From Lysinibacillus contaminans (GTDB lineage Bacteria; Bacillota; Bacilli; Bacillales_A; Planococcaceae), in assembly GCF_001278945.1 (NCBI RefSeq), contig NZ_LGRV01000003.1, forward strand, positions 1,860,001-1,924,000: DNA of 64,000 bases, given 5' to 3'. This document shows, piece after piece, positions 1 through 64,000 of the stretch. Below the pieces are notes generated by a model. It saw only the letters and a program-made list of their open reading frames with translations, did not search any database and had not been told where the DNA came from. Within the stretch, counting starts at the first letter, position 1. Each line of letters starts with the position of its first letter. The position numbers and the translations under genes are program-made.

Positions 1-210
1 GCATTCATTTGCTAATGAAACGAAAGTAATTTTTTCTACCAATACTATTATACTATAACTAAATTCAGAATGACTTGTTTATGATTATTTCAAATTCTTT
101 TAAAGATAACCGTTCTCTTTGAAAAAACTCTTTTGTCATGAACTTTTTTTATACTCCGATGATGAGAAGGTTAAGCGTTTTTTAGCGATTTTTAAATTCA
201 TTTCTAATGA

Positions 211-243
211 AAAAAAAGTATAGGCAAAAACAGCCTATACTTT
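211..243 (-). terminator. Rho-independent terminator of the DUF1540 gene
   Basis: An inverted repeat (GTATAGGC with GCCTATAC) is followed on the minus strand by a run of T. It lies 26 bases after the stop codon of the DUF1540 gene. Confidence 0.75.
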
Positions 244-268
244 CAAACCACTTACCCCAAAAGCCAAA

Positions 269-496
269 TTATTTTCGACTTTTTTCTTTTGACATGAACG
301 TCTTACAGCACGTGTCTGAAGACTGATTGGCTTCTTCAGACACACTGCGGAAATCAAAATCAGAAGCAAACTCTGCATTTTTTTTGTTATTTGGGCGGAA
401 ATCCATTTTGATTTCAATTTTGTCGGCTCCACAAATATTTCCTTTTGCATGGAAAACACAATTTGATACAGTACAGTTCACTTCTACATTTGGCAT
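269..496 (-). CDS. DUF1540 domain-containing small cysteine-rich protein
   Basis: This 75-residue protein starts MPNVEVNCTVSNC and carries the cysteine pattern typical of DUF1540: a CTVSNC motif, a single Cys in the GNICGAD motif, and CC near the C terminus. The family is small, common in spore-formers and probably metal-binding, but its function is not established. I chose the ATG at 496 because an excellent GGAGGAG ribosome binding site lies directly upstream; the open frame runs further 5' without a comparable site. The gene stands alone between two terminators, so it is monocistronic. Confidence 0.85.
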   Translation of the reverse strand: MPNVEVNCTVSNCVFHAKGNICGADKIEIKMDFRPNNKKNAEFASDFDFRSVSEEANQSSDTCCKTFMSKEKSRK

Positions 497-642
497 AGCT
501 CTCCTCCTCAGTAATTTGATAGCCTTGAAAAGTATAAAAAGGTAATCCGTTACCTCATCCATACTCCTCATAATGTATTTTGTCCATATCGAGGATTATT
601 ATTTTTAAGCAAAATAAGCTTTTGTTGATTTTAAGCAAACGC

Positions 643-702
643 AAAAAAGAGCAATAGTCAAATGAGTTTTCTCATTTCATTTGACTATTGCTTTTTTATT
701 TT
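643..702. terminator. Bidirectional hairpin terminator
   Basis: A 15-bp perfect stem (GCAATAGTCAAATGA at 651-665 with its complement at 677-691) is flanked by A-rich and T-rich runs. It can stop transcription in either direction and insulates the DUF1540 promoter region from the MFS relic. Confidence 0.75.
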
Positions 703-827
703 TCTACAAACATAGAAATAATCATCTCAAAGGAATATACAAGCGTTGTGTTGATATGGTATTTGGGGATATGGGTTAATGAAGGGGTATTTTTGCTTGT
801 TAATTCATGTGGAAATACTATAGATAG

Positions 828-1355
828 AAGTGGAGAAAAACAAATAAATCTTACATCACAGCAGAAAAAACGCTTCTTACTTTATTGTTTATTGGTTCAA
901 TTTCATGTTTAGATAAAAGTATGATGGGCTTGACAGTAATGGCCTTTGCATCGGCAGCAGCTGGTATTATACTTCGAAAGTATTTCACCGGTAAAGAGAA
1001 ATACTTTGTTTTCTTATCTTGCGTCTTAACTGCAGTAGGTTTAATGGCGTTTATAACTAGTAGTAACCTTATCTTAATGATTGCTTTCTTATATATCGTA
1101 ACTACTTTATCTATGTTTACATTTACTGCATTTTTATCATTACCATACCAACTAATTCCATCTTCTCTTATCGGCTCATCTTATGCAGTAATCAATATTG
1201 GTGCCTTCATTGGTGGCATCATTTCTCCAATTATTATTGGGAATCTTGTAACAATTGCTGGTGGATCCTTCTTTACGGGATTTATCGTTATGGCAGTTGC
1301 CATGGTTATATGTGGGTTGACACCTGCTTTATTAAAAACAGGAGAAAAAGTTTAA
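828..1355 (+). pseudogene. MFS transporter with internal deletion (pseudogene)
   Basis: The frame reads a typical MFS N-terminal helix (motif SCLDKSMMGLTVMAF) and then passes directly into the second half of a 12-helix transporter, with helices VFLSCVLTAVGLMAF, LILMIAFLYIVTTLS and a final bundle ending TPALLKTGEKV. About 160 residues can be read, whereas MFS proteins usually have about 400, so helices 2 to 6 are missing. No good start codon with a ribosome binding site is present: the frame opens after a stop at 825-827, and the first usable start is a TTG at 885. I infer a deletion joining the start of the gene to its second half. The product is very unlikely to transport anything. Confidence 0.75.
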
Positions 1356-1388
1356 AAACGATTGGATAGTATATCCAATCGTTTTTTC
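1355..1388 (+). terminator. Rho-independent terminator after the MFS relic
   Basis: The stem AAAACGATTGGA pairs with TCCAATCGTTTT and is followed by TTTTTT. It overlaps the stop codon of the MFS pseudogene. Confidence 0.8.
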
Positions 1389-1456
1389 TATTTCTGTATT
1401 GAATATCTTCAATCGACTGTCTCTGATAAGCAATTAGCTCTTTTCAAACTTTAAAA

Positions 1457-1520
1457 TTAATGGATAGCCATTTGAGATAATTTATGTGCCTCTTGATGTA
1501 AAAAATTCGAGCTATGCGAA
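1457..1520 (-). pseudogene. Relic of the C-terminal end of an RNase H-like gene
   Basis: The minus strand reads FLHQEAHKLSQMAIH followed by a stop. This nearly matches the C terminus of the intact RNase H-like protein encoded at 14983-15642 (SLHQEAHKLSQMAVL). Only about 20 codons are recognisable and no start is near. It is probably the last trace of a duplicated or recombined copy. The rest of the gap (1389-1667) shows nothing else I recognise. Confidence 0.6.
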
Positions 1521-1635
1521 CTAGGCTTACTTCGACGGACCCAAGAATCTGAATCCAATGTACTTAGTGACGTAACGTATAAGAGCGGAAAATTGTCCTA
1601 AAAAGAAAAACATATCCGATTTCATTAATAAAACC

Positions 1636-1668
1636 CCATTACTATATCTGCATTTAAATATAGTAATT
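1636..1668 (-). terminator. Weak terminator after the first GntP gene
   Basis: An imperfect AT-rich stem (TTACTATAT with ATATAGTAA) directly follows the stop codon on the minus strand and is followed by TGGGGTTTTATTA. It is weaker than the other terminators in this window. Confidence 0.4.
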
Positions 1669-3107
1669 TAAACAATACCAAACCACGTATAGAGACCAAT
1701 GACGACTAAAACAGCCAATGATTTAATGATGGTAATCATAAAAATGTCGCCATATGATTGTCTGTGTGTTAAACCTGTAACAGCTAGTAAGGTAATTACT
1801 GCACCGTTATGAGGAAGCGTATCCATACCGCCAGAGGCCATCGCGATAACGCGGTGCATCACTTCAGGTGATATATTCGCCAGTGCAATTGCCTTATTGT
1901 ATTGATCAGCCATGGCACTTAATGCAATTCCCATACCTCCAGATGCAGATCCTGTTATACCTGCTAGTGTGCTAGTGGTAAATGCACCATTGACAAGTGG
2001 GTTCGAAAATAATCCAGATATGCCATCACTTATTTTAGTGAATCCAGGAAGAGCTGCGATAATTCCACCAAAACCGTATTCAGAACCAGTATTCATGACG
2101 GCAAGTAGTGATCCACCAATACTGTTATTTAGCCCTTCTTTCATGTTTTTCGATACACGTTTCCAATCATAGGCGAGAGCTGTTAGTATTCCGACAACTA
2201 ACGCTATTTCAACTGCCCAGATAGCAGTGTTTGCAGCGACATCAACTGAATATTGCGCTAGTCCAATTGACGAAAAGTCAAATCCATTTGGATACCATTT
2301 CGGGATAGCCTTTGTCAGATAATTATTCATAAATGCTACTAGAACAAGCGGAACAAACGCTAAAATCTGTCTAAAAACAGATTGATTGGAACTTAAATCA
2401 GAGCCAATTTCTTCATTGTTTTGAGATTTCTCTTCTTCAACAGCAGCAGACTTATCCTCTTCAAATCCATAGTAACCTTCTCCCGCTTTTTTGGCTTGCC
2501 TCTTTCTCATTTCTAAGTATGCTAAACCAACGAATAAAACAAAAAGAGCGCCAATGATCCCGAGTATTGGTGCAGCATAAATGTCTGTACCAAAGAATGA
2601 TGTAGGAATCACGTTTTGTATTTGAGGAGTTCCCGGTAAAGCATCCATGGTGAATGTAAATGCTCCAAGTGCAATAGTAGCAGGCATAAGTCTTTTAGGA
2701 ATATCAGCTTGCTTAAATAATTGAACAGCAAAAGGGTAAATGGCAAAAACCACTACAAATAAACTTACCCCACTATAAGTTAAAATTGCACCCAATATAA
2801 CAATCGTCAACATAGCTTGTTTAGCACCAAGCAATCGAACAATTGTCTTGGCAATCGATTCGGCAATACCTGACATTTCAATGATTTTCCCAAAAACTGC
2901 ACCTAATAAAAAGACAGGGAAATATTTTTTTATAAAAACTACAACATTCTCCATAAATACACCGGAGTAAAAAGGTAACACATTCCCCGGATCAACAAGG
3001 AAAACAGCTAATAAGGCAGCGATCGGTGCAAATAAAATAACAGAGTAACCACGATAGGCGGCAAACATTAAAAATCCAAGTGCAAATAATATAATTACTA
3101 AATCCAT
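1668..3107 (-). CDS. GntP family permease
   Basis: A 479-residue polytopic membrane protein of the GntP (gluconate/hydroxy-acid:H+ symporter) family. It opens with a strongly hydrophobic N terminus (LVIILFALGFLMFAAYRGYS) and carries family signatures such as FPVFLLGAVFGKIIE near residue 65, LPGTPQIQN near 155 and GSASGGMGIAL near 390. A hydrophilic, Lys/Glu-rich loop near residues 205-240 separates the two halves. The ATG has an AAGGGGAA ribosome binding site. It lies downstream of the hydroxybutyrate dehydrogenase but is separated from it by a terminator, so it probably has its own promoter. From context, 3-hydroxybutyrate or a related hydroxy or keto acid is the likely substrate; this is inference. 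Confidence 0.88.
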   Translation of the reverse strand: MDLVIILFALGFLMFAAYRGYSVILFAPIAALLAVFLVDPGNVLPFYSGVFMENVVVFIKKYFPVFLLGAVFGKIIEMSGIAESIAKTIVRLLGAKQAMLTIVILGAILTYSGVSLFVVVFAIYPFAVQLFKQADIPKRLMPATIALGAFTFTMDALPGTPQIQNVIPTSFFGTDIYAAPILGIIGALFVLFVGLAYLEMRKRQAKKAGEGYYGFEEDKSAAVEEEKSQNNEEIGSDLSSNQSVFRQILAFVPLVLVAFMNNYLTKAIPKWYPNGFDFSSIGLAQYSVDVAANTAIWAVEIALVVGILTALAYDWKRVSKNMKEGLNNSIGGSLLAVMNTGSEYGFGGIIAALPGFTKISDGISGLFSNPLVNGAFTTSTLAGITGSASGGMGIALSAMADQYNKAIALANISPEVMHRVIAMASGGMDTLPHNGAVITLLAVTGLTHRQSYGDIFMITIIKSLAVLVVIGLYTWFGIV

Positions 3108-3202
3108 TAGTATTCCCCTTGTATAGTTTAATTATCAATTCTCCAATATCCCTCTATAAACAACTGTTTTTTAAATTGTTGATTGTAGAGAAAAACGCTA
3201 AA

Positions 3203-3246
3203 AATGAACCTCTCTATCAATCACATTAATTGATAGTGGGGTTCAT
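3203..3246 (-). terminator. Rho-independent terminator after hydroxybutyrate dehydrogenase
   Basis: On the minus strand a long stem (ATGAACC...GGTTCAT with an inner TATCAAT/ATTGATA arm) is followed by TTTTTAGCG. It lies 33 bases after the stop of the dehydrogenase gene and separates it from the next permease gene. Confidence 0.7.
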
Positions 3247-3278
3247 CTTAATTATTCTACTTATTTTCTTTTATGATT

Positions 3279-4055
3279 TTATTGAGCTGTGTAACCGCCG
3301 TCAATTACAACAGCTTGTCCTGTTACACTTTTAGCTTTATCGCTTGCTAAGAACAAAGCATAATCAGCAATTTCACTAACATCTAATAATTTCTTTTGAG
3401 GAACCATAGGAAGAAGAACTTCAGCTAACACATCTTCTACAGGAACATTACGCGTTTTTGCTAAGTCTGCCATTTGTCCACGAACAAGTGGAGTATCTAC
3501 ATAGCCAGGGCATAATGCGTTAACAGTAATACCGTGTTCTGCACCTTCTAATGCAGCAACCTTTGTTAAACCTATAACACCGTGTTTAGCACTGTTATAT
3601 GCCGCTTTACCCGCAAATCCAACTAAACCATTAATAGAAGCAATATTAATAATTCGGCCGAACCCCTGCTCTTTCATAATTGGGAAAACCGTTTTCGTAA
3701 TAATGAAAGGAGCAATCAACATAATTTTTTGCATTAATTCGAATTTTTCTGTTGGGAAATCTTCTAATGGTGATACGTGTTGTAATCCCGCATTATTAAT
3801 GACAATATCTACTGTTCCAAATGTTTCTTTCGCTACTTGTACTAAGTTTTGTAGATCCTCTTCTTTTGTAACATCGGCTTTAATTCCGATTGATGCGTAA
3901 CCTAATTTTTTCAAAGATTCAGCAGATTCATTTACCATTTCTTCATTAATGTCAGAAAGGACCACTTTTGCTCCGTTTTCTGCAAAGTGTTTACCAATTT
4001 CAAATCCAATACCACGAGCAGAGCCTGTAATAATAACTACTTTATTTTCAACCAT
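3279..4055 (-). CDS. bdhA: 3-hydroxybutyrate dehydrogenase (SDR family)
   Basis: A 258-residue classical short-chain dehydrogenase that oxidises D-3-hydroxybutyrate to acetoacetate with NAD+. The N-terminal cofactor motif is TGSARGIG (residues 10-17), with INNAG near residue 87 and the catalytic S...YNSAKHG triad centred near residues 140-157. The sequence around NALCPGYVDTPLVRGQ and the C-terminal VTGQAVVIDGGYTAQ are typical of hydroxybutyrate dehydrogenases rather than of general SDRs. An AGGAGG ribosome binding site precedes the ATG. It lies between two GntP permeases, a neighbourhood resembling the B. subtilis yxjF-yxjC region, which supports import and oxidation of hydroxybutyrate. Confidence 0.88.
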   Translation of the reverse strand: MVENKVVIITGSARGIGFEIGKHFAENGAKVVLSDINEEMVNESAESLKKLGYASIGIKADVTKEEDLQNLVQVAKETFGTVDIVINNAGLQHVSPLEDFPTEKFELMQKIMLIAPFIITKTVFPIMKEQGFGRIINIASINGLVGFAGKAAYNSAKHGVIGLTKVAALEGAEHGITVNALCPGYVDTPLVRGQMADLAKTRNVPVEDVLAEVLLPMVPQKKLLDVSEIADYALFLASDKAKSVTGQAVVIDGGYTAQ

Positions 4056-4121
4056 AATAAATTCCTCCTAATTTTAAGTAACCATTTTTTTGATGCTAGT
4101 AATCTACTACGTTATGATAGA

Positions 4122-4133
4122 ATCGCGCGCGAT
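4122..4133. promoter_or_regulatory. GC-rich perfect palindrome upstream of bdhA
   Basis: ATCGCGCGCGAT is a perfect 12-bp palindrome, placed 67 to 78 bases before the bdhA start in an otherwise AT-rich gap. Its position suits an operator or activator site, but I know of no regulator that matches it. Confidence 0.3.
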
Positions 4134-4232
4134 CCTACATAAACAAGAGATCCGAAAAACATCTATAACTTTCAGTACCTGTCGCAATGTTACCACTGCG
4201 CTTCGGTACACAAAAATTCTTTTTTGAGTAAG

Positions 4233-5519
4233 TTAAACTAATCCAACTGCCCCCATAATTACGCCAACAACCAATGCAATTGAAGGGATTAAGAAAGCGA
4301 CCATAAATACGTCTTTATAAGTTTCTTTATAAGTCAGTCCCGTAACCGCGACTAATGTTAACAACGCACCATTATTCGGGAATATAGACGCACCTGAAGC
4401 AACAGCGGCAATTCTGTGTAACGCATCAGGACTAATGCCAGTTGCTTGTGCGACATTGTAAAAAGTATCCCCTAGCGTCGTTAGTGCAATCCCCATACCG
4501 CCTGAAGCAGAGCCAGTAATGATCGCCATAATTTGTACGGAAAGGGCTTCAGCAACTAATGGATTATCAGAGATATTAAGTAACCAAGTTGTAATGGTAT
4601 CAAATGCAGGTACCACTGCTATAACTGCACCAAAACCAACAGCAGCACTGGTATTAAGGATCGCCATAACTGACCCTTTCCCACCCTCGTTAATAGAGAA
4701 TATAAATTTTTTATAATCCCTAAAATTTAAAATCATGATACTTAAAATACCAAGTAATAAAGCATATATTGCTTCTACTTTCACAACATTTAGAAGTATA
4801 ACAACGACAACAAGAGGTATTAAAGATAAGATCCAGTTTGGAATTTTTTCTTCGTCCTCTGTATCCGCCAAAGAATCCGCATTTGGTTCTGTATATACGT
4901 CTCCTTTTGCAGAAAAGGCCTTCGCTCTATAAGCTAACCAAAGATATCCACCAACTGCCATAATCAAAGTTGTTACAATCCCAATAATCGGTCCAGAAGT
5001 TGGGGAAGTATGGAAGTAATCCATTGGTATCAAGTTTTGAATTTGTGGCGTACCTGGCACGGATGTCATAGTAAATGTAAAGGCTCCAAGAGCAAACGTT
5101 GGTACAAGTAATTTTCTTGTAATGTTTGCCTCACGGAATAATTGAAGTGCAATCGGATAAATTGCAAATACAACTACAAATAGACTAACGCCTCCGTATG
5201 TCAATAATGCTGCTGCAATTAATACGCCAAGAATTGCTCTCTTTTTGCCTATTAACTGCGTTACCTTTCTAGCAACTGATTTAGCTGCACCCGTTTCTTC
5301 CATCAATTTACCAAAAACTGCCCCTAATAAGAAAATAGGAAACCATTTCTGAACAAATCCAACCAAACCAGTCATATAGGTACCTGTATATGCTTCAAAA
5401 ACATCTAACCCGCTCATTAATGCTACAACACCAGCAGCCAATGGTGCTACCCAAATAATAGACCATCCTAAATAGGCTAAAGCCATTAATAAAACTAAAC
5501 CTACAACTATACTTAACAA
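4233..5519 (-). CDS. GntP family permease
   Basis: A 428-residue paralogue of the other GntP protein in this cluster. It has the same landmarks: FPIFLLGAVFGKLME near residue 60, VPGTPQIQNLIP near 150 and GSASGGMGIAL near 340. It is shorter because the central hydrophilic loop (around SLADTEDEEK) is reduced. I prefer the TTG start at 5519 because an AAGAGGTGAT ribosome binding site sits just before it; a TTG 18 bases further upstream lacks one. It is the first gene of the hydroxybutyrate cluster and is divergent from the LysR regulator, which probably controls it. Confidence 0.85.
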   Translation of the reverse strand: MLSIVVGLVLLMALAYLGWSIIWVAPLAAGVVALMSGLDVFEAYTGTYMTGLVGFVQKWFPIFLLGAVFGKLMEETGAAKSVARKVTQLIGKKRAILGVLIAAALLTYGGVSLFVVVFAIYPIALQLFREANITRKLLVPTFALGAFTFTMTSVPGTPQIQNLIPMDYFHTSPTSGPIIGIVTTLIMAVGGYLWLAYRAKAFSAKGDVYTEPNADSLADTEDEEKIPNWILSLIPLVVVVILLNVVKVEAIYALLLGILSIMILNFRDYKKFIFSINEGGKGSVMAILNTSAAVGFGAVIAVVPAFDTITTWLLNISDNPLVAEALSVQIMAIITGSASGGMGIALTTLGDTFYNVAQATGISPDALHRIAAVASGASIFPNNGALLTLVAVTGLTYKETYKDVFMVAFLIPSIALVVGVIMGAVGLV

Positions 5520-5853
5520 GAATATCACCTCTTTCAATTTAATCTAAATAATTTCAGGAATCGCTTATGTTCACTCGTGTTACATCTTTAACGAAGCGGA
5601 AATACTAAAGTAAGAAGTCGACATAATTTAGACAAAAATAAGTAATTATTATACCGGAATATTATTGTATAAATTTACAAAATCTCTTATTTTATTCCGT
5701 TTTCCATTAATTCGAGCATAAAAACATTATATAAAGTGGTGCTATCCGAAATAATTATTATTCTTAAATATTTTACTTTGAAAAAATTTAATTGTAAAAT
5801 GACTAAAAGTCATATTATTTATGAATAAATGGAATAAATTAAGGGGGATATCT

Positions 5854-6738
5854 ATGGAGTTACGAGATTTAAAATCATTTATTGAAGTCGCTAATCATAA
5901 AAGTTTTACGAATGCCGCCGACCATTCTTATTTAACGCAATCTTCTTTAAGTAAAGCTATCAAAAAACTTGAAAATGAGCTCGGCGTCGAATTATTTGAT
6001 CGATCAACAAGACACTTATTCCTTACAGATGCTGGAGAAGTTGTGTACCAGCAAAGTCAAAAGGCATTTGCTGTATTGACTGAAATGAATTTACTCTTAG
6101 ATGATCTCAGAAACGTAACTACTGGTGAAATTAAAATAGGTATCCCACCTCTTATTGGCACTTTATTTTTCCCTAAAATCGCTAACGATTTTTATAAATA
6201 TTATCCAAATGTATCTCTCAAGTTGGTGGAACAAGGTGCCAAGCTTATTGGTCGACTTGTCGAGGATGCACAGATAGATGTTGGCATAGTAGTATTACCA
6301 GCTAATGAGGAAAAATTAAATATCTCCCCATTTATACAAGACGATTTCGTTTTATTCCTCCACAAGGATCACAAACTGGCTCAAAGGACTAGCGTCACGT
6401 TGAACGAATTAAAAAACGAAAAATTCATTTTATTCACAAAAGATTTTACGTTACATGATTACATCATTCAGACATGCGAAAGAAGTGGATTCACTCCTTC
6501 CATCTCTTATCAGAGTTCGCAATGGGATTTGATTATTGAGCTTGTTTCATCAAAACTAGGCATTACTTTACTTCCTAAATCGATTTATAAAAAACAAAAT
6601 AACAAAAATATTAAAATCGTTGAAATAGACAACTCTGCTTTGTGTTGGAAAATTGGTATCATTACAAAGAAAGATGCCTACCAATCGTTTGCATTAAAAG
6701 AATTTTTAAAAATGCTTAACAAAGGATTTGAACTTTAG
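5854..6738 (+). CDS. LysR family transcriptional regulator
   Basis: A 294-residue LysR-type regulator. Its N-terminal winged helix-turn-helix includes SFTNAADHSYLTQSSLSKAI (about residues 18-37) and KLENELGVELFDRSTR. The rest is a periplasmic-binding-like effector domain, with the motif GEIKIGIPPLIG near residue 92. I chose the ATG at 5854 because an AAGGGGGAT ribosome binding site precedes it; the frame extends 11 codons upstream without one. It is transcribed divergently from the GntP-bdhA cluster across a gap of about 330 bases that is AT-rich. LysR proteins usually act on the divergent promoter, so it is probably the regulator of hydroxybutyrate uptake and oxidation, with an unknown inducer. 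Confidence 0.88.
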   Translation: MELRDLKSFIEVANHKSFTNAADHSYLTQSSLSKAIKKLENELGVELFDRSTRHLFLTDAGEVVYQQSQKAFAVLTEMNLLLDDLRNVTTGEIKIGIPPLIGTLFFPKIANDFYKYYPNVSLKLVEQGAKLIGRLVEDAQIDVGIVVLPANEEKLNISPFIQDDFVLFLHKDHKLAQRTSVTLNELKNEKFILFTKDFTLHDYIIQTCERSGFTPSISYQSSQWDLIIELVSSKLGITLLPKSIYKKQNNKNIKIVEIDNSALCWKIGIITKKDAYQSFALKEFLKMLNKGFEL

Positions 6739-6779
6739 AAATAATAAGGTTCCAGACGCATTGATTATCCACTATTTTT

Positions 6780-6834
6780 AAAGTGGGAAGTTGATCTCCG
6801 CTACAGGAGCTCGCTTTCCGTGGGTTTGACTTCA
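6780..6834. repeat. Partial copy of the ~130-bp intergenic repeat
   Basis: The segment AAGTGGGAAGTTGATCTCCG followed by CTCGCTTTCCGTGGG matches the left end of the repeat copy at 44804-44941. The right half is missing. Confidence 0.6.
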
Positions 6835-6860
6835 TTCTCCTCATCATCCAAAAGCAAAAA

Positions 6861-6894
6861 AATGCAATTCGAGTTGAAATCGAATTGCATTTTT
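6861..6894. terminator. Bidirectional terminator between lysR and citM
   Basis: AATGCAATTCGA pairs perfectly with TCGAATTGCATT; A-runs lie on the left and T-runs on the right. It serves the converging LysR and citrate transporter genes. Confidence 0.8.
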
Positions 6895-6916
6895 ATATTT
6901 TGGGGGCAGCCCCTCT

Positions 6917-8218
6917 TCAAGATCCAATCGAGATAACACCAAAAACTAAGGCGGCAATCGTCATAACAGTTACTGTGCCGAAAGCCCATTTCATAGCAAA
7001 TTTCTGCAAATCTCCAAACTCTGTGCCGACTAATCCAATCATTAAATGCGCAGCAGCTACTAGTGGACTAAGTACGTGTACAGGCTGTCCTATTAACGCT
7101 GCACGTCCAATTTCTGCTGCACTAATCCCATAAGCTTCAGCGGTTTGTGCCAAAATTGGCAGAACCCCAAAGTAAAAGGCATTATTAGACATGAAAAAGG
7201 TAAATGGTGCACTTAAGAAAGCAACGATAATCGCTAAATAAGGTCCTAATGCAGGCGGAATAACCGCTACTAACGTTTGCGCCATCGCATCGATCATTTC
7301 TGTTCCAGACATAATACCAGAGAAAATCCCAGCTGCAATAACAATTGAAACTACTGCCAAAGCATTCCTAGAGTGTGAAAGTAATCGTTCCTGCTGTAAT
7401 TTTAAATCTGGATAATTCACTAATAGTGCAATTGCCAACGCAATCATAAATAAAAGACCTAATGACATAAAATCTAAAATTAAACAGACCATCAATGTAA
7501 TCGTTAAAGCTAAGTTAAACCAGACTAATTTTGGTCGTTTATAAGCTAACGTCCCTGTTAAACTTTCATCTACTTTTACAGTTTCAGAGTCATCCAACTC
7601 AATTACTCCGATTCGTTTACGCTCCATCATCCCTAATAAGAAGGCCGCTACAACAACCCATACAAGTCCAATTGCCATAATTGGAATCATAGGAATGAAT
7701 ATTTCTGAAGAATCTAAACCTAGAGAAGCCATGGCCATCGCAGAAGCTCCTCCCCAAGGAGTCATATTCATAACCCCCATAGAAAGCATCGCTGTTGTAG
7801 CTAATACTAAACGATTCATCCCTAATCTCTTATATAACGGCAATAAAGAGGAAACTGTAATGATATATGTAGTTGTTCCATCACCATCTAGTGCAACCAT
7901 CATCGATAAAATAGCTGTCCCTACGACAATCTTTAACGGATCTCCCTTTACTAACTTCAAAATCGTTTTAATTAACGGGTCAAATAACCCAGTATCAATC
8001 ATAATCCCAAAGTATAAAATCGCGAATAAAATCATAATCGCTGTCATAGCTACATTCTCTACGCCAGCCTCCATCATTGGTCCTAAATCTGTGAAAAAAC
8101 CACCTATAATAGCGAAAATAATCGGTACAATCATTATAGCTACTAATGCCGATAGGCGCTTCGCCATAATTAAATACATGAATACCGCTACCATAGCAAA
8201 TCCTAAAAATGATAACAT
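6917..8218 (-). CDS. citM: Citrate-metal:proton symporter, CitMHS family
   Basis: A 433-residue polytopic membrane protein of the CitMHS family, which imports citrate complexed with Mg2+ or another divalent metal together with H+. Starting at the ATG at 8218 gives MLSFLGFAMVAVFMYLIM, which aligns with the start of B. subtilis CitM, and a GGAGTGG ribosome binding site lies directly upstream; the frame extends 8 codons further 5' without a good site. Family landmarks are MVALDGDGTTTYIIT, MTPWGGA and FMSNNAFYFGVLP. The citST two-component genes sit immediately upstream in the same direction, as in B. subtilis. The metal preference (Mg versus Ca) cannot be told from the sequence. Confidence 0.9.
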   Translation of the reverse strand: MLSFLGFAMVAVFMYLIMAKRLSALVAIMIVPIIFAIIGGFFTDLGPMMEAGVENVAMTAIMILFAILYFGIMIDTGLFDPLIKTILKLVKGDPLKIVVGTAILSMMVALDGDGTTTYIITVSSLLPLYKRLGMNRLVLATTAMLSMGVMNMTPWGGASAMAMASLGLDSSEIFIPMIPIMAIGLVWVVVAAFLLGMMERKRIGVIELDDSETVKVDESLTGTLAYKRPKLVWFNLALTITLMVCLILDFMSLGLLFMIALAIALLVNYPDLKLQQERLLSHSRNALAVVSIVIAAGIFSGIMSGTEMIDAMAQTLVAVIPPALGPYLAIIVAFLSAPFTFFMSNNAFYFGVLPILAQTAEAYGISAAEIGRAALIGQPVHVLSPLVAAAHLMIGLVGTEFGDLQKFAMKWAFGTVTVMTIAALVFGVISIGS

Positions 8219-8249
8219 ACATGCCACTCCATTCATTGACAAACATTTT

Positions 8250-8263
8250 TGAAAACGTTTTAT
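8250..8263 (-). promoter_or_regulatory. Candidate cre (CcpA) site upstream of citM
   Basis: On the minus strand ATAAAACGTTTTCA fits the cre consensus TGWAANCGNTNWCA at all positions but the first two. It lies 32 to 45 bases before the citM start. citM is known to be under catabolite control in B. subtilis, so the position makes sense. Confidence 0.45.
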
Positions 8264-8365
8264 TTTTAAATATTATCACTTTTTTGATAAATTAATAAAT
8301 TATCAATATATTATTTATAATTTTTATTATCACCATTTTTTTCATATTTTTTACGCGCGAAAAAA

Positions 8366-8402
8366 AACAGCAATAATGAGTATTTACTCATTTATTGCTG
8401 TT
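8366..8402 (-). terminator. Terminator overlapping the citT stop codon
   Basis: CAGCAATAA(A)TGAGTA pairs with TACTCATTATTGCTG on the minus strand and is followed by TTTTTTT. The stem includes the stop codon of the response regulator. It separates citST transcription from citM. Confidence 0.75.
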
Positions 8403-9102
8403 TTATGCTCTTATACTTTCTTTCAGGTCTCCCTACATTACCGTAATCATTTTCTACTTCCATCTCATCTAAGGAAACTAGATATTCTAAATAGCGTCGC
8501 ATTGTTGAATAGCTGATGCCAACTATTTGACTTAATTCATCTACACTTACACTTGTTTCCAATACTTGTGTATGATTTCTTACTAATTTTAATGTATGTT
8601 TATCAATTCCCTTTGGATATGATGCTTTTTTCTCCACTTGCTCAGGTACATCCTTTTGATTTGATTGAAATAATAGGTCGACATGCTCCTGATTTATACT
8701 ATTATTTTTATGCAAATTTTCTCGAACGGTTTTAAATTTATTTAAAGTCGCAACCAGTTTATCAATAATAATTGGCTTAATAAGATATCCAAAAGCTCCG
8801 CCACGAATAGCTTCACTTACAGTTTCTGTATCATTAGCTGCTGTAATCATAATGACATCAATTCCTCGATATTTTTTACGAATTTCCCGTAAAAGTTCGA
8901 TCCCATTCATGTCTGGTAAAAAAACGTCCAATAAAATTAAATGTGGTTGAATCATATTTAACATTTGTAAAGTCTGAGTGCCCGAACTTGTTGTAGCAAT
9001 AACATGAAATCCTTCTAATTGATTTGTAAAATGCTTATAAATATTTACGGCATCCAAATCATCTTCAACAATGATTACATTAATCGTTGTATCATCTATC
9101 AT
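8392..9102 (-). CDS. citT: CitT-like response regulator
   Basis: A 236-residue response regulator of the CitB/DcuR type. The N-terminal receiver domain has the acidic pair VEDD near residue 13, the phospho-acceptor Asp about residue 59 in LLDVFLPDMNG, and the conserved Lys in YLIKPI. The C-terminal domain carries a helix-turn-helix (VSVDELSQIVGISYSTMRRY) typical of this family. I chose the ATG at 9102: an AGGAGGGG site precedes it, and it overlaps the sensor kinase stop codon by ATGA, indicating translational coupling. It is expected to activate citM when citrate is present. Confidence 0.88.
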   Translation of the reverse strand: MIDDTTINVIIVEDDLDAVNIYKHFTNQLEGFHVIATTSSGTQTLQMLNMIQPHLILLDVFLPDMNGIELLREIRKKYRGIDVIMITAANDTETVSEAIRGGAFGYLIKPIIIDKLVATLNKFKTVRENLHKNNSINQEHVDLLFQSNQKDVPEQVEKKASYPKGIDKHTLKLVRNHTQVLETSVSVDELSQIVGISYSTMRRYLEYLVSLDEMEVENDYGNVGRPERKYKSIKQQ

Positions 9103-10712
9103 TCTAGCCCCTCCTTTTGAACCCAAATTTCTTGCGGAATAACAATCGTAAATCGTGCTCCTCCAAGCTCACTTTTATCAATATATATTTGCCCATTTAA
9201 GACTTCGAGTGCATTTTTTACAATTGCCAAACCTAAACCGTGATTTTCACCTTGTTTTGACGTAAATCCTGTTTGAAAAATATGTTTTTCTAATTCAACA
9301 GGAACCCCTGGACCGTTATCTTCAATATCAAAAATAATGTCCTTCCCTAAGTCCGTAAATGATACCTTTACTTGAGCGTCTTGCCCACTATGTAATCTCG
9401 CCGCTTCCACCGCATTCTCTATAACATTTCCAATAATAGGAACAAAATGGTTTGATTTCACTTCATCGAACACAGAATCTAATCGACTTTCCTCATCAAT
9501 CACTAGTTGCACATGTAACTCCTTCGCACGATTGACTTTTCCTAATAAACACGCTGCAATTAAAGGATCCTTCACCGATGTCATTAAAAAAGAAATAATA
9601 TCCTGTCGTTCGCTTACTTCATTGGACACAATTTTTAACGCGCGATCATATTGCTGAAGCATTAACAAACCGTAAATCGTATTCAACTTGTTTAGAAATT
9701 CATGATTTTGAGCTCGCATATTTTCTGTGAATTCATTTATTTTAGAGAATTCATTTGTTAGTTGCTTAATTTCTGACAGTGGACGAATCGTCAAAACAAT
9801 TCCTTTGACACGATTATGATCTGAAATAGGTGATGCATCAAGTACGTATAAATTTTTATCAATTAATAGCTTTTTGTTCGTTTGAGATTGATTTGATTCA
9901 ATCACTTCATCAATATATAAGTTCAATCTCTCCTCCTTAAATATAGAATCAACCATCAACGACTTACTATAAAATAATTCCCTGGCCCGTTTATTCATTG
10001 ACGTAATTTTCTTATCCGTATTCACTGTAATCGTTGCATCAGTAATTGATTCAAGTGTCGCCTCTTTTTCTTTAAACATAAAAGAAATTTCCTCAGGCTC
10101 TAAACCAAATGTCAGTTTTTTTAACCGTCGAGCAATTAGAATGGCACCGCTAAATCCTATAATCAATGGAATAATTGCTAGCTGAAATAGTTTTTGATGA
10201 TAATCGCCTATTTGTTTTTCTACGTTGTTAATTAAAAATCCAACTGAAGACACACCTATGATTTCCCCTTGCTCATTAAAAATAGGCGCCTTTGCTTTAA
10301 TCGCTTCTCCTGATATACCTTTTCCACTATAGATGATCGGTTCTCTCTCTTGGAAAACAGGCTCATTACTTGTAGCTGTAGGTTTTCCGATATTTTCGGG
10401 GTTGGGATGGGAGTAACGAATGCTCTGTCGATTCGCAATCGTCACATAGTCTGCATCAGTCGTGCGCTGAATTTGCTCCGAAATCCTTTGAATGGCCAGA
10501 GACGGATTTTCATCATCAAAAGCTTCGATAATCTCCTCATTTTGCGCAGCGAGCTCCGCCACAATCAACGCCTGCTCCCCCATATACTGTTTAACTAGAT
10601 TATCTAACATAAAAGAAAAGAGCACACTCACCAATATTGTACTAATAAGAATCACCACAATAATTAGTAAAGTCATTTGCGTTAATAAATTCCTTTTAAA
10701 ATACTTTCTCAA
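9099..10712 (-). CDS. citS: CitS/DcuS-like sensor histidine kinase
   Basis: A 537-residue membrane sensor kinase. An N-terminal transmembrane helix (TLLIIVVILISTILVSVLFS) is followed by an extracellular sensor domain of about 130 residues, a second helix (QLAIIPLIIGFSGAILI), a cytoplasmic PAS domain, and a kinase core with the phospho-accepting His in QNHEFLNKLNTIYGL, an N box (NVIENAVEA) and a G box (DNGPGVP). This layout is that of the citrate/dicarboxylate sensors. The TTG at 10712 is preferred because GGAGG lies 11 bases upstream; a GTG 18 bases further 5' would lie inside that site. It is cotranscribed with the response regulator. Confidence 0.88.
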   Translation of the reverse strand: MRKYFKRNLLTQMTLLIIVVILISTILVSVLFSFMLDNLVKQYMGEQALIVAELAAQNEEIIEAFDDENPSLAIQRISEQIQRTTDADYVTIANRQSIRYSHPNPENIGKPTATSNEPVFQEREPIIYSGKGISGEAIKAKAPIFNEQGEIIGVSSVGFLINNVEKQIGDYHQKLFQLAIIPLIIGFSGAILIARRLKKLTFGLEPEEISFMFKEKEATLESITDATITVNTDKKITSMNKRARELFYSKSLMVDSIFKEERLNLYIDEVIESNQSQTNKKLLIDKNLYVLDASPISDHNRVKGIVLTIRPLSEIKQLTNEFSKINEFTENMRAQNHEFLNKLNTIYGLLMLQQYDRALKIVSNEVSERQDIISFLMTSVKDPLIAACLLGKVNRAKELHVQLVIDEESRLDSVFDEVKSNHFVPIIGNVIENAVEAARLHSGQDAQVKVSFTDLGKDIIFDIEDNGPGVPVELEKHIFQTGFTSKQGENHGLGLAIVKNALEVLNGQIYIDKSELGGARFTIVIPQEIWVQKEGLE

Positions 10713-10945
10713 AACAGCTATTTCCTCCACTTCCTTATAAAAAAGTTAGGCAGTATAATCCATAAAATATGTATATAACGTGTATTCACGATAAATAAAA
10801 CGATTATAGCAATTATAATCTCAAAAGCATATCTATTATTTTACTATATCAATCTCACTTATATATATAATTAATGCACTAACAATAAAGAAAAATAGCC
10901 CTACTAAATAAACTAATTAGCAAGACTGTCTCTTTAACAAATGCT

Positions 10946-11001
10946 AAAACCTCACTTACCTGTGTTACGGTTCACAGTAACACATCTAAATGAGGTTTTT
11001 A
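10946..11001. repeat. Short repeat with terminal hairpin, copy 1
   Basis: AAAACCTCACTTACCTGTG...TACGGTTC...ATGAGGTTTTT. The ends form a stem and the core matches copies at 13603 and 14800. It may act as a terminator. Confidence 0.5.
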
Positions 11002-11071
11002 TATCCCTGGATTCCAGCACGGTGATACTAGAGATGGTTCGTAATCACTGAAAAGTTTCATCCATTGGAAA

Positions 11072-11273
11072 AAGGGTAATTTATTTATGAAGGTGCTGAT
11101 TGGAATGAGAAAAAACTGCTATTTTAGTAATGAATCATTTAGAGGAATTTGAATTCACCGATCCAGTAAAAACCTTTAAGGAAAAAGATTATGAAAATAC
11201 TGATATAACAGCATTCTTCATTTTGAATTTTGTTCAGATTTGCCCTTTTTGGACAAACCAATTTTACTTTTGA
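11072..11273 (+). other. Decayed coding remnant
   Basis: Two overlapping frames read protein-like text (LFYEGADWNEK in one, then EKTAILVMNHLEEFEFTD and TFKEKDYENTD in the other) joined by an apparent frameshift, and end at a stop at 11271-11273. I do not recognise the family. The remaining parts of the gap 10713-11303 hold only the short repeat. Confidence 0.3.
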
Positions 11274-11303
11274 AGAGAGATAGCGCTCAGAAAGGATAAG
11301 AAA

Positions 11304-13292
11304 ATGAAAAAATGTTTATACGCGGGCATAATTATTCTTAATTTGTGTCTTTTTACTATAATTAATGAAGTAAAAGCTAAGGAAAATCAAGAAACAGATA
11401 GAAAGGTCATACTTATCTCTATTGATGGAATGAAAAATGACTATACTAAAAAATATGTTAAAGAGAATAAATTGCCTCATATCAAACAGATGCAAGACAA
11501 CGGGGTTTCAGCAAAAAATCCTTCTACTATTACGCCTTCTCTTACAGCACCTTCACACGCAGCAATTGCCACTGGGGCTAAACCTAACCAGACCGGAATT
11601 GTAAGTAATCATTGGCACGAACCAAATACAGCTTTAGATAATGAAGAAAGTGGTTTCCAGGCGGAAATCCAAGTACCCCCATTGTGGGTAGAAGCTAGAA
11701 AACAAGGGAAAACAACAGCCACCATTGCTTTTCCAGGTGCTAATCCCAAAGAAGGAAAACAAGGCGATTACTCTATTTATGCTGGAGAAACATGGTCTCC
11801 AAGCAATTTAGAGTCGTTAACCTATATAAAATCTGCCGAATGGATTCATTCTCCCAAAAGCTTCAGTCCTTTAAAGGAAACCGAATTCTCCATTAAAATG
11901 AAAAATGAAAGGAATTGTCTCATCCACATTTTGGCGATTGACTCAACTGATGATCAAAAGCAAAACTATGACACCTTTGTATTATCTGAAGACAAAAAGG
12001 TAGATCCTAATGACTCAATTGTAAAAGGCAATCAATGGGGATCTCTTCCACTCCATATAAAAGATCATCAATCTGCTGGTTTTTGGTTCAAAATTAAAGA
12101 AGGTAACCCAGATCTTACTCATCCCGTACAATTGTACAGGACATCAGTAACTTCTAGCTTAATTAGTGGTCCTAAAGGATTTTCCGATGAGATTGAGAAG
12201 GAATTTGGTTTTTATCCGACGCAAGATGATGATAGTGCCCTTGAGAAAGGATGGATTACGAGAAAGGAATATCAGGAGATAAGCACACGATATGTTATGT
12301 GGGTCACAAAAGTTTCTCTCTATATAAAACAGAAATACGATCCTGATTTGCTAATGTTTTATACTCCCCAAATTGATCATGAACAACATAAGTATTTATT
12401 AATAGATCCTCGGCAGCCAGGATATTCACCTGAAAAGTCAAAAAAATATATGAGCTATATCGAGTGGTCGTACCAGTTGGCGGACAAGGTAGTTGGCGAA
12501 ACATTGAATTCCCTAAAAGAGAATGATTATTTGTTTGTAGTCTCCGATCACGGAATGGAACCTGCCCATTCTACTCTTTCACCTAACAAAGTATTAAAAG
12601 ATGCTGGGTTATTAACTGTAGATCAAAAAAATAAAATCAACTTTAAAGAATCAAAGGCATATGCCATTCCAAGTGGATCAACAGCACATGTATACATTAA
12701 CTTACAAAACCGAGAAAAAGGCGGTATTGTCCCTCTCGATGAATATGAGACTGTCCGTGACCAGATTATTCAGGCCTTTAAAGGGGTAGAAGTCTCAAAT
12801 AAAAGTGGAAAGGTCATTCAACATGACATAAAAGAAATCATATCAAGTATTAAAACAGACAACTTCTCGTTCAATAAGGGGCAAGAGCATATCAAAGATA
12901 TTTGGAATCATCTTTTCAATCTAAAAATTCATCCTTATGAAAAAGTAATGAAAAATACAAATATAACCCTTTTGGAACATCAAAATTCAGGCGATGTTGT
13001 ATTGATTGGGGCTCCTGGCTATGTTATGGGCAGCGACATTGAAAAAAATATAACTCCACCCATTGAATTGGGAACACATGGAGCAGATGGAGAAAGAAGC
13101 ATGCTTAGACCTGTTTTTATGGCTACTGGGGCAGACTTTCACAAAGGGAAACAAATTAACTCCACGTCTAATTTAGATATAGCTCCTACTATTTATGATT
13201 TGCTAGAGTTAGATGTACCCTCATTTGTAGAAGGCAAAAAAATTGAAGGCATTTATAAAGATAAAAAAGCCAAAAAAATTGGGAATGATTAA
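11304..13292 (+). CDS. Secreted alkaline-phosphatase-superfamily phosphodiesterase / nucleotide pyrophosphatase
   Basis: A 662-residue exported enzyme of the type I phosphodiesterase/nucleotide pyrophosphatase group. The N terminus is a signal peptide (basic MKKC, hydrophobic core IIILNLCLFTII, likely cut near VKA-KE). Metal-ligand motifs are in the usual order: ILISIDGMKND near residue 35, the nucleophile region TPSLTAPSHAAIATG near residue 75, FYTPQIDHEQHKY near 355, VVSDHGMEP near 415, and GTHGADGERSMLRPVF near 595. An AGAAAGGAT site lies close to the ATG. A long insert between residues 120 and 300 is atypical. It stands alone. It probably hydrolyses extracellular nucleotides or phosphodiesters; the exact substrate is unknown. 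Confidence 0.82.
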   Translation: MKKCLYAGIIILNLCLFTIINEVKAKENQETDRKVILISIDGMKNDYTKKYVKENKLPHIKQMQDNGVSAKNPSTITPSLTAPSHAAIATGAKPNQTGIVSNHWHEPNTALDNEESGFQAEIQVPPLWVEARKQGKTTATIAFPGANPKEGKQGDYSIYAGETWSPSNLESLTYIKSAEWIHSPKSFSPLKETEFSIKMKNERNCLIHILAIDSTDDQKQNYDTFVLSEDKKVDPNDSIVKGNQWGSLPLHIKDHQSAGFWFKIKEGNPDLTHPVQLYRTSVTSSLISGPKGFSDEIEKEFGFYPTQDDDSALEKGWITRKEYQEISTRYVMWVTKVSLYIKQKYDPDLLMFYTPQIDHEQHKYLLIDPRQPGYSPEKSKKYMSYIEWSYQLADKVVGETLNSLKENDYLFVVSDHGMEPAHSTLSPNKVLKDAGLLTVDQKNKINFKESKAYAIPSGSTAHVYINLQNREKGGIVPLDEYETVRDQIIQAFKGVEVSNKSGKVIQHDIKEIISSIKTDNFSFNKGQEHIKDIWNHLFNLKIHPYEKVMKNTNITLLEHQNSGDVVLIGAPGYVMGSDIEKNITPPIELGTHGADGERSMLRPVFMATGADFHKGKQINSTSNLDIAPTIYDLLELDVPSFVEGKKIEGIYKDKKAKKIGND

Positions 13293-13308
13293 TGAAATCA
13301 TTCCCTTC
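13279..13308 (+). terminator. Terminator after the phosphodiesterase gene
   Basis: GGGAATGATT pairs with AATCATTCCC across a short loop and is followed by a weak TTCTCTATT tract. It overlaps the stop codon. Confidence 0.5.
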
Positions 13309-13402
13309 TCTATTAATTAAAAATAAACAAGGTAGTAGAGAAATCAACTTCGGTAAATAACCATTATCCTTTTTTGTAATTATAGTTTAACTTTCAAAAC
13401 TT

Positions 13403-13540
13403 TCGCAACAAAACACAGATTCGCTACGCTCAGTCCAGGGTCTTTCGTTCGCTTGTTGCTGACGCTTCGCTTTCGCACATAAAACATCTGCTTTTCCCGC
13501 TGGAGTCGCCGACTTACGCTCCACTGAAATGTTCGTGATT
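13403..13540. repeat. Divergent copy of the ~130-bp intergenic repeat
   Basis: It shares the CAGTCCAGGGTCT core and the TGGAGTCGCC...CGCTCCACT right arm with the other copies, but the flanking arms differ (GCTTGTTGCTGACGCTTCGC). It is strongly divergent. With the short repeat at 13603 it fills most of the gap 13309-13736. Confidence 0.5.
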
Positions 13541-13602
13541 TTCCCTAGATAAACTATTTATGAAATTAACTCACTCAATAAAACATAAATATACAATCTA
13601 AC

Positions 13603-13650
13603 AAAACCGCACTTACTTATGATACGGTTCGCATCAAAATGAGGTTTCCT
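13603..13650. repeat. Short repeat, copy 2
   Basis: AAAACCGCACTTACTTATGA then TACGGTTC and ATGAGGTTTCC; same family as 10946-11001 and 14800-14830. Confidence 0.5.
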
Positions 13651-13736
13651 ATATTTTCAAACGAAAGTAAAACATAGGACGGTTCTTGATTCAAAAAATG
13701 AGAACGTCTCCCTGTTCGCCCACATAGCTTATCATT

Positions 13737-14702
13737 TTATGGTTTTAATAAAATTTTCCCCATGCTTTTGCGGCTTTCTAGAAAATGATGCGCTTTGCGG
13801 CCATCTCGCAGTGCAAATACCGCAGGCTCAGATACTGTTACTTCCCCCTCTTCTATCCAGCGGAATAACTCGGATGAACGGGCTACTCGTTCTTCAGGGG
13901 AGGTAAGGACATTCCATAGATCCCCACCAGTCAAAGTCTTTGATGTTTCCATCAACATTCTTGGGTCAACCGGAGAAGGGTCTCCTCCTGCCATTCCAAA
14001 AAATATGACCGCTCCCCCAATGCGAGTAGCTGCAAAACTATCTTCGAGCGTGGATCCTACTGAGTCATAGACTACATCCACACCTTTTTCGTTTGTTACC
14101 TCTAAAACTTTTCCCTTCCAATCATCCGAGTATAAGATAACCGAATCTGCCCCAGCTTTCTTAGCTGCGGACGCCTTCTCTACAGAGGAAGTTAAACCAA
14201 TGACCCTTCCACCAAGGAGTTTTGCAATTTGGACGAGCAACTGTCCCACGCCCCCTGCCGCCGCATGAACAAGAATTACATCATTCTCCTTAACCGCATA
14301 ACTATCTTTTGTTAAATAGTGAGCAGTCAAGCCTTGTAGTAAAACGGAAGCCGCATCTTCAAATGAAATGGTCTCTGGAAGAGGAATTACCTTTTCTATC
14401 GGAACAGCCACTAGTTCCGCGTTAGAATGTGGGACATCCGCAAATGCAACACGGTCGCCAATACTTATTCCTTGAACATTAGCTCCGATCTTTTCAACGA
14501 CTCCGGCCCCTTCATACCCTAAAATAAATGGGGCAATTCCAGTAAGATGATAGTTCCCTTTTCTTCTATAAATATCTGCAAAATTCAATCCAATAGCTTT
14601 CATCTTTACTAATACTTCATCAGGTCCGATAACCGGATCCGCAATTTCAAGATATTCTAGTACTTCCGGTCCTCCGAATGCGTTAAATACAAGTGCTTTC
14701 AA
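13737..14702 (-). CDS. Zinc-independent quinone oxidoreductase (MDR superfamily)
   Basis: A 321-residue medium-chain reductase/dehydrogenase of the NADPH:quinone reductase type. It begins MKALVFNAFGGPEVLEY, which is characteristic of the group, lacks the structural zinc cysteine cluster, and has the nucleotide-binding motif HAAAGGVGQLLVQIAK near residue 146 followed by GLTSSVEKA. The C terminus RKAHHFLESRKSMGKILL is also typical. It uses a TTG start with a GAGGAGG site upstream. It is monocistronic. Its likely role is one-electron-safe reduction of quinones or related enones; the physiological substrate is unknown. Confidence 0.85.
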   Translation of the reverse strand: MKALVFNAFGGPEVLEYLEIADPVIGPDEVLVKMKAIGLNFADIYRRKGNYHLTGIAPFILGYEGAGVVEKIGANVQGISIGDRVAFADVPHSNAELVAVPIEKVIPLPETISFEDAASVLLQGLTAHYLTKDSYAVKENDVILVHAAAGGVGQLLVQIAKLLGGRVIGLTSSVEKASAAKKAGADSVILYSDDWKGKVLEVTNEKGVDVVYDSVGSTLEDSFAATRIGGAVIFFGMAGGDPSPVDPRMLMETSKTLTGGDLWNVLTSPEERVARSSELFRWIEEGEVTVSEPAVFALRDGRKAHHFLESRKSMGKILLKP

Positions 14703-14799
14703 ATGAACGACCTCCTCTTATATATTTTTCGATACATTTTAAATCATGATTGGAAATTCAAATCAGTTTCTCTTCTTTTGGAAGGATAGGGGGATAGAT

Positions 14800-14830
14800 A
14801 AAAACCGCACTTACTTATGGCACGGTTCTC
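14800..14830. repeat. Short repeat, copy 3 (partial)
   Basis: AAAACCGCACTTACTTATGG then CACGGTTC. It matches the left half of copy 2 and lacks the closing ATGAGGTTT arm. Confidence 0.45.
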
Positions 14831-14982
14831 CCTATCACAAGCAGGGTCCTACTAAATTATAAATTTGTAATATATCTTTTCGCTTCGCCCATTTTTTTGA
14901 ATTGCTTCATCCTCGTCGATTGAGAACTTGGCACGACCTCGAAGGAGATGTTGCGATATATAATTTCACTTATACTGTGAAT

Positions 14983-15642
14983 TTAAAGGACAGCCATTTG
15001 AGATAATTTATGTGCTTCCTGATGTAATGAATTATTCCCATGGCGCACATGCAGAAAATGAATATCTAATTTCCTTTTAAACGCATGTACTGCTTCGTAG
15101 TATTTCTTACGTGCTCCTTGTGTTTGTTCCTTCTGTTGAATATTAATGATCCCTTCGCAATCATAAATAATATGAACTGTTTTGATATTATTACTGTAAG
15201 CCCATTCTAAAGCCCGCAAACAAGCCATCAATTCAGCACCGATATTATGTAACTTATTGAATTCATCGTCGTAAACATAGCCAAATGTTTTAAATAATGG
15301 CTCGGTTTTTAATGGTGCAAATCCAATGAATCCATATTTTCCACGACCATTTTTGTAACTACCATCTATATAAATAACGACCTCTGTATTTTTTTTAGTA
15401 TTTCTCTTTTCATTATTCGCACTTGTTTCTTTTGGATTTGCTAGTGGTAATGAATTCGCCTTTAGTACAGAGGTTGCTTTATTTGTTTCTAACCATTGAT
15501 AGGCCGTTTCTTCACTCGAAAACTTTTTTCCAAATGTCTTTTTCTTACCTTTTACTCTATTTTGATATTCATTAAGTGTCAGCACGATTCCCGAAAACTC
15601 CGGTCCATAGATTGCATAAATAGGTTTCTTATTTACTGTCAA
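14983..15642 (-). CDS. RNase H-like protein with viroplasmin-type N-terminal domain
   Basis: A 219-residue protein. An N-terminal caulimovirus viroplasmin-like module (IYAIYGPEFSGIVLTLNEYQ ending AYQWLE) is followed by a linker and an RNase H fold. Counting from the TTG at 15642, the catalytic carboxylates are Asp93 (VIYIDGS), Glu137 (IGAELMA) and Asp161 (IIYDCEG). The fourth position, normally Asp in an AD-LA motif, reads EAHKLS with His211. RNase HI enzymes degrade RNA in RNA-DNA hybrids; the altered fourth residue leaves activity uncertain. The TTG start is supported by a GGGGGTT site 6 bases upstream. A relic of the same C terminus lies at 1457-1520. Confidence 0.8.
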   Translation of the reverse strand: MTVNKKPIYAIYGPEFSGIVLTLNEYQNRVKGKKKTFGKKFSSEETAYQWLETNKATSVLKANSLPLANPKETSANNEKRNTKKNTEVVIYIDGSYKNGRGKYGFIGFAPLKTEPLFKTFGYVYDDEFNKLHNIGAELMACLRALEWAYSNNIKTVHIIYDCEGIINIQQKEQTQGARKKYYEAVHAFKRKLDIHFLHVRHGNNSLHQEAHKLSQMAVL

Positions 15643-15872
15643 TTGAATAACCCCCAACTCCAATAAATTTCACTTTGCTTATTATCTATAATGTATGACC
15701 TTTGCCACGTTCAACATACGTTGCAACAGCAAATAATCGTTTAATTATTTCTTTATAACTTGAAGATAAGTTTTTCGAATAGTATAACACACCCTTAAAC
15801 ACATTGGGTTATTATGGAAATAGGAGGGTTTATAAGAGAGTGGAAGCGAGTTGCTGATTCAGTTTGTAGGAT

Positions 15873-15906
15873 AAAAAATGCCGTTAGCAAGGTTCACTAA
15901 CGGCAT
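15873..15906 (-). terminator. Terminator of the DbpA-type helicase gene
   Basis: ATGCCGTTAG pairs with CTAACGGCAT and is followed by TTTTTTAT on the minus strand, 50 bases after the stop codon. The rest of the gap 15643-15955 shows nothing recognisable. Confidence 0.8.
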
Positions 15907-15955
15907 TATATTTAACATCTCATTTACTGTTGATGCGATTATTTAAAGTTACTTG

Positions 15956-17401
15956 TTATTTATTGGCTTCATATACTTTCAATAGTTTACCTTTGATTGT
16001 CGTATTCTTCATGTTTTTTAAGACAATCGGCCCTTTATTATTTAATATTTCTACATAAGTAAAAGTATCTGTAATTGTAATGATGCCGATATCCTCTACT
16101 GTTACACCATCGATTTTGGCAATCGTCCCAACGAAATCTATTGCTCTAAGCTTCTTTTTCTTCCCACCATTAAAATATAATTTCATGATTTGCTTGTTCA
16201 ACTTTTCACTTTTCGCTTTTTTCAATGTTGGCTCAATAGTCATTTTCGCTTCAAAAGCTGCTTTCTTTTTCGAAGCCTCTTCTTCAGTTGGGGCTACTTT
16301 ATTAGGAATTTTAAAACCAATATACTCCTCAATTTCACTTAAAAAACGATTTTCAAACGGTGTTACAAGCGTAATTGCTTTCCCTTGTAGACCTGCTCTT
16401 CCAGTTCTACCTGTACGATGGACATAACTTACTTTCTCTAATGGCAAATCATAGTTAATGACATGCGTGATATTATCAATATCAATCCCTCGAGCTGCTA
16501 CATCTGTGGCAATTAAATAGCGGAAATCGCCTCTTTTAAAATCATTCATCACTTCAAGACGTGCATCCTGTATCATACCGCCGTGAATTTTATCGCAGCT
16601 ATAGCCGAAATTGGTTAACTGCTCACATAGCGTATCCACTCTATCCTTTGTGCGGCAAAAAATGATGCAGCTATCTGGATTTTCAACAATCGTTACATTG
16701 CGTAACACAGATAGTTTTTGATTTTCTTCCACTACGTAAAGTGAATGATCGATTTTATCTGTCGTTAATCCCGTTGCCTGTATCTCTACATCCGTTGGTG
16801 TTTTCATATACTTAAGGGCTAAGTCTTTTACCTTCTCTGGCAATGTAGCTGAAAATAACATCGTCACACGGTTTTGAGGCACTTGTTTAATAATCGCTTC
16901 AACTTGTTCGATGAACCCCATATTCAACATTTCGTCTGCCTCATCAATGACAAGATAACGTACTTTGTCTAAGACAAGCGTTCCTCTTTCAATATGATCC
17001 ATCATGCGTCCTGGTGTACCAACAACAACATGCGTTTTTTGCTTTAGTTCTGTTTTTTGAAAGGCAATCGGTTGTTTTCCATAAACCGCGGTTGCTTTAA
17101 TACGTTTCAGTCTGCCGATATTCGTAAAATCCTCTTTTACTTGAACAGCAAGCTCTCTCGTTGGTGTTAACACTAATGCTTGAGGTTTGTTTTCAAGCCA
17201 ATCAACAGCTTCACAAATCGGAATCGCATACGATGCAGTTTTCCCACTACCTGTTTGTGATTTTACAACAAGATCTGTTTTTGCCAACGCTAACGGAATG
17301 ACCTTACTTTGAACTTCTGTTGGTTGTGTATATTCTAAGCTATCCAGTGCCATTATTATTTCATTACTTAATGTATAATCCTTAAATCTATTTTCACTCA
17401 T
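15956..17401 (-). CDS. dbpA: DbpA/YxiN-type DEAD-box RNA helicase
   Basis: A 481-residue DEAD-box helicase. The core contains a Q motif ([11 protein letters not shown]), Walker A (SQTGSGKT), PTRELA, GTPGR, the DEAD motif written [16 protein letters not shown], and the second RecA domain ending in ARGIDI and [10 protein letters not shown]. The final 75 residues ([19 protein letters not shown] onward) form the RRM-like DbpA domain, which targets hairpin 92 of 23S rRNA during 50S subunit assembly. The ATG at 17401 has an AGAGG site; the frame extends 10 codons further without one. It is monocistronic, with its own terminator. Confidence 0.9.
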
Positions 17402-17511
17402 CACGAAGCCTCTTTTATTTTCAATTTGCATATATTTAATTCCTAACTCAATATGAGTAAAATTACACCATAAAAATACTCAATCTATAAAAAGAATTCA
17501 TCATCAAACAT

Positions 17512-17645
17512 TGGGAGTGATTTCCGTTCCGGCTGGGCGCTTTCCGGGGGGCGTCTGATGAGCCGCTTCACTCGCAAGCTCGCTCCAGGGTCTCATCTAG
17601 GACGCTGATCCCCCAGGAGTCGCCCAGCCTCCACTCCAATCAACA
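17512..17645. repeat. ~130-bp imperfect-palindrome intergenic repeat, full copy
   Basis: The outer arms (TGATTTCCGTTCCGGCTGGG and CGCCCAGCCTCCACTCCAAT) are partly complementary, so the element can fold into a long hairpin. The core reads GCTCGCTCCAGGGTCTCATC. Copies lie at 40419-40546 and, inverted, at 45190-45316. The remaining part of the gap 17402-17963 shows no gene. Confidence 0.8.
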
Positions 17646-17963
17646 AGCGTACTACTTATTAATAAGTTCTTCAAAAGAATGCATGCATAGATCCATAAAT
17701 AGAATCCTGTCTTCCTTTGTAACTAGTAGTTGCGTGGAGCGAAAAGCAACTACCACTTAACCAGATGGAAATAAATTCTTGATATTTTACTCACTATGAG
17801 TTCTTAACACAGACTCTTATTATACATAGCAATGAGCATAATAACTACTCTCGGAGTTGAGGCAACTTTCTAATTATTAATCACCGGAATCCTGAATAGA
17901 TAAATTATGCCATGTATATAATGCACTTGAATGTTATTTATTTTTCTAGAAAAGGACGGTAAA

Positions 17964-18287
17964 ATGAAAAATAAACGCTTTATAATATATTGCAGTGTAT
18001 TAGTTGCCCTATTAAATCTGTTTGATGGGATTGCTACTCATTATGGGTTATTGAACAATATGATTGAAGAACTAAATCCTCTTATGGATTATTTCATGGC
18101 GGTTAGTCCACTCTTATTTTTATGTATAAAAATTGTTCTTTCCATTTTAATTTTATGTGCATCCTATTGGGTTTATCAAAAAAGCAAAGTAAAATTCCAA
18201 CAACTATTTCTTTATTCTTTAGTAGGTGTTTCGGTTATGTATATCGGGATTTTTTGCATGCATATTTTTTGGTTGTCTTTCCTATAA
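17964..18287 (+). CDS. DUF5658 family membrane protein
   Basis: A 107-residue protein with three predicted membrane helices: an N-terminal segment with the family-like LLNLFDGIATHYGL, a second with LLFLCIKIVLSILIL, and a third ending in IGIFCMHIFWLSF. Function unknown. The ATG at 17964 follows an AAAGGACGG site; the frame extends 11 codons upstream without one. It stands alone between a repeat and the HAD gene. Confidence 0.75.
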   Translation: MKNKRFIIYCSVLVALLNLFDGIATHYGLLNNMIEELNPLMDYFMAVSPLLFLCIKIVLSILILCASYWVYQKSKVKFQQLFLYSLVGVSVMYIGIFCMHIFWLSFL

Positions 18288-18529
18288 CTCTGGCCAACTT
18301 TTTAGAACGGATTGTTGGATTCCTACGCTTCATGATTTGCAATGTATGTGGGGACTAATATATTTTAATAATTGTAATTTTAGAGGATAATGGTTAAATA
18401 TTAAGTTTGCTCTGAAAAAAGAAAACAATTGATTCAAGACAAAAGCATGACCACTTTTTTCATTAATGAGTACTATACTAAGATATAACATCGTCGATAC
18501 AACTTAATCCCAAAGGAGTACCACTTATA

Positions 18530-19147
18530 ATGAAACATATCATTTTTGATTTTGATGGCACGCTAGCAGATTCTACAATGGTGTTTATGGCTGCGTGGAA
18601 TACCCTAGCTGAAAAATATCATTATAAAAAGATAAAACTAGATGAATTAGAATCGCTGAAAAAACTATCTATCATGGAGCGTAGTAAGTTAGTGAACTTT
18701 CCCATGCATAAAATGCCCATATTTATTCCTCAATTTTATCAGTTATACCGCCAATCTATAAAAGATGTCCACCTTATTGATGGCATGAAAGATTTGCTAC
18801 AAGAGATAGAAAAAAAGGGGTATAAAATTGCTATCATTTCTTCTAACGATAAAGAAAATATTTTAGCATTTTTACATGCGAACAACATAAACAACGTATC
18901 GAAAGTGCTTTGCTCTAGTCGTATTTTTGGAAAAGATAAGATTATTAAAAAATATTTGAAGGATTCAAATTTAAAAAAATCGGATGTGCTCTATGTTGGT
19001 GATGAGCATAGAGACATTGTCGCGTGTAAAAAAGTCGGCATCCCCATTATTTGGGTTGGATGGGGCTATGATTCAATTGAAGTGGTTCAATCCGAAAAAC
19101 CAGACTACAAAGTATACTCGCCATCTGAAATTTTGGAAATCATTTAG
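18530..19147 (+). CDS. HAD family hydrolase (phosphoglycolate phosphatase-like)
   Basis: A 205-residue HAD-superfamily phosphatase with an alpha-helical cap. Motif I is FDFDGTLADS (residues 4-13), motif II is IISSNDKEN near residue 103, and motif IV is VLYVGDEHRDIVACKKVG near residue 153, with a Lys in between (GKDKIIKKYL) that serves as motif III. An AAGGAG site lies upstream of the ATG. The substrate cannot be told from sequence; small phosphorylated metabolites such as phosphoglycolate are typical. It ends in a terminator shared with the converging VanW gene. Confidence 0.83.
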   Translation: MKHIIFDFDGTLADSTMVFMAAWNTLAEKYHYKKIKLDELESLKKLSIMERSKLVNFPMHKMPIFIPQFYQLYRQSIKDVHLIDGMKDLLQEIEKKGYKIAIISSNDKENILAFLHANNINNVSKVLCSSRIFGKDKIIKKYLKDSNLKKSDVLYVGDEHRDIVACKKVGIPIIWVGWGYDSIEVVQSEKPDYKVYSPSEILEII

Positions 19148-19160
19148 TAGTGATGTAGAA

Positions 19161-19211
19161 AAAACACTCCCAACAGCAGGGATTCTCCTTCCCCTACTGT
19201 TGGAAGTGTTA
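19161..19211. terminator. Bidirectional terminator between HAD and VanW genes
   Basis: AACACTCCCAACAG pairs with CTGTTGGAAGTGTT (one bulge), with a GGGA/TCCC-rich inner stem. It lies between two converging stop codons. Confidence 0.7.
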
Positions 19212-19213
19212 CA

Positions 19214-20212
19214 TTATGGCGTCTTCTTCAACATCTCTTCATATTTCTCTGAAGTTCTGACCTCTACTGTCAGAAAGTCTTTACCGTAGATCGCCTGAAT
19301 TAAAAAGGGAACATCACTGGTATTTTGAAATCTGAAGTCCAATCCACCATATGATACCGTGGCGTCTCTTCCTTTTGGCACATAGCCTATATCTAATGAA
19401 TGGTGATGTCTTTCTACCATTTTAATAGGTACCTGATCAACTGCGTTAAATAGGGTTGAGGAGGTTTGGCAAATCCCTCCCCCTATTCCCATCACTACTT
19501 TCTTATTAATAATTTCTGGTGCAGGTTGATAGCCATTCGCCTCATCTCTTGGACCTACTACTGTATTAAAAGAGAATTGATCGCCACTTCCAACAATGAC
19601 GTTATTAATAGCCTGTGCTGAAAGCTCAATATTTTTGTTTCTCCCTACATCCGAGGTGTTAAAATACGTTGTATAGGAGGCAACGACTACGTCTTCTAAG
19701 TACGGAATATCTTCTAAATAATAGCCGCTTTCTGTGACATACAAGGGCATTTCAACATTCCCACCAGTTCCTGATACAGCGAGAATTTTCTCTACCAATT
19801 CACTTTCTTTTAACAGAACCATTGGACTACCATTAATGATTTGTCCCTTTTCATCCATCCGATCTAGCACCATTCGCTGGTCATAACCAAGTTCTTTTTC
19901 AGTTCCTCTCGCTAACTCTTTCGCTAATTGTTCAATGTGCTTTTTATACGTTTTTAAGTCCTCTTCATAACCTAAGTCTTGCGGGGATAATGTATGGACA
20001 ATTTCCATTGTATTTGGATCGACAATATTGACGACCTCTTGTGTATCTTCTTGTTCATAAGTAACCGGCTTCTGTATTTCCTCGATTTGTTGTTCCAATT
20101 CGCTTACTTTCTTCTCTAAAGCTTGTTCTTTCTCTGATTTCCCCTGACAACCCGCTAATCCAATTGCACATACTAGACAAAGTGTAGCCATCCATTTTCT
20201 CTTCACTACCAA
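19214..20212 (-). CDS. VanW family lipoprotein
   Basis: A 332-residue exported lipoprotein. The signal peptide ends in the lipobox LAGC (Cys at about residue 22), followed by a coiled-coil-prone, Glu/Lys-rich stretch (SEKEQALEKKVSELEQQIEE). The C-terminal half is a VanW domain: FSFNTVVGPRDEANGY, then GIGGGICQTSSTLFNAV, and VSYGGLDFRFQNTSD. VanW domains occur in glycopeptide-resistance clusters and in many cell-surface proteins of Firmicutes; their activity is unknown, and no resistance genes are nearby. It has a TTG start with AGGTAGG upstream. Confidence 0.85.
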   Translation of the reverse strand: MVVKRKWMATLCLVCAIGLAGCQGKSEKEQALEKKVSELEQQIEEIQKPVTYEQEDTQEVVNIVDPNTMEIVHTLSPQDLGYEEDLKTYKKHIEQLAKELARGTEKELGYDQRMVLDRMDEKGQIINGSPMVLLKESELVEKILAVSGTGGNVEMPLYVTESGYYLEDIPYLEDVVVASYTTYFNTSDVGRNKNIELSAQAINNVIVGSGDQFSFNTVVGPRDEANGYQPAPEIINKKVVMGIGGGICQTSSTLFNAVDQVPIKMVERHHHSLDIGYVPKGRDATVSYGGLDFRFQNTSDVPFLIQAIYGKDFLTVEVRTSEKYEEMLKKTP

Positions 20213-20321
20213 ACACCTACCTCTAAGGTACTTCTACAGACACATCTTATTCGTCTATACATAGTAGTGTGTTTATTTTCACTCATTTTTATTTATGACT
20301 ACGAGCTTATTAATAAAATTA

Positions 20322-20363
20322 AACACGCTACAAAAGCTTTGATTCTCACTTTTGTAGCGTGTT
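20322..20363. terminator. Hairpin terminator next to SLH relic 1
   Basis: AACACGCTACAAAAG pairs perfectly with CTTTTGTAGCGTGTT and is flanked by T-rich tracts on both strands. On the minus strand it follows the stop codon of the SLH relic by 4 bases. Confidence 0.7.
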
Positions 20364-20367
20364 ATTT

Positions 20368-20460
20368 TTATGGATTACTCGCACGGTGCATAAATGCCAC
20401 GAATCGTGCGCATGTCACTGCTCATCTGGACTGAAATTACCGTTGTCGCCAAGTGCAATA
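20368..20460 (-). pseudogene. Relic of an S-layer homology (SLH) domain, copy 1
   Basis: The minus strand reads IALGDNGNFSPDE in one frame and, after a one-base loss, RFVAFMHRASNP plus stop in another. This is the C-terminal end of an SLH repeat (compare the intact text at 23369-23518). It directly follows the collagen-like gene. The rest of the gap up to 20698 shows no further recognisable coding text. Confidence 0.65.
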
Positions 20461-20698
20461 TCGACTATTTGCGAGTACGCAATTTAGTTATAGTTTCAAT
20501 GCATTGTTAGTACGATTGCTTCAATGGCTATTATTATCTCTCGATCATTCGCTGCTGATTAACTCATTTGCGGTTAAGTCCCTGTTTTTATGAGCCTACG
20601 TAAAACAGTCGGTAAAACAGAGGCATCTCTCGTCCATAAAGGAAATATACTTCGCTTTACCGATATGCTAGGCAACATCTGTTGCCATCCGATTGAGC

Positions 20699-22078
<1,380 letters not shown>

Positions 22079-22129
22079 CCCGACTTTCTCCTCTCGATAA
22101 ATAGTAGTGTTTATAAATATGACATTTGT

Positions 22130-23090
22130 TAGAATGAGTCTGCTGTTGTCCCTAGTGCCCATACCGCTACAGAATTTCCGCTGAAAGTGACATTCACTAG
22201 TGAGGGATGCTAGTATGATTGTACATACCGCTTCCCGAAGAATGTAGACCATATGAAACTTTCATATCCACAATGCTCCCATTAATGGTAATACTATCCA
22301 AAATCGCGTATATGTCTAAATTTGAGCTTTGTGAATGGTAAAATACATGATAGGTATTGTCCGTATTATCTCCAGCTGTGCCAATATCACCACTTAAGAT
22401 GGTTTCATTGACCGCAAAATCTCGTTGTTCCCGTATCACTTCTGTTCCATTAAATCCACCATAAATCGCCACACCGTTTTTCATTTGAAATGAAGCCGTA
22501 CGAGAATCATTCCCAACTAAAGGTTTTGTTGGTATATACGTTCCTTTGGCAATCCAAATTTGATTTCCATCAGTTGCTTTAGTAAGTGCCTTCTGTAAAT
22601 CTTTGTAGGCGGTTGCCCAGCTTATACCGTCTTCTACAGTACCCGTCGATGCTTGATTCACATAGATAGTGGCACTGTCTGCTGTTGCAACACTTGTTGA
22701 TTGTGACAACAGCAATGGCGCGACTGCGATTTGAATACGACGCTTTTCGATGACTGTTTGACCTACTGCATCTGTTGCCTTGAACCAGATATCGTGGCCG
22801 CCCGCATCTTCCAACACCAGTGGCACGATTGAATCATACGATTTCCATGTTGCGCCAAAGTCTTGTGATAGTTCTATGCCCGCACTATCTGGAGATGATG
22901 CCGCTACTTGAATCGTGACAGGGCTTGTTGCGACGCTACCTTCTACATAAGGCTGTCCGTTCTCTGTCATCGTAATCGTTAATACGTTACTGCTGGTCTC
23001 CGCGAACACTGGTAAACTCCCTAAAAAAGCTTGCGAGAGTAGTAGACAAATGGCCAACATTGACAATGTTTGATGAAATGATTTTCTCAT
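22130..23090 (-). pseudogene. Frameshifted, truncated parallel beta-helix surface protein
   Basis: A signal peptide (MRKSFHQTLSMLAICLLLSQ) precedes an Ig-like segment and then text typical of right-handed beta-helix surface proteins: YVNQASTGTVEDGISWATAY, IWIAKGTYIPT, NGVAIYGGFNGTE and TYHVFYHSQSSN. The frame stops after SGMYNHTSIPH. Restoring one base continues the homology as SLVNVTFSGNSVAVWALG before a second stop near 22130. Such proteins are normally much longer and often end in SLH repeats. The ATG at 23090 follows an AGAGAGG site. The collagen-like gene begins only about 50 bases after the dead end. Confidence 0.75.
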
Positions 23091-23323
23091 AATCATCCTC
23101 TCTTTCTCATTGATAGAATTGTTATCATGTATGTTAGTTAAATTCTTCATAGGTGTAATAGTACTTTTGTATTTCTCCCTTTGTTGGGATTTCTACATTC
23201 GACTACACTTAACTGTAAATCACAAAGGTTAAATTTAGGTTAAATAAATAGAATTTTTCGAAAAATAAGGAACAAGACCTATGCTTTAGGATACTTTCTG
23301 AAAAGGTAACTTCATAAATAAAT

Positions 23324-23361
23324 CACTCTACCAAATTCTAAAACTCGAATTTGGTAGAGTG
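23324..23361. terminator. Hairpin terminator next to SLH relic 2
   Basis: CACTCTACCAAATT pairs with AATTTGGTAGAGTG. On the minus strand it follows the SLH relic stop codon by 7 bases; on the plus strand it is followed by TTTCTTTTT. Confidence 0.65.
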
Positions 23362-23368
23362 TTTCTTT

Positions 23369-23518
23369 TTATAGATTAAGCGCTCTGTACATAAACGCCA
23401 CGAATTGCGCACGTATCACTGGCTCATCTGGTCTAAAGGTGCCATTATCGCTTAAGGCAATGCCTGCTTTCTGAAGTAGTGTAATTGCCTCAAAGTATGG
23501 ATGACTCTTTGGGACATC
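23369..23518 (-). pseudogene. Relic of a complete C-terminal SLH repeat, copy 2
   Basis: 49 codons read an undamaged SLH repeat: DVPKSHPYFEAITLLQKAG, then DNGTFRPDEPVIRAQFVAFM and YRALNL plus stop. SLH repeats anchor proteins to pyruvylated secondary cell-wall polymer. Two in-frame stop codons lie immediately upstream, so it is cut off from any start. It sits 22 bases after the DUF3238 gene on the same strand. Confidence 0.8.
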
Positions 23519-23540
23519 TTATTACATTTCACTGTTAGCT

Positions 23541-24143
23541 CTAATTCAGGAGCAAACATCTTTGCATCACTTTTTCAAAGTGATATTCCATATCATCTGC
23601 CATTGCGTGCGGTGTATCGCCTGTTTTCCGGAAATCGTGTGTATAAATTTCTTCAAATGGACCAAAGTCGATTTGTTTATAAAATTCAAAGCAAGGAAAA
23701 CCATCGTGCGAGCCTTTAATCGTCACCGAGCCATCATTGGATGCAGCGACTTGCAATAAGTAATCGACTGCTGGTGCTTCAGGACTTAAAGGATTCGTAC
23801 CGCTCGCGTGCATCTCAAATGTCACAGAATCGTCTTGCCATTGAATATTTTCACATGTGATTTCTTCGTTACTTGCCTGTGCTTTATGGTATTCTACAGA
23901 ACCGTCAGCGCGTGTAAGTTTTAACGTTGTAATCCCAGTATTGGCATAATTGAAAATTTCTTTTTTATAAAAATCGATTGTGACATCTTGTTCGACACGT
24001 GAACGCATCGTATTTACTGCATGCGGTGTAAATTCCCGAGAATCCCCTTCAAATTCAATAAGATCTTGTGTTTCTTCATCTTTAAAAGGTGGTGTCCAGT
24101 TCAGTGGGATAAAAACGCTTGCTCTAATTTTTAGTACATTCAT
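23541..24143 (-). CDS. DUF3238 domain-containing protein
   Basis: A 200-residue protein that starts MNVLKIRASVFIPLNWT and fits the DUF3238 family, whose function is unknown. It has no signal peptide or membrane helix. Landmarks are FEGDSREFTPHAVNTMRSRV, DFYKKEIFNYANTGITTL and DGFPCFEFYKQID. A strong GAGGAGG site lies upstream of the ATG. It lies between two SLH relics, and its C terminus (HFEKVMQRCLLLN) ends only 22 bases from relic 2, so a recombined end is possible. Confidence 0.75.
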   Translation of the reverse strand: MNVLKIRASVFIPLNWTPPFKDEETQDLIEFEGDSREFTPHAVNTMRSRVEQDVTIDFYKKEIFNYANTGITTLKLTRADGSVEYHKAQASNEEITCENIQWQDDSVTFEMHASGTNPLSPEAPAVDYLLQVAASNDGSVTIKGSHDGFPCFEFYKQIDFGPFEEIYTHDFRKTGDTPHAMADDMEYHFEKVMQRCLLLN

Positions 24144-24175
24144 AAATATGACCTCCTCAGGTACGTTAGTTTTAA

Positions 24176-24290
24176 TTAATAAGCAAAGTGTGAATTTTGT
24201 AAATTCAGTGCTCTGTACATGAGCGCCAGCAATTGTGCGCGTGTTACTGGCTCATCTGGATGGATACTGTGGATTGACTGTCTACTTCGC
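24176..24290 (-). pseudogene. Relic of a C-terminal SLH repeat, copy 3
   Basis: The minus strand reads HPDEPVTRAQLLALMYRALN then LQNSHFAY and a stop; text upstream of HPDEP is degenerate. It is the same kind of SLH tail as at 23369-23518 and lies just upstream of DUF3238 on the same strand. The rest of the gap to 24541 shows nothing recognisable. Confidence 0.65.
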
Positions 24291-24541
24291 ATAAAGCAAT
24301 AGTATCAAACAGATTTCTCCAAAATAGATGCCTCCCATCTAATACTTATCTTTTTTAAGCACCTTTTTCTACTACCTTAAAACAAAAAATAAGTGTGCAA
24401 TACTGACGAATGTTAATGGTTTGCATATTAACACTGGTAAATTTGATAGTTTTTGTAATAGAATGACAGATAATAAGCTTTTATTGTATCTTCACAACAA
24501 AATAATGCCATCTATTAATTTAAAATAAGGGGGGAAATGAG

Positions 24542-27034
24542 ATGCCCAGCACTCTATTATCTTCTAAAATAAATGTACCTTACAGCACGACAGAAGCTTT
24601 GGAAAGACCTAGATTATACGAAAATTTTCGCAATAACATGCTTAAAAAAGTAACAGTTCTACGAGCGCCTGCAGGCTATGGGAAAACAACACTTTTAAGT
24701 CAATGGCTCAAACATTCACAGGAACAAATTGCCTGGCTAGCTATCGACCGTGCTGATAATGATCCGATACGGTACTGGACATTCGTTTTTCAAGCAGTAG
24801 CTAAAGCCTGTCAAACAGATATTGATCAAGTGCTCGCACCACTATTACAGTCACAAGACGCTGCCACATATGAATTTTTAATTGACTCCTTTTTACATGA
24901 AATTAGTTTTACTGAAAAAACCTTATATATCGTGATGGATGATTACCATTTAATCGAAAATACAGTGATTCACCAAATGATGACAAAGTTAATAGAACAG
25001 CTTCCTAAGCACGTACATGTTTATTTAACAACACGTACCGCCTTGCCGTTACCAATAGCCAAGTGGCGCGTCAAACAATGGGTACAAGAATTCAACACTG
25101 AACATTTACGTTTTACTTACCAAGAAACAAAGCAATTTTTTTCCTTAAAAAATTCAACTTTCCTTAATCAACATCAGTTACAAAATATCCAAGACAAAAC
25201 AGAAGGATGGATAGCTGGATTATTGTTAACGAGTCTAACAAATGAATCACAACCAAACGTCAAACGAGCCGAGCCGTTTATTTCTGAATTTTTATGGCAA
25301 GAAATTATTCATAACCTTCCACAAGCAACACAGGATTTTCTATTACGAACTTCTTTGTTACATGAATTAGACCCAGCTACATGTGACCAATTAACAGAGA
25401 GAACTAATAGCGAGGAATTTTTAACTCAAATGGAAGAAAAAGGACTTTTCACAGTGCGCCTTCAATCATCAAAACTTGTTTTTCGCTACCACCATTTATT
25501 TGCCGAAGCGCTACAAGCTGAACTTTTCAAACAATATTCAGCTCAGGAAATACAGTCGATTGTAAAAAAAGCAGCTCAATTAATATATATGCAAGGTGAT
25601 TACACTTCCGCTATTGAACTAGCTTTGAAACATGATCTTCATGAACAAGCACAACTATGGATGTCAAAACATCTTGTCCAGCTGTTTTTATCAGGGCAAA
25701 CTGCGACTTTCATGCGTTGGTTGCAGCAACTTCGAAACAATCATTATACAGTTCCTTATGAGATGCTTATATTGGGTTATGAACATGCCATTACAACATT
25801 AGAACTTGAAACGGCGAACTCGCTGATGCAAGAGCTCGAACTGCGTCAACAAACTGAACAATGGATGGAACAAGAAGAACACGCGGCGATGGCGAATTCT
25901 TATGAAAGAACAAAAGCTTATGCAATAATTGCAGCAGGTGGGGATTTAAACACTGTAAAAGAAATGTTGGGAAAACAGCTTACTAAGCAATATGCCTTCA
26001 ACATTTGGGACAAAATACCAATGGTCTATAATAGTTTTGAATATAAGCTTCTACGAACAAGTTTAGCTTCGAAAGGAAAATTGCCTATATTGGATGAAGT
26101 GCCAATCATAGTACAGCTTTTTCAAGAAACAAATTTCAAGACATTATATGTTACTGCGTTCATCACTGGTATAGCTGCTGAAATTTATTATGAGAGAAAC
26201 GTATTAGAAGATACTCAAAAAGAGTTGGAAATTGCCATCCGATTAGGTCATCAATACCAAGATCCTAGTTTATTCGTCCCCATGTATTTACTAAAAGCAA
26301 AAATTTACGTACAACAAAACCAAATAAGTTCAGCTCGTGCAATGCTGGCCCAGGTGTTAGAAGATGTTTCTGAAAAGCATTGGCGAACATCTATTCAAAT
26401 CATGCAGGCTTATTGTTATGTAGTAGACGGAGATAGCCAGAATGCTGAGATGCTCCTACAAGCAACAAAAACAAAACAGCCATTTTGGATGCTCGTGTAT
26501 GCTCGTCTATTGTTATTAAAGGAACAGCCCAATGAAGCATTAACTACTGTGATTCAAGTCAAAACAAAAGCTCAGCAAGATGGGCAAATCGCGACAATTG
26601 TGGAAGCAACGGTGCTTGAGGCAATTTGTCATAATCAGTTAGGAAACACACATATCGCATTAGATGTTTTACATGAAGCCTTAGTGCTGGCGGAAAAGTT
26701 TTACTACGTTCGAACTTTTTTAGATGAAAAAGAAATACTTCCGCTACTAGACAGCTATTTTAAGTTAAAGTCACTTGAAACGAAGTGGGATACTATTCCA
26801 GCGCCTTTTTTCAACTATCTAAAAGAAAGTATCAAGTCAACATCGGTACCAAACGAATTACTGACGTCTCGTGAAAAAGAAGTGTTTGATCTTTTAGCCT
26901 ACGGTGGAACGAATCGTGAAATCGCGGAACAGCTAGGTTTGTCAGAAGGTACGGTTCGTGTTTATTTATCAAATATTTATAGTAAACTCGGCGTTAATAC
27001 AAGAGCAAAAGCAATACTGCATAAGAAGCAATAA
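24542..27034 (+). CDS. MalT/LuxR-type large ATP-binding transcriptional regulator
   Basis: An 830-residue STAND-type regulator. Walker A is RAPAGYGKTTLLSQW near residue 42, Walker B is LYIVMDDYHLIEN near residue 132, and a sensor-like TEGWIAGL follows near 225. A helical, TPR-like region spans about residues 340-740. The C-terminal LuxR helix-turn-helix reads LTSREKEVFDLLAYGGTNRE then IAEQLGLSEGTVRVYLSNIY. The ATG has an AAGGGGGG site. These proteins usually sense a small ligand through the helical domain and activate nearby genes. It is divergent from the SLH/DUF3238 locus, which is a plausible but unproven target. Confidence 0.87.
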   Translation: MPSTLLSSKINVPYSTTEALERPRLYENFRNNMLKKVTVLRAPAGYGKTTLLSQWLKHSQEQIAWLAIDRADNDPIRYWTFVFQAVAKACQTDIDQVLAPLLQSQDAATYEFLIDSFLHEISFTEKTLYIVMDDYHLIENTVIHQMMTKLIEQLPKHVHVYLTTRTALPLPIAKWRVKQWVQEFNTEHLRFTYQETKQFFSLKNSTFLNQHQLQNIQDKTEGWIAGLLLTSLTNESQPNVKRAEPFISEFLWQEIIHNLPQATQDFLLRTSLLHELDPATCDQLTERTNSEEFLTQMEEKGLFTVRLQSSKLVFRYHHLFAEALQAELFKQYSAQEIQSIVKKAAQLIYMQGDYTSAIELALKHDLHEQAQLWMSKHLVQLFLSGQTATFMRWLQQLRNNHYTVPYEMLILGYEHAITTLELETANSLMQELELRQQTEQWMEQEEHAAMANSYERTKAYAIIAAGGDLNTVKEMLGKQLTKQYAFNIWDKIPMVYNSFEYKLLRTSLASKGKLPILDEVPIIVQLFQETNFKTLYVTAFITGIAAEIYYERNVLEDTQKELEIAIRLGHQYQDPSLFVPMYLLKAKIYVQQNQISSARAMLAQVLEDVSEKHWRTSIQIMQAYCYVVDGDSQNAEMLLQATKTKQPFWMLVYARLLLLKEQPNEALTTVIQVKTKAQQDGQIATIVEATVLEAICHNQLGNTHIALDVLHEALVLAEKFYYVRTFLDEKEILPLLDSYFKLKSLETKWDTIPAPFFNYLKESIKSTSVPNELLTSREKEVFDLLAYGGTNREIAEQLGLSEGTVRVYLSNIYSKLGVNTRAKAILHKKQ

Positions 27035-27035
27035 A

Positions 27036-27084
27036 AAAAGGGCTGTTCCAAGGTCAATATTTACTGACGTTGGAACAACCCTTA
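27036..27084. terminator. Bidirectional terminator between LuxR and CAP genes
   Basis: AAGGGCTGTTCCAA pairs with TTGGAACAACCCTT (one mismatch), with A-runs on the left, between two converging genes. Confidence 0.75.
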
Positions 27085-27090
27085 TCTTAA

Positions 27091-27699
27091 TTATTTTGAA
27101 ATAAACATTTGTGTCCAGTAGTTACCATCTGCTACATACCCTACACCAATATGCGTAAAGTTTTTGCTCATGATGTTCGCTTTGTGCCCTTCACTGTTCA
27201 TCCATGCTTTCATGACTTCAGCTGCTGTTTTTTGACCTTGTGCAATGTTTTCTCCAGCTGATTTATATGAAATACCGAAGTTTTTCATCATTGTAAATGG
27301 TGAACCGTAAGTTGGGCTCGTATGGTCGAAATACTTTTTGTCATGCATATCTTGTGACTTGTACTTCGCTACTCTTGAAAGCTCCCAATCTTCTTTCAAT
27401 GCTGGTAGTCCAGCTTTTGCTCGTTCAACATTGACAAGTTTGACAACTTCTTGTTCTACACTTGCTTGTTCATTTGAAGGGACATTAATATTTTGTCCTG
27501 GGTAAATCAGATTTGGATTTGAAAGTTGTGGATTTAAATCGATTAACTCCTGTACACCTGTTTGCGTTTTAACGGCAATTTTCCAAAGTGTATCTCCTGA
27601 AACTACTGTATATGAACCAGCTGCCATCGCAGTCATTGGTACTAATAAAGATAATGATAATACTGAGGCCATCGCCACTTTTTTAATTTGTTTAAACAT
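27091..27699 (-). CDS. Secreted LysM and CAP/SCP domain protein (YkwD-like)
   Basis: A 202-residue exported protein. A signal peptide (MFKQIKKVAMASVLSLSLLV, cut near AMA-AG) is followed by one LysM peptidoglycan-binding repeat (YTVVSGDTLWKIAVKTQTGV ... NPNLIYPGQNINVP) and a CAP domain from about residue 85 to the end, with KAGLPALKEDWELSRVA, DHTSPTYGSPF, SAGENIAQGQ and GHKANIMSKNFTHIGVGY. Such proteins are common in spore-formers; the biochemical role is not established. A GAAAGGAATGG site precedes the ATG. Confidence 0.88.
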   Translation of the reverse strand: MFKQIKKVAMASVLSLSLLVPMTAMAAGSYTVVSGDTLWKIAVKTQTGVQELIDLNPQLSNPNLIYPGQNINVPSNEQASVEQEVVKLVNVERAKAGLPALKEDWELSRVAKYKSQDMHDKKYFDHTSPTYGSPFTMMKNFGISYKSAGENIAQGQKTAAEVMKAWMNSEGHKANIMSKNFTHIGVGYVADGNYWTQMFISK

Positions 27700-27949
27700 C
27701 TAACCATTCCTTTCGGTTTGTTCTATAACCATAGTAAATAGTTTTGTAGAATAATGCATCCCTAAATATATGGAAGGATTTTTACAGGAGTATTACACCA
27801 GAAACAATTGCCTTTAAGATTACTTTGATAACAACTTTCTCACGCTTCTTTTCTGTAATAAGCTTGAAATATAGCTGTAATAGGAATATATTACTATGAT
27901 ATTTTTTATCTAAAAGTAGTTTTTATAGCTAACAATATCCCCAAAATAG

Positions 27950-27993
27950 AAAAAGAGGTTATCTCAAAAATCATTTGAGACAACCTCTTTTTG
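27950..27993 (-). terminator. Terminator of the membrane cyclase-like gene
   Basis: AAAAGAGGTTATCTCAAA pairs with TTTGAGACAACCTCTTTT (one mismatch), with a T-run on either strand. It lies 25 bases after the stop at 28018. The remaining gap 27700-27949 shows nothing recognisable. Confidence 0.75.
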
Positions 27994-28017
27994 TGCGAAA
28001 ATCGGCAAAAGTGATTA

Positions 28018-28650
28018 CTATCTAGCTTTAATTCTTCTACTATAGAATTTGCACAGGAAGAAAATATAAATCCAATCATAGAGCAAAGTAGCTACGGAGA
28101 GTATTGTAATTAAGCTTGTTCTAAAATAGATAAAAAACGCAACAGAAGCAAATAAGGTCCCAAGCATTTTAAAAATTGCGATGGATAGAGATTGACCGTT
28201 TAAATTCCCTCGCCAGAACAACAAAGAGATAAACAGACCCGACATCATTAAATTTTGAAAAAAAGCAGTGTATATCCCTTCGTAATCATTAAACTCCTGC
28301 GTGATTGCCAGTATCGTTAGAAAGCTAATACCCAGTGTTATGAAAAAACACGCATAAAACAGCTTGTTAGATAGGTATTTTTTGAATTCCTTTCGACCAT
28401 AGATTAAATACTGAATCAGTATCACAATGTCCAGTACAAACCAAATAATCGTGATCTTTTGTTGTAAATCATTTTGTGGATAAATGAATGCAAAAATAAA
28501 TTCCCATGAAACATTTGCACAAATGGCCACCATAGGCATGCCATACGCCTTGTCTTGAAATCCTCGTTTTATGATAAGTATGTAAGTCAGTATCCAAAAT
28601 AGGCCCATCCCTAATTGACAAACTAAAAGTAAGTCGACTGGATTATTCAA
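28018..28650 (-). CDS. Candidate transmembrane-type terpene cyclase (PaxB-like), seven helices
   Basis: A 210-residue, almost wholly hydrophobic protein with about seven membrane helices. The segment ANVSWEFIFAFIYPQ (Glu50) matches the WE(F/Y)...YP signature of fungal PaxB/Trt1-type terpene cyclases, and LLYDWIYIFFL near the end (Asp192) matches their second conserved acidic site; FQNLMMSGLFISLLFWRG is likewise family-like. In fungi these enzymes protonate and cyclise prenylated substrates within the membrane. No prenyltransferase or other terpenoid gene is adjacent, so the substrate is unknown. It has a TTG start with an AAAGGATGG site. It might instead be an uncharacterised membrane protein sharing this fold. 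Confidence 0.6.
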   Translation of the reverse strand: MNNPVDLLLVCQLGMGLFWILTYILIIKRGFQDKAYGMPMVAICANVSWEFIFAFIYPQNDLQQKITIIWFVLDIVILIQYLIYGRKEFKKYLSNKLFYACFFITLGISFLTILAITQEFNDYEGIYTAFFQNLMMSGLFISLLFWRGNLNGQSLSIAIFKMLGTLFASVAFFIYFRTSLITILSVATLLYDWIYIFFLCKFYSRRIKAR

Positions 28651-28824
28651 CTACACCATCCTTTATAATCATTAATGAAAATAGCCCCTACGCTCCTCTG
28701 ATACTATATGAACCAAAATTTATTGTTTATGTTAAAATCAGATCCTAATAATTGTTGATAAAAATTCTTGAATCCACTTTGAGTGCTAAAAAACTTCAGT
28801 GAATACTAAATAAAAGATATGAGC

Positions 28825-28975
28825 GCTGATTTATTGCCGCAAGTGCTGAATTTGCCTCCGCTATCGCTGAATTATTGCTGTGAATGCTGAATTAGCCTTC
28901 GCAATCGCTGATTTATTGCTGAGAGTGCTGAATTAGCCTTCGCAATCACTGATTTATTGCCGTGAGTGCTGAAAA
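28825..28975. repeat. 41-bp tandem repeat, about 3.7 copies
   Basis: Units start at 28825, 28866, 28907 and 28948 and read GCTGATTTATTGCCGCAAGT followed by GCTGAATTTGCCTCCGCTATC with minor changes. Each unit is itself made of two related halves beginning GCTGA-TTA. It lies in the 533-base gap between the cyclase-like gene and the laccase-domain gene; the rest of that gap shows nothing. Confidence 0.8.
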
Positions 28976-29183
28976 AAAGCCAATTTAGTATGGAAAGCAT
29001 CTCCTTACTGCAAAATTAACTACTTCTTTTGGTAATGAATTTAAATTAGTTGGTATGCAATTCCTACTTGCTCTCGCACAGAAATCATCTACTGGATCAT
29101 ATATCCATTAACTTGCAACCATTGCGATTATGTCAGCCTATACACGCACAATTTATTACTATATATTAATGAAGGGTGATGAT

Positions 29184-29948
29184 ATGGAAACAAACATTTA
29201 TTTAGACAACGAGAAATTCATCGCAGGGATTACCCTCAAAGATGAAACTGAATTTGAAAACAACAACATGGCGCTACACACATGTGTTAGCACTCGGAAC
29301 GTTCTAGAAAATCGTCAGAAATTAACTGCTGCCTTGCACTGTGATTTAGATCATTTTGTCTGTACCCATCAAACACATAGCGCGAATTTTCATAAGGTAA
29401 CACTTGCTGATAAAGGCCGCGGTGCTGACCATCCAGATACCGCTATTAAGGACACCGACGCGCTCTACACATATGAGCCGAATTTGTTATTATGTAGCTT
29501 TACGGCCGATTGTGTGCCTGTCATTTTTTACAATGAGGCGAATGGTCTTATCGGCGTCGTTCACTCCGGCTGGCAAGGTACTGTTAAAGAAATCACGCTG
29601 AAATTATTTAAGCACTTAGTAGAAGTAGAAAAATGTAATCCTAGTGATTTTCATGTACAAATTGGGATGGCGCTAAGTCAGGAAAAATTCGAAGTCGATT
29701 CAGATGTATATGTGAAATTCAAAGACCTTGGCTACGCAGATGATTTTATGTATCTCAATGAGCAAACAAATAAGTATCACATCGATAATCAACTAACTGT
29801 GAAAAAACAATGTGAACTAGCTGGTATTCCTTCACATCAAATTACGATTGACCCAACCTGTACGTATTTGAGCCCAAGTGGTTTCTCTTATCGTGAGGAT
29901 AAACAAAGTGGTCGACATATGAGCTTTATTATGAGAAAAGAAGATTGA
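29184..29948 (+). CDS. Laccase-domain protein (YlmD/YfiH family purine nucleoside phosphorylase)
   Basis: A 254-residue protein of the multicopper-polyphenol-oxidase-like family. Members are zinc-dependent purine nucleoside phosphorylases/adenosine deaminases. The metal-binding His-Cys-His set is visible: THQTHSANFH near residue 63, CSFTADCVPVIF near residue 108, and VVHSGWQGTVKE near residue 128. The ATG at 29184 follows a GAAGGGTGATG site; the frame extends 18 codons upstream without one. Unlike ylmD it is not beside cell-division genes; it stands alone with its own terminator. Confidence 0.87.
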   Translation: METNIYLDNEKFIAGITLKDETEFENNNMALHTCVSTRNVLENRQKLTAALHCDLDHFVCTHQTHSANFHKVTLADKGRGADHPDTAIKDTDALYTYEPNLLLCSFTADCVPVIFYNEANGLIGVVHSGWQGTVKEITLKLFKHLVEVEKCNPSDFHVQIGMALSQEKFEVDSDVYVKFKDLGYADDFMYLNEQTNKYHIDNQLTVKKQCELAGIPSHQITIDPTCTYLSPSGFSYREDKQSGRHMSFIMRKED

Positions 29949-29978
29949 CCAATTTGATTTTATAAGCGAACTATATTC

Positions 29979-30017
29979 AAAAAGCACATCAACGCATAAA
30001 GTTGATGTGCTTTTTGA
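29979..30017. terminator. Bidirectional terminator
   Basis: AAAAGCACATCAAC pairs perfectly with GTTGATGTGCTTTT. It lies between the converging laccase-domain and DHHW genes. Confidence 0.8.
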
Positions 30018-30053
30018 GTGGGACTGTTTTGTGCCGGAATAAGCCTTTTCCAC

Positions 30054-31193
30054 TTAATTTAGTTTCAAAAGCGATGCATCTTCAACTAAGGTAGCTGTAT
30101 TAAATAAAAACAGTACATCTTTAATGCCATTCTCATTCAAATAATCAGTAATACTACCATTATAATAACGAAGGTCAATTACATGAATTTCTGACACATG
30201 ATTAGTAAGGAATGGGAGTACATTATGCGCGTAAGAGTCTTTAATGACAAGTAGCTTATCTTGTGCAACCTGTTGTGAATCGAGTTCAGTTGTAAGCTTC
30301 ATTAGCGCATGAACCCCACCTAGAAAATAGGAATACTGATCCTTCTTCGCCAAAAAGCTCTCATCATACATACCCGTCAAAGTTTGATTCGAATCGGCGA
30401 TATACATCTCTGTCGGTGCGGAATCACGGGGTTTGTAAACTTCGATGAAATCCGGCGTTAAACCAGTAAACTGACTCCTTGTATGATAGCTCCCTAGAAA
30501 CGAATCACTTACTGTCTCAATCAGAAAATCTTGCTGAGAAAGTGGTTGCCATCCCTTTTGTTCTGCATAGGCAACATAGGCCAAATAGGCACCATATGTT
30601 GTCCAATGATGATCAGTCCGGTAGTAAATCGATTCTGATGCATGTGGTGTGAGAACATCAAAGCCGTCAATGAAGGTTATCTCGTCCTCCATTTGATGAC
30701 CGATAAAACGATTCACTTCCCTTTGAGGATACGACGGCGCTAACCAAGGTAACCTTTCTGGATAAAGGCCAATCGATGTGGGTGCAAGCATGAACGTCAT
30801 ATTCACTTCCGGATGCTTGCTTGCAAATTGGTTTACCGACTCAGTATATTGTTGCACCTTTGTATAATCTGGCTCTAAAAACTTTTCAAATAAATAGCCA
30901 TCTTTGCCGTTATAGATGCCGTTATTTTCTTGTTGCAAACGGGCTTGTTCTGACGTTGATTTGACCCATAACCATTTGTCTCGGAAAGGAAAGTGATCTG
31001 TGATGAAACTCTCCGCCTCCTCGGCAAATTTCTTGGATATCAAGTTATCCCAAGTTAGTTGTGGCGCTGCTTGTAAATACCTGTTTTCTAGTTCAGAGAA
31101 ACGTTGTTGAGGCAAAATGAAAAAGAGTATAGCGATTAAAAACGTCGTACCGATAAATCCAGCTACTAATAATCGCTCTGATATTTGCTTCAT
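30054..31193 (-). CDS. DHHW family protein (AlgX/AlgJ-like acetylation partner)
   Basis: A 379-residue membrane-anchored protein. An N-terminal helix (LLVAGFIGTTFLIAILFF) leads to an extracytoplasmic SGNH-like domain. The DHHW motif is in YRTDHHWTTYGAYLAY near residue 195, and the family-like NRYLQAAPQLTWDNL and SFITDHFPFRDKW are near the start. With the MBOAT gene 14 bases upstream it would form an AlgI/AlgJ-type O-acylation system that moves an acyl group, usually acetyl, onto a surface polymer. GGGAGGTAG precedes the ATG. It is the last gene of a three-gene operon. Confidence 0.87.
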   Translation of the reverse strand: MKQISERLLVAGFIGTTFLIAILFFILPQQRFSELENRYLQAAPQLTWDNLISKKFAEEAESFITDHFPFRDKWLWVKSTSEQARLQQENNGIYNGKDGYLFEKFLEPDYTKVQQYTESVNQFASKHPEVNMTFMLAPTSIGLYPERLPWLAPSYPQREVNRFIGHQMEDEITFIDGFDVLTPHASESIYYRTDHHWTTYGAYLAYVAYAEQKGWQPLSQQDFLIETVSDSFLGSYHTRSQFTGLTPDFIEVYKPRDSAPTEMYIADSNQTLTGMYDESFLAKKDQYSYFLGGVHALMKLTTELDSQQVAQDKLLVIKDSYAHNVLPFLTNHVSEIHVIDLRYYNGSITDYLNENGIKDVLFLFNTATLVEDASLLKLN

Positions 31194-31207
31194 AAAGTTC
31201 TACCTCC

Positions 31208-32593
31208 CTAAAAACGAAAATATAAAAATGGATTGAACGTGGCGTCTACCAAATAGGCAACCGAAAGTAAGTAAAGAAACCCATACCAAACAAGATGAGC
31301 TATCGATAATCCACTCGTTCTTGGCCATTGCTTCAACGGTACAGAAGCGATGATCAATACAATCAGTAACACGGCGTTTGTATAAAAAAAGTATATTGTT
31401 TCGTTATTCCAAAGCGCTTGTCCATTGAATCCCCACATAGCACCTAAATAACCAACAATTAAAGAAGGCTGATCAAAGGCAAATAGCACCCACCCAATAA
31501 GAATGAGGATAATTGCATAAAAGTGTCTGATCCAACGAGGTGCACGTTGAAGTAATGATAATCCCCACCACTTTTCAAAAATGAGAATGACACCAAAATA
31601 TAAGCCCCACAATATAAAGTTCCAGCTAGCTCCATGCCAAAATCCTGTCAGCATCCAAACAATCAAGATGTTACGCATTTGAATGGCCAACCCTCGTCTA
31701 TTGCCACCAAGCGGAATGTAGACATATTCGCGAAACCAACTGCCCAGCGAGATATGCCATCTCCGCCAAAAGTCAGTAATACTTTGCGCAATGTACGGCT
31801 TATTGAAATTCTCGTTAAACCGGAAACCAAACATAAGACCGAGACCAATAGCCATATCCGAATAACCACTAAAATCAAAATAGATTTGGAAGGCAAACGC
31901 AATGATGCCAAGCCATGCCGTTAACACCGGCATCGTCTCAGGACTAGAGCTCGAGATGGTGTCCCAAAGCAAGCCGATGTTGTTGGCAAGTAGCACCTTC
32001 TTTGAGAGTCCTATCGTAAACCTACGAACCCCCTCTGCGAACATCTTCATATTTTCAGATCGGTGTTTTAGCTGTTCGGCAATCGTGCTATATTTCACAA
32101 TCGGCCCTGCCACTAATTGTGGAAACAGGGCGACATATGTGCCGAAGTCAATCCAATTGCGCTGTGCTTTCGCTGTTCCTCTATAGACGTCGATGATATA
32201 AGACATCGATTGGAACGTGTAAAAGGATATTCCGATTGGAAGAGGCAGTTCGGTTAAAGGAATATTCGTCCCGATTAACGCATTGACATTCTGAATTAGA
32301 AAATCCGCGTATTTAAAATAAGACAGCAGCATGAGATTCACGATAACTGAACATGCGACAATACCCTTACGTTTGACAGAAGTCATATTCGGTTTATCGA
32401 GTAGCAAACCGAAACAATAATCCGTAAGCGTAGACACTAACATGATCACGATGTAAACCGGCTCGCCCCATGCATAAAAGACAAGGCTCATAATAAATAA
32501 AATGAGATTTCTAATACTTCTTGGCGAACAATAATAAAGCGTTAGAACTGCCGGCAAGAACAAGAATAAGAAAAGAAGGCTACTAAATACCAT
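31208..32593 (-). CDS. MBOAT family O-acyltransferase (AlgI-like)
   Basis: A 461-residue polytopic enzyme of the membrane-bound O-acyltransferase family. It shows the hallmark order: LPLPIGISFYTFQSMSYIID near residue 120, FWRRWHISLGSWFREYVYIP near residue 270, GNRRG, and the catalytic His in LTGFWHGASWNFILWGLYFG near residue 315. It passes acyl groups from the cytoplasm to an external partner, here the adjacent DHHW protein. Only 6 bases separate it from the upstream DUF4358 gene and 14 from the DHHW gene, so the three are one operon. The target polymer is unknown and no polysaccharide genes adjoin. Confidence 0.9.
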   Translation of the reverse strand: MVFSSLLFLFLFLPAVLTLYYCSPRSIRNLILFIMSLVFYAWGEPVYIVIMLVSTLTDYCFGLLLDKPNMTSVKRKGIVACSVIVNLMLLSYFKYADFLIQNVNALIGTNIPLTELPLPIGISFYTFQSMSYIIDVYRGTAKAQRNWIDFGTYVALFPQLVAGPIVKYSTIAEQLKHRSENMKMFAEGVRRFTIGLSKKVLLANNIGLLWDTISSSSPETMPVLTAWLGIIAFAFQIYFDFSGYSDMAIGLGLMFGFRFNENFNKPYIAQSITDFWRRWHISLGSWFREYVYIPLGGNRRGLAIQMRNILIVWMLTGFWHGASWNFILWGLYFGVILIFEKWWGLSLLQRAPRWIRHFYAIILILIGWVLFAFDQPSLIVGYLGAMWGFNGQALWNNETIYFFYTNAVLLIVLIIASVPLKQWPRTSGLSIAHLVWYGFLYLLSVAYLVDATFNPFLYFRF

Positions 32594-32599
32594 AGCTGT

Positions 32600-33082
32600 C
32601 TATTTTTCTTCGAAGAAGCTGTCGTAAACTTTAATGAGTTCGTCTGCTCTATCAGAAATAACCAACAACACATAATTTCCTTTTACAACTATTTTATGAT
32701 TTTTTGCATTTTCATATTGATCTGGAAGATATTGTTCGAATTGCTTCATCACATTTTCTGCTCTTTGTTTTGCTGCAGCTTCCACGTCAGCTACATCTTT
32801 TTCATCCTTCACTTTGAAGATTGCAATTTCATTTGTTTTTACGTTCATCATTGGCACTCGGACTGAAAAATCTTCAAGCTTTGCAGGATCTATGTTATAT
32901 AGGTTCTGCATTTCCTCTTCTGATAATTCCATTAGATCTGGTTGCTCGACCTCTTTTAGCATTTGGTCTGCCATTTCTTTTGCTGACTTACTTGCTTCGA
33001 TTGTAGTAGTCTTATCTCCAGAACATGCTGAAACTACCATAGCTAACACCATCGTTAGCATAATTAACATCATTTTTTTCAT
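32600..33082 (-). CDS. DUF4358 domain lipoprotein
   Basis: A 160-residue lipoprotein with lipobox VSAC (Cys at about residue 20) followed by SGDKTTTIEASKSAKEMADQ. DUF4358 proteins often accompany MBOAT/DHHW pairs in Firmicutes, as here, so a helper role in surface-polymer acylation is plausible but unproven. It is the first gene of the operon, with an AAAAGGAGAG site before the ATG. Confidence 0.83.
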   Translation of the reverse strand: MKKMMLIMLTMVLAMVVSACSGDKTTTIEASKSAKEMADQMLKEVEQPDLMELSEEEMQNLYNIDPAKLEDFSVRVPMMNVKTNEIAIFKVKDEKDVADVEAAAKQRAENVMKQFEQYLPDQYENAKNHKIVVKGNYVLLVISDRADELIKVYDSFFEEK

Positions 33083-33254
33083 AATAAACTCTCCTTTTTA
33101 CTAATTATTTGACTACAAAGTGATTAGACGTAGGCAGTCTACTAATGTTACGTAAAATAAAATATTTTCAATTATTAATTTTCAATCGTGTGGAGATAGT
33201 ATGTTTCATTTGTGATTTCGCATACTTGATTTGTGTATGAGATTGTATAAAATA

Positions 33255-33292
33255 AAAAAGCCCTCAGACAAATCTATTTGTCTGAGGGCTCA
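33255..33292 (-). terminator. Terminator of the DUF2798 gene
   Basis: AGCCCTCAGACAAA pairs perfectly with TTTGTCTGAGGGCT, with CTTTTTTA following on the minus strand, 8 bases after the stop codon. Confidence 0.85.
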
Positions 33293-33298
33293 TTATAC

Positions 33299-33802
33299 TT
33301 ACATCATTACTGCTTGATTCTTTTTGTCCTGTGCAGCATGTAGTTTCACCATTACAAAGCGAGCAATTGGTTGAATCACTAAGCTTTCAGCAATGAGGAC
33401 AATTAAAAAATTTCTTGGCCAATTTGATATGAAGTTACTAAAGATGCCACTGTTAATACCATTTCCAACAATATAACCAATTGGCGTCATAACGACTGAC
33501 ATCCCGATTACAGTGAAGAGAATTCGGAATAAAATTTTGGCATTAAAGCTATCGGTTGGTGCTGTGAATTTCTCAACCAATTTTTCAGCGATACGACCTA
33601 TTAGAACAGGTTCAATAACCATGGCAATAATCCAAAAAATCGGTAGTGTCTTTAGAATAATTAAGAGCGTGTCTACATTAAATTCTCCGACTGCTAGAAT
33701 GATATTTAACGAAGTCATTAACAAAACGGTTAGTGTACAAATTATGGCACCGTACAATGCACCCTCCTTCCCGTTTCTTGGCAATCTCATTTCTTGTTTC
33801 AT
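33299..33802 (-). CDS. DUF2798 family membrane protein
   Basis: A 167-residue protein with about four membrane helices, in the arrangement of tandem DUF2798 units: LPRNGKEGALYGAIICTLTV opens the first half and FRILFTVIGMSVVMTP the second, each half ending with an FxxNW-like or PIARF-like segment. Function unknown. The ATG at 33802 has AAAGGATG at proper spacing; an ATG 9 bases further 5' would lie within that site. It lies downstream of a TetR regulator in the same direction and is probably its target. Confidence 0.75.
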   Translation of the reverse strand: MKQEMRLPRNGKEGALYGAIICTLTVLLMTSLNIILAVGEFNVDTLLIILKTLPIFWIIAMVIEPVLIGRIAEKLVEKFTAPTDSFNAKILFRILFTVIGMSVVMTPIGYIVGNGINSGIFSNFISNWPRNFLIVLIAESLVIQPIARFVMVKLHAAQDKKNQAVMM

Positions 33803-33859
33803 TTTATTCATCCTTTCAAAAAGCTTATTCTAGACCTCAGCAATACACAAAATACAAAT

Positions 33860-34420
33860 TTAAAACGACTTCAATAAATTCGGTATTAATTTGGCAACCG
33901 TTTTTAAAGGATCTGTCGATTTTTGCGTTCGGCAAAGCATCATCGCACCTTCAATCGAGGCTGTCATCAACAATGCCATTTCCGAAGCCGATTCACTCGA
34001 AAAGCCTTCAGTTACAAGTTTCTCATAGAAAATGTGTTGGATATTTTCATAGAGTGCACTACATGCGTTACGGACAGGTTCACTTACTGTAGCCATTTCA
34101 CTGACCATGCTGCTAAATGTATAGCCAGAAAGTGTCCCGTCAGATTCAAAGTCATGAACTAACTTATCAATCATTGATCGTATGGCTTCTCTGATGGATA
34201 GATTCTCTTTGAAGATAGTCTTGATATCTGTCGTAATGGCTTCGTTTAAATCATGTAAACAGGCAATTAATAGTTCCTCTTTGCCATTTGGAAAATGATG
34301 ATAAAGCGCACCTTTTGTAACATTACAGGCTTTTAAGATTTCATTGAGCCCTACACTTTTGTAGCCTTTTTGTTGAAAAAGAGCTGTAGCAGTATTGATT
34401 AATTGCGATTTTGTATCCAT
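33860..34420 (-). CDS. TetR/AcrR family transcriptional regulator
   Basis: A 186-residue TetR-type repressor. The N-terminal helix-turn-helix reads QLINTATALFQQKGYKSVGL then LKACNVTKGALYHHFPNGKE. The C-terminal domain resembles the YxaF/LmrA group (ESASEMALLMTASIEGAMML). I chose the ATG at 34420, which begins MDTKSQLINTA and has GGAGG upstream; the longer frame adds 35 unrelated residues. A near-perfect operator lies 18 bases upstream, so it is autoregulated and probably controls the following DUF2798 gene. Confidence 0.85.
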   Translation of the reverse strand: MDTKSQLINTATALFQQKGYKSVGLNEILKACNVTKGALYHHFPNGKEELLIACLHDLNEAITTDIKTIFKENLSIREAIRSMIDKLVHDFESDGTLSGYTFSSMVSEMATVSEPVRNACSALYENIQHIFYEKLVTEGFSSESASEMALLMTASIEGAMMLCRTQKSTDPLKTVAKLIPNLLKSF

Positions 34421-34437
34421 ATTTGATGCATTCCTCC

Positions 34438-34459
34438 AAACATACCAACCGGTCTGTTT
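34438..34459. promoter_or_regulatory. TetR-family operator
   Basis: AAACATACC-AACC-GGTCTGTTT is a 22-bp inverted repeat with one mismatch per arm. AAACAGACC-N4-GGTCTGTTT is a familiar operator form for this regulator group. Confidence 0.7.
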
Positions 34460-34643
34460 GTTATTGTAGCAAAATAATTCACTATGATGTAAGTGTTTTT
34501 TCTTCTCAGACACTGACTCGTTCACATTTTAGACAAATATTTTAGGAGAATTGCATAATTTCTATAAAAGGTTTCTCAGTCTAAGCTTTGGATTGGTAAG
34601 AACTTAAGTGGGCGCAGAACCTTTCCCACGAGTGATAAATAAA

Positions 34644-34690
34644 CAAAAAAAAGGCAACCTTCAGTTCAAACTACTGAAAGTTACCCTTAT
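34644..34690 (-). terminator. Imperfect hairpin terminator
   Basis: AAGG-CAACCTTCAG pairs imperfectly with CTGAAAGTTACCCTT and has a long T-run on the minus strand. It is more than 400 bases after the nearest minus-strand gene. The rest of the 690-base gap (34421-35111) holds an AT-rich stretch with repeated AACTTTAAA-like words at 34845-34945, but no gene I can support. Confidence 0.45.
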
Positions 34691-35111
34691 ATTTTGAGAG
34701 CAAAAAGCATGTTTTTAACTCACTGGGAGTGATCATTTATGCTAACCCCTCATCATTTAATATTAGTTTTGCACAGCACAAGCTGCCTAGTGGATGACAG
34801 ACGGTCCTGAAAAGTCGATACCTCAACCAGAAACCCAGGATTTAAAAGAAGTTTTAACTTTAAGTTTTTAACTTTAAATTATAAAGAACTTTGAAACGTA
34901 AACTTTACACTTTTAGCTTTACCCTTTGAACTTTCAAATTAAAGCATTATTTTCCGCCTGCATTTGCAGCTTCAATAATGCTGACTAAGTTGAGTTGGTT
35001 AAAAACCATTTGAGTGAGGTGTGTTTTGATGTTTCAACTCGCACACATCCCTCTAAGCACGAGCGACTTATACGTTTTCTGTTTTCGCTAGGCCATGCAA
35101 TTCTAATCCTA

Positions 35112-35747
35112 TTAAGCTTTTACTTCGATAAATGTAGTCGCATTGGATTCCGATAATACAGCATCCACTTCTGATTCGAACTCTTCAATACGATTAGTCA
35201 ATGTTTCAATCATTTTTTTGACATTCATCGGATCAACGAATTCAAATTCATTGCGTTTCATAAATGTCTCTGTATGTAATTTGACTTCTTCTGCAGATTG
35301 CTTTTCCTTGTTTCCAAGAATATTCACCAAGTACGTTTCAAGTTTTGCTGGTAGTGCATCGTTTTCTTTAGCGACTGTTTTAATCGCTGTACGATACTGT
35401 TGCTGCATTCGGTCTAATAACTGTTTTTCATATTGAATGGACTGTTTTCGTTCAATTGCTTCTGCTACAGTCATTTCATCTCTACCTATGTTAACTTTTG
35501 TTAACGCATTCGATTCGACAACGAGTGCCTTTAAACGGTTACGATATACTATTAAGCTCGTCACCTTATCATAAGAAGCCTGCATCTGCTTTTCGTATTC
35601 TTTAATGTTAATTCCATTTATCTTCTCATTACTCTTGCGATTAGCTAAGACAACACTTACTTCATTCGTCGATGCTTCAATTCGATGATTCAGCATTTTT
35701 AATTCTGTTAAAGCTCGGTGAATCGTTAATTTTTTCAACTCTTTCAT
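35112..35747 (-). CDS. Coiled-coil protein of unknown function
   Basis: A 211-residue, highly charged, mostly helical protein with no signal peptide or membrane helix. The first 60 residues (LKKLTIHRALTELKMLNHRI onward) and residues 100-135 look like coiled coil. The C terminus ends VDAVLSESNATTFIEV. I do not recognise a named family, although its general layout recalls small phage- or host-encoded coiled-coil proteins. The ATG at 35747 has an AGGAGAT site. It is monocistronic. Confidence 0.6.
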   Translation of the reverse strand: MKELKKLTIHRALTELKMLNHRIEASTNEVSVVLANRKSNEKINGINIKEYEKQMQASYDKVTSLIVYRNRLKALVVESNALTKVNIGRDEMTVAEAIERKQSIQYEKQLLDRMQQQYRTAIKTVAKENDALPAKLETYLVNILGNKEKQSAEEVKLHTETFMKRNEFEFVDPMNVKKMIETLTNRIEEFESEVDAVLSESNATTFIEVKA

Positions 35748-35959
35748 CACTTAATCTCCTAGTTCGTTCAGTTATTTACGAAATTTATATTTTATTATAT
35801 CCCAGAATGACCTTTAGTTTCAACATATCAGTTATTCTTGGTTATTGTTCATTCACCAGCCCTATTAGAAAAACTTGTTAACGTAAAAACTCTATTCTAT
35901 ATACTTAATAGAATAGAGTGCCCAGCACTGCATTTTAAATTGACTTACTACAACAGCTT

Positions 35960-36154
35960 TTATTCTTGAAGCTTTGCCGCAAAATACTTTCGTGCTTCTG
36001 CTGTCGTAATCTGCAAACAAACCTCTTCTTCTTGCCGTTCAAACTCAATAAACATACCACTTAAATTTTCATATACATATTGGACTTTATAGCCCGTGTC
36101 TAAATAGTTATCTACTTTTTTCATTTCATCCAAACTTAATAAGTGATCTGACAT
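35960..36154 (-). CDS. Small hypothetical protein at the end of the pyrimidine operon
   Basis: A 64-residue acidic protein starting MSDHLLSLDEMKKVDNYL. I recognise no family. The start has a GGGGTG site 7 bases upstream. It follows the NCS1 permease after about 50 bases on the same strand with no terminator visible between, so it is probably the last gene of the pyrimidine operon. Confidence 0.55.
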   Translation of the reverse strand: MSDHLLSLDEMKKVDNYLDTGYKVQYVYENLSGMFIEFERQEEEVCLQITTAEARKYFAAKLQE

Positions 36155-36203
36155 ACACACACCCCGCTTTTCTTATTCAGCACCTTTACTTAGAGGATTG
36201 GGT

Positions 36204-37673
36204 TCACTTCACCCGCACAATTGAAGGTACTTTTTCTGTTTCTTGCACGAGTATATCGTCCCAATCACGACCAACTGTAATGCCTAGATACTTCTCATCA
36301 CTTGGATCGTCAAGTTCCGCTTGTGGATACTTTTTAAACCACCAATATTTCGCCAACACATAATAAATGGCAGCCCCTGCGAAGAAACCAATCAATGAAG
36401 AATAAGTCGGGAACATATTCGCTAAGACACCACCGATCACCCAAGCAATCAAACCTGCCAAGTTAAAGCCATTCATATACTTATACTGGCCATCTAACTC
36501 GTATAGTTCTTTTACGTTCACGCGGCGTTTACGGATTAAGTAATAATCGGCAAATAAAATACCAACAATTGCTGTTAAAATACCGCCAATGATTAATAGT
36601 GCATTGACCAAGACGCCAAATAGGCTCCAAGGCTGTGCTAAAATCCCAATAACCCCCGCTATGATAACCCCAGCCCAGAACGGCACTTTTGGCCCACCAA
36701 TGTTCGAGAAAATTGTCGCCGCAGGTATGACATTTGCTGACGTATTCGTAGACCATTGCGCTAACACAATCATCAGCAATAAGATTCCTAAAATGAATCC
36801 ACTTGCACTTTGTTGTAGTGCATTTACAGGATCAGCAGATGCCACTGCCATATAACAAACCGCACCAATGGCTACGATAAACGTATTGGTAATTGGCATC
36901 ACGATTAAAGAACCTACTAATTGCGTTTTATTGCGTTTGAACCAATTGCGCTCATTTTTTGGTGCTTTAAAGAAACGTGATAATGACGGCATATCAGCTG
37001 CTAATGTCGCCCAGAATCCCATATTCGCCATGATTACAACCATAAATGCTGTAAACGCTGCCATCCCTGTCGTTGGTGATTCCACCCAACTCCAAACATC
37101 TTTTCCTTGAGATGTTGCATTATCGGCTAACGTAATATACATCCAGCACGAAATTAATATAATAATTGGAGCAGCTAAATCCGCAAAGCGCTCAATTGAT
37201 TTTATGCCCAATGATGTATTGAATAACTGCAATGCTGCAAAAATTAAAAAACATAAAAACCAGTTATCAAAGCCAAATAATAAATTCAAGATACCATTGA
37301 TCGCAAGCGCACCAAAATAAGTGTTAATCCCGAACCAACATGCTGCAGTAACCCCACGAACAAGTGAAGGTAAATGTGTTCCAAATGTACCAAATGGGGC
37401 ACGCATATAAACTGGGAAGGACAATCCGTGCTCTATGCCAATATCACCGATTAACGTCATAAATACGCCGATTAAAACGGAACCTATGATTGTCGCCAAA
37501 ATAACCATTGGCAATGGTAAACTCATTATTCCTGCCCCACCAATTGCAAAGGCAGCTAATACAATCGCCATACCTATCCATATCACTGCAAAACCAAATG
37601 TACCGATGCTTCTTTGTTGATGTGTCACTGGAAGTAAATCTGGTGATTTTAAATAATTCCCACCATTCGCCAT
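36204..37673 (-). CDS. NCS1 family nucleobase/hydantoin-type permease
   Basis: A 489-residue permease with about 12 helices. It begins SPDLLPVTHQQRSIGTFGFA and carries NCS1 landmarks: GIEHGLSFPVYMRAPFGTFG near residue 80, ANMGFWATLAADMPSLSRF near 215 and LIRKRRVNVKELY near 385. NCS1 proteins import cytosine, uracil, allantoin or hydantoins with H+ or Na+. Context with preA, preT and dihydropyrimidinase favours uracil, thymine or a dihydropyrimidine/hydantoin. An AAGGGAGAG site precedes the ATG. It is in line with, and 51 bases after, preA. Confidence 0.9.
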   Translation of the reverse strand: MANGGNYLKSPDLLPVTHQQRSIGTFGFAVIWIGMAIVLAAFAIGGAGIMSLPLPMVILATIIGSVLIGVFMTLIGDIGIEHGLSFPVYMRAPFGTFGTHLPSLVRGVTAACWFGINTYFGALAINGILNLLFGFDNWFLCFLIFAALQLFNTSLGIKSIERFADLAAPIIILISCWMYITLADNATSQGKDVWSWVESPTTGMAAFTAFMVVIMANMGFWATLAADMPSLSRFFKAPKNERNWFKRNKTQLVGSLIVMPITNTFIVAIGAVCYMAVASADPVNALQQSASGFILGILLLMIVLAQWSTNTSANVIPAATIFSNIGGPKVPFWAGVIIAGVIGILAQPWSLFGVLVNALLIIGGILTAIVGILFADYYLIRKRRVNVKELYELDGQYKYMNGFNLAGLIAWVIGGVLANMFPTYSSLIGFFAGAAIYYVLAKYWWFKKYPQAELDDPSDEKYLGITVGRDWDDILVQETEKVPSIVRVK

Positions 37674-37724
37674 ACATGTCTCTCCCTTAAGTTAGATTTC
37701 CAGCTCACAAAAATTCAGCGCTAC

Positions 37725-38987
37725 TTATCGAGCAAAATTACTGATAAGTGATTGGCGTTCATTCCAAGTCATTGGTGCAATATTGGATTTTCTTTCAACC
37801 ATCGTAATCGCACCATCTACAGGGCACACAATCGAACATAAATTACATCCTACACAATCTTCTTCACGTACCTTTAGCATTGGCCGACCACTTTCTGAGT
37901 ACAAATCAATACATTGATGCGACGTATCTTCACATGCGATATGGCATTTATTACAGTTAATACATACATCATTATTAATTTCAGCGACAATTTTGTAGTT
38001 TAAGTCTAAGTTACCCCAGTCAGAATAACGTGGGACTGTCCTGCCAACTAAATCCATCACAGATGCAATGCCTTTATCATCTAGATAGTTATTAAGCCCA
38101 TCAATCATATCTTCTACAATGCTGAATCCATGGTGCATTGCCGCTGTACAAACCTGAACCCCTGTTGCACCCATCAAAATAAATTCTGCAGCATCTTGCC
38201 AGTTTGAAATGCCCCCGATTCCTGATATCGGTACATTGAATAAAGGATTACGTGCACATTCTGCCACCATATTTAGTGCAATTGGTTTTACTGCCGGACC
38301 ACAATAACCACCATGTGCTCCTTTACCACCAACGTGAGGCACTGTATTCCATGAATCTAAATCAACACCCGCTAAGCTGTTAATCGTATTAATCATACTG
38401 ATGGCATCTGCTCCGCCTCTTGCGGCCGCTTCTGCTGTTACCGTAATATCCGTGATGTTCGGCGTTAGTTTGACGATGACTGGCGTACGCGCAACTTCTT
38501 TCACCCAGTACGTTTGCTTTTCCACCAATTCAGGGACTTGACCAGAGGCAGAACCCATCCCTCGTTCTGCCATCCCATGTGGACAACCAAAGTTAAGCTC
38601 AAGACCATCAACCCCCACATCTTCTACTTTTTTTACAATTTCATGCCACTTCTCTTGCTTTGGCTCCACCATCAAGGACACAATAATTGCATGATCTGGA
38701 AACCTTTTTTTCGTTTCATAAATTTCTTTTAAATTCACCTCTAACGGACGATCCGTAATCAGTTCTATATTATTAAAACCCGCTACTCTCTGTCCGTTAT
38801 AGCTCACTGCCGCAAAACGTGAAGTAACATTCAAAATCGGTTCCCCTAATGTTTTCCAAACTGCTCCACCCCAGCCAGCTTCAAATGCACGTTGTACTTG
38901 ATAGCCTGAGTTGGTTGGTGGTGCTGATGCTAACCAAAATGGATTTGGTGATTTAATGCCTGCTAAGTTAATTCGTAAGTCTGCCAT
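37725..38987 (-). CDS. preA: NAD-dependent dihydropyrimidine dehydrogenase subunit PreA
   Basis: A 420-residue FMN and iron-sulfur protein that, with PreT, reduces uracil or thymine to the 5,6-dihydro base. The N-terminal TIM barrel resembles dihydroorotate dehydrogenase (NPFWLASAPPTNSGYQVQRA, ELNFGCPHG, VPISGIGGISNW). The C terminus holds two [4Fe-4S] motifs, CINCNKCHIACEDTSHQC and CVGCNLCSIVCPVDGAI. A GGGGGATG site lies before the ATG. It starts 13 bases after preT ends, so they are cotranscribed. Confidence 0.92.
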   Translation of the reverse strand: MADLRINLAGIKSPNPFWLASAPPTNSGYQVQRAFEAGWGGAVWKTLGEPILNVTSRFAAVSYNGQRVAGFNNIELITDRPLEVNLKEIYETKKRFPDHAIIVSLMVEPKQEKWHEIVKKVEDVGVDGLELNFGCPHGMAERGMGSASGQVPELVEKQTYWVKEVARTPVIVKLTPNITDITVTAEAAARGGADAISMINTINSLAGVDLDSWNTVPHVGGKGAHGGYCGPAVKPIALNMVAECARNPLFNVPISGIGGISNWQDAAEFILMGATGVQVCTAAMHHGFSIVEDMIDGLNNYLDDKGIASVMDLVGRTVPRYSDWGNLDLNYKIVAEINNDVCINCNKCHIACEDTSHQCIDLYSESGRPMLKVREEDCVGCNLCSIVCPVDGAITMVERKSNIAPMTWNERQSLISNFAR

Positions 38988-39000
38988 GCCACATCCCCCC

Positions 39001-40368
39001 TTATGCGATTTCGCTTGGTTTTCTTAAATGTTCGTGAATAACGTAAGCTGCATCTTTTCCTTGTTGTGCCGCTGTTACCACCATTGCTTCCCCTTGACCG
39101 TTTCCGAAAACGACATCTCCACATGCAAACACTTTCTTATTCGATGTTTGCATTGTCGTTTCGTCAATATCAACAACACCATGCGTGTGCTCTAAACCAA
39201 AAGCTTCAATTAGCGATACGAAACGTGTTTGCCCAATAGCTTTGATGACAGCGTCCACCTCTATGACAAAATCAGAACCCTCAATAATTTCAGGTCTTTG
39301 CCTGCCGTCTGCACCCGCCTCCCCGAGTTTCATTTTGACGCATTCAAGCGCCACTACTTTACCTGCCTTGTCACCGATAATTTTTTTCGGTGCTGTCAGC
39401 CACTTAAATGCGACACCATCTTGCTTTGCAAATTCATATTCAAATTGGTACGCTGTCATTTCTTTTTCTGTTCTTCTATAAAGAATTTCTACTTGTTCAG
39501 CACCTAATCGAACAGCACACGTAGCACCATCGATTGCTGTATTCCCAGCACCAATGACCGCAACACGTTTACCGACTAAGTCTTCCGTAAGTAATCCCAT
39601 TTTCGTTTGCTTTACAAACTCAATGGCATCATGAACGCCCGCTAGTTCTTCACCTTCAATACCTAGATTCGGAACCGCTCCCATACCAACCGCTAAAATA
39701 ACGCTGTCGTATTGCGCTAAAATTTCTTCTACAGAAATATCCACGCCTACTGCCGTATTCGTTTTAATATCAACACCAAGCTTTACAATTTGCTCAACTT
39801 CCCAATCCACGACGTCGTTCGGTAATCTAAATGACACAATGCCGTAGTTTCCTAAGCCACCCGCTTTCGCTTCTGCTTCAAAAATTGTAACACCATAGCC
39901 TAAACGACTTAACTCACGAGCTGCGGATAAACCAGCAGGTCCAGCACCAACAATTGCTACCTTTTGCCCGTTGCTTTCCCCTTTTTTGAATAACTCGACA
40001 TCCGATTCCATCGCCCAATCTGTTGTATATCGTTGCAAATGGCCGATTTTAATTGGTTTTGTTGAAGCGTTTAGCACACATGCTCCTTCACATAACTCTT
40101 CTGTCGGACATACTCTTGCACAACTAGCACCAATCGGATTTGCCTCCATAATCGTCATGGCCGAACCTTTCATATTACCTGAAGCGATTTTTTTAATAAA
40201 ATTTGGGATTTGAATACTCGTCGGACAAGCTGTAATACAAGGTGCATCGTAGCAGTATAGGCAACGATTGGCCTCTTCTAGTGCTTCATTTTTTGTCATC
40301 CTGCTATTCATTTCAACAAAGTTTCGTTTGAGTTGTTCAGTCATTGCATTTTCTTGAATCGGAACCAT
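39001..40368 (-). CDS. preT: NAD-dependent dihydropyrimidine dehydrogenase subunit PreT
   Basis: A 455-residue flavoprotein and the electron-input partner of PreA. The N terminus has cysteines for iron-sulfur clusters (CLYCYDAPCITACPTSI and GASCARVCPTEELCEGACV). Then come an FAD site (VAIVGAGPAGLSAARELSRL near residue 137) and an NAD(P) site (VAVIGAGNTAIDGATCAVRL near residue 280), and a C-terminal GDVVFGNGQGEAMVVTA. I prefer the ATG at 40368 because GAGGGGG is 8 bases upstream; a GTG 6 bases earlier is too close to it. A ~130-bp repeat separates it from the upstream dihydropyrimidinase. Confidence 0.92.
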   Translation of the reverse strand: MVPIQENAMTEQLKRNFVEMNSRMTKNEALEEANRCLYCYDAPCITACPTSIQIPNFIKKIASGNMKGSAMTIMEANPIGASCARVCPTEELCEGACVLNASTKPIKIGHLQRYTTDWAMESDVELFKKGESNGQKVAIVGAGPAGLSAARELSRLGYGVTIFEAEAKAGGLGNYGIVSFRLPNDVVDWEVEQIVKLGVDIKTNTAVGVDISVEEILAQYDSVILAVGMGAVPNLGIEGEELAGVHDAIEFVKQTKMGLLTEDLVGKRVAVIGAGNTAIDGATCAVRLGAEQVEILYRRTEKEMTAYQFEYEFAKQDGVAFKWLTAPKKIIGDKAGKVVALECVKMKLGEAGADGRQRPEIIEGSDFVIEVDAVIKAIGQTRFVSLIEAFGLEHTHGVVDIDETTMQTSNKKVFACGDVVFGNGQGEAMVVTAAQQGKDAAYVIHEHLRKPSEIA

Positions 40369-40418
40369 TTCCACATCCCCCTCATGTGTTTACTTTTGGT
40401 CCATTACCATAACTAAGG

Positions 40419-40546
40419 GTTGATTTCCGTTCCGGCTGGGCGCTTTCCGGGGGCGTCCGATGAGCCGCTTCACTCGCAAGCTCGCTCCAGGGTCTCATCT
40501 AGGACGCTAATCCCCCAGGAGTCGCCCAGTCTCCACTCCAATCAAC
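40419..40546. repeat. ~130-bp repeat inserted within the pyrimidine operon
   Basis: A full copy in the same orientation as 17512-17645, between the dihydropyrimidinase and preT genes. As RNA it would form a long hairpin, so it could cause partial termination or cleavage of the operon mRNA. Confidence 0.8.
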
Positions 40547-40668
40547 AAACATTATTAAATTTAATGTCATACCCTATTTTTGGTGATGAACCTTACTTTT
40601 GGATATACAATCAATTACGCCCCATCGTAATTGATTCCAGCGAGCATTCGAGCACCCGCTTCATGAAT

Positions 40669-42072
40669 TTAAACCTTGATTGTATCTGTAACAGTTGGTT
40701 TTAGTACGCGTTTCACGTATTGTCCACTGCCTAATACCCCTACGAACTCTTTATTTTTAATCACGTATTCACCACGTACGAGTACACTTACTGGCTCACC
40801 CGTAACTTCCCAGCCTTCATAAGCGTTATAATCGACATTCATGTGATGTGTATTCGCTGAAATCTCTCGTTTTACGGAAGGATCGAAAAGTACGATATCT
40901 GCATCAGAGCCGATTGCAATCGTTCCTTTTTGTGGGTACAAGCCGAAAATCTTTGCTGCACTTGTCGAAATCATATCGACGAAGTCATTAATGGAGATTT
41001 TCCCTTTCGCCACACCTTCTGAAAATAAAATACTGAAACGATCTTCGATAAATGGCCCACCGTTTGGAATTTTTGAGAAATCATTGATGCCCAACTGCTT
41101 TTTGCCATTAAAGCTAAATGAACATTGATCCGAACCAATTGTTTGCAGTTGCTTTGCCTTTAACGCGTTCCATAAATGTTCTTGATGGTATTTAGGACGA
41201 AGTGGTGGTGACCAAACATATTTTGCCCCTTCAAAGCCTGGCTGTGCTAAAGCGGATTGATCGAGCGTTAAATAAGGAGGACATGTTTCTCCGTACACGT
41301 CATACCCTTTTTCGCGCGCCATTATAATTTCATCTAAAGCCTCTTTACACGTAACATGTACGACATAAAGCTTTGCACCTGCGATGTGCGCCAGTTCAAT
41401 TGCTCGTTTTGTCGCTTCACCTTCTAATTCCGCCGGACGCGTAAGTGCGTGATAAATCGGCTCCGTATGACCAGCACACTTCGCTTCCTCTACTAGTTCA
41501 TCAATAACTGAGCCGTTTTCACAGTGCACCATCACGATAGCACCCAAGTCCTTCGCGATTTTAAATGCTTTGAAAAGCGTGCGGTCTGAAGCCTGGAATT
41601 CTTTCGCGTAAGCCATGAATACCTTCATTGATGTTATGCCTTCTTGCTCTAGTAATAACGGTAACTCCGCTTCTGTTTCTGGCGTTAATTCACCAATCAT
41701 TAAATGGAAACCGTAGTCAATGGCCGAGTTGCCATTTGCTTTTGCATGCCACTTTTCCACAGCCGCTGAAAGCTTTTCTTCCCCAGCAGATAAGCAAAAG
41801 TCTAAAATTGTCGTCGTACCACCAAATGCAGCAGCAATTGTACCAGACTTCCAATCATCATCAGTCACCGTGTTGTTAAAGGGCATATCTAAATGCGTGT
41901 GGGGATCAATTCCTCCAGGCATTACATATTTGCCCGTTGCATCTATAATTTCTGCTCCTTCAGCTGATAAATCTGTGCCAATTTGAACAATTTTTCCGTT
42001 TTCTATTAAAATATCTGCCTCATACACATCTGAAGCTGTGGCAACTAGTCCACCTGTAATAATTTTTTTCAT
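40669..42072 (-). CDS. hydA: Dihydropyrimidinase / D-hydantoinase
   Basis: A 467-residue binuclear-zinc amidohydrolase that opens dihydrouracil to N-carbamoyl-beta-alanine, and also 5-substituted hydantoins. Metal ligands are visible: HTH in GIDPHTHLDMPF near residue 58, the carboxylated Lys in SMKVFMAY near 150, His in VMVHCENG near 183 and HVTCKEA near 238, and Asp in TIGSDQCSF near 315. The ATG at 42072 gives the canonical MKKIITGG start, with GAGGGG upstream. It follows the carbamoylase by 34 bases. Confidence 0.92.
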   Translation of the reverse strand: MKKIITGGLVATASDVYEADILIENGKIVQIGTDLSAEGAEIIDATGKYVMPGGIDPHTHLDMPFNNTVTDDDWKSGTIAAAFGGTTTILDFCLSAGEEKLSAAVEKWHAKANGNSAIDYGFHLMIGELTPETEAELPLLLEQEGITSMKVFMAYAKEFQASDRTLFKAFKIAKDLGAIVMVHCENGSVIDELVEEAKCAGHTEPIYHALTRPAELEGEATKRAIELAHIAGAKLYVVHVTCKEALDEIIMAREKGYDVYGETCPPYLTLDQSALAQPGFEGAKYVWSPPLRPKYHQEHLWNALKAKQLQTIGSDQCSFSFNGKKQLGINDFSKIPNGGPFIEDRFSILFSEGVAKGKISINDFVDMISTSAAKIFGLYPQKGTIAIGSDADIVLFDPSVKREISANTHHMNVDYNAYEGWEVTGEPVSVLVRGEYVIKNKEFVGVLGSGQYVKRVLKPTVTDTIKV

Positions 42073-42106
42073 CGTTCCCCTCACCCTTCGTTTAATTTAA
42101 GTAAAT

Positions 42107-43351
42107 TTAATTTAACGTGTATGACTCGCCAACACTAAATTTTGTTTGTAACGTCAACACAGTTTCAAGTAACACGTCTGCACCCTTCGCACAATCTTCA
42201 AATGTCGTCTCTTCTTCCTCACAATGACTTTTACCAGCAATGCTTGGCACGAAAATCATCGCTGAAGGAATAAAGCTTGCGATATACTGTGCATCATGTC
42301 CTGCCCCACTAAACATTCGATGAGAAGAATAACCAAAGTTCTGACATGATTTCTCTACTTCATCACAAATGAACTTATCAAAAAATACAGTATCTCTTCC
42401 CCATAGCTTTAATGGTTGAATACGGCAACCTTTTATCTCCAAGGGTAAGCCTTTTAGTATATCTTCCACCTTTTGCATGACTTGTGGATCTTGATGACGC
42501 GAATCAATGGTAAACACTACTTTGTTCGGAATTACTGTATGAATATTTGGAGAAACGTTCATACGGCCAAATGTGTAAACAAGTTCATCATCTACTTTTC
42601 CAAGTTGCTCATGTAAATACGTCATTATTCGAGACGCTACAATCATCGGGTCTTTACGCATCGACATTGGTGTAGTTCCAGCATGATTGGATTCCCCTGT
42701 AATCGTAATTTCATAACAAATCATGCCTAAAACACCCTCAACCACACCAATTTCTAGTTGCTTCGCTTCTAATACTGGGCCTTGTTCTATATGAAGCTCA
42801 ATATAAGCAAGTGCTTCTGTTAAACGATTTTCTTGTTCACCCTCATACCCACTCGCTTGCAATGCCTTTTTAAAAGTAATGCCGTTTTTATCGACAGACT
42901 GCATCATTTTGTCTTTATTAAATTTTGAAGAAATTACACCTGAGCTCATCATTGCCGGATCAAAGCGAGCACCTTCTTCATTTGTAAAATTCACAATCAT
43001 TAGCGGGATATCTAGTTCAATATCATTTTCCTTTAACGTTTTAATAGCCTCTAATGCGGTCAACACACCTAAGACGCCATCGAACTTCCCACCTTTTTCA
43101 ACTGAATCTAAATGTGACCCCATTACAATCGGTGGAAAATCTTTTTTTCCCGGTAAAATCGCATAGATATTTGCCATATCGTCTATTACAATTTCCATGC
43201 CCAAGGCTTTACAGCACTCGCAAAAATAATCTCTCGCGAGTAGATCCTCTTTCGAAAGGGACAAACGAGTTACGCCACCATTTACAGTCGCTCCAAATTG
43301 ACTAAATTGTTCAATTGACTCTTGCAACCGACTACTATTACATTTATACAT
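42107..43351 (-). CDS. Zn-dependent N-carbamoyl-beta-alanine amidohydrolase (M20 family)
   Basis: A 414-residue M20-type hydrolase of the beta-ureidopropionase/N-carbamoyl-amino-acid hydrolase group. Landmarks are GSHLDSVEKGGKFDGVLGVL near residue 78, NFTNEEGARF near 120, YIELHIEQGPVLE near 185, and FSGAGHDAQYIA near 345. It hydrolyses N-carbamoyl-beta-alanine to beta-alanine, CO2 and ammonia, the third step of the pathway. Hydantoin-derived N-carbamoyl amino acids are an alternative substrate. It is the first gene of the operon, with GGGAGTGAGG before the ATG, and is divergent from the PucR regulator. Confidence 0.88.
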   Translation of the reverse strand: MYKCNSSRLQESIEQFSQFGATVNGGVTRLSLSKEDLLARDYFCECCKALGMEIVIDDMANIYAILPGKKDFPPIVMGSHLDSVEKGGKFDGVLGVLTALEAIKTLKENDIELDIPLMIVNFTNEEGARFDPAMMSSGVISSKFNKDKMMQSVDKNGITFKKALQASGYEGEQENRLTEALAYIELHIEQGPVLEAKQLEIGVVEGVLGMICYEITITGESNHAGTTPMSMRKDPMIVASRIMTYLHEQLGKVDDELVYTFGRMNVSPNIHTVIPNKVVFTIDSRHQDPQVMQKVEDILKGLPLEIKGCRIQPLKLWGRDTVFFDKFICDEVEKSCQNFGYSSHRMFSGAGHDAQYIASFIPSAMIFVPSIAGKSHCEEEETTFEDCAKGADVLLETVLTLQTKFSVGESYTLN

Positions 43352-43446
43352 ATGCTAGTCCTCACTCCCTCATTAATAAAAATACATTTATGCAAATTCT
43401 AAAATAGAAAATTTTTACTAGATATGGTGATAAAACTAAATAAATA

Positions 43447-43485
43447 TATGCAATTGCACATCATTTATGGTAGATTAATTGCATA
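43447..43485. promoter_or_regulatory. Inverted repeat, candidate PucR operator
   Basis: TATGCAATT (43447-43455) and AATTGCATA (43477-43485) form a perfect 9-bp inverted repeat two helical turns apart in the divergent control region; a third similar half-site TTTATGCAAATT lies at 43387-43398. This would suit binding of the adjacent PucR regulator. Confidence 0.45.
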
Positions 43486-43502
43486 ATAGGGGGGCGCTTG
43501 TT

Positions 43503-44672
43503 ATGGGGACAATACGAAAAATTGTAGAAGGAACTCAATTCCCGATGCTTACTTTAGTAGCTGGACATAACGGTATGTATCGAAGAGTTACAGGGGTTAA
43601 CGTTGTAGAGAGCATTGATTTAATCATGTTTTGCCGACCAAATGAATTAGTCGTGACAACAGGGGTTAATTTCTCACACCAAGATACTTCCTTAGAACAA
43701 CTCGTTAAACTTGCTTACGCTAAAAAAGTAGCTGGTTTTATTATTAATATAGGTCCTTACATTCCTGACATCCCAGAATCGGTCATCACGTTTGCTAACG
43801 AACATGACTTCCCAATTTTTCAAATGCCTTGGGATCGTCGTGTAGCCGATCTTTTAAAAACAACATTCCAATTTATCGCCACGCATCAACAAGAACAATC
43901 CACCGAAGAGAAGGTTCTATACAACTTACTTTTTCATTACAAACAGCACGCTGATTCCATTAAACAAAATTTAGCGCAACTCGGATTCCCAAAAGGTACA
44001 GAACTAGCCATCATCACTTGCAAAACAATTGCTGCACAAAGTCGCATTGACCGTTACGAGGTCATGATTCAATTCGCATTCCAAAATAGATATAAACGAT
44101 TTTTGAAACTAAAGTATAAAAATCACCTCATCTTTCTAATCGACCGAGTACAAATAAATACACCTACTATCCCCTTCTCAAAAACAGTTGAAGAAATTTA
44201 CGACAAAATCACCAAGAAAAATGGCAGCCTAGATGTAATCATCGGCAAAGGTAATTTTCATAAAGAATTTGAAAACATCCAAACTAGTTACGAAGAATCA
44301 CTCACTGTCATTCGTTTAGCACAATTGCATAACAACCGTTTCTTATACAAATATAAAGAAATTGGTGCTTATAAAATTATAATGGGTGTGCAAAACCGAA
44401 CATTAATCGAATCATTTAGCCAAGATATACTCGGACAAATTTATCATTATGATGATTTACACAATACCGATTACCTTTCATTTTTACGAATTTTTCTCGA
44501 AGAAAACGGCAGTACAAGTAAAATTAGTGAACGACAATTTATCCATCGCAACACGGTCCTTTATAAAATCAAAAAAATAGAAATGCTATTAGATATGGAC
44601 TTAAGCAACCCATTTACAAAAACAAATCTTTATATGGCCTTTTTAATAGAAGATGTTCTGACACATAGCTAA
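43503..44672 (+). CDS. PucR family transcriptional regulator
   Basis: A 389-residue PucR-type activator. The N-terminal PucR sensor domain covers about residues 10-125 (FPMLTLVAGHNGMYRRVTGV, then NELVVTTGVNF and AGFIINIGPYIPDIPESV). The C-terminal helix-turn-helix reads NGSTSKISERQFIHRNTVLY then KIKKIEMLLDMDL. The ATG at 43503 follows AGGGGGGCG; a TTG 24 bases earlier lacks a site. PucR proteins usually activate purine, pyrimidine or amino-acid catabolic genes. It is divergent from the hydrolase-hydA-preT-preA operon, which it probably controls. Confidence 0.88.
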   Translation: MGTIRKIVEGTQFPMLTLVAGHNGMYRRVTGVNVVESIDLIMFCRPNELVVTTGVNFSHQDTSLEQLVKLAYAKKVAGFIINIGPYIPDIPESVITFANEHDFPIFQMPWDRRVADLLKTTFQFIATHQQEQSTEEKVLYNLLFHYKQHADSIKQNLAQLGFPKGTELAIITCKTIAAQSRIDRYEVMIQFAFQNRYKRFLKLKYKNHLIFLIDRVQINTPTIPFSKTVEEIYDKITKKNGSLDVIIGKGNFHKEFENIQTSYEESLTVIRLAQLHNNRFLYKYKEIGAYKIIMGVQNRTLIESFSQDILGQIYHYDDLHNTDYLSFLRIFLEENGSTSKISERQFIHRNTVLYKIKKIEMLLDMDLSNPFTKTNLYMAFLIEDVLTHS

Positions 44673-44803
44673 TTGAAGTTTGCAGAGAAGTGCACAGTAT
44701 TCCGTCAGAATATTCAGTGATAAGACAACCCTTCTAAAATTCTCAATCTATTCATATAAACTAACTGTCGTGTTGGGTAACCCATTTTAACCATTACTAT
44801 TAA

Positions 44804-44941
44804 AGTGGGAAGTTGATTTCCGCTACGGGTTTCTCGCTTTCCGCGGGCAAGCACCGAGCCGCTTCCTTCGCGATGCTCAGTCCAGGGTCTCGGTACGCTT
44901 GTGATTCCCGCAGGAGTCGAGCACCCTCCGCTCCAATCAAC
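44804..44941. repeat. ~130-bp intergenic repeat, variant B
   Basis: AAGTGGGAAGTTGATTTCCG...CTCGCTTTCCGCGGGCA...CAGTCCAGGGTCTCGGTACG...GCAGGAGTCGAGCACCCTCC. It has the same architecture as the variant A copies but a different arm sequence. The partial copy at 6780 is of this variant. Confidence 0.75.
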
Positions 44942-45040
44942 TAAAACTACAGTAACAAAAGTTAGTATTGAGTATAAAAACAACAAATTTTCAGGTGAAT
45001 TATAACCTAATATTTGCCTAAGCAACACACCCGATAAAAT

Positions 45041-45083
45041 AGCAGTCTATCTATTAGCAAAAATGAGAAGTAGATAGATTGCT
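45041..45083. other. Stem-loop between the two PucR genes
   Basis: AGCAGTCTATCTA pairs with TAGATAGATTGCT (one mismatch). It could end the first PucR transcript, although no strong T-run follows. The remaining part of the 757-base gap holds only the two repeats at 44804 and 45190. Confidence 0.35.
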
Positions 45084-45189
45084 TAAGTTTTCAATACGCT
45101 ACTTTTTGCTCGTATAGGATAACAATTAACTCATAATGAACAAATTGGTAATAATGTATTTCCATCTAAATAAAGTGGTAGCTGGCTTT

Positions 45190-45316
45190 TTGATTGAAGT
45201 GGAGGCCGGGCGACTCCTGGGGAATCAGCGTCCTAGATGAGACCCTGGAGCGAGGTTGCGAGTGAAGCGGCTCATCAGACGCCCCCCGGAAAGCGCCCTG
45301 CCGGAACGGAAATCAA
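45190..45316. repeat. ~130-bp repeat, variant A, inverted orientation
   Basis: The reverse complement of the 17512 and 40419 copies: TTGATTGAAGTGGAGGCCGG at the left, TTGCGAGTGAAGCGGCTCAT in the middle and GGAACGGAAATCAA at the right. Confidence 0.8.
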
Positions 45317-45430
45317 CCCCAAATCATGATGATTCCCTTGTTAAATAGATTAGGTATTTTGGGGCGTGATTTTGCTCAAATCGAGAATTAATATAGCTTT
45401 GTATGCTTATTCTAGGAGGAGGAGGAAAAT

Positions 45431-46999
45431 ATGAATGGTTTTTCACTCACTGTAGCTGATGCGATGACGAAAAAGTTATTTAGTAGTGCTTCGTTGATTG
45501 CAGGTGCTAAAGGACAACTAAATGTCATCAAATGGGTACATATTGTCGAAAATATGGATACTGTAAAGTTACTTAAGGGTAATGAATTAATCTTGACGAC
45601 TGGTATTCATTTAAAAGAAAATGATGAATGCTTTAAACAGTTTATTCACCAGTTGATTGCATCAAAAGCTGCTGGTCTGTGCATTGAGCTTGGTAGCTCC
45701 ATTCAAAAGATCCCTGAATTCATACAACAAATGGCAACAGATTATCAATTCCCTCTCATCATTTTTCAAAAGGAAGTCGCCTTTGTCGAAATTACACAAG
45801 AAATACACAGCATTCTCATCAATCAACAATATGGCATGATTAAAAACCTTGAAAACTACGCCCAACAAATCAATAAATACACACTAACGGCCAACAACTA
45901 TGAGCAAATTTTAATGCATTTATATAAACACCTCGGTTTGCAAGTCATCTTTACGTTCAACGGGCAAAAACCTATTTTTATCCCGAATATTCATCAGGAC
46001 AAGTATGAAATGATGCAAAAAGAATCGAACCTTGAGTATACAGAAAAACATTTTATACGCTGTGATGTTAACATCCTCAATCAATGCTATGGTGAAGTTT
46101 GTTTGTTTTCCCCGCAGCGTGTCATTAATGAATATGATGTACTTATTTTGGATCGCACGGTTATTGCACTATCACAATATTTATTACGAGATTTGTATAT
46201 AGAAGAGAAAAAAGGTATGGAGAATCGTGAAATTTTAGAGAATTGGCTGAATGGTGTGCCCAATATCGAAGAGTTGACGCTTTTCATTCAAGATCATCAT
46301 CCAAACATCCCTGCGCATCATTGGATTGTCATGATTCATCAAATCCAAAAAGGCAAAAATAGTGATTTAACGTACTACAAACTATTTACACGCAATGTGT
46401 TTGAGAAGTTTGGCTTTTATCCGTTTATAGTAGAAAAAAATCACCAACTTATTTTTATTTTAGCGAATCTACGTGAGCAAGAGACGTATAAGAACCGAAT
46501 CGAACAAGCAATTGAACAAATACTCGATAATAACAAAAAATATGCAAAGTTAAAAATTTCTCTAGCCGTTGGCAAATACGTCATCAACTTACAAGATGTT
46601 AAAAATAGTTTCACTACAGCCAAAGACACTTTGCAAATTCGATTGAGAACGCAAGATTTTTCGTATTTCTACGAAGATTTGCACCTTCATCATTTAATTT
46701 TCCAATTACAAAAAAATCCCGCCATTATGGAAATGGTGGCCGAATATATAAACCCACTCATCGAATATGACTTAAAACATAACAGTAAATTAGTCGAAAC
46801 GTTAAAAGTATACTTGCAAACAAATGGGCTCAAAAAAGAAACGTCCGAGCGCCTTTTTATCGTTAGACAAACACTCTATCATCGCTTAGAAAAAATCGAA
46901 CAGTTGCTTGGTCATGATTTTATGAAACCAGAAAAACGATTGGCATTAGAATTAATGCTCGTTGCAAATGAATGGTCACTCTTTGAACACTCTACTTAA
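45431..46999 (+). CDS. PucR family transcriptional regulator (second copy)
   Basis: A 522-residue PucR-type regulator, longer than its neighbour because the middle GAF/GGDEF-like region is complete. The N-terminal PucR domain includes KWVHIVENMDTVKLLKGNEL and AAGLCIELGSSIQKIPEF; the C terminus has the helix-turn-helix NGLKKETSERLFIVRQTLYH then RLEKIEQLLGHDF. AGGAGGAGG precedes the ATG. It lies directly upstream of the aminotransferase and semialdehyde dehydrogenase genes on the same strand, so it probably responds to beta-alanine or a related intermediate and drives the lower half of the pathway. Confidence 0.88.
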   Translation: MNGFSLTVADAMTKKLFSSASLIAGAKGQLNVIKWVHIVENMDTVKLLKGNELILTTGIHLKENDECFKQFIHQLIASKAAGLCIELGSSIQKIPEFIQQMATDYQFPLIIFQKEVAFVEITQEIHSILINQQYGMIKNLENYAQQINKYTLTANNYEQILMHLYKHLGLQVIFTFNGQKPIFIPNIHQDKYEMMQKESNLEYTEKHFIRCDVNILNQCYGEVCLFSPQRVINEYDVLILDRTVIALSQYLLRDLYIEEKKGMENREILENWLNGVPNIEELTLFIQDHHPNIPAHHWIVMIHQIQKGKNSDLTYYKLFTRNVFEKFGFYPFIVEKNHQLIFILANLREQETYKNRIEQAIEQILDNNKKYAKLKISLAVGKYVINLQDVKNSFTTAKDTLQIRLRTQDFSYFYEDLHLHHLIFQLQKNPAIMEMVAEYINPLIEYDLKHNSKLVETLKVYLQTNGLKKETSERLFIVRQTLYHRLEKIEQLLGHDFMKPEKRLALELMLVANEWSLFEHST

Positions 47000-47104
47000 T
47001 TTACCTTAATGTAAATAGTGACATAGCATTTGTTTTACATTTTGTACAATGCTTATTTTTCCCAAATATTGAATAATAGAGTTATAGCAAAGGAGTGATG
47101 TTCG

Positions 47105-48466
47105 ATGACAAATTTAACAAGTCAAAATTGGCAAGTTAAAGATGAACAGTATGTATGGCATTCGATGAAGCCGTACAACCCAAATGCAACGATGATTGTC
47201 CAAAAATCAAAAGGTGCCTGGATTACGGACACTGATGGAAAGCGGTACTTAGATGCTATGGCTGGCTTATGGTGTGTCAACGTTGGGTATGGTCGAGAAG
47301 AAATCGCTAAAGTTGCCTACGAGCAATTACTTGAAAATACCTATACCCCACTATCGGTTGGTCACATCCCTGCCATTCAATTGAGTGAAAAAATTAGCGA
47401 GTTATTAGGCGATGATTATGTTGTATTTTTCTCCAATAGTGGTTCAGAGGCGAACGAAGCAGCGTTTAAAATCGTGCGTCAATACCATCAGCAAAAAGGA
47501 CACACGGGCCGTACGAAATTTATCTCTCGTTATCGGGCATACCACGGTAGCACGATGGGTGCATTAGCGGCAACAGGTCAGGCACAGCGGAAATACAAAT
47601 ACGAACCGTTAACACCTGGCTTTATTCATGTCGCGCCACCCGATGCTTACCGTGCAAATGAAGATCATATTACAGACCCATCTGCGTTACTTTCTGTTCA
47701 AGCAATCGATAATGTCATGACGTGGGAATTTTCCGAAACGATTGCCGGCGTAATCCTCGAGCCCATTATTACCGGTGGCGGCGTGATTATGCCACATGAG
47801 GATTATTTACGTGGTGTAAAAGCTGTTTGCGAAAAACATGGTGCCCTTCTCATCGTTGACGAAGTAATTTGTGGATTCGGACGCACAGGCAAAGCATTTG
47901 GCTTTCAAAACTATGGCATTCAGCCGGATATTGTGACAATGGCAAAAGGCTTAACGAGCGCTTATATGCCACTATCAGCAACCGCTGTACGACGTGAAAT
48001 TTATGAGGCATTTGCAGGTAGCGATGAATACGACTTTTTCCGCCATGTGAACACATTCGGCGGTTCTCCAGCCGCTTGTGCTGTTGCCCTCAAAAATATA
48101 GAAATCATGGAAAATGAAAATTTATTTGCACGCTCGGAAGAAATGGGCGCTATCATCTATGCAGAACTACAAGAACGTTTAAAAGATCATCCGAATGTAG
48201 GCAATATCCGTGGAAAAGGCTTACTACTCGGCATTGAACTTGTGAGCGACAAAAATAGTAAAGCACCACTCGACGTAGCTCTTGTCAACAAAGTGATTGG
48301 TTTATGTAAAGAACAAGGCCTCATCATCGGAAAAAATGGCGTAACCGTTGCAGGCTTTAATAATGTATTAACCTTATCACCGCCACTTATTATCTCATTG
48401 GAAGAAAAGGATTTAATTGTAGAAAAATTCACGAACGCTTTAAATGAACTTCTGCAACAGCCATAA
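47105..48466 (+). CDS. Class III aminotransferase, probable beta-alanine:pyruvate aminotransferase
   Basis: A 453-residue PLP enzyme of the omega-amino-acid:pyruvate type. Landmarks: AMAGLWCVNVGYGREEIAKV near residue 55, FFSNSGSEANEAAFKIVRQY near 105, VILEPIITGGGVIMP near 217, LIVDEVICGFGRTG near 250 and the PLP-binding Lys in TMAKGLTSAYMPL near 280. In context it would convert beta-alanine to malonate semialdehyde, the fourth step of reductive pyrimidine breakdown. AAAGGAGTG precedes the ATG. The semialdehyde dehydrogenase follows after 32 bases. Confidence 0.87.
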   Translation: MTNLTSQNWQVKDEQYVWHSMKPYNPNATMIVQKSKGAWITDTDGKRYLDAMAGLWCVNVGYGREEIAKVAYEQLLENTYTPLSVGHIPAIQLSEKISELLGDDYVVFFSNSGSEANEAAFKIVRQYHQQKGHTGRTKFISRYRAYHGSTMGALAATGQAQRKYKYEPLTPGFIHVAPPDAYRANEDHITDPSALLSVQAIDNVMTWEFSETIAGVILEPIITGGGVIMPHEDYLRGVKAVCEKHGALLIVDEVICGFGRTGKAFGFQNYGIQPDIVTMAKGLTSAYMPLSATAVRREIYEAFAGSDEYDFFRHVNTFGGSPAACAVALKNIEIMENENLFARSEEMGAIIYAELQERLKDHPNVGNIRGKGLLLGIELVSDKNSKAPLDVALVNKVIGLCKEQGLIIGKNGVTVAGFNNVLTLSPPLIISLEEKDLIVEKFTNALNELLQQP

Positions 48467-48498
48467 AACTAATGAAAACTAAGGGGGAAATTAATTAA

Positions 48499-50019
48499 AT
48501 GGTAACCAATACAGAAGTAACGGAACTGGGGCATTTCATTAATGGCGAAGTCGTTCCAGGAAAAAGTGGTCAGTTCTCTGAAGTCTTCAACCCAAGTACC
48601 GGTGCAGTCATTGCACGTGTCCCTATTGCCACAAAAGAAGAAGTACAAAATGCAATTGCAACAGCGAAAGCTGCATTTCCAGCATGGCGTGCGCTGTCGG
48701 TTGGTAAACGCACTGAAATTATCATGAAGTTCCGTCAATTGATGACAGAGAATATGGATGAATTAATTGATATGATTTGTACCGAGAGTGGGAAAACAAA
48801 AGAAGATGCCAAGGGGGAGATTATCCGTGGACTAGAGTCTGTTGACTTAGCCATCAATGCCCCTCACCTTTTAAAAGGCGAGTACTCCGTCAATGTCGGT
48901 GGACATATCAATGCTTACTCAACAAAAGCACCACTGGGCGTTGTGGCTGCGATTTCTCCTTTCAATTTCCCTGTGATGGTACCACTAGCTATTACGAGTA
49001 TGGCAGTTGCGGTTGGAAACTCTGTCATTTTAAAGCCGTCTGAGCGTGTGCCTTGCTCCGCTCTATTTTTATCGGAACTTTGGAAAGAAGCTGGTTTACC
49101 TGATGGCGTTTGGACAGTCATCAATGGTGACAAGGATACTGTCAATGAGTTATTAGTAAATCCTACTGTTGAAGCCATTTCGTTTGTTGGTTCAACACCA
49201 GTCGCAGAATACATTTATTCAACAGGTGCAAAACATGGTAAACGCGTCACAGCCTTAGGTGGTGGGAAAAACAATATGGTTGTCATGCCAGATGCTGATT
49301 TAGAACAAGTCGCAAATGCATTTTTAGGTGCTGCTTATGGAGCTGCTTCCCAACGCTGTATGGCTATCTCAACGATCATCCCTGTTGGCGAAGAAACAGC
49401 GAATAACCTTGTAAGAGTACTGGCTGATAAAATCGAAAAATTAAAAGTTGGTCCCTACACAGATTCCGCAGTTGATTTTGGTCCTGTCATTACACAACAA
49501 TCAAAGGACACAATCATTGGTTTTATCGACCGTAGCCTAGAGGAAGGCGCGACATTAGTTTGCGATGGACGTAACCCAGACATCGCGAAAAACTCAAATG
49601 GCTTCTATCTAGGGCCTACACTACTAGACAACGTCAAACCTGGCATGGAAATTTATGAAGAAGAGGTATTTGGACCAGTTCGTAATGTTGTCCGAGTGGA
49701 TACGTTAGAAGAAGCCATTGAACAAATCAATGCACATGAGCTAGGAAATGGTGTCACAATTTTCACTAATAACGGTGCTGCCGCTCGTAAATTCACATCG
49801 GAGATAGAAGTTGGTATGGTCGGTGTAAATGTCCCAATCCCAATCCCTGTCGGCTACCATAACTTTGCCGGCTGGAAACGCTCAAGATTTGGTGAAGGGC
49901 ATATGTTTGGACCTGACCAAGTCCGCTTCTTCACCAAAACCAAAACCATTTCAGAAAAGTGGTTTGAAGAAAATAGTGAATCCGTGTCGACCTTTGCCTT
50001 TCCGAGTAACAACGACTAA
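48499..50019 (+). CDS. mmsA: CoA-acylating methylmalonate/malonate-semialdehyde dehydrogenase
   Basis: A 506-residue aldehyde dehydrogenase of the CoA-acylating MmsA/IolA type. It begins ELGHFINGEVVPGKSGQFSE and includes GVVAAISPFNFPVMVPLA, the cofactor segment SFVGSTPVAEYIY near residue 235, and the catalytic Cys in AASQRCMAIST near residue 287; EKWFEENSE near the end is typical of MmsA. It converts malonate semialdehyde plus CoA to acetyl-CoA and CO2, completing the pathway. AAGGGGGAAA lies upstream. It is cotranscribed with the aminotransferase. Confidence 0.9.
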   Translation: MVTNTEVTELGHFINGEVVPGKSGQFSEVFNPSTGAVIARVPIATKEEVQNAIATAKAAFPAWRALSVGKRTEIIMKFRQLMTENMDELIDMICTESGKTKEDAKGEIIRGLESVDLAINAPHLLKGEYSVNVGGHINAYSTKAPLGVVAAISPFNFPVMVPLAITSMAVAVGNSVILKPSERVPCSALFLSELWKEAGLPDGVWTVINGDKDTVNELLVNPTVEAISFVGSTPVAEYIYSTGAKHGKRVTALGGGKNNMVVMPDADLEQVANAFLGAAYGAASQRCMAISTIIPVGEETANNLVRVLADKIEKLKVGPYTDSAVDFGPVITQQSKDTIIGFIDRSLEEGATLVCDGRNPDIAKNSNGFYLGPTLLDNVKPGMEIYEEEVFGPVRNVVRVDTLEEAIEQINAHELGNGVTIFTNNGAAARKFTSEIEVGMVGVNVPIPIPVGYHNFAGWKRSRFGEGHMFGPDQVRFFTKTKTISEKWFEENSESVSTFAFPSNND

Positions 50020-50118
50020 ACTCTATCTGCCTACAAGAAAAAAAATTTCTACGACTGATATTGTCTACATGCATGATAAACCGTTCCATTAGTTAATTAT
50101 CGTGATTAATAATAGATA

Positions 50119-50145
50119 AAAAAGAAGTGTCGATTAACACTTCTC
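50119..50145 (-). terminator. Small hairpin terminator
   Basis: AGAAGTGT pairs with ACACTTCT across a 6-base loop and is followed by TTTTTTATC on the minus strand. It could end transcripts coming from the TerD side. Confidence 0.5.
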
Positions 50146-50178
50146 AAATGCAACTTCTACCGTAAAAGTGGTTGTTGT

Positions 50179-50295
50179 CTATATTTTGTTTTTCCTACGA
50201 GAACCACTCTTTTGCTTTTGGCGGCGAGGAGTGGTTTTCTTGTGTTCTAAAATGTTCTTTCTAAAGTCATATGCAGCAATCCAAACATACGCCAT
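50179..50295 (-). CDS. Possible 38-residue basic peptide
   Basis: A short frame starting MAYVWIAAYDFRKNILEHKK and ending in an Arg/Lys-rich tail (RRQKQKSGSRRKNKI). The composition looks protein-like, but no clear ribosome binding site is present and I recognise no family. It could be a relic. The rest of the gap 50020-50420 holds only the small hairpin at 50119. Confidence 0.25.
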   Translation of the reverse strand: MAYVWIAAYDFRKNILEHKKTTPRRQKQKSGSRRKNKI

Positions 50296-50420
50296 ATTCT
50301 AATTTATGTGCTGTAATCTATTTTTTACAAGAAATAAACATTTTCCTTTCAATAGATTGCATATGGTTTTATCGACTTTCAATAGTGACACTTTGACTAT
50401 TCTTTATCCATAATCAATTT

Positions 50421-51572
50421 TCACTTAAACTCGATAGGACCTGCATCCATTTTGAAAGTACCATCTTCATAAAGACGAGGAGAGGCTTCCGAATGATTTT
50501 TAGAATATCGCTCTACGTGAGAAACTTGCATCTCTTTGTCATCTGTAAAATTCATTTGCGCAATTGCTACCCAATAAGAATTTTTATTTCGTTCTAGAAG
50601 TGGCGCAACTACAACACTGCCCTTATGATTATCCACGATTGCTTTTGCTTTCATTGAATAAAAGCTCCCAACACCATTTCCAACAGCGCTATAGGCCGCA
50701 AATAATACAAACGCTAGCTCATCCGTTTTATAAATTTCAATGGTTTCTTTTCCGAATTGTTGTGCATCACCATCTAGTTTAATAAAAGGATACTGGTTTG
50801 GAGCTCCCAAATCACGATAGTAGACCTTACCTGTTCTACCATTTTTCATAACATAGAAGCAATAGAGATCGAGGTCTTTATTGGTTTCCCATTCTAATGT
50901 AGCTGTGATCCGTTGGGATTTTTGAATGTTCACTGATTGTTTTTTCTTTAATTCTATTTTCCCTAAATTGACTGCTTCTATTGGCTTGGATTTTGGCTTT
51001 TCCTCCATAATCGTCGCTGCAACTGTCGGCTCATCATCAACAACCACTCCAAACGATCCACATAATGCCTCAAGCCCACCAAAATAGCCTGCTCCGATTG
51101 AATTGAATTTCCATTGACCTGCATGGCGATATAATTCACCTACTACAATCGCTGTCTCATTCGAGAATGTATTTGGCACTTTAAATTGAAGTATTTCTGA
51201 CCCTGTTTGAGGATCGGACATCTTTAAATAAATCGAAGAGGCTTGTTTAAATGATTGGTTTGCTGTGAAAATTGTTAATGAAAATACAATTTTTTGGATG
51301 TCTGTCGGGATTTCACTCCATTCGATTTGAAATTGTTGATGCTTATTTCCACTAGCATTTTTCTTTACAGAACCACATTCTGAGGAAGGTTGTCCATAAA
51401 AAATAAAGTCCGCATCGCTTCTAACCTTTCCATTCTCAGCTAGTAAAAACACAGATGCATCCAGCTCAATTTTCTCATCTACCTGCCAACCTAGTTCTAC
51501 ATTTAATTTAACAAGATTTAAGTTCGTTTTTGTAACATCTACTTTTTGTCCTTTTACCAACGTTAGTGCCAT
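50421..51572 (-). CDS. TerD-TerA-type fusion protein (tellurium/stress response family)
   Basis: A 383-residue cytoplasmic protein. Residues 1-185 form a TerD domain (MALTLVKGQKVDVTKTNLNL, KVRSDADFIFYGQP, ETAIVVGELYRHAGQWKFNS, GLEALCGSFGV). Residues 205-383 resemble the C-terminal part of TerA (ITATLEWETNKDLDLYCFYV, YRDLGAPNQYPFIKLDGD). TerD domains bind calcium and belong to stress and tellurite-response operons. No terC, terB or other ter gene is nearby, so this is a stand-alone member. The second of two adjacent ATG codons gives the family-typical start. Confidence 0.82.
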   Translation of the reverse strand: MALTLVKGQKVDVTKTNLNLVKLNVELGWQVDEKIELDASVFLLAENGKVRSDADFIFYGQPSSECGSVKKNASGNKHQQFQIEWSEIPTDIQKIVFSLTIFTANQSFKQASSIYLKMSDPQTGSEILQFKVPNTFSNETAIVVGELYRHAGQWKFNSIGAGYFGGLEALCGSFGVVVDDEPTVAATIMEEKPKSKPIEAVNLGKIELKKKQSVNIQKSQRITATLEWETNKDLDLYCFYVMKNGRTGKVYYRDLGAPNQYPFIKLDGDAQQFGKETIEIYKTDELAFVLFAAYSAVGNGVGSFYSMKAKAIVDNHKGSVVVAPLLERNKNSYWVAIAQMNFTDDKEMQVSHVERYSKNHSEASPRLYEDGTFKMDAGPIEFK

Positions 51573-51714
51573 CATTACAACCTACTTTCTTTATCAAATG
51601 GGATTTTTGTAGCATCTAATTATTCGGTACAGTCCTAAGATCAACTTCCAATCTTAGTCCCTATATCAATTATACCAAAAACTGGGTGCTCGTAACTTTA
51701 TCTCTATCAAATTA

Positions 51715-51761
51715 GAAAAGGAGAAGAAGACTCATCTTTAGACGAATCTTCTTCTCCTCAA
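51715..51761 (-). terminator. Terminator of the OFA transporter gene
   Basis: AGGAGAAGAAGA pairs perfectly with TCTTCTTCTCCT, with an inner GTCTAAAGATGAG loop, followed by TTTTCTAATT on the minus strand. Confidence 0.8.
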
Positions 51762-51792
51762 ACAGGGCAATGTATGTGCTTTTCAGTCACCC

Positions 51793-53064
51793 TTAATTAG
51801 TTACGAGCTTCTCGCCTCGTGATTGCGGTTTGTCATTTTCTAAATGCACTTTTTCTGGTTTCACAACCCACATACTAATAACTGTTGCGACTACATATAG
51901 CCCTAAAATGACATACAGTACCGCGTCATATGATCCAGTCTGCTTTAAAATAAATGCACTTAGCTGATTGCCTGTTAGACCTGCAAAAGCCCATGCTGAT
52001 AACGCTAAACCATGCACTGTGCTAATGCTATGGATGCCAAATCGATCTACTAATAACGGTGGTAAGTTGGAGAATCCACCGCCGTAACCTGCGTTAATAA
52101 CACAGAGTAAAGCGATAATTAGTAGCGCCATTGAATTATTAACCCCATCAAACACAATCGTCATCCCTATTAACGCAATAGCTGAGACGAAAATGATTTT
52201 ATAAATTGTATTTCGGTCATTCAATCGATCTGCCCATGCTGCGAAGAATAAACGGCCACCTGCATTAAAAACTGCCGTTAACGAACTCACCAAACCGACT
52301 GCACCAAAACCAATGAAATAGAGAATCCCTTTTTCTTGTGAAATAAGTGCCAAGCCACATGTAATATTAATATAGAACATGAGCCAAATACCGATGAATG
52401 TTTTATTTTTTAAAACCGCCATGTAATTAAAACTTTCTGTATGTACACTTTCCTCAACCCAGCCCGCTGGTTTTTTAATAAGCCAATGCCCAATCAGCAT
52501 CATCACTAAATAAACAGCTGCTAAAATATAAAACATTTTATAAATATTTGTTGGATCTACTAATGTGCCATCTGCATTTGTAGCACCTAGAAGCATTTCA
52601 ATAACAGGGCTCGCAATTACTTTCGCAAGACCAAAACCTGCTACGGCAAGACCTGTCGCTAATCCCTTTTGTTTGTAGAACCAAAGCATTAATGTTTTTA
52701 CTGGTGTTAAGTAACCAATACCTAGCCCGATCCCCATAATCACACCATAACAAATATAGATGCCAATCAGTGATTTTTGATAAATAAAGAACCCTGTCCC
52801 AAGCATTCCCGCTACAAAAAATATAGCGGAAATCAGCGAAGACTTATGCACGTCTTTTTCTACAAACTTCCCACCAAACGCAGCAGACATACCAAGTACA
52901 AAAATGGCAATACTAAACGCCCATTCCACTTCCCCGATCGGCTTCCCAATATAATTCGCTATATCGGCTTTGAACAATGACCAACAATATACCGTACCAA
53001 TACTACAATGAATTAACAATGCTGGTAACACTGCACGCATCCATTTATTCTCTAATTTCTCCAT
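51793..53064 (-). CDS. OFA family MFS transporter (oxalate/formate antiporter-like)
   Basis: A 423-residue, 12-helix MFS protein of the OFA group. The N terminus reads ALLIHCSIGTVYCWSLFKAD, and GLGIGYLTPVKTLMLWFYKQ then KGLATGLAVAGFGLAKVIAS are typical of helices 4-5. It ends in a short charged tail (HLENDKPQSRGEKLVTN). Members exchange oxalate/formate or carry other monocarboxylates; the substrate here is unknown. The ATG has only a weak Shine-Dalgarno site (AAGG) upstream. It is monocistronic with its own terminator. Confidence 0.87.
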   Translation of the reverse strand: MEKLENKWMRAVLPALLIHCSIGTVYCWSLFKADIANYIGKPIGEVEWAFSIAIFVLGMSAAFGGKFVEKDVHKSSLISAIFFVAGMLGTGFFIYQKSLIGIYICYGVIMGIGLGIGYLTPVKTLMLWFYKQKGLATGLAVAGFGLAKVIASPVIEMLLGATNADGTLVDPTNIYKMFYILAAVYLVMMLIGHWLIKKPAGWVEESVHTESFNYMAVLKNKTFIGIWLMFYINITCGLALISQEKGILYFIGFGAVGLVSSLTAVFNAGGRLFFAAWADRLNDRNTIYKIIFVSAIALIGMTIVFDGVNNSMALLIIALLCVINAGYGGGFSNLPPLLVDRFGIHSISTVHGLALSAWAFAGLTGNQLSAFILKQTGSYDAVLYVILGLYVVATVISMWVVKPEKVHLENDKPQSRGEKLVTN

Positions 53065-53341
53065 TAAATTATACCTTCAATCCAAGTAACAACAAAAATC
53101 ATTTCCGTACATTATTTCGTTTTACGAATTTAATCGTACGTTTTTACACCGTAAAAAGGTGATACTCAATAATAAATTTCAAGTCACTTAAGTTTTTTAC
53201 TGTATTTTTGTAAATAAATACAATAAACCAATTATATACTACGAAGGTAAATCGAAGACATCTTAAAACTACATGTTTTCCTTCTACTTAGTACAGAATT
53301 TGATTCATTTTGAAGTTTTCAAGATTTATTGTGGTTTATAA

Positions 53342-53485
53342 ATGATGGTGATTAGACAAATTGAGATCGCAAATAATTCAAAAGTAAGACAACCAAATAA
53401 GTATTCGATGTGGTTTTTTTACTTGCTGATGATATACTTCTCCATGACTAGTCTAAGTGCGTTTCATTTAGATATTAAGAGGTGA
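53342..53485 (+). CDS. Possible 47-residue membrane peptide upstream of ybgA
   Basis: A short frame beginning MMVIRQIEIANNSKVRQPNK with one hydrophobic helix (MWFFYLLMIYFSM). Its stop codon overlaps the ribosome binding site of the next gene, a coupling-like arrangement. The start lacks a convincing ribosome binding site and I recognise no family. Nothing else is recognisable in 53065-53489. Confidence 0.25.
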   Translation: MMVIRQIEIANNSKVRQPNKYSMWFFYLLMIYFSMTSLSAFHLDIKR

Positions 53486-53489
53486 TTGT

Positions 53490-53843
53490 ATGAAACGTCA
53501 ACTTACAGAAAAATTGTGGCGTGAAGAAAAATACCGTGTCATGTTCCATAGCCAAAAGCATTATGACCAAATACGAAAGGCAATGCGTGACCAGTTCCCT
53601 CATGAACAAATTGAACAATTAATCAATGATGCACTACATCAAACGCCAACCAAAAGCAGCATGCGTAATGCCTGCCAGCATATGTGGGGATATTTCCGTA
53701 AAGTAGCCACACCCGAAGAAAAGCAAAAATACGAACAACTGCTCAACACTTGCGATGTACCAACACTCCTTTGCTTTTTACAGCAATTAGCCAATCATTA
53801 TAGCGTTACTTATTTACGAGAAAGTACTATTTTGCAGCCTTGA
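53490..53843 (+). CDS. YbgA family protein (DUF1722)
   Basis: A 117-residue protein that fits the DUF1722/YbgA family: LWREEKYRVMFHSQKHYDQI near the start, then HMWGYFRKVATPEEKQKYEQ and LANHYSVTYLREST near the end. In many bacteria this domain is fused to or beside DUF523 or photolyase genes; its function is unknown. Here it stands alone. AAGAGGTGATTGT precedes the ATG. Confidence 0.8.
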   Translation: MKRQLTEKLWREEKYRVMFHSQKHYDQIRKAMRDQFPHEQIEQLINDALHQTPTKSSMRNACQHMWGYFRKVATPEEKQKYEQLLNTCDVPTLLCFLQQLANHYSVTYLRESTILQP

Positions 53844-53913
53844 GTCTGCGACGAGGATCCATCTCGCTTATAATAAAAGGAGAAATCTTTCCATTCAATC
53901 AAGGAGAACAAAC

Positions 53914-54240
53914 ATGAACAAAAATAAAGACAACACAGAAGTCATCTTCCTTTCTGACCCATCTGAACGCTTAATGCACCCATTTACTAATAAACAAATC
54001 GTCTTTACAGGAGCTCTTTCTACTATGACACGTTCAGAAGCTGCGAAAAAAGTGCGCGCTTATGGAGGGATTATGCAAGGGGCTGTTACAAAGGAGACCG
54101 ATTTCTTAATTCTTGGGGAGAAACGTCGTGGGATAAGTACTAAGCAGATGAAAGCTGAGCAATTGATCAGTCATGGATTTAACATTCAAATAGTTCCTGA
54201 GGATGATTTTATGTGGCTCATTTCTATCTCAAAAGTATAG
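53914..54240 (+). CDS. BRCT domain protein
   Basis: A 108-residue protein consisting mainly of one BRCT domain: KQIVFTGALSTMTRSEAAKK near residue 28, then GGIMQGAVTKETDFLILGEK and the closing FNIQIVPEDDFMWLI. This is the arrangement found at the end of NAD-dependent DNA ligases and in small stand-alone proteins. It probably binds DNA ends or phosphopeptides. CAAGGAGAAC precedes the ATG. Confidence 0.82.
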   Translation: MNKNKDNTEVIFLSDPSERLMHPFTNKQIVFTGALSTMTRSEAAKKVRAYGGIMQGAVTKETDFLILGEKRRGISTKQMKAEQLISHGFNIQIVPEDDFMWLISISKV

Positions 54241-54386
54241 CCGCCATCATCTTTTAAAGAGGGGGCTGACGGGGTTGTCCTAAAAGAAAAATAGTATACT
54301 ATTTTTTGATAAACAGGAAAAAAAGGATACACAGAAAACCCTAATAATCCCCAATCAAAATAACATTTTATCTTTTCCATTACCAT

Positions 54387-54572
54387 TCAAATATAAGACT
54401 TACCCCCTGCTTCAATAAGCTCTGATAGTTTTTTCATAAACTGTATCTTACGCTGGATTTTGGTCACTTCTCTTACTTTGATGTAGGGTGACCAGCTTTT
54501 ATGTTGAAATACGAGGCAAAAGACAAGTTGAAACAAATAGCTTCTTGAAAAGCCAAAGCCCTTTGTAATTCC
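54387..54572 (-). pseudogene. Relic of an IS4-type transposase
   Basis: The minus strand reads GITKGFGFSRSYLFQLVFCL then VFQHKSWSPYI before drifting into IQRKIQFMKKLSELIEAGGK and a stop. The first part matches the N-terminal region of IS4-family DDE transposases (the YLFQLVFxLVFQHKSW text). No start, no catalytic DDE core and no clear inverted ends remain. Nothing else in 54241-54797 is a gene. Confidence 0.5.
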
Positions 54573-54632
54573 TGTGTTTCATAAAAGTTTATTAATTTCT
54601 AATACACGAAAGGTTCTGTTCTATCATAATTG

Positions 54633-54700
54633 AAGCACCCCTTCTACTTGTTAGTGTTTTCTAGAAAATCACACTAAACCAGAAAATGAGGTGCTTTTTG
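54633..54700. terminator. Nested hairpin, possibly an element end or terminator
   Basis: AAGCACC pairs with GGTGCTT around an inner stem TAGTGT-TTTCTAGAAA-ACACTA, followed on the plus strand by TTTTTG. It may be a terminator or an end of the decayed element next to it. Confidence 0.45.
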
Positions 54701-54797
54701 TATACCTAAAAATAATGTCAAGGAACATAAATCCATTACAGTTCAACTTACATCCAACTGTTTCGGGCTGGTTTATCTAGCTGACAAGTTTTAATAT

Positions 54798-55943
54798 TTA
54801 ATTATAGAGAATTGTTCCTGAATAAATTGCATTAGTTCTTACCCCTGGTTTTATTTCTCCATTAATAGAATAAATAGTTTTATCCATTAGAACTAAGCCT
54901 TCACCACAAGGTGCATCAAATGGAATCTTTCCTACAGATCTCCAAGTATCCTTTTTTGCATTGTATATTAAAATATCTTTATTCCAGTTAAATTCAACAG
55001 GGTCCGTATTAAAGTATTTAGTTCTAAAAGCTAATAACCCTTCCCCTTGTAATGAGCCTAAATTTTTTACTGCATGATCATATATTTCTTTATTAAATCC
55101 ACCTATTACCATCATTTCATCTTTATTTAATTTGACTGAGTTTGCTCCCAATAAAGATATTTCTTTCTTACCTACTTTTACTGAGGAAACTTTTGACCAT
55201 TTATTTTTTTCGATATTATATTTATAGCCATCCGTATAAGCAACAGATCCTCCACCACTAAATACATAAAGATTTCCATCTAATATTTGAGCTACACTTT
55301 GATTTCGAACAGTTTCTCCTGGTATTGGTGCTAATTCACGAGTTTTTGAAGTTTTTAAATCATATTCATATAATTTATTGCTCTCTTTTCCATTTTGCTT
55401 TCCAAGTCCAATATACAATTTCCCATCGCTCTCAGCTGCTACTCCATCACTGATAGTAAATGGTAAATCTCCTATTTTACTTACTTTCAATTTTTTATTT
55501 TGGCCAACAGTTAGTAAAGTAATATCGTCTGCATATTCTTTTTCAGGGCTACCACCAATATAATAAACCCCTTCTTCTGTCGTTACGGAAGATCCATAGC
55601 CTATTTCATGATTAAGATTAGTATGTTCTACCATCGTTAATTTATTTTTATCCTTTTTTAATACATATATATCGGAGTAATGTTTCTTTGCCCCTCCATT
55701 TAAAACTGTTTCATATGGGAAGTTTGCCCCTCCCCCTACGATTACATAATCTTTATAAGATCCTGATAACACTCCTGCAGTCCCAATATTCTTGTCAAAT
55801 CCTTTTTGCGCCTCTAACTCTCCTGCGTGTTCCCATACTATTTTTTCTATCGATTTCTCTACCTCAGAAGCGTTTGCTTTAATCATAGTACCCCCACTTA
55901 AAACGAATATTGATGTAATGGCTGCTATCCAAAATTTTTTCAA
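54798..55943 (-). CDS. nanM: Secreted NanM-like sialic acid mutarotase (cyclically permuted kelch propeller)
   Basis: A 381-residue exported six-bladed propeller. The signal peptide (MKKFWIAAITSIFVLSGGTM, cut near ANA-SE) is followed by the blades: VIVGGGANFPYETVLNGGAK near residue 65, GVYYIGGSPEKEYADDIT near 125, LYVFSGGGSVAYTDGYKY near 225 and EMMVIGGFNKEIYDHA near 275. NanM-type enzymes speed the alpha/beta interconversion of Neu5Ac. Secretion from a Gram-positive places it outside the membrane. It has a TTG start with GAGGAGGAG upstream. It lies about 1 kb downstream of nagA on the same strand, and is probably transcribed separately. Confidence 0.83.
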   Translation of the reverse strand: MKKFWIAAITSIFVLSGGTMIKANASEVEKSIEKIVWEHAGELEAQKGFDKNIGTAGVLSGSYKDYVIVGGGANFPYETVLNGGAKKHYSDIYVLKKDKNKLTMVEHTNLNHEIGYGSSVTTEEGVYYIGGSPEKEYADDITLLTVGQNKKLKVSKIGDLPFTISDGVAAESDGKLYIGLGKQNGKESNKLYEYDLKTSKTRELAPIPGETVRNQSVAQILDGNLYVFSGGGSVAYTDGYKYNIEKNKWSKVSSVKVGKKEISLLGANSVKLNKDEMMVIGGFNKEIYDHAVKNLGSLQGEGLLAFRTKYFNTDPVEFNWNKDILIYNAKKDTWRSVGKIPFDAPCGEGLVLMDKTIYSINGEIKPGVRTNAIYSGTILYN

Positions 55944-56173
55944 AATCTCTCCTCCTCTTATTATGGAAATTTGAACAAATTTCTTATTATAGATAACTAT
56001 AAAATCTCTACCATCACCTCCTTTAGGCGCTTGCTTTTATTACGAAAAAATATCTTAATTCAAAATATTCAGAAAAATAAACCTATTATTTATTATTGAA
56101 GGTTATTAACATGATTATTTGGCTCTTCACCAAAATCTGTTCTTGAAAGCATATTCCGTCACATCAACGTGAG

Positions 56174-56240
56174 GTTGATTTTCGTTCCGGCTGGAGGCTT
56201 TCTGAGGGGCGCCTGATCCCTCACCTCCACTACAATCAAC
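56174..56240. repeat. Internally deleted copy of the ~130-bp repeat
   Basis: The outer arms (TTGATTTTCGTTCCGGCTGG and CCTCCACTACAATCAA) are present but the central GCTCGCTCCAGGGTCTC part is missing. Confidence 0.65.
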
Positions 56241-56404
56241 AAGCAATCTAAACTTAATATGCATTATCATTCTGCCCTAGGTATAAGGAGACGACTCTCA
56301 GTTAGATCAAGGACATGTTTTGGAAACGTCCCAATTATTTGATGAAAAGAAAAATTGCAGAAAAAGAGGTAGAAACGACAACATTTGAGGTGTTTGATCT
56401 GCGG

Positions 56405-56856
56405 TGCAAATTGAAGGTGGAAATTCCTTATAAATTTCACCTTCTAGTAATCTTTGAAAAGCTCGAATCTTACTTTTGCCAGAAACTAATAGGAGAATGT
56501 CCTTACTTCTCAAAATTGCAGAAATCCCTATTGTAATGCATGTGTAGGGGCTGTATTTATTGTAAAGAAGAATCGATAATTAGCTTTTCGAGTAGAATAA
56601 TCTAGTTCCACGATATGATTTTTGAATTTAAAAGAGGTACCTAGTTTATCAAACCTAATATGATCATTTTGGTCAAACCCTAAAACCTTTAAATCGATTC
56701 CCACATTTTGTTCAATTAATAATTCATAACGATTGCATTCGTTATCTAAGTCATCTTAAATTCCATCGGGAAGAAAACATTATTTGGTAAAAATATAAAA
56801 AAGATACTAACTAGTTTCGTTGTCTAGATTCATAGCACATATTCAGCTAAATTAAA
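56405..56856 (-). pseudogene. nagB: nagB pseudogene (glucosamine-6-phosphate deaminase)
   Basis: Pieces of NagB can be read in order in different frames: FNLAEYV and NLDNET, then NRYELLIEQNVGIDLKVLGF and GTSFKFKNHIVELDYSTRKA plus NYRFFF, and finally ITIGISAILRSKDILLLVSG then KSKIRAFQRLLEGEIYKEFP. At least two frameshifts and an in-frame TAA near 56756 break it, and about the first 70 codons, including the phosphate-binding loop, are gone. It lies directly after nagA, where an intact nagB is often found. The rest of the gap 55944-56902 holds only the deleted repeat at 56174 and an unrecognised short frame around 56315-56400. Confidence 0.8.
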
Positions 56857-56902
56857 GGAACGTTTGTATTGCGTAGGGAATGGTCTTCTACTAAATTCAT
56901 CG

Positions 56903-58090
56903 TCAAAATGCACCCTTTTTTTGATAAGATAAAACCCCTCTACAAAATGTCATAAGTACATCGTACTCACTGTTTAAAACAACTAAATCTGCATCTTTCC
57001 CTACTCTAATACTTCCCTTACGATCACTAATATTTAACTGCTTTGCAGGATTCGTTGATGTCATTTTAATGACATCGGCGAGGTTACAGCCATCACAATA
57101 ATTCAGCATATTTTTCATTGCATCATTTAGCTTTAATACACTGCCCGCTAATGCACCATTCTCTAATACAGCCATTCCATCTTTAACACTTACCAATTGA
57201 CCCCCTAAATCATATTCTCCATTTTTCAAACATTTTGCCCTCATTGAATCTGTAATTAAAATGAGTTTTTCGCTATTTTTGTTTCTATATGCTAACTGTA
57301 TCATCTCAGGACATACATGGATTCCATCTACAATTAACTCTGCATATAGTTCTTCAAGAAGCAAAGCAGCACCCACAACCCCAGGCTCTCTATGATGCAA
57401 TCCTTTCATTTGATTAAATAAATGAGTTACTTGCGTTACACCGGCTTCGATACCCTTTTTCACATCAGTGAATTTCGCATCAGAATGTCCTATCGAAATA
57501 ACCACACCATTCTGTTTAAGGTAACGGATTAGTTCCAATCCACCCTTTTGCTCTGGAGCCATCGTGACTAGCTTGATTGATCTTTCAGCTAGTTTTTGCC
57601 ATTTTTCAAACAGTGGAATTTCAGGCGAGATAATATACTCTACTGGTTGTGCTCCAGCCATGCTAGGATTTACAAATGGTCCTTCAAGATGTACACCAAG
57701 GATTTCTGATTGACCTGGTTTTTGATAATTTTTTATAAAGTTAGCTGTATTTTTTAAGGCTTTTGAAATATTTTCATCAGATTGGGTCATTGTGGTTGCT
57801 AAAAAGGCCGTTGTACCTTCCTGCGGCAATGCTTTGACCATCGTTTCCAGTGATGCAATTTCTCCATCCATTACATCAGCGCCAGCCGTTCCATGGATAT
57901 GAATATCAATCATGCCAGGAATCACTACTTGTCCTTGTAAATCGATAACATTGGATTGGTCATCCGCCTTATACTTGCTCATCCATCCTGTTTCTTTAAT
58001 TTCCATTCCTTTAATCTTAATGAATCCATCGGGAATAATCTGATTCTCTTCATAAATTTTTGCATTTATTAAAACAATTGATGTATCCAT
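56903..58090 (-). CDS. nagA: N-acetylglucosamine-6-phosphate deacetylase
   Basis: A 395-residue amidohydrolase that turns GlcNAc-6-phosphate into GlcN-6-phosphate plus acetate. Visible landmarks are the HxH metal pair in GMIDIHIHGTAGADVMDG near residue 63, the metal Glu in GVHLEGPFVNPSMAGA near 135, ISIGHSDA near 200, VTHLFNQMKGLHHREPG near 222 and the catalytic Asp in LITDSMRA near 280. AAGGAGGAAA precedes the ATG. It is the fifth step of the sialic acid pathway here, 82 bases after the RpiR gene. The following nagB is dead, so GlcN-6-phosphate must be deaminated by an enzyme encoded elsewhere. Confidence 0.92.
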   Translation of the reverse strand: MDTSIVLINAKIYEENQIIPDGFIKIKGMEIKETGWMSKYKADDQSNVIDLQGQVVIPGMIDIHIHGTAGADVMDGEIASLETMVKALPQEGTTAFLATTMTQSDENISKALKNTANFIKNYQKPGQSEILGVHLEGPFVNPSMAGAQPVEYIISPEIPLFEKWQKLAERSIKLVTMAPEQKGGLELIRYLKQNGVVISIGHSDAKFTDVKKGIEAGVTQVTHLFNQMKGLHHREPGVVGAALLLEELYAELIVDGIHVCPEMIQLAYRNKNSEKLILITDSMRAKCLKNGEYDLGGQLVSVKDGMAVLENGALAGSVLKLNDAMKNMLNYCDGCNLADVIKMTSTNPAKQLNISDRKGSIRVGKDADLVVLNSEYDVLMTFCRGVLSYQKKGAF

Positions 58091-58172
58091 CTTATTTTCC
58101 TCCTTCTTTATGCAACTGACGTTACCCCATTCTTAACAGGCAACAAGCCCCCCCACCGATGGGAGTTTCGCT

Positions 58173-59027
58173 TTATAACATTTTTTCAATTACAGCTTTA
58201 GCAGTTAGTTCTTTGTTGTGAACTGCTTCCTTATTGGTTCTTTTAAAATATTCAAAGTAGAGCAGATCTAAAAGATAAAGCTGTGCTATCTTTGCAGATA
58301 GACTCCCCCCTTGAAGCGGGCCTTCATTCGCACCGCAAAGCAAGGTAATATCCGAGAAACTTGTCAAAGGAGATTTGGCAAATCTAGTGATTGAAATAAT
58401 TTTTGCTCCTCTTTCTTTTGCTACTTTTGCCACTTCAATAGTATCTTTCGTTGAACCAGAATAGGAGATTAGGATAGCTACATCTTTCTCTGTCATTAAA
58501 GCAGCAGACATTACTTGAAGATGTGAATCTAGGGAACATTCTGTTTTATTGGTAATTCTCATAAACTTATTCTTTGCTTCCATTGCTGTCATTAAGGATG
58601 TACCTACCCCAAAAAAATGAATTCTTTCCGCTTGGACCATACTTTCAACCGCATTGGAAATATTATTTTCTGTGATTAAGTTAAAGGTTTCTGTAAGTGC
58701 ATTTATATTTGAAGATAAAGCTTTAGATGCTAGTTCCTCAATTGTGTCTTGCATTGTAATCATGCTGGAGAGTTGTGGGGTTTCGTTATCAAGGGAAATA
58801 CTATGAGCTAAAACAATTTTAAATTCTTGGTATCCTTTCAGATCCATCGTCTTGCAAAATCTAAAAACACTTGATTCACCCACGTTACACGCATCTGCTA
58901 AATCAGTGATTGACATGTAAATAACGCCTTTTATATTTTCAAGAATATAATCAGCTACCTTTTTTTCAGTGTTAGTAAATGAATTGTACCTTGAATGAAT
59001 AAGTGTAAATATATCCTGGTTTGCCAT
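58173..59027 (-). CDS. RpiR/MurR family transcriptional regulator
   Basis: A 284-residue regulator with an N-terminal RpiR helix-turn-helix (FTNTEKKVADYILENIKGVI then DLADACNVGESSVFRFCKTM) and a C-terminal SIS sugar-phosphate-binding domain (IHFFGVGTSLMTAMEAKNKF, then VAILISYSGSTKDTIEVAKV). Its ligand is probably ManNAc-6-phosphate, GlcNAc-6-phosphate or GlcN-6-phosphate. AAGGAGTTCC precedes the ATG. It is embedded in the sialic acid operon, 23 bases after nanK, which is the usual place for the local repressor. Confidence 0.88.
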   Translation of the reverse strand: MANQDIFTLIHSRYNSFTNTEKKVADYILENIKGVIYMSITDLADACNVGESSVFRFCKTMDLKGYQEFKIVLAHSISLDNETPQLSSMITMQDTIEELASKALSSNINALTETFNLITENNISNAVESMVQAERIHFFGVGTSLMTAMEAKNKFMRITNKTECSLDSHLQVMSAALMTEKDVAILISYSGSTKDTIEVAKVAKERGAKIISITRFAKSPLTSFSDITLLCGANEGPLQGGSLSAKIAQLYLLDLLYFEYFKRTNKEAVHNKELTAKAVIEKML

Positions 59028-59050
59028 TTGGGAACTCCTTCTTATTTATT

Positions 59051-59929
59051 TCATCTTAAATGTAGTGATACTGCACCAAGCACTCCAGCTTTATTTCCTA
59101 GAGAGGCCTTCAAAATTTTCACATCTGAAAAGCTCTCCATCGTTAATTCTAGAACTTTACTTGATATCATATTTACAACACTTTCCTGCTCCATAATTCC
59201 GCCACCTATAATAATAGCCGGGGGGTTAAAAATGTGGATAAGAGAAGTGAGACCTAACGCTACTTCTTCAACCCACTCGTGGAGAACCATTGCTAGACTT
59301 TTGTCCCCCTGGTCTAGTCTTTCAAAAATAACACGACCATTTATAAAATCAGGATGTATTTCCTTTGCCCTTTTTATTAAAGCCGTTGTTGAAGCGTATG
59401 TTTCATAGCAACCTGCCTTACCACAGTTACACTTATTTCCGAAAGGATGAGTAATGATGTGCCCAAATTCCGCTGCAAGGCCATTATGTCCCTTATAAAC
59501 TTTAGAATCTATTACAATAGCACCGCCAATACCTGTACCAAATGTCAAACAAAGAAAATCATCAAACTTCTTTGCACTCCCAAAGTACCTTTCCCCTAAA
59601 GCAGCTGCATTTACATCATTTTCAACTTTAACAGGAACCTTAAATTGATTCTCTAGAATCTCCTTTAATTTCGTACCTGTATAGTTAGGAATATTTTCAT
59701 TGGCATAAATGATCGAACCCTCTATACTATTAACCTGCCCTGCAGTGCTTATGCCAATCGCATCAAAGTTCTGGAATTCGCTAATTATATTAATTAGTTT
59801 TTCAACTAAATATTTTCCGCCTTTTTTACTTTCCGTATCGAATTCTTTAAATACTTCTATCTTGCCATCTTTATCAGAGATTCCAACTTTTATAGATGTT
59901 CCACCAATATCGGCTGCTAATATTTTCAC
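59051..59929 (-). CDS. nanK: ROK family kinase, probable N-acetylmannosamine kinase
   Basis: A 292-residue ROK sugar kinase. The phosphate-binding loop is [13 protein letters not shown] at the start, the catalytic region reads [19 protein letters not shown], and [10 protein letters not shown] follows. The ROK zinc motif is [20 protein letters not shown] near residue 165. It would phosphorylate ManNAc at O6, the step before NanE. I favour the GTG at 59929, which lies 8 bases after AGAGG; an ATG 9 bases further 5' abuts that site. A damaged partial copy lies upstream at 61195-61551, with the same start region. Confidence 0.85.
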
Positions 59930-59977
59930 TTTAGTCATCCTCTACACATAGCCTGAAAATAGCTTTTGTTTTTTTAC

Positions 59978-60009
59978 AGTGGTACCTTTCATTCCTGAAA
60001 GATACCACT
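59978..60009 (-). other. Stem-loop between nanOx and nanK
   Basis: AGTGGTA(C/T)CTTTC pairs with GAAAG(A/G)TACCACT almost perfectly. No T-run follows on the minus strand, so it is more likely an mRNA processing or stability element than a terminator. Confidence 0.4.
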
Positions 60010-60018
60010 CAACAGTTG

Positions 60019-61128
60019 TTACTTATTGATTATCTCTGATAATTCTACTTTTCTATCTTCAGCTAATGACTTAGTACATGCATCTGCTGTCGCTATTGCT
60101 TCAAGCGCCGCTACACCATTTGTCAATTTTTCAAATTCCTCGGTAACTTCCCCACCATTTAGAATATCGTGTAAATAAATCATTTCTTTGTCAATACATG
60201 TTTCAAGCCATAGTGGTGCTCTTGTTCCAGGTTTACCATAAGCAATTGCACCATCCATTCCACGACCAGTATAAATGTCTGTCCGGTCATTATCTTCTTC
60301 CACACTATCATGTATTAAGAATGTACTCTTTTCTTGACCATCTACATGTAATGTGCCTCCACAGTGGAATAAGTCTAATTTAATTGCACCTTTTGTTCCT
60401 TCGATTAACACATAGTGTTCTCCCCAACGGAAAGCTGAGCCATATTCCATTGTTGCATACCGCTTATTATCAAATTCTAAATTTAAAATCAGCATATCAT
60501 CTTCATCGCCCCAATTCTCATGTTCGTGAGCAACATTTCCACCTACCATTGTTACTTTCTTCGGCATTCCACCCATAATAAATTGTATACAATCTAATTC
60601 ATGGATGTGGTGATATAAATGCCCGCCTGATTTATCACGGAATTTCTTCCAAGATACTTCTTTTTGAATTGGTTCCCATCCAGTTCTAGCCGCTTTACAA
60701 TAAAGCACGTCGCCAATCACGCCATCTTCAATCAATTTTTTCGCATGTTGAACCCCATTAAAGAAGTTCATAATGTGTCCTGCCATAAACATTACATTAT
60801 TTTCTTTACAGGCATCTACCATAGCTTTACAATCTTCATAAGATAGAGAAATCGGTTTTTCACAAAACACATGTTTACCGTTTTCAGCAGCTTTTACTAC
60901 TGGTTCAAGATGTAAATAATTTGGTGATGCAACTATAACACAATCCACATCTTCTCTTTGTACTAATTCATCTAGGCTTCCACATACATCTGCGCCTAAC
61001 TCTTCAGCTACCGATTCTGCATTATATGGGTCAAATACTGCTGTAATTTTTGCATCTTCTATTTTGTTCAATGACCTTGCTAAATCTGCTCCAAAATATC
61101 CTGTTCCAACTACTGCATACTTTATCAT
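60019..61128 (-). CDS. Gfo/Idh/MocA oxidoreductase, YjhC/NanOx-like (2,7-anhydro-Neu5Ac oxidoreductase candidate)
   Basis: A 369-residue NAD-dependent oxidoreductase. The N-terminal Rossmann fold reads YAVVGTGYFGADLARSLNK, followed by VIVASPNYLHLEPVVKAAEN and the EKP motif (Glu90-Lys91-Pro92). The C-terminal domain has FMAGHIMNFFNGVQHAKKLI and GGHLYHHIHELDC (residues 168-180, His-rich active site). From memory the whole sequence closely resembles E. coli YjhC, which converts 2,7-anhydro-Neu5Ac to Neu5Ac in a redox-neutral NAD-dependent reaction, as does R. gnavus NanOx. The position between nanE and nanK supports that role. AAGGGTAGTG precedes the ATG. Confidence 0.8.
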   Translation of the reverse strand: MIKYAVVGTGYFGADLARSLNKIEDAKITAVFDPYNAESVAEELGADVCGSLDELVQREDVDCVIVASPNYLHLEPVVKAAENGKHVFCEKPISLSYEDCKAMVDACKENNVMFMAGHIMNFFNGVQHAKKLIEDGVIGDVLYCKAARTGWEPIQKEVSWKKFRDKSGGHLYHHIHELDCIQFIMGGMPKKVTMVGGNVAHEHENWGDEDDMLILNLEFDNKRYATMEYGSAFRWGEHYVLIEGTKGAIKLDLFHCGGTLHVDGQEKSTFLIHDSVEEDNDRTDIYTGRGMDGAIAYGKPGTRAPLWLETCIDKEMIYLHDILNGGEVTEEFEKLTNGVAALEAIATADACTKSLAEDRKVELSEIINK

Positions 61129-61194
61129 CTAGATCACTACCCTTTTATTGTAATAATTCTTCAATTGTAAACGACATGTACGGTGTTACATCTT

Positions 61195-61551
61195 TCATGT
61201 GCAACTCGTTGCGTGACCATGAATCAAATTTTTCATAGAATTTTCTACCGTTTCTTGAGTGATATGGTACCTGTAGTTAGGACACTTGTAAAAGATTGTT
61301 TTATCTACTGAACAGGAACCCCAAATTGATTCTCTTATACTATTAACTGGTCCTACAATGCTTATGCCAATCATATCAAAGCCCTGGAATTCACTTATTA
61401 TCTTAATTAGTTTTTCAACTAAATATTTTCCACCTTTTTTACTTTCTGTATCGAATTCTTTAAATACATCAAACTTCCCAGCTTGGTCGGAGATGCCAGC
61501 TTTTATAGGTGTCCCACCAATATAAGCCGCTAATATTTTCACTTTAGTCAT
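61195..61551 (-). pseudogene. Damaged partial duplicate of nanK
   Basis: The first 75 codons nearly repeat nanK ([20 protein letters not shown] is identical), but the key phosphate loop reads AAYIGGTPIK instead of [10 protein letters not shown], losing the catalytic-loop Asp. After SIVGPVNSIR the sequence is scrambled: short blocks from further along nanK are joined by deletions, and the frame ends with unrelated text. No zinc motif or second domain is present. It lies between nanE and the NanOx-like gene. Confidence 0.85.
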
Positions 61552-61600
61552 CCTCAGCCTATATCCTTTAAATACCTTTTGAAAAAGGATTTATTCTTGA

Positions 61601-62296
61601 TCAATTGACTTGAATTGCATGAATAAATCTTTTTGTAATCTCCATTGGTCTAGTAATCGCCGTACCCACTACCGCTGTATGAACGCCTAAATCGAAAACA
61701 CGCTTCAGTTCCTCCGGAGTCCAAATTCCCCCTTCAGCGATGACAGGAATCGGGAAATCCTTGACTAAGCGTTCCATTAACGCTAAATTCGGTAAATGAT
61801 GATGTTTTGTATATTCCGTATAACCGCTTAATGTTGTACCTAAGCAATCAAACCCTAATGCATACGCCTCTTTTGCTTCTTCGTAGGTCGAGCAGTCCGC
61901 CATAAAAATTTGGTCTTTATATGTTGCTCTTATTTCTGGAAATACTTCGCTTATCGTCTTTCCATCTGGCCGAATTCTTTTCGTTGCATCTAGTGCGATA
62001 ATTTCGACACCTTCTTGATAAAGAAGTTCAATTTCTTTGTTCGTCGGTGTGATAAAAACATCCGAACCTTCATAAACCGCTTTAATAATACCGATGATCG
62101 GTAACTCTACGGTTTTCTTTATTTCCCTAATATCCTCAACGCTATTTGCACGGATTCCCTTCGCCCCTCCACACATTGCTGCATAAGCCATTTTACTCAT
62201 AATAAAAGGGCTATGAAGGGGTTCTTCTGGCAACGCTTGACAGGAAACAATTAGCTGACCCTTAATTTGATTAACTATTTTTTGCTTATTATTCAT
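61601..62296 (-). CDS. nanE: N-acylglucosamine-6-phosphate 2-epimerase
   Basis: A 231-residue TIM-barrel epimerase that converts ManNAc-6-phosphate to GlcNAc-6-phosphate. Landmarks: LIVSCQALPEEPLHSPFIMS at the start, GAKGIRANSVEDI near residue 45, LPIIGIIKAVYEGSDVFITP with the conserved Lys near 73, IIALDATKRIRPDG near 100, MADCSTYEEA, and the catalytic Glu in IPVIAEGGIWTPEEL near 190. GGAGATGTG precedes the ATG. It is 26 bases downstream of the second ABC permease and clearly cotranscribed with it. Confidence 0.93.
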   Translation of the reverse strand: MNNKQKIVNQIKGQLIVSCQALPEEPLHSPFIMSKMAYAAMCGGAKGIRANSVEDIREIKKTVELPIIGIIKAVYEGSDVFITPTNKEIELLYQEGVEIIALDATKRIRPDGKTISEVFPEIRATYKDQIFMADCSTYEEAKEAYALGFDCLGTTLSGYTEYTKHHHLPNLALMERLVKDFPIPVIAEGGIWTPEELKRVFDLGVHTAVVGTAITRPMEITKRFIHAIQVN

Positions 62297-62322
62297 TTAC
62301 ACACATCTCCACGTATAAAATA

Positions 62323-63159
62323 TTACTTATCTGCTCCAAGTGTAATTCCTTTTGTAAAGTACTTCTGGAAGAAGATGAATATAAGTAACATAGGAATTGC
62401 TGCTACAGTTGCACCAGCCATCTTATAAGCAAAGTTTGGATTTAAATCTTGCATTAATGTTGCAATCCCAACCATTAATGTTTTCGAATTTTCACTTTGA
62501 CCGACTACAAGTTGCCATAAATAGTCATTCCATACTTGAACAAAGTTAAGAATAAATAATGCACCAATACCCGGTTTAGCTAGAGGTAACATGATTTTAT
62601 AAAAAATCTTAAATTCACTCGCTCCGTCAATTTTCGCAGCTTCTCTCAATGAGTCTGGAACTGTATCAAAAAATCCTTTCAGTAAAAATACACCAAATGC
62701 TGTTGCTACGTTAGGAAAAATCATGCCACTTAGCGTATTGACCATACCAAAGTCTTGAATAATTCTAAACAGCGGAACAATCATGACCTCTTTCGGAATC
62801 ATTAAACTTGAAATAAAAATTACGAAAATGATATTTTTCCCTTTAAACTGTAATTTTGAAAACGCATAAGCTGCGAGAGAGCTCACAATAATTAACAAAA
62901 AAGTAGACACAATCGCTACAAATAAACTATTATACGCCCATGTAAAAGCAGGTTGATTATTAAAAACATCTACATAGTTACTCAAAGTAAAGGTTGCTGG
63001 AAACCAATCTGGCGGCATTTTCACAACGTCAGAGCTATTTTTAAAAGAACTTGTTACAAGCCAATAAAGAGGGAACAAACTTAAAACAGCAAAAAATAGT
63101 ACGATGCAATTTGCGATAATATCAATTTTTTCTTTTTTCTTACCTCTATTTTTAAACAT
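62323..63159 (-). CDS. Carbohydrate ABC transporter permease (MalG-like)
   Basis: A 278-residue inner-membrane permease with six helices. It begins with the cytoplasmic KNRGKKKEKIDI and first helix IVLFFAVLSLFPLYWLVTSS, then FPATFTLSNYVDVFNNQPAF. The EAA loop that meets the ATPase reads DSLREAAKIDGASEFKIFYK then IMLPLAKPGIGALF near residue 190. The ATG at 63159 has AGAGGTGATT; earlier in-frame starts overlap that site. It pairs with the permease immediately upstream, 12 bases away. Context with nan genes points to a sialic acid substrate, free or anhydro. Confidence 0.9.
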   Translation of the reverse strand: MFKNRGKKKEKIDIIANCIVLFFAVLSLFPLYWLVTSSFKNSSDVVKMPPDWFPATFTLSNYVDVFNNQPAFTWAYNSLFVAIVSTFLLIIVSSLAAYAFSKLQFKGKNIIFVIFISSLMIPKEVMIVPLFRIIQDFGMVNTLSGMIFPNVATAFGVFLLKGFFDTVPDSLREAAKIDGASEFKIFYKIMLPLAKPGIGALFILNFVQVWNDYLWQLVVGQSENSKTLMVGIATLMQDLNPNFAYKMAGATVAAIPMLLIFIFFQKYFTKGITLGADK

Positions 63160-63171
63160 AACCAATCACCT

Positions 63172-64000
63172 CTAATTGTTCTTAAACATAGCTCTTAGCT
63201 GTGGAATCGATAGAGCCAATGTTAGTAAGAACATAATGACACCTACAGCTGATGCTATACCTAGCTGATTGTACTTGAAGGCATTATTATATAAATAGTA
63301 CATAAGCGTTGTAGATGCGTTGTTTGGTCCACCGCCCGTTAATAGTTGGATAACAACGAATATCTTCAAAACTGCAATAATATTCATAATGATAATGTAA
63401 ATAGTTGTTGGCTTAACCATTGGAATAATGATTTTAAAGACTATTTTCAATTTACTAGCACCATCTACTTCGGCTGCTTCTAACGTTTCCTTTGGCACCC
63501 CTATCATCGAAGCGATGTATAAGATAATGGCTTGACCGACATTCGTTGCAAATGTTACGAAAATAATAACTGGTAAAACCAACCTCGTATCACCCAAAAA
63601 ATTAACTGAAGCTATCTCTAACTCCCTTGCCATGAAAGGAATTAAACCGTTCGCTGGATTTAGTAGGAAGCTCCAAATCATACTCATGACTACCATGGAA
63701 ACCATGACAGGAATATAATATGCACCCCTAATAAAAGACACATATTTAGCATTTTTATCGAAAATTGTAGCGGAAACAAAAAGTGCAAAACCAACTGTTA
63801 ATGCTACGATGAAGACAACAAAAATAACTGTATTAATAGTAGATTGTACAAAAACTGGATCACTAAATAATCGTTTATAGTTTTCTAACCCGACAAATAC
63901 TTCATCCTGATAGTTTATTTTAAATAAACTTAATCTGACCCCTTCCATGATTGGGTACACTAAAAAGATTAAGAAAAATAAAATTTGAGGTGCGATAAAC
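63172..64000 (-). CDS. Carbohydrate ABC transporter permease (MalF-like), cut by the window edge
   Basis: At least 276 residues; the gene runs off the right edge with its start outside. The visible part begins FIAPQILFFLIFLVYPIMEG, typical of the first helix of sugar permeases, then LSLFKINYQDEVFVGLENYK. The EAA loop is PKETLEAAEVDGASKLKIVF then KIIIPMVKP near the C-terminal third. It forms the importer with the following permease. The substrate-binding protein, and probably nanA or a sialidase, should lie beyond 64000; the ATPase may be a shared MsmK-type protein encoded elsewhere. Confidence 0.88.
   Translation of the reverse strand, partial: FIAPQILFFLIFLVYPIMEGVRLSLFKINYQDEVFVGLENYKRLFSDPVFVQSTINTVIFVVFIVALTVGFALFVSATIFDKNAKYVSFIRGAYYIPVMVSMVVMSMIWSFLLNPANGLIPFMARELEIASVNFLGDTRLVLPVIIFVTFATNVGQAIILYIASMIGVPKETLEAAEVDGASKLKIVFKIIIPMVKPTTIYIIIMNIIAVLKIFVVIQLLTGGGPNNASTTLMYYLYNNAFKYNQLGIASAVGVIMFLLTLALSIPQLRAMFKNN

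Follow-up and report, generated by a model that had tools for sequence, protein, structure and literature searches.

A nanOx gene apparently inserted into a SAT3-like sialic acid operon of Lysinibacillus contaminans, next to the remnant of a sialidase gene

The R. gnavus nan cluster holds the SAT2 importer, NanH, NanOx, NanE, NanA and NanK together (PMC12323340). Free-living Actinobacteria with nanOx extend the gene beyond host-bound bacteria and, in the clusters described in PMC8754123, an anhydro-sialidase and nanOx seldom occur together and two clusters have ST7/SAT2-type importers. The loci that we call NanC-type, seen in g45 (a genus taken for Streptococcus) and on an Enterococcus casseliflavus plasmid, have the order rpiR-nanE-nanA-SSS symporter-YhcH-sialidase-nanOx-ROK, while the S. 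pneumoniae-type supercluster, seen here as locus L149, places SAT2, NanB and NanOx beside nanE, SAT3 and nanA. Which importer of L149 is SAT3 we presume in part from its gene order set against PMC7535918; the SAT2 label comes from the same comparison of gene order.

The locus analysed here occupies the right end of a 64,000-nucleotide stretch of L. contaminans DNA, the whole of which we call the window, and continues beyond it. As in R. gnavus, NanOx (with the same catalytic residues), NanA, NanE, a ROK kinase and an ABC importer stand in one run; unlike in R. gnavus, the importer is SAT3-related, the sialidase gene is lost but for its tail, and genes for NagA, a mutarotase and an esterase are additional. 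R. gnavus NanOx is not sister to the L. contaminans protein in our tree, and the nearest NanOx proteins, at 75-78% identity, are those of the NanC-type loci, with which the order sialidase-nanOx-ROK is held in common; in most NanC-type members seen, however, the sialidase is whole where L. contaminans has the tail alone, and the SSS symporter stands in place of an ABC importer. The S. pneumoniae-type supercluster likewise combines NanOx with a SAT3-type importer, but there NanOx adjoins SAT2 and the sialidase, whereas in L. contaminans it lies inside the SAT3-like operon. E. coli NanXY (YjhBC) belongs to the same enzyme family and E. coli is likewise without an anhydro-sialidase (PMC7535918), but its system has an MFS importer and a two-gene operon. 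The actinobacterial clusters resemble L. contaminans, presumed to be environmental, in placing NanOx outside host-bound bacteria and in the rarity of sialidase-nanOx co-occurrence, and differ in belonging to another phylum. The features of the locus are as follows.

53914..54240, plus strand: small BRCT-domain-like gene (named by eye), left member of a pair flanking the operon
54798..55943, minus strand: cyclically permuted mutarotase family protein, NanM-like (TIGR03548, 391 bits, cut-off 243)
~56400..56782, minus strand: nagB, decayed remnant with stops
56903..58090, minus strand: nagA, N-acetylglucosamine-6-phosphate deacetylase (TIGR00221, 409 bits, cut-off 226)
58173..59027, minus strand: RpiR/MurR-family regulator (HTH_6 and SIS)
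59051..59938, minus strand: ROK-family kinase, probably acting on N-acetylmannosamine (top PDB hit 5nck, "N-acetylmannosamine kinase", E 1e-60)
60019..61128, minus strand: nanOx (nanY/yjhC), predicted NAD-dependent anhydro-sialic acid oxidoreductase/hydratase, a Gfo/Idh/MocA protein of 369 aa, intact
61145..61240, minus strand: sialidase tail (scar), the final ~31 codons plus stop codon from a NanB/NanC-type anhydro-sialidase gene
61311..61551, minus strand: 5' part of a second ROK gene, sharing 84% DNA identity with the intact copy across 241 nt
61601..62296, minus strand: nanE, N-acetylmannosamine-6-phosphate 2-epimerase (310 bits, cut-off 189)
62323..63165, minus strand: ABC permease 2, CUT1-type, SAT3-related
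63172..64000, minus strand: ABC permease 1, CUT1-type, SAT3-related, the initial 47 nt of the gene falling beyond the window's right edge (L005 11172-12047)
L005 12124-13521, right of the window, minus strand: binding protein
L005 13547-14191, right of the window, minus strand: SGNH esterase
L005 14188-15117, right of the window, minus strand: nanA
L005 15372-16304, right of the window, plus strand: PucR-type regulator
L005 16388-17575, right of the window, plus strand: MsmX/UgpC-type ATPase
L006 3067-3393, right of the window: second BRCT-domain-like copy, 88% DNA identity to the left copy
Contig C3:184612-185310: nagB, intact copy

The single run named in the original prediction (NanOx, two ABC permeases, nanE, ROK kinase, RpiR regulator, nagA) is all there, every gene on the minus strand. 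The ROK fragment and the sialidase tail had not been remarked on before. The pathway had been called visible except for nanA and nagB: nanA lies past the window edge (it starts 2.2 kb to the right), and nagB is a remnant here with its intact copy on another contig. The canonical nan pathway (nanA, ROK kinase and nanE together) is present, with nanE above its NCBIfam curated cut-off and nanA and the ROK kinase below theirs. By eye, the N-terminus of the mutarotase-family protein is signal-peptide-like. Erosion of parts of the cluster is evident from the nagB remnant and the ROK fragment.

Sequence, tree and active site identify the 60019-61128 product as a true NanOx/NanY, as had been proposed. 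It is 65% identical to R. gnavus NanOx over 366 residues, above the threshold of at least 49% given for membership (PMC7535918), and 59% identical to E. coli YjhC; the five catalytic residues reported in the same paper (Lys93, Lys163, His175, His176 and His178 in RgNanOx numbering) are all conserved, as K91, H173, H174, H176 and, in the alignment, the Lys163 column. A tree, as called for in the original prediction, puts the protein inside a 27-row NanOx group (support 99/98) apart from other Gfo/Idh/MocA proteins, the paralogue branches being very long and one paralogue row a duplicate; rows L002 and L003 of this tree are one gene, read from overlapping loci. An ordinary, inositol-like sugar dehydrogenase with another function might be read from the NCBIfam search, in which inositol 2-dehydrogenase is the top name among the 11 families listed, at 135 bits against a cut-off of 355, with no NanOx model among those 11. 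We give that identity virtually no credence: the two NanOx enzymes with solved structures in the PDB match at E 1e-163 and 6e-147 as against 9e-25 for the next family, inositol dehydrogenase, and four ordinary paralogues are 26-29% identical and all lack the His175/His176 pair (of the five paralogue rows aligned, two are one gene). The outcome named beforehand as fatal to the original prediction, a grouping with dehydrogenases for inositol or other sugars, was sought and not found in the tree, the PDB matches or the residues.

The sialidase tail ends 16 nt ahead of the nanOx start and retains, at 61217-61219, the codon for the equivalent of RgNanH Trp698. When the window was searched with seven sialidases all seven matched the tail, at E 8e-11 to 3e-6, with the next window match at 0.15; a control with random pieces was poorly set up (25 of the 208 matched, presumably because they had been drawn from sialidase-holding loci), so the call rests on the window-wide search instead. 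The nearest sialidase tails, from the NanC-type loci of g45 and the Enterococcus casseliflavus plasmid and from Agrilactobacillus, agree at 21-24 of 30 residues. The operon is colinear in all eight relatives fetched for comparison, and in none of them does NanOx lie between nanE and ROK, where L. contaminans has the ROK fragment, the sialidase tail and NanOx. Read from the DNA, this arrangement shows nanOx as an insertion into a sialic acid operon, probably from a sialidase-nanOx pair whose sialidase has since been reduced to the tail. The nearest NanOx loci adjoin NanC-type sialidases, and the closest tails are NanC-type too; Neu5Ac2en is therefore as likely a substrate as 2,7-anhydro-Neu5Ac, which may not be the sole one.

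There is no signal of foreign origin in the GC content of nanOx (36.8%, window 37.1%). Import of the intact ROK gene with nanOx from the donor was considered but is not supported: the gene is of the native kind along its whole length, at 80-86% in the 5' part and 77-81% in the 3' part to five congeners and G161, a member of genus g16, and at 36% to the g45 ROK, and of the two copies it is the fragment that has diverged more. For 10 of 11 shared operon proteins G161 is the nearest relative, mostly by a few percent, PucR being the exception (78% to G161 versus 56-59%), and the esterase is shared with G161 and absent from congeners; derivation of the whole operon from genus g16 is only hinted at by these figures.

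The importer had been likened to that of R. gnavus, and this likeness failed: by identity and PDB match, it is not of the R. gnavus SAT2 type and is nearer to the Neu5Ac importer SAT3. Its permeases are 38-40% identical to SAT3 and 27-29% to the SAT2 group, and form in an unrooted tree their own clade (98/99) beside SAT3, separate from the SAT2 clade (100/100); the binding protein is 28-29% identical to its SAT3 counterpart, with a SAT3-type binding protein as its top solved match, and the gene company (nanE, nanA, kinase) is SAT3-like. A search for a SAT2-type binding protein gave no match in the organism's own genome at E 1e-20; of the 32 genus genomes five have such a protein, and these five are precisely the NanOx carriers apart from L. 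contaminans. On permease identity and clade, together with the lack of such a match at that level, we reject a SAT2-type importer. A full R. gnavus-like system, with SAT2-type import of 2,7-anhydro-Neu5Ac and a sialidase merely farther off, would accord with NanOx, nanE, kinase, ABC importer and NanA in one run, the top solved match of NanA being 6rab (E 5e-94; next 2e-48), which we take to be from R. gnavus. Given the importer, the lack of a match to the sialidase family BNR_2 and a sialidase present as a tail only, that system is already largely refuted and very improbable.

BNR_2, the sole sialidase family model searched, has 0 matches in the L. contaminans genome, which is 86% complete, so that a sialidase could be missed. 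The extension to the right of 64000 that had been proposed did recover a binding protein and nanA, but of an anhydro-sialidase, which if intact would mark a producer of anhydro-sialic acid, only the tail was found in this genome. The lack of a BNR_2 match makes L. contaminans probably a scavenger of sugar freed by other organisms; of the two sources first suggested, its own enzymes and those of neighbours, the neighbours are favoured. Distribution was judged from sampled whole genomes. Among 41 NanOx loci examined, four (this one included) have only sialidase remnants before an intact nanOx, which suggests repeated loss of the releasing enzyme.

Our preferred reading, to which we assign a probability of roughly 0.7, is that a sialic acid operon was extended to anhydro-sialic acids by the inserted nanOx, from a pair whose sialidase is gone bar ~31 codons, and is fed by the enzymes of others. 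Neu5Ac, 2,7-anhydro-Neu5Ac or Neu5Ac2en freed outside the cell by other organisms would be tidied by the mutarotase and the SGNH esterase and taken up via the SAT3-like ABC importer working together with the MsmX-type ATPase; NanOx would convert the anhydro forms to Neu5Ac, recycling its NAD+, and NanA, the ROK kinase, NanE, NagA and the distant NagB would lead from Neu5Ac to fructose-6-phosphate, under the control of the RpiR regulator. Alternatively, the importer might serve Neu5Ac only, with NanOx an idle or decaying passenger or fed through another, unseen transporter. SAT3 is tied to Neu5Ac uptake (PMC7535918), and a related importer occurs in 4 of 147 g45 genomes, within nan operons of genomes that have no NanOx match, so uptake of the anhydro forms by this importer is something we only infer; decay elsewhere in the cluster would also suit a passenger. 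We nevertheless think this alternative unlikely, if worth keeping in mind, as NanOx is intact with its full catalytic set, 128 of 211 codons changed against its relative in genome G696 are synonymous, which suggests constraint, and two family members, G173 and G215, also carry NanOx within an operon of this importer type (SAT2 being checked in their fetched loci), so that the pairing occurs more than once.

Returning to the extended operon, we tentatively speculate, at clearly less than even odds, that users of anhydro-sialic acid repeatedly turn from producer to scavenger by losing the sialidase that immediately precedes nanOx, with 30 to ~54 codons of tail remaining ahead of an intact nanOx, and that here the orphan nanOx joined a SAT3-like Neu5Ac operon, an importer class that would thus extend to the anhydro forms; retention of the tail might be due to signals in it that nanOx expression needs. 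On our preferred reading the locus is a physical record of a releasing enzyme lost and a consuming enzyme retained and rewired to another importer class and, should this importer accept anhydro-sialic acid, users could no longer be predicted from the class of their importer. The genus offers a natural comparison, G012 and G027 having a whole sialidase ahead of nanOx and L. contaminans and G029 no BNR_2 match, and with sialidase-bearing and BNR_2-less NanOx carriers in one genus, cross-feeding on anhydro-sialic acid becomes directly testable.

The 369-aa protein that the original prediction took for NanOx (NanY/YjhC), the enzyme that opens anhydro-sialic acids, matches both solved NanOx enzymes over its full length (6z3b, E 1e-163; YjhC, 6o15, E 6e-147; next family, 9e-25), with 65% identity to the R. 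gnavus enzyme and 59% to that of E. coli. It has all five residues whose exchange inactivated RgNanOx, the R. gnavus enzyme (PMC7535918, available text), and the His175/His176 pair is absent from four ordinary paralogues checked. Every gene of the run at 54798-63999 is as predicted and lies on the minus strand, and the binding protein (SBP) and nanA sought to the right of the window are both there: beyond its edge come the rest of permease 1, the SBP, an SGNH esterase and nanA, and then, on the opposite strand, a PucR-type regulator and an MsmX/UgpC-type ATPase. A sialidase, sought on the same side, is absent from the open frames read there. The features under discussion are:

53914-54240, plus strand, small BRCT-like gene, first copy
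56400-56782, minus strand, decayed nagB with stops inside, between nagA and the mutarotase gene
60019-61128, minus strand, NanOx
61145-61240, minus strand, sialidase tail
61311-61551, minus strand, ROK fragment
L006 (locus right of the window) 3067-3393, plus strand, small BRCT-like gene, second copy

A second, intact nagB stands at C3:184612-185310 of the same genome (G000). The BRCT-like copies flank the operon on both sides, share their orientation and 88% DNA identity, and look like a mark of integration or rearrangement; the congeners G012, G020, G026, G027 and G029 have one close copy each, with a relative of that same 117-aa gene next to it, and carry the nan operon at a different locus. 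The window spans C1:1860001-1924000 of the G000 assembly. This assembly (4.1 Mb) is 86.26% complete despite having just 9 contigs, as compared to 96-100% in 31 congeners; this and the decayed operon genes would stem from errors in the assembly or from genuine gene decay in the lineage.

In one frame, the stretch that separates the ROK fragment from NanOx encodes FYEKFDSWSRNELHMKDVTPYMSFTIEELLQ-stop, the C-terminus of anhydro-sialidases. All seven sialidases (7/7) searched against the window, L005 and L006 match this site (E 8e-11 to 3e-6), and elsewhere in these sequences nothing scores better than 0.15 with them. The Agrilactobacillus sialidase shares 24/30 tail residues, the NanC-type sialidases of loci L146 and L147 share 21/30, and ten others match at 13-17 of 30. 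The tail contains the Trp that whole sialidases have 21 residues past the catalytic Tyr (spacing by eye), the equivalent of Trp698 in the R. gnavus sialidase RgNanH; the residue roles are those described in the available text of PMC10017367. In G012 and G027 a whole 693-aa sialidase stands where the tail stands in G000, 19 nt before NanOx, and that of G027 matches S. pneumoniae NanB at 5e-249. A search of the 86.26% complete G000 with the BNR_2 sialidase family model returned 0 matches. As a rival to loss in G000 itself, it is possible that just the tail and nanOx ever arrived.

A set of 41 NanOx loci was examined for a sialidase upstream: 27 from g45, nine from the family, three from other class members, and those of Agrilactobacillus and E. 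coli. We take g45 for Streptococcus because its loci show the published pneumococcal gene order and the sialidase of L146 aligns with solved NanC from end to end (E 0, 1476 bits). Within 1500 nt upstream of NanOx, 15 loci have a long sialidase match, four (G000, G029, G710 and G639) have remnants only and 22 have none, although four of these 22 (G020, G026, G222 and G437) carry one at another point of the locus. In G029 (L018 9885-10152) sialidase codons 1-45 and 664-693 remain in frame, about 46-663 are deleted, nanOx is intact, and BNR_2 gave 0 matches in the genome. At the level of the locus, the final 39 codons survive in G710 (L145 9353-9540), with perhaps 11 more close to the start, and about 45-54 in G639 (L150 9636-9810), a stop among them. 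Since a whole sialidase stands at the same place in relatives of all four (own-genus relatives for G029, G710 and G639, other genera for G000), we infer, by an informal count from identities and the tree, four independent losses. Among the titles and abstract starts listed by the literature searches, none reports a sialidase tail in front of nanOx.

In Ligilactobacillus salivarius UCC118 (pMP118, L156 10650-11565), the sialidase downstream of NanOx is annotated in three pieces, with a match covering 37% of the query; it is one gene in strain SNK-6 (L157), and both strains keep NanOx and an MFS importer. UCC118 has no tail before nanOx, so sialidase loss need not leave one. In G753, of g45, NanOx itself is split into two open frames (L119 and L120).

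By gene order, the window operon is older than its NanOx. The window-type SBP occurs in 11/261 family genomes (E <= 1e-60), including the same six genus members that carry NanOx. In all eight carriers compared (G012, G020, G026, G027, G029, G161, G059 and G061) the order is nanA-SBP-perm-perm-nanE-ROK-RpiR, with an esterase gene within the operon in three (G161, G059, G061); next to these the five congeners have nagA and a mutarotase gene, G161 has the mutarotase gene only, and G059 and G061 have neither gene at this point. NanOx is inside the operon in 0/8, and the five congeners have it at another site, where a different importer shares its cassette. In G000 it lies exactly between nanE and ROK, behind the 5' fragment of a second ROK gene. 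In the NanOx tree the window protein falls among Agrilactobacillus, G604 and the g45 loci of G696, G710 and G743 (support 100/99), G012, G027 and G029 form the next branch out (93/86), and G020 and G026 are placed elsewhere.

The importer of the operon was compared with two ABC types, SAT2 and SAT3. L149, a g45 locus, has both (labelled by gene order against the published locus), SAT3 presumably being the importer adjoining nanE and nanA. In the pneumococcal locus SAT2 adjoins NanB and NanOx, and SAT3 is needed for Neu5Ac transport (PMC7535918, available text). The importer tree has three clades, SAT2 (8 rows, 100/100), SAT3 (6, 98/96) and the window group (11, 98/99), but is unrooted and carries a long-branch warning from the tool, and we therefore rest on permease identity (38-40% to SAT3, 27-29% to SAT2, 23-28% between these two) in placing the window group probably nearer to SAT3. 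The best solved match of the window SBP is 9ry2 (6.6e-32), one of a chain set that the L149 SAT3 SBP matches at 1e-265 or better and that is absent from the solved matches of the G027 SAT2 SBP at 1e-10. SAT2-type SBPs occur in 5/32 genus genomes (E <= 1e-20), all NanOx carriers, and G000 has no match at that cut-off. Speaking against anhydro-sugar uptake by the window-type importer, 4/147 g45 genomes have it (~50% identity) and 0/4 have NanOx, which says little because fewer than one overlap is expected by chance. Speaking for such uptake, the fetched loci of G173 and G215 show NanOx within an operon of this type, at a different position in it.

As to substrate, E. coli YjhC acts on both 2,7-anhydro-Neu5Ac and Neu5Ac2en (PMC7315737, available text). 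Among the nearest NanOx loci, L146 and L147 have NanOx adjoining NanC-type sialidases (L146: NanC E 0, NanB 1e-222), and the sialidase adjoining NanOx in L007 is also nearer NanC (1e-276 vs 1e-234 for NanB), NanB and NanC being the pneumococcal enzymes of the cited papers. Since the product of NanC is Neu5Ac2en (PMC10955332, available text), this compound is a serious candidate substrate of the window NanOx. The same text has SiaX-kind symporters importing Neu5Ac and Neu5Ac2en; those of the nearest loci are of the SSS kind. A NanOx-like protein of G524 (L076 9614-10720), 43% identical and with all five catalytic residues, adjoins RpiR and ROK genes, with no nanA or nanE match within the 20 kb, and may act on another anhydro-sugar.

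NanOx is known across Firmicutes, Proteobacteria and Actinobacteria with ABC, symporter, MFS and GPH importers (PMC7535918) and in free-living Actinobacteria (PMC8754123), by the available text of each. The symbols that the Figure 8 legend of the former gives for organisms bearing NanOx include SAT3, so that genomes with both are already known, and a linked SAT3-NanOx pair may already be in print. We found no literature joining Lysinibacillus, sialic acid and anhydro, and no treatment of Lysinibacillus sialic acid use in the titles and abstract starts searched. NanOx occurs in 6/32 genus, 9/261 family and 8/398 class-sample genomes (E <= 1e-80 or 1e-90; G000 counted in each), in 26/147 g45 genomes and on 8/72,556 plasmid records (both E <= 1e-60). 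This patchy distribution fits horizontal transfer. The Enterococcus casseliflavus plasmid NZ_CP046125.1 (L155) carries rpiR-nanE-nanA-symporter-YhcH-sialidase-nanOx-ROK, a cassette with complete sialidase-nanOx-ROK and with IS transposase genes (IS110, IS3) on both sides, and is a possible vehicle for nanOx transfer.
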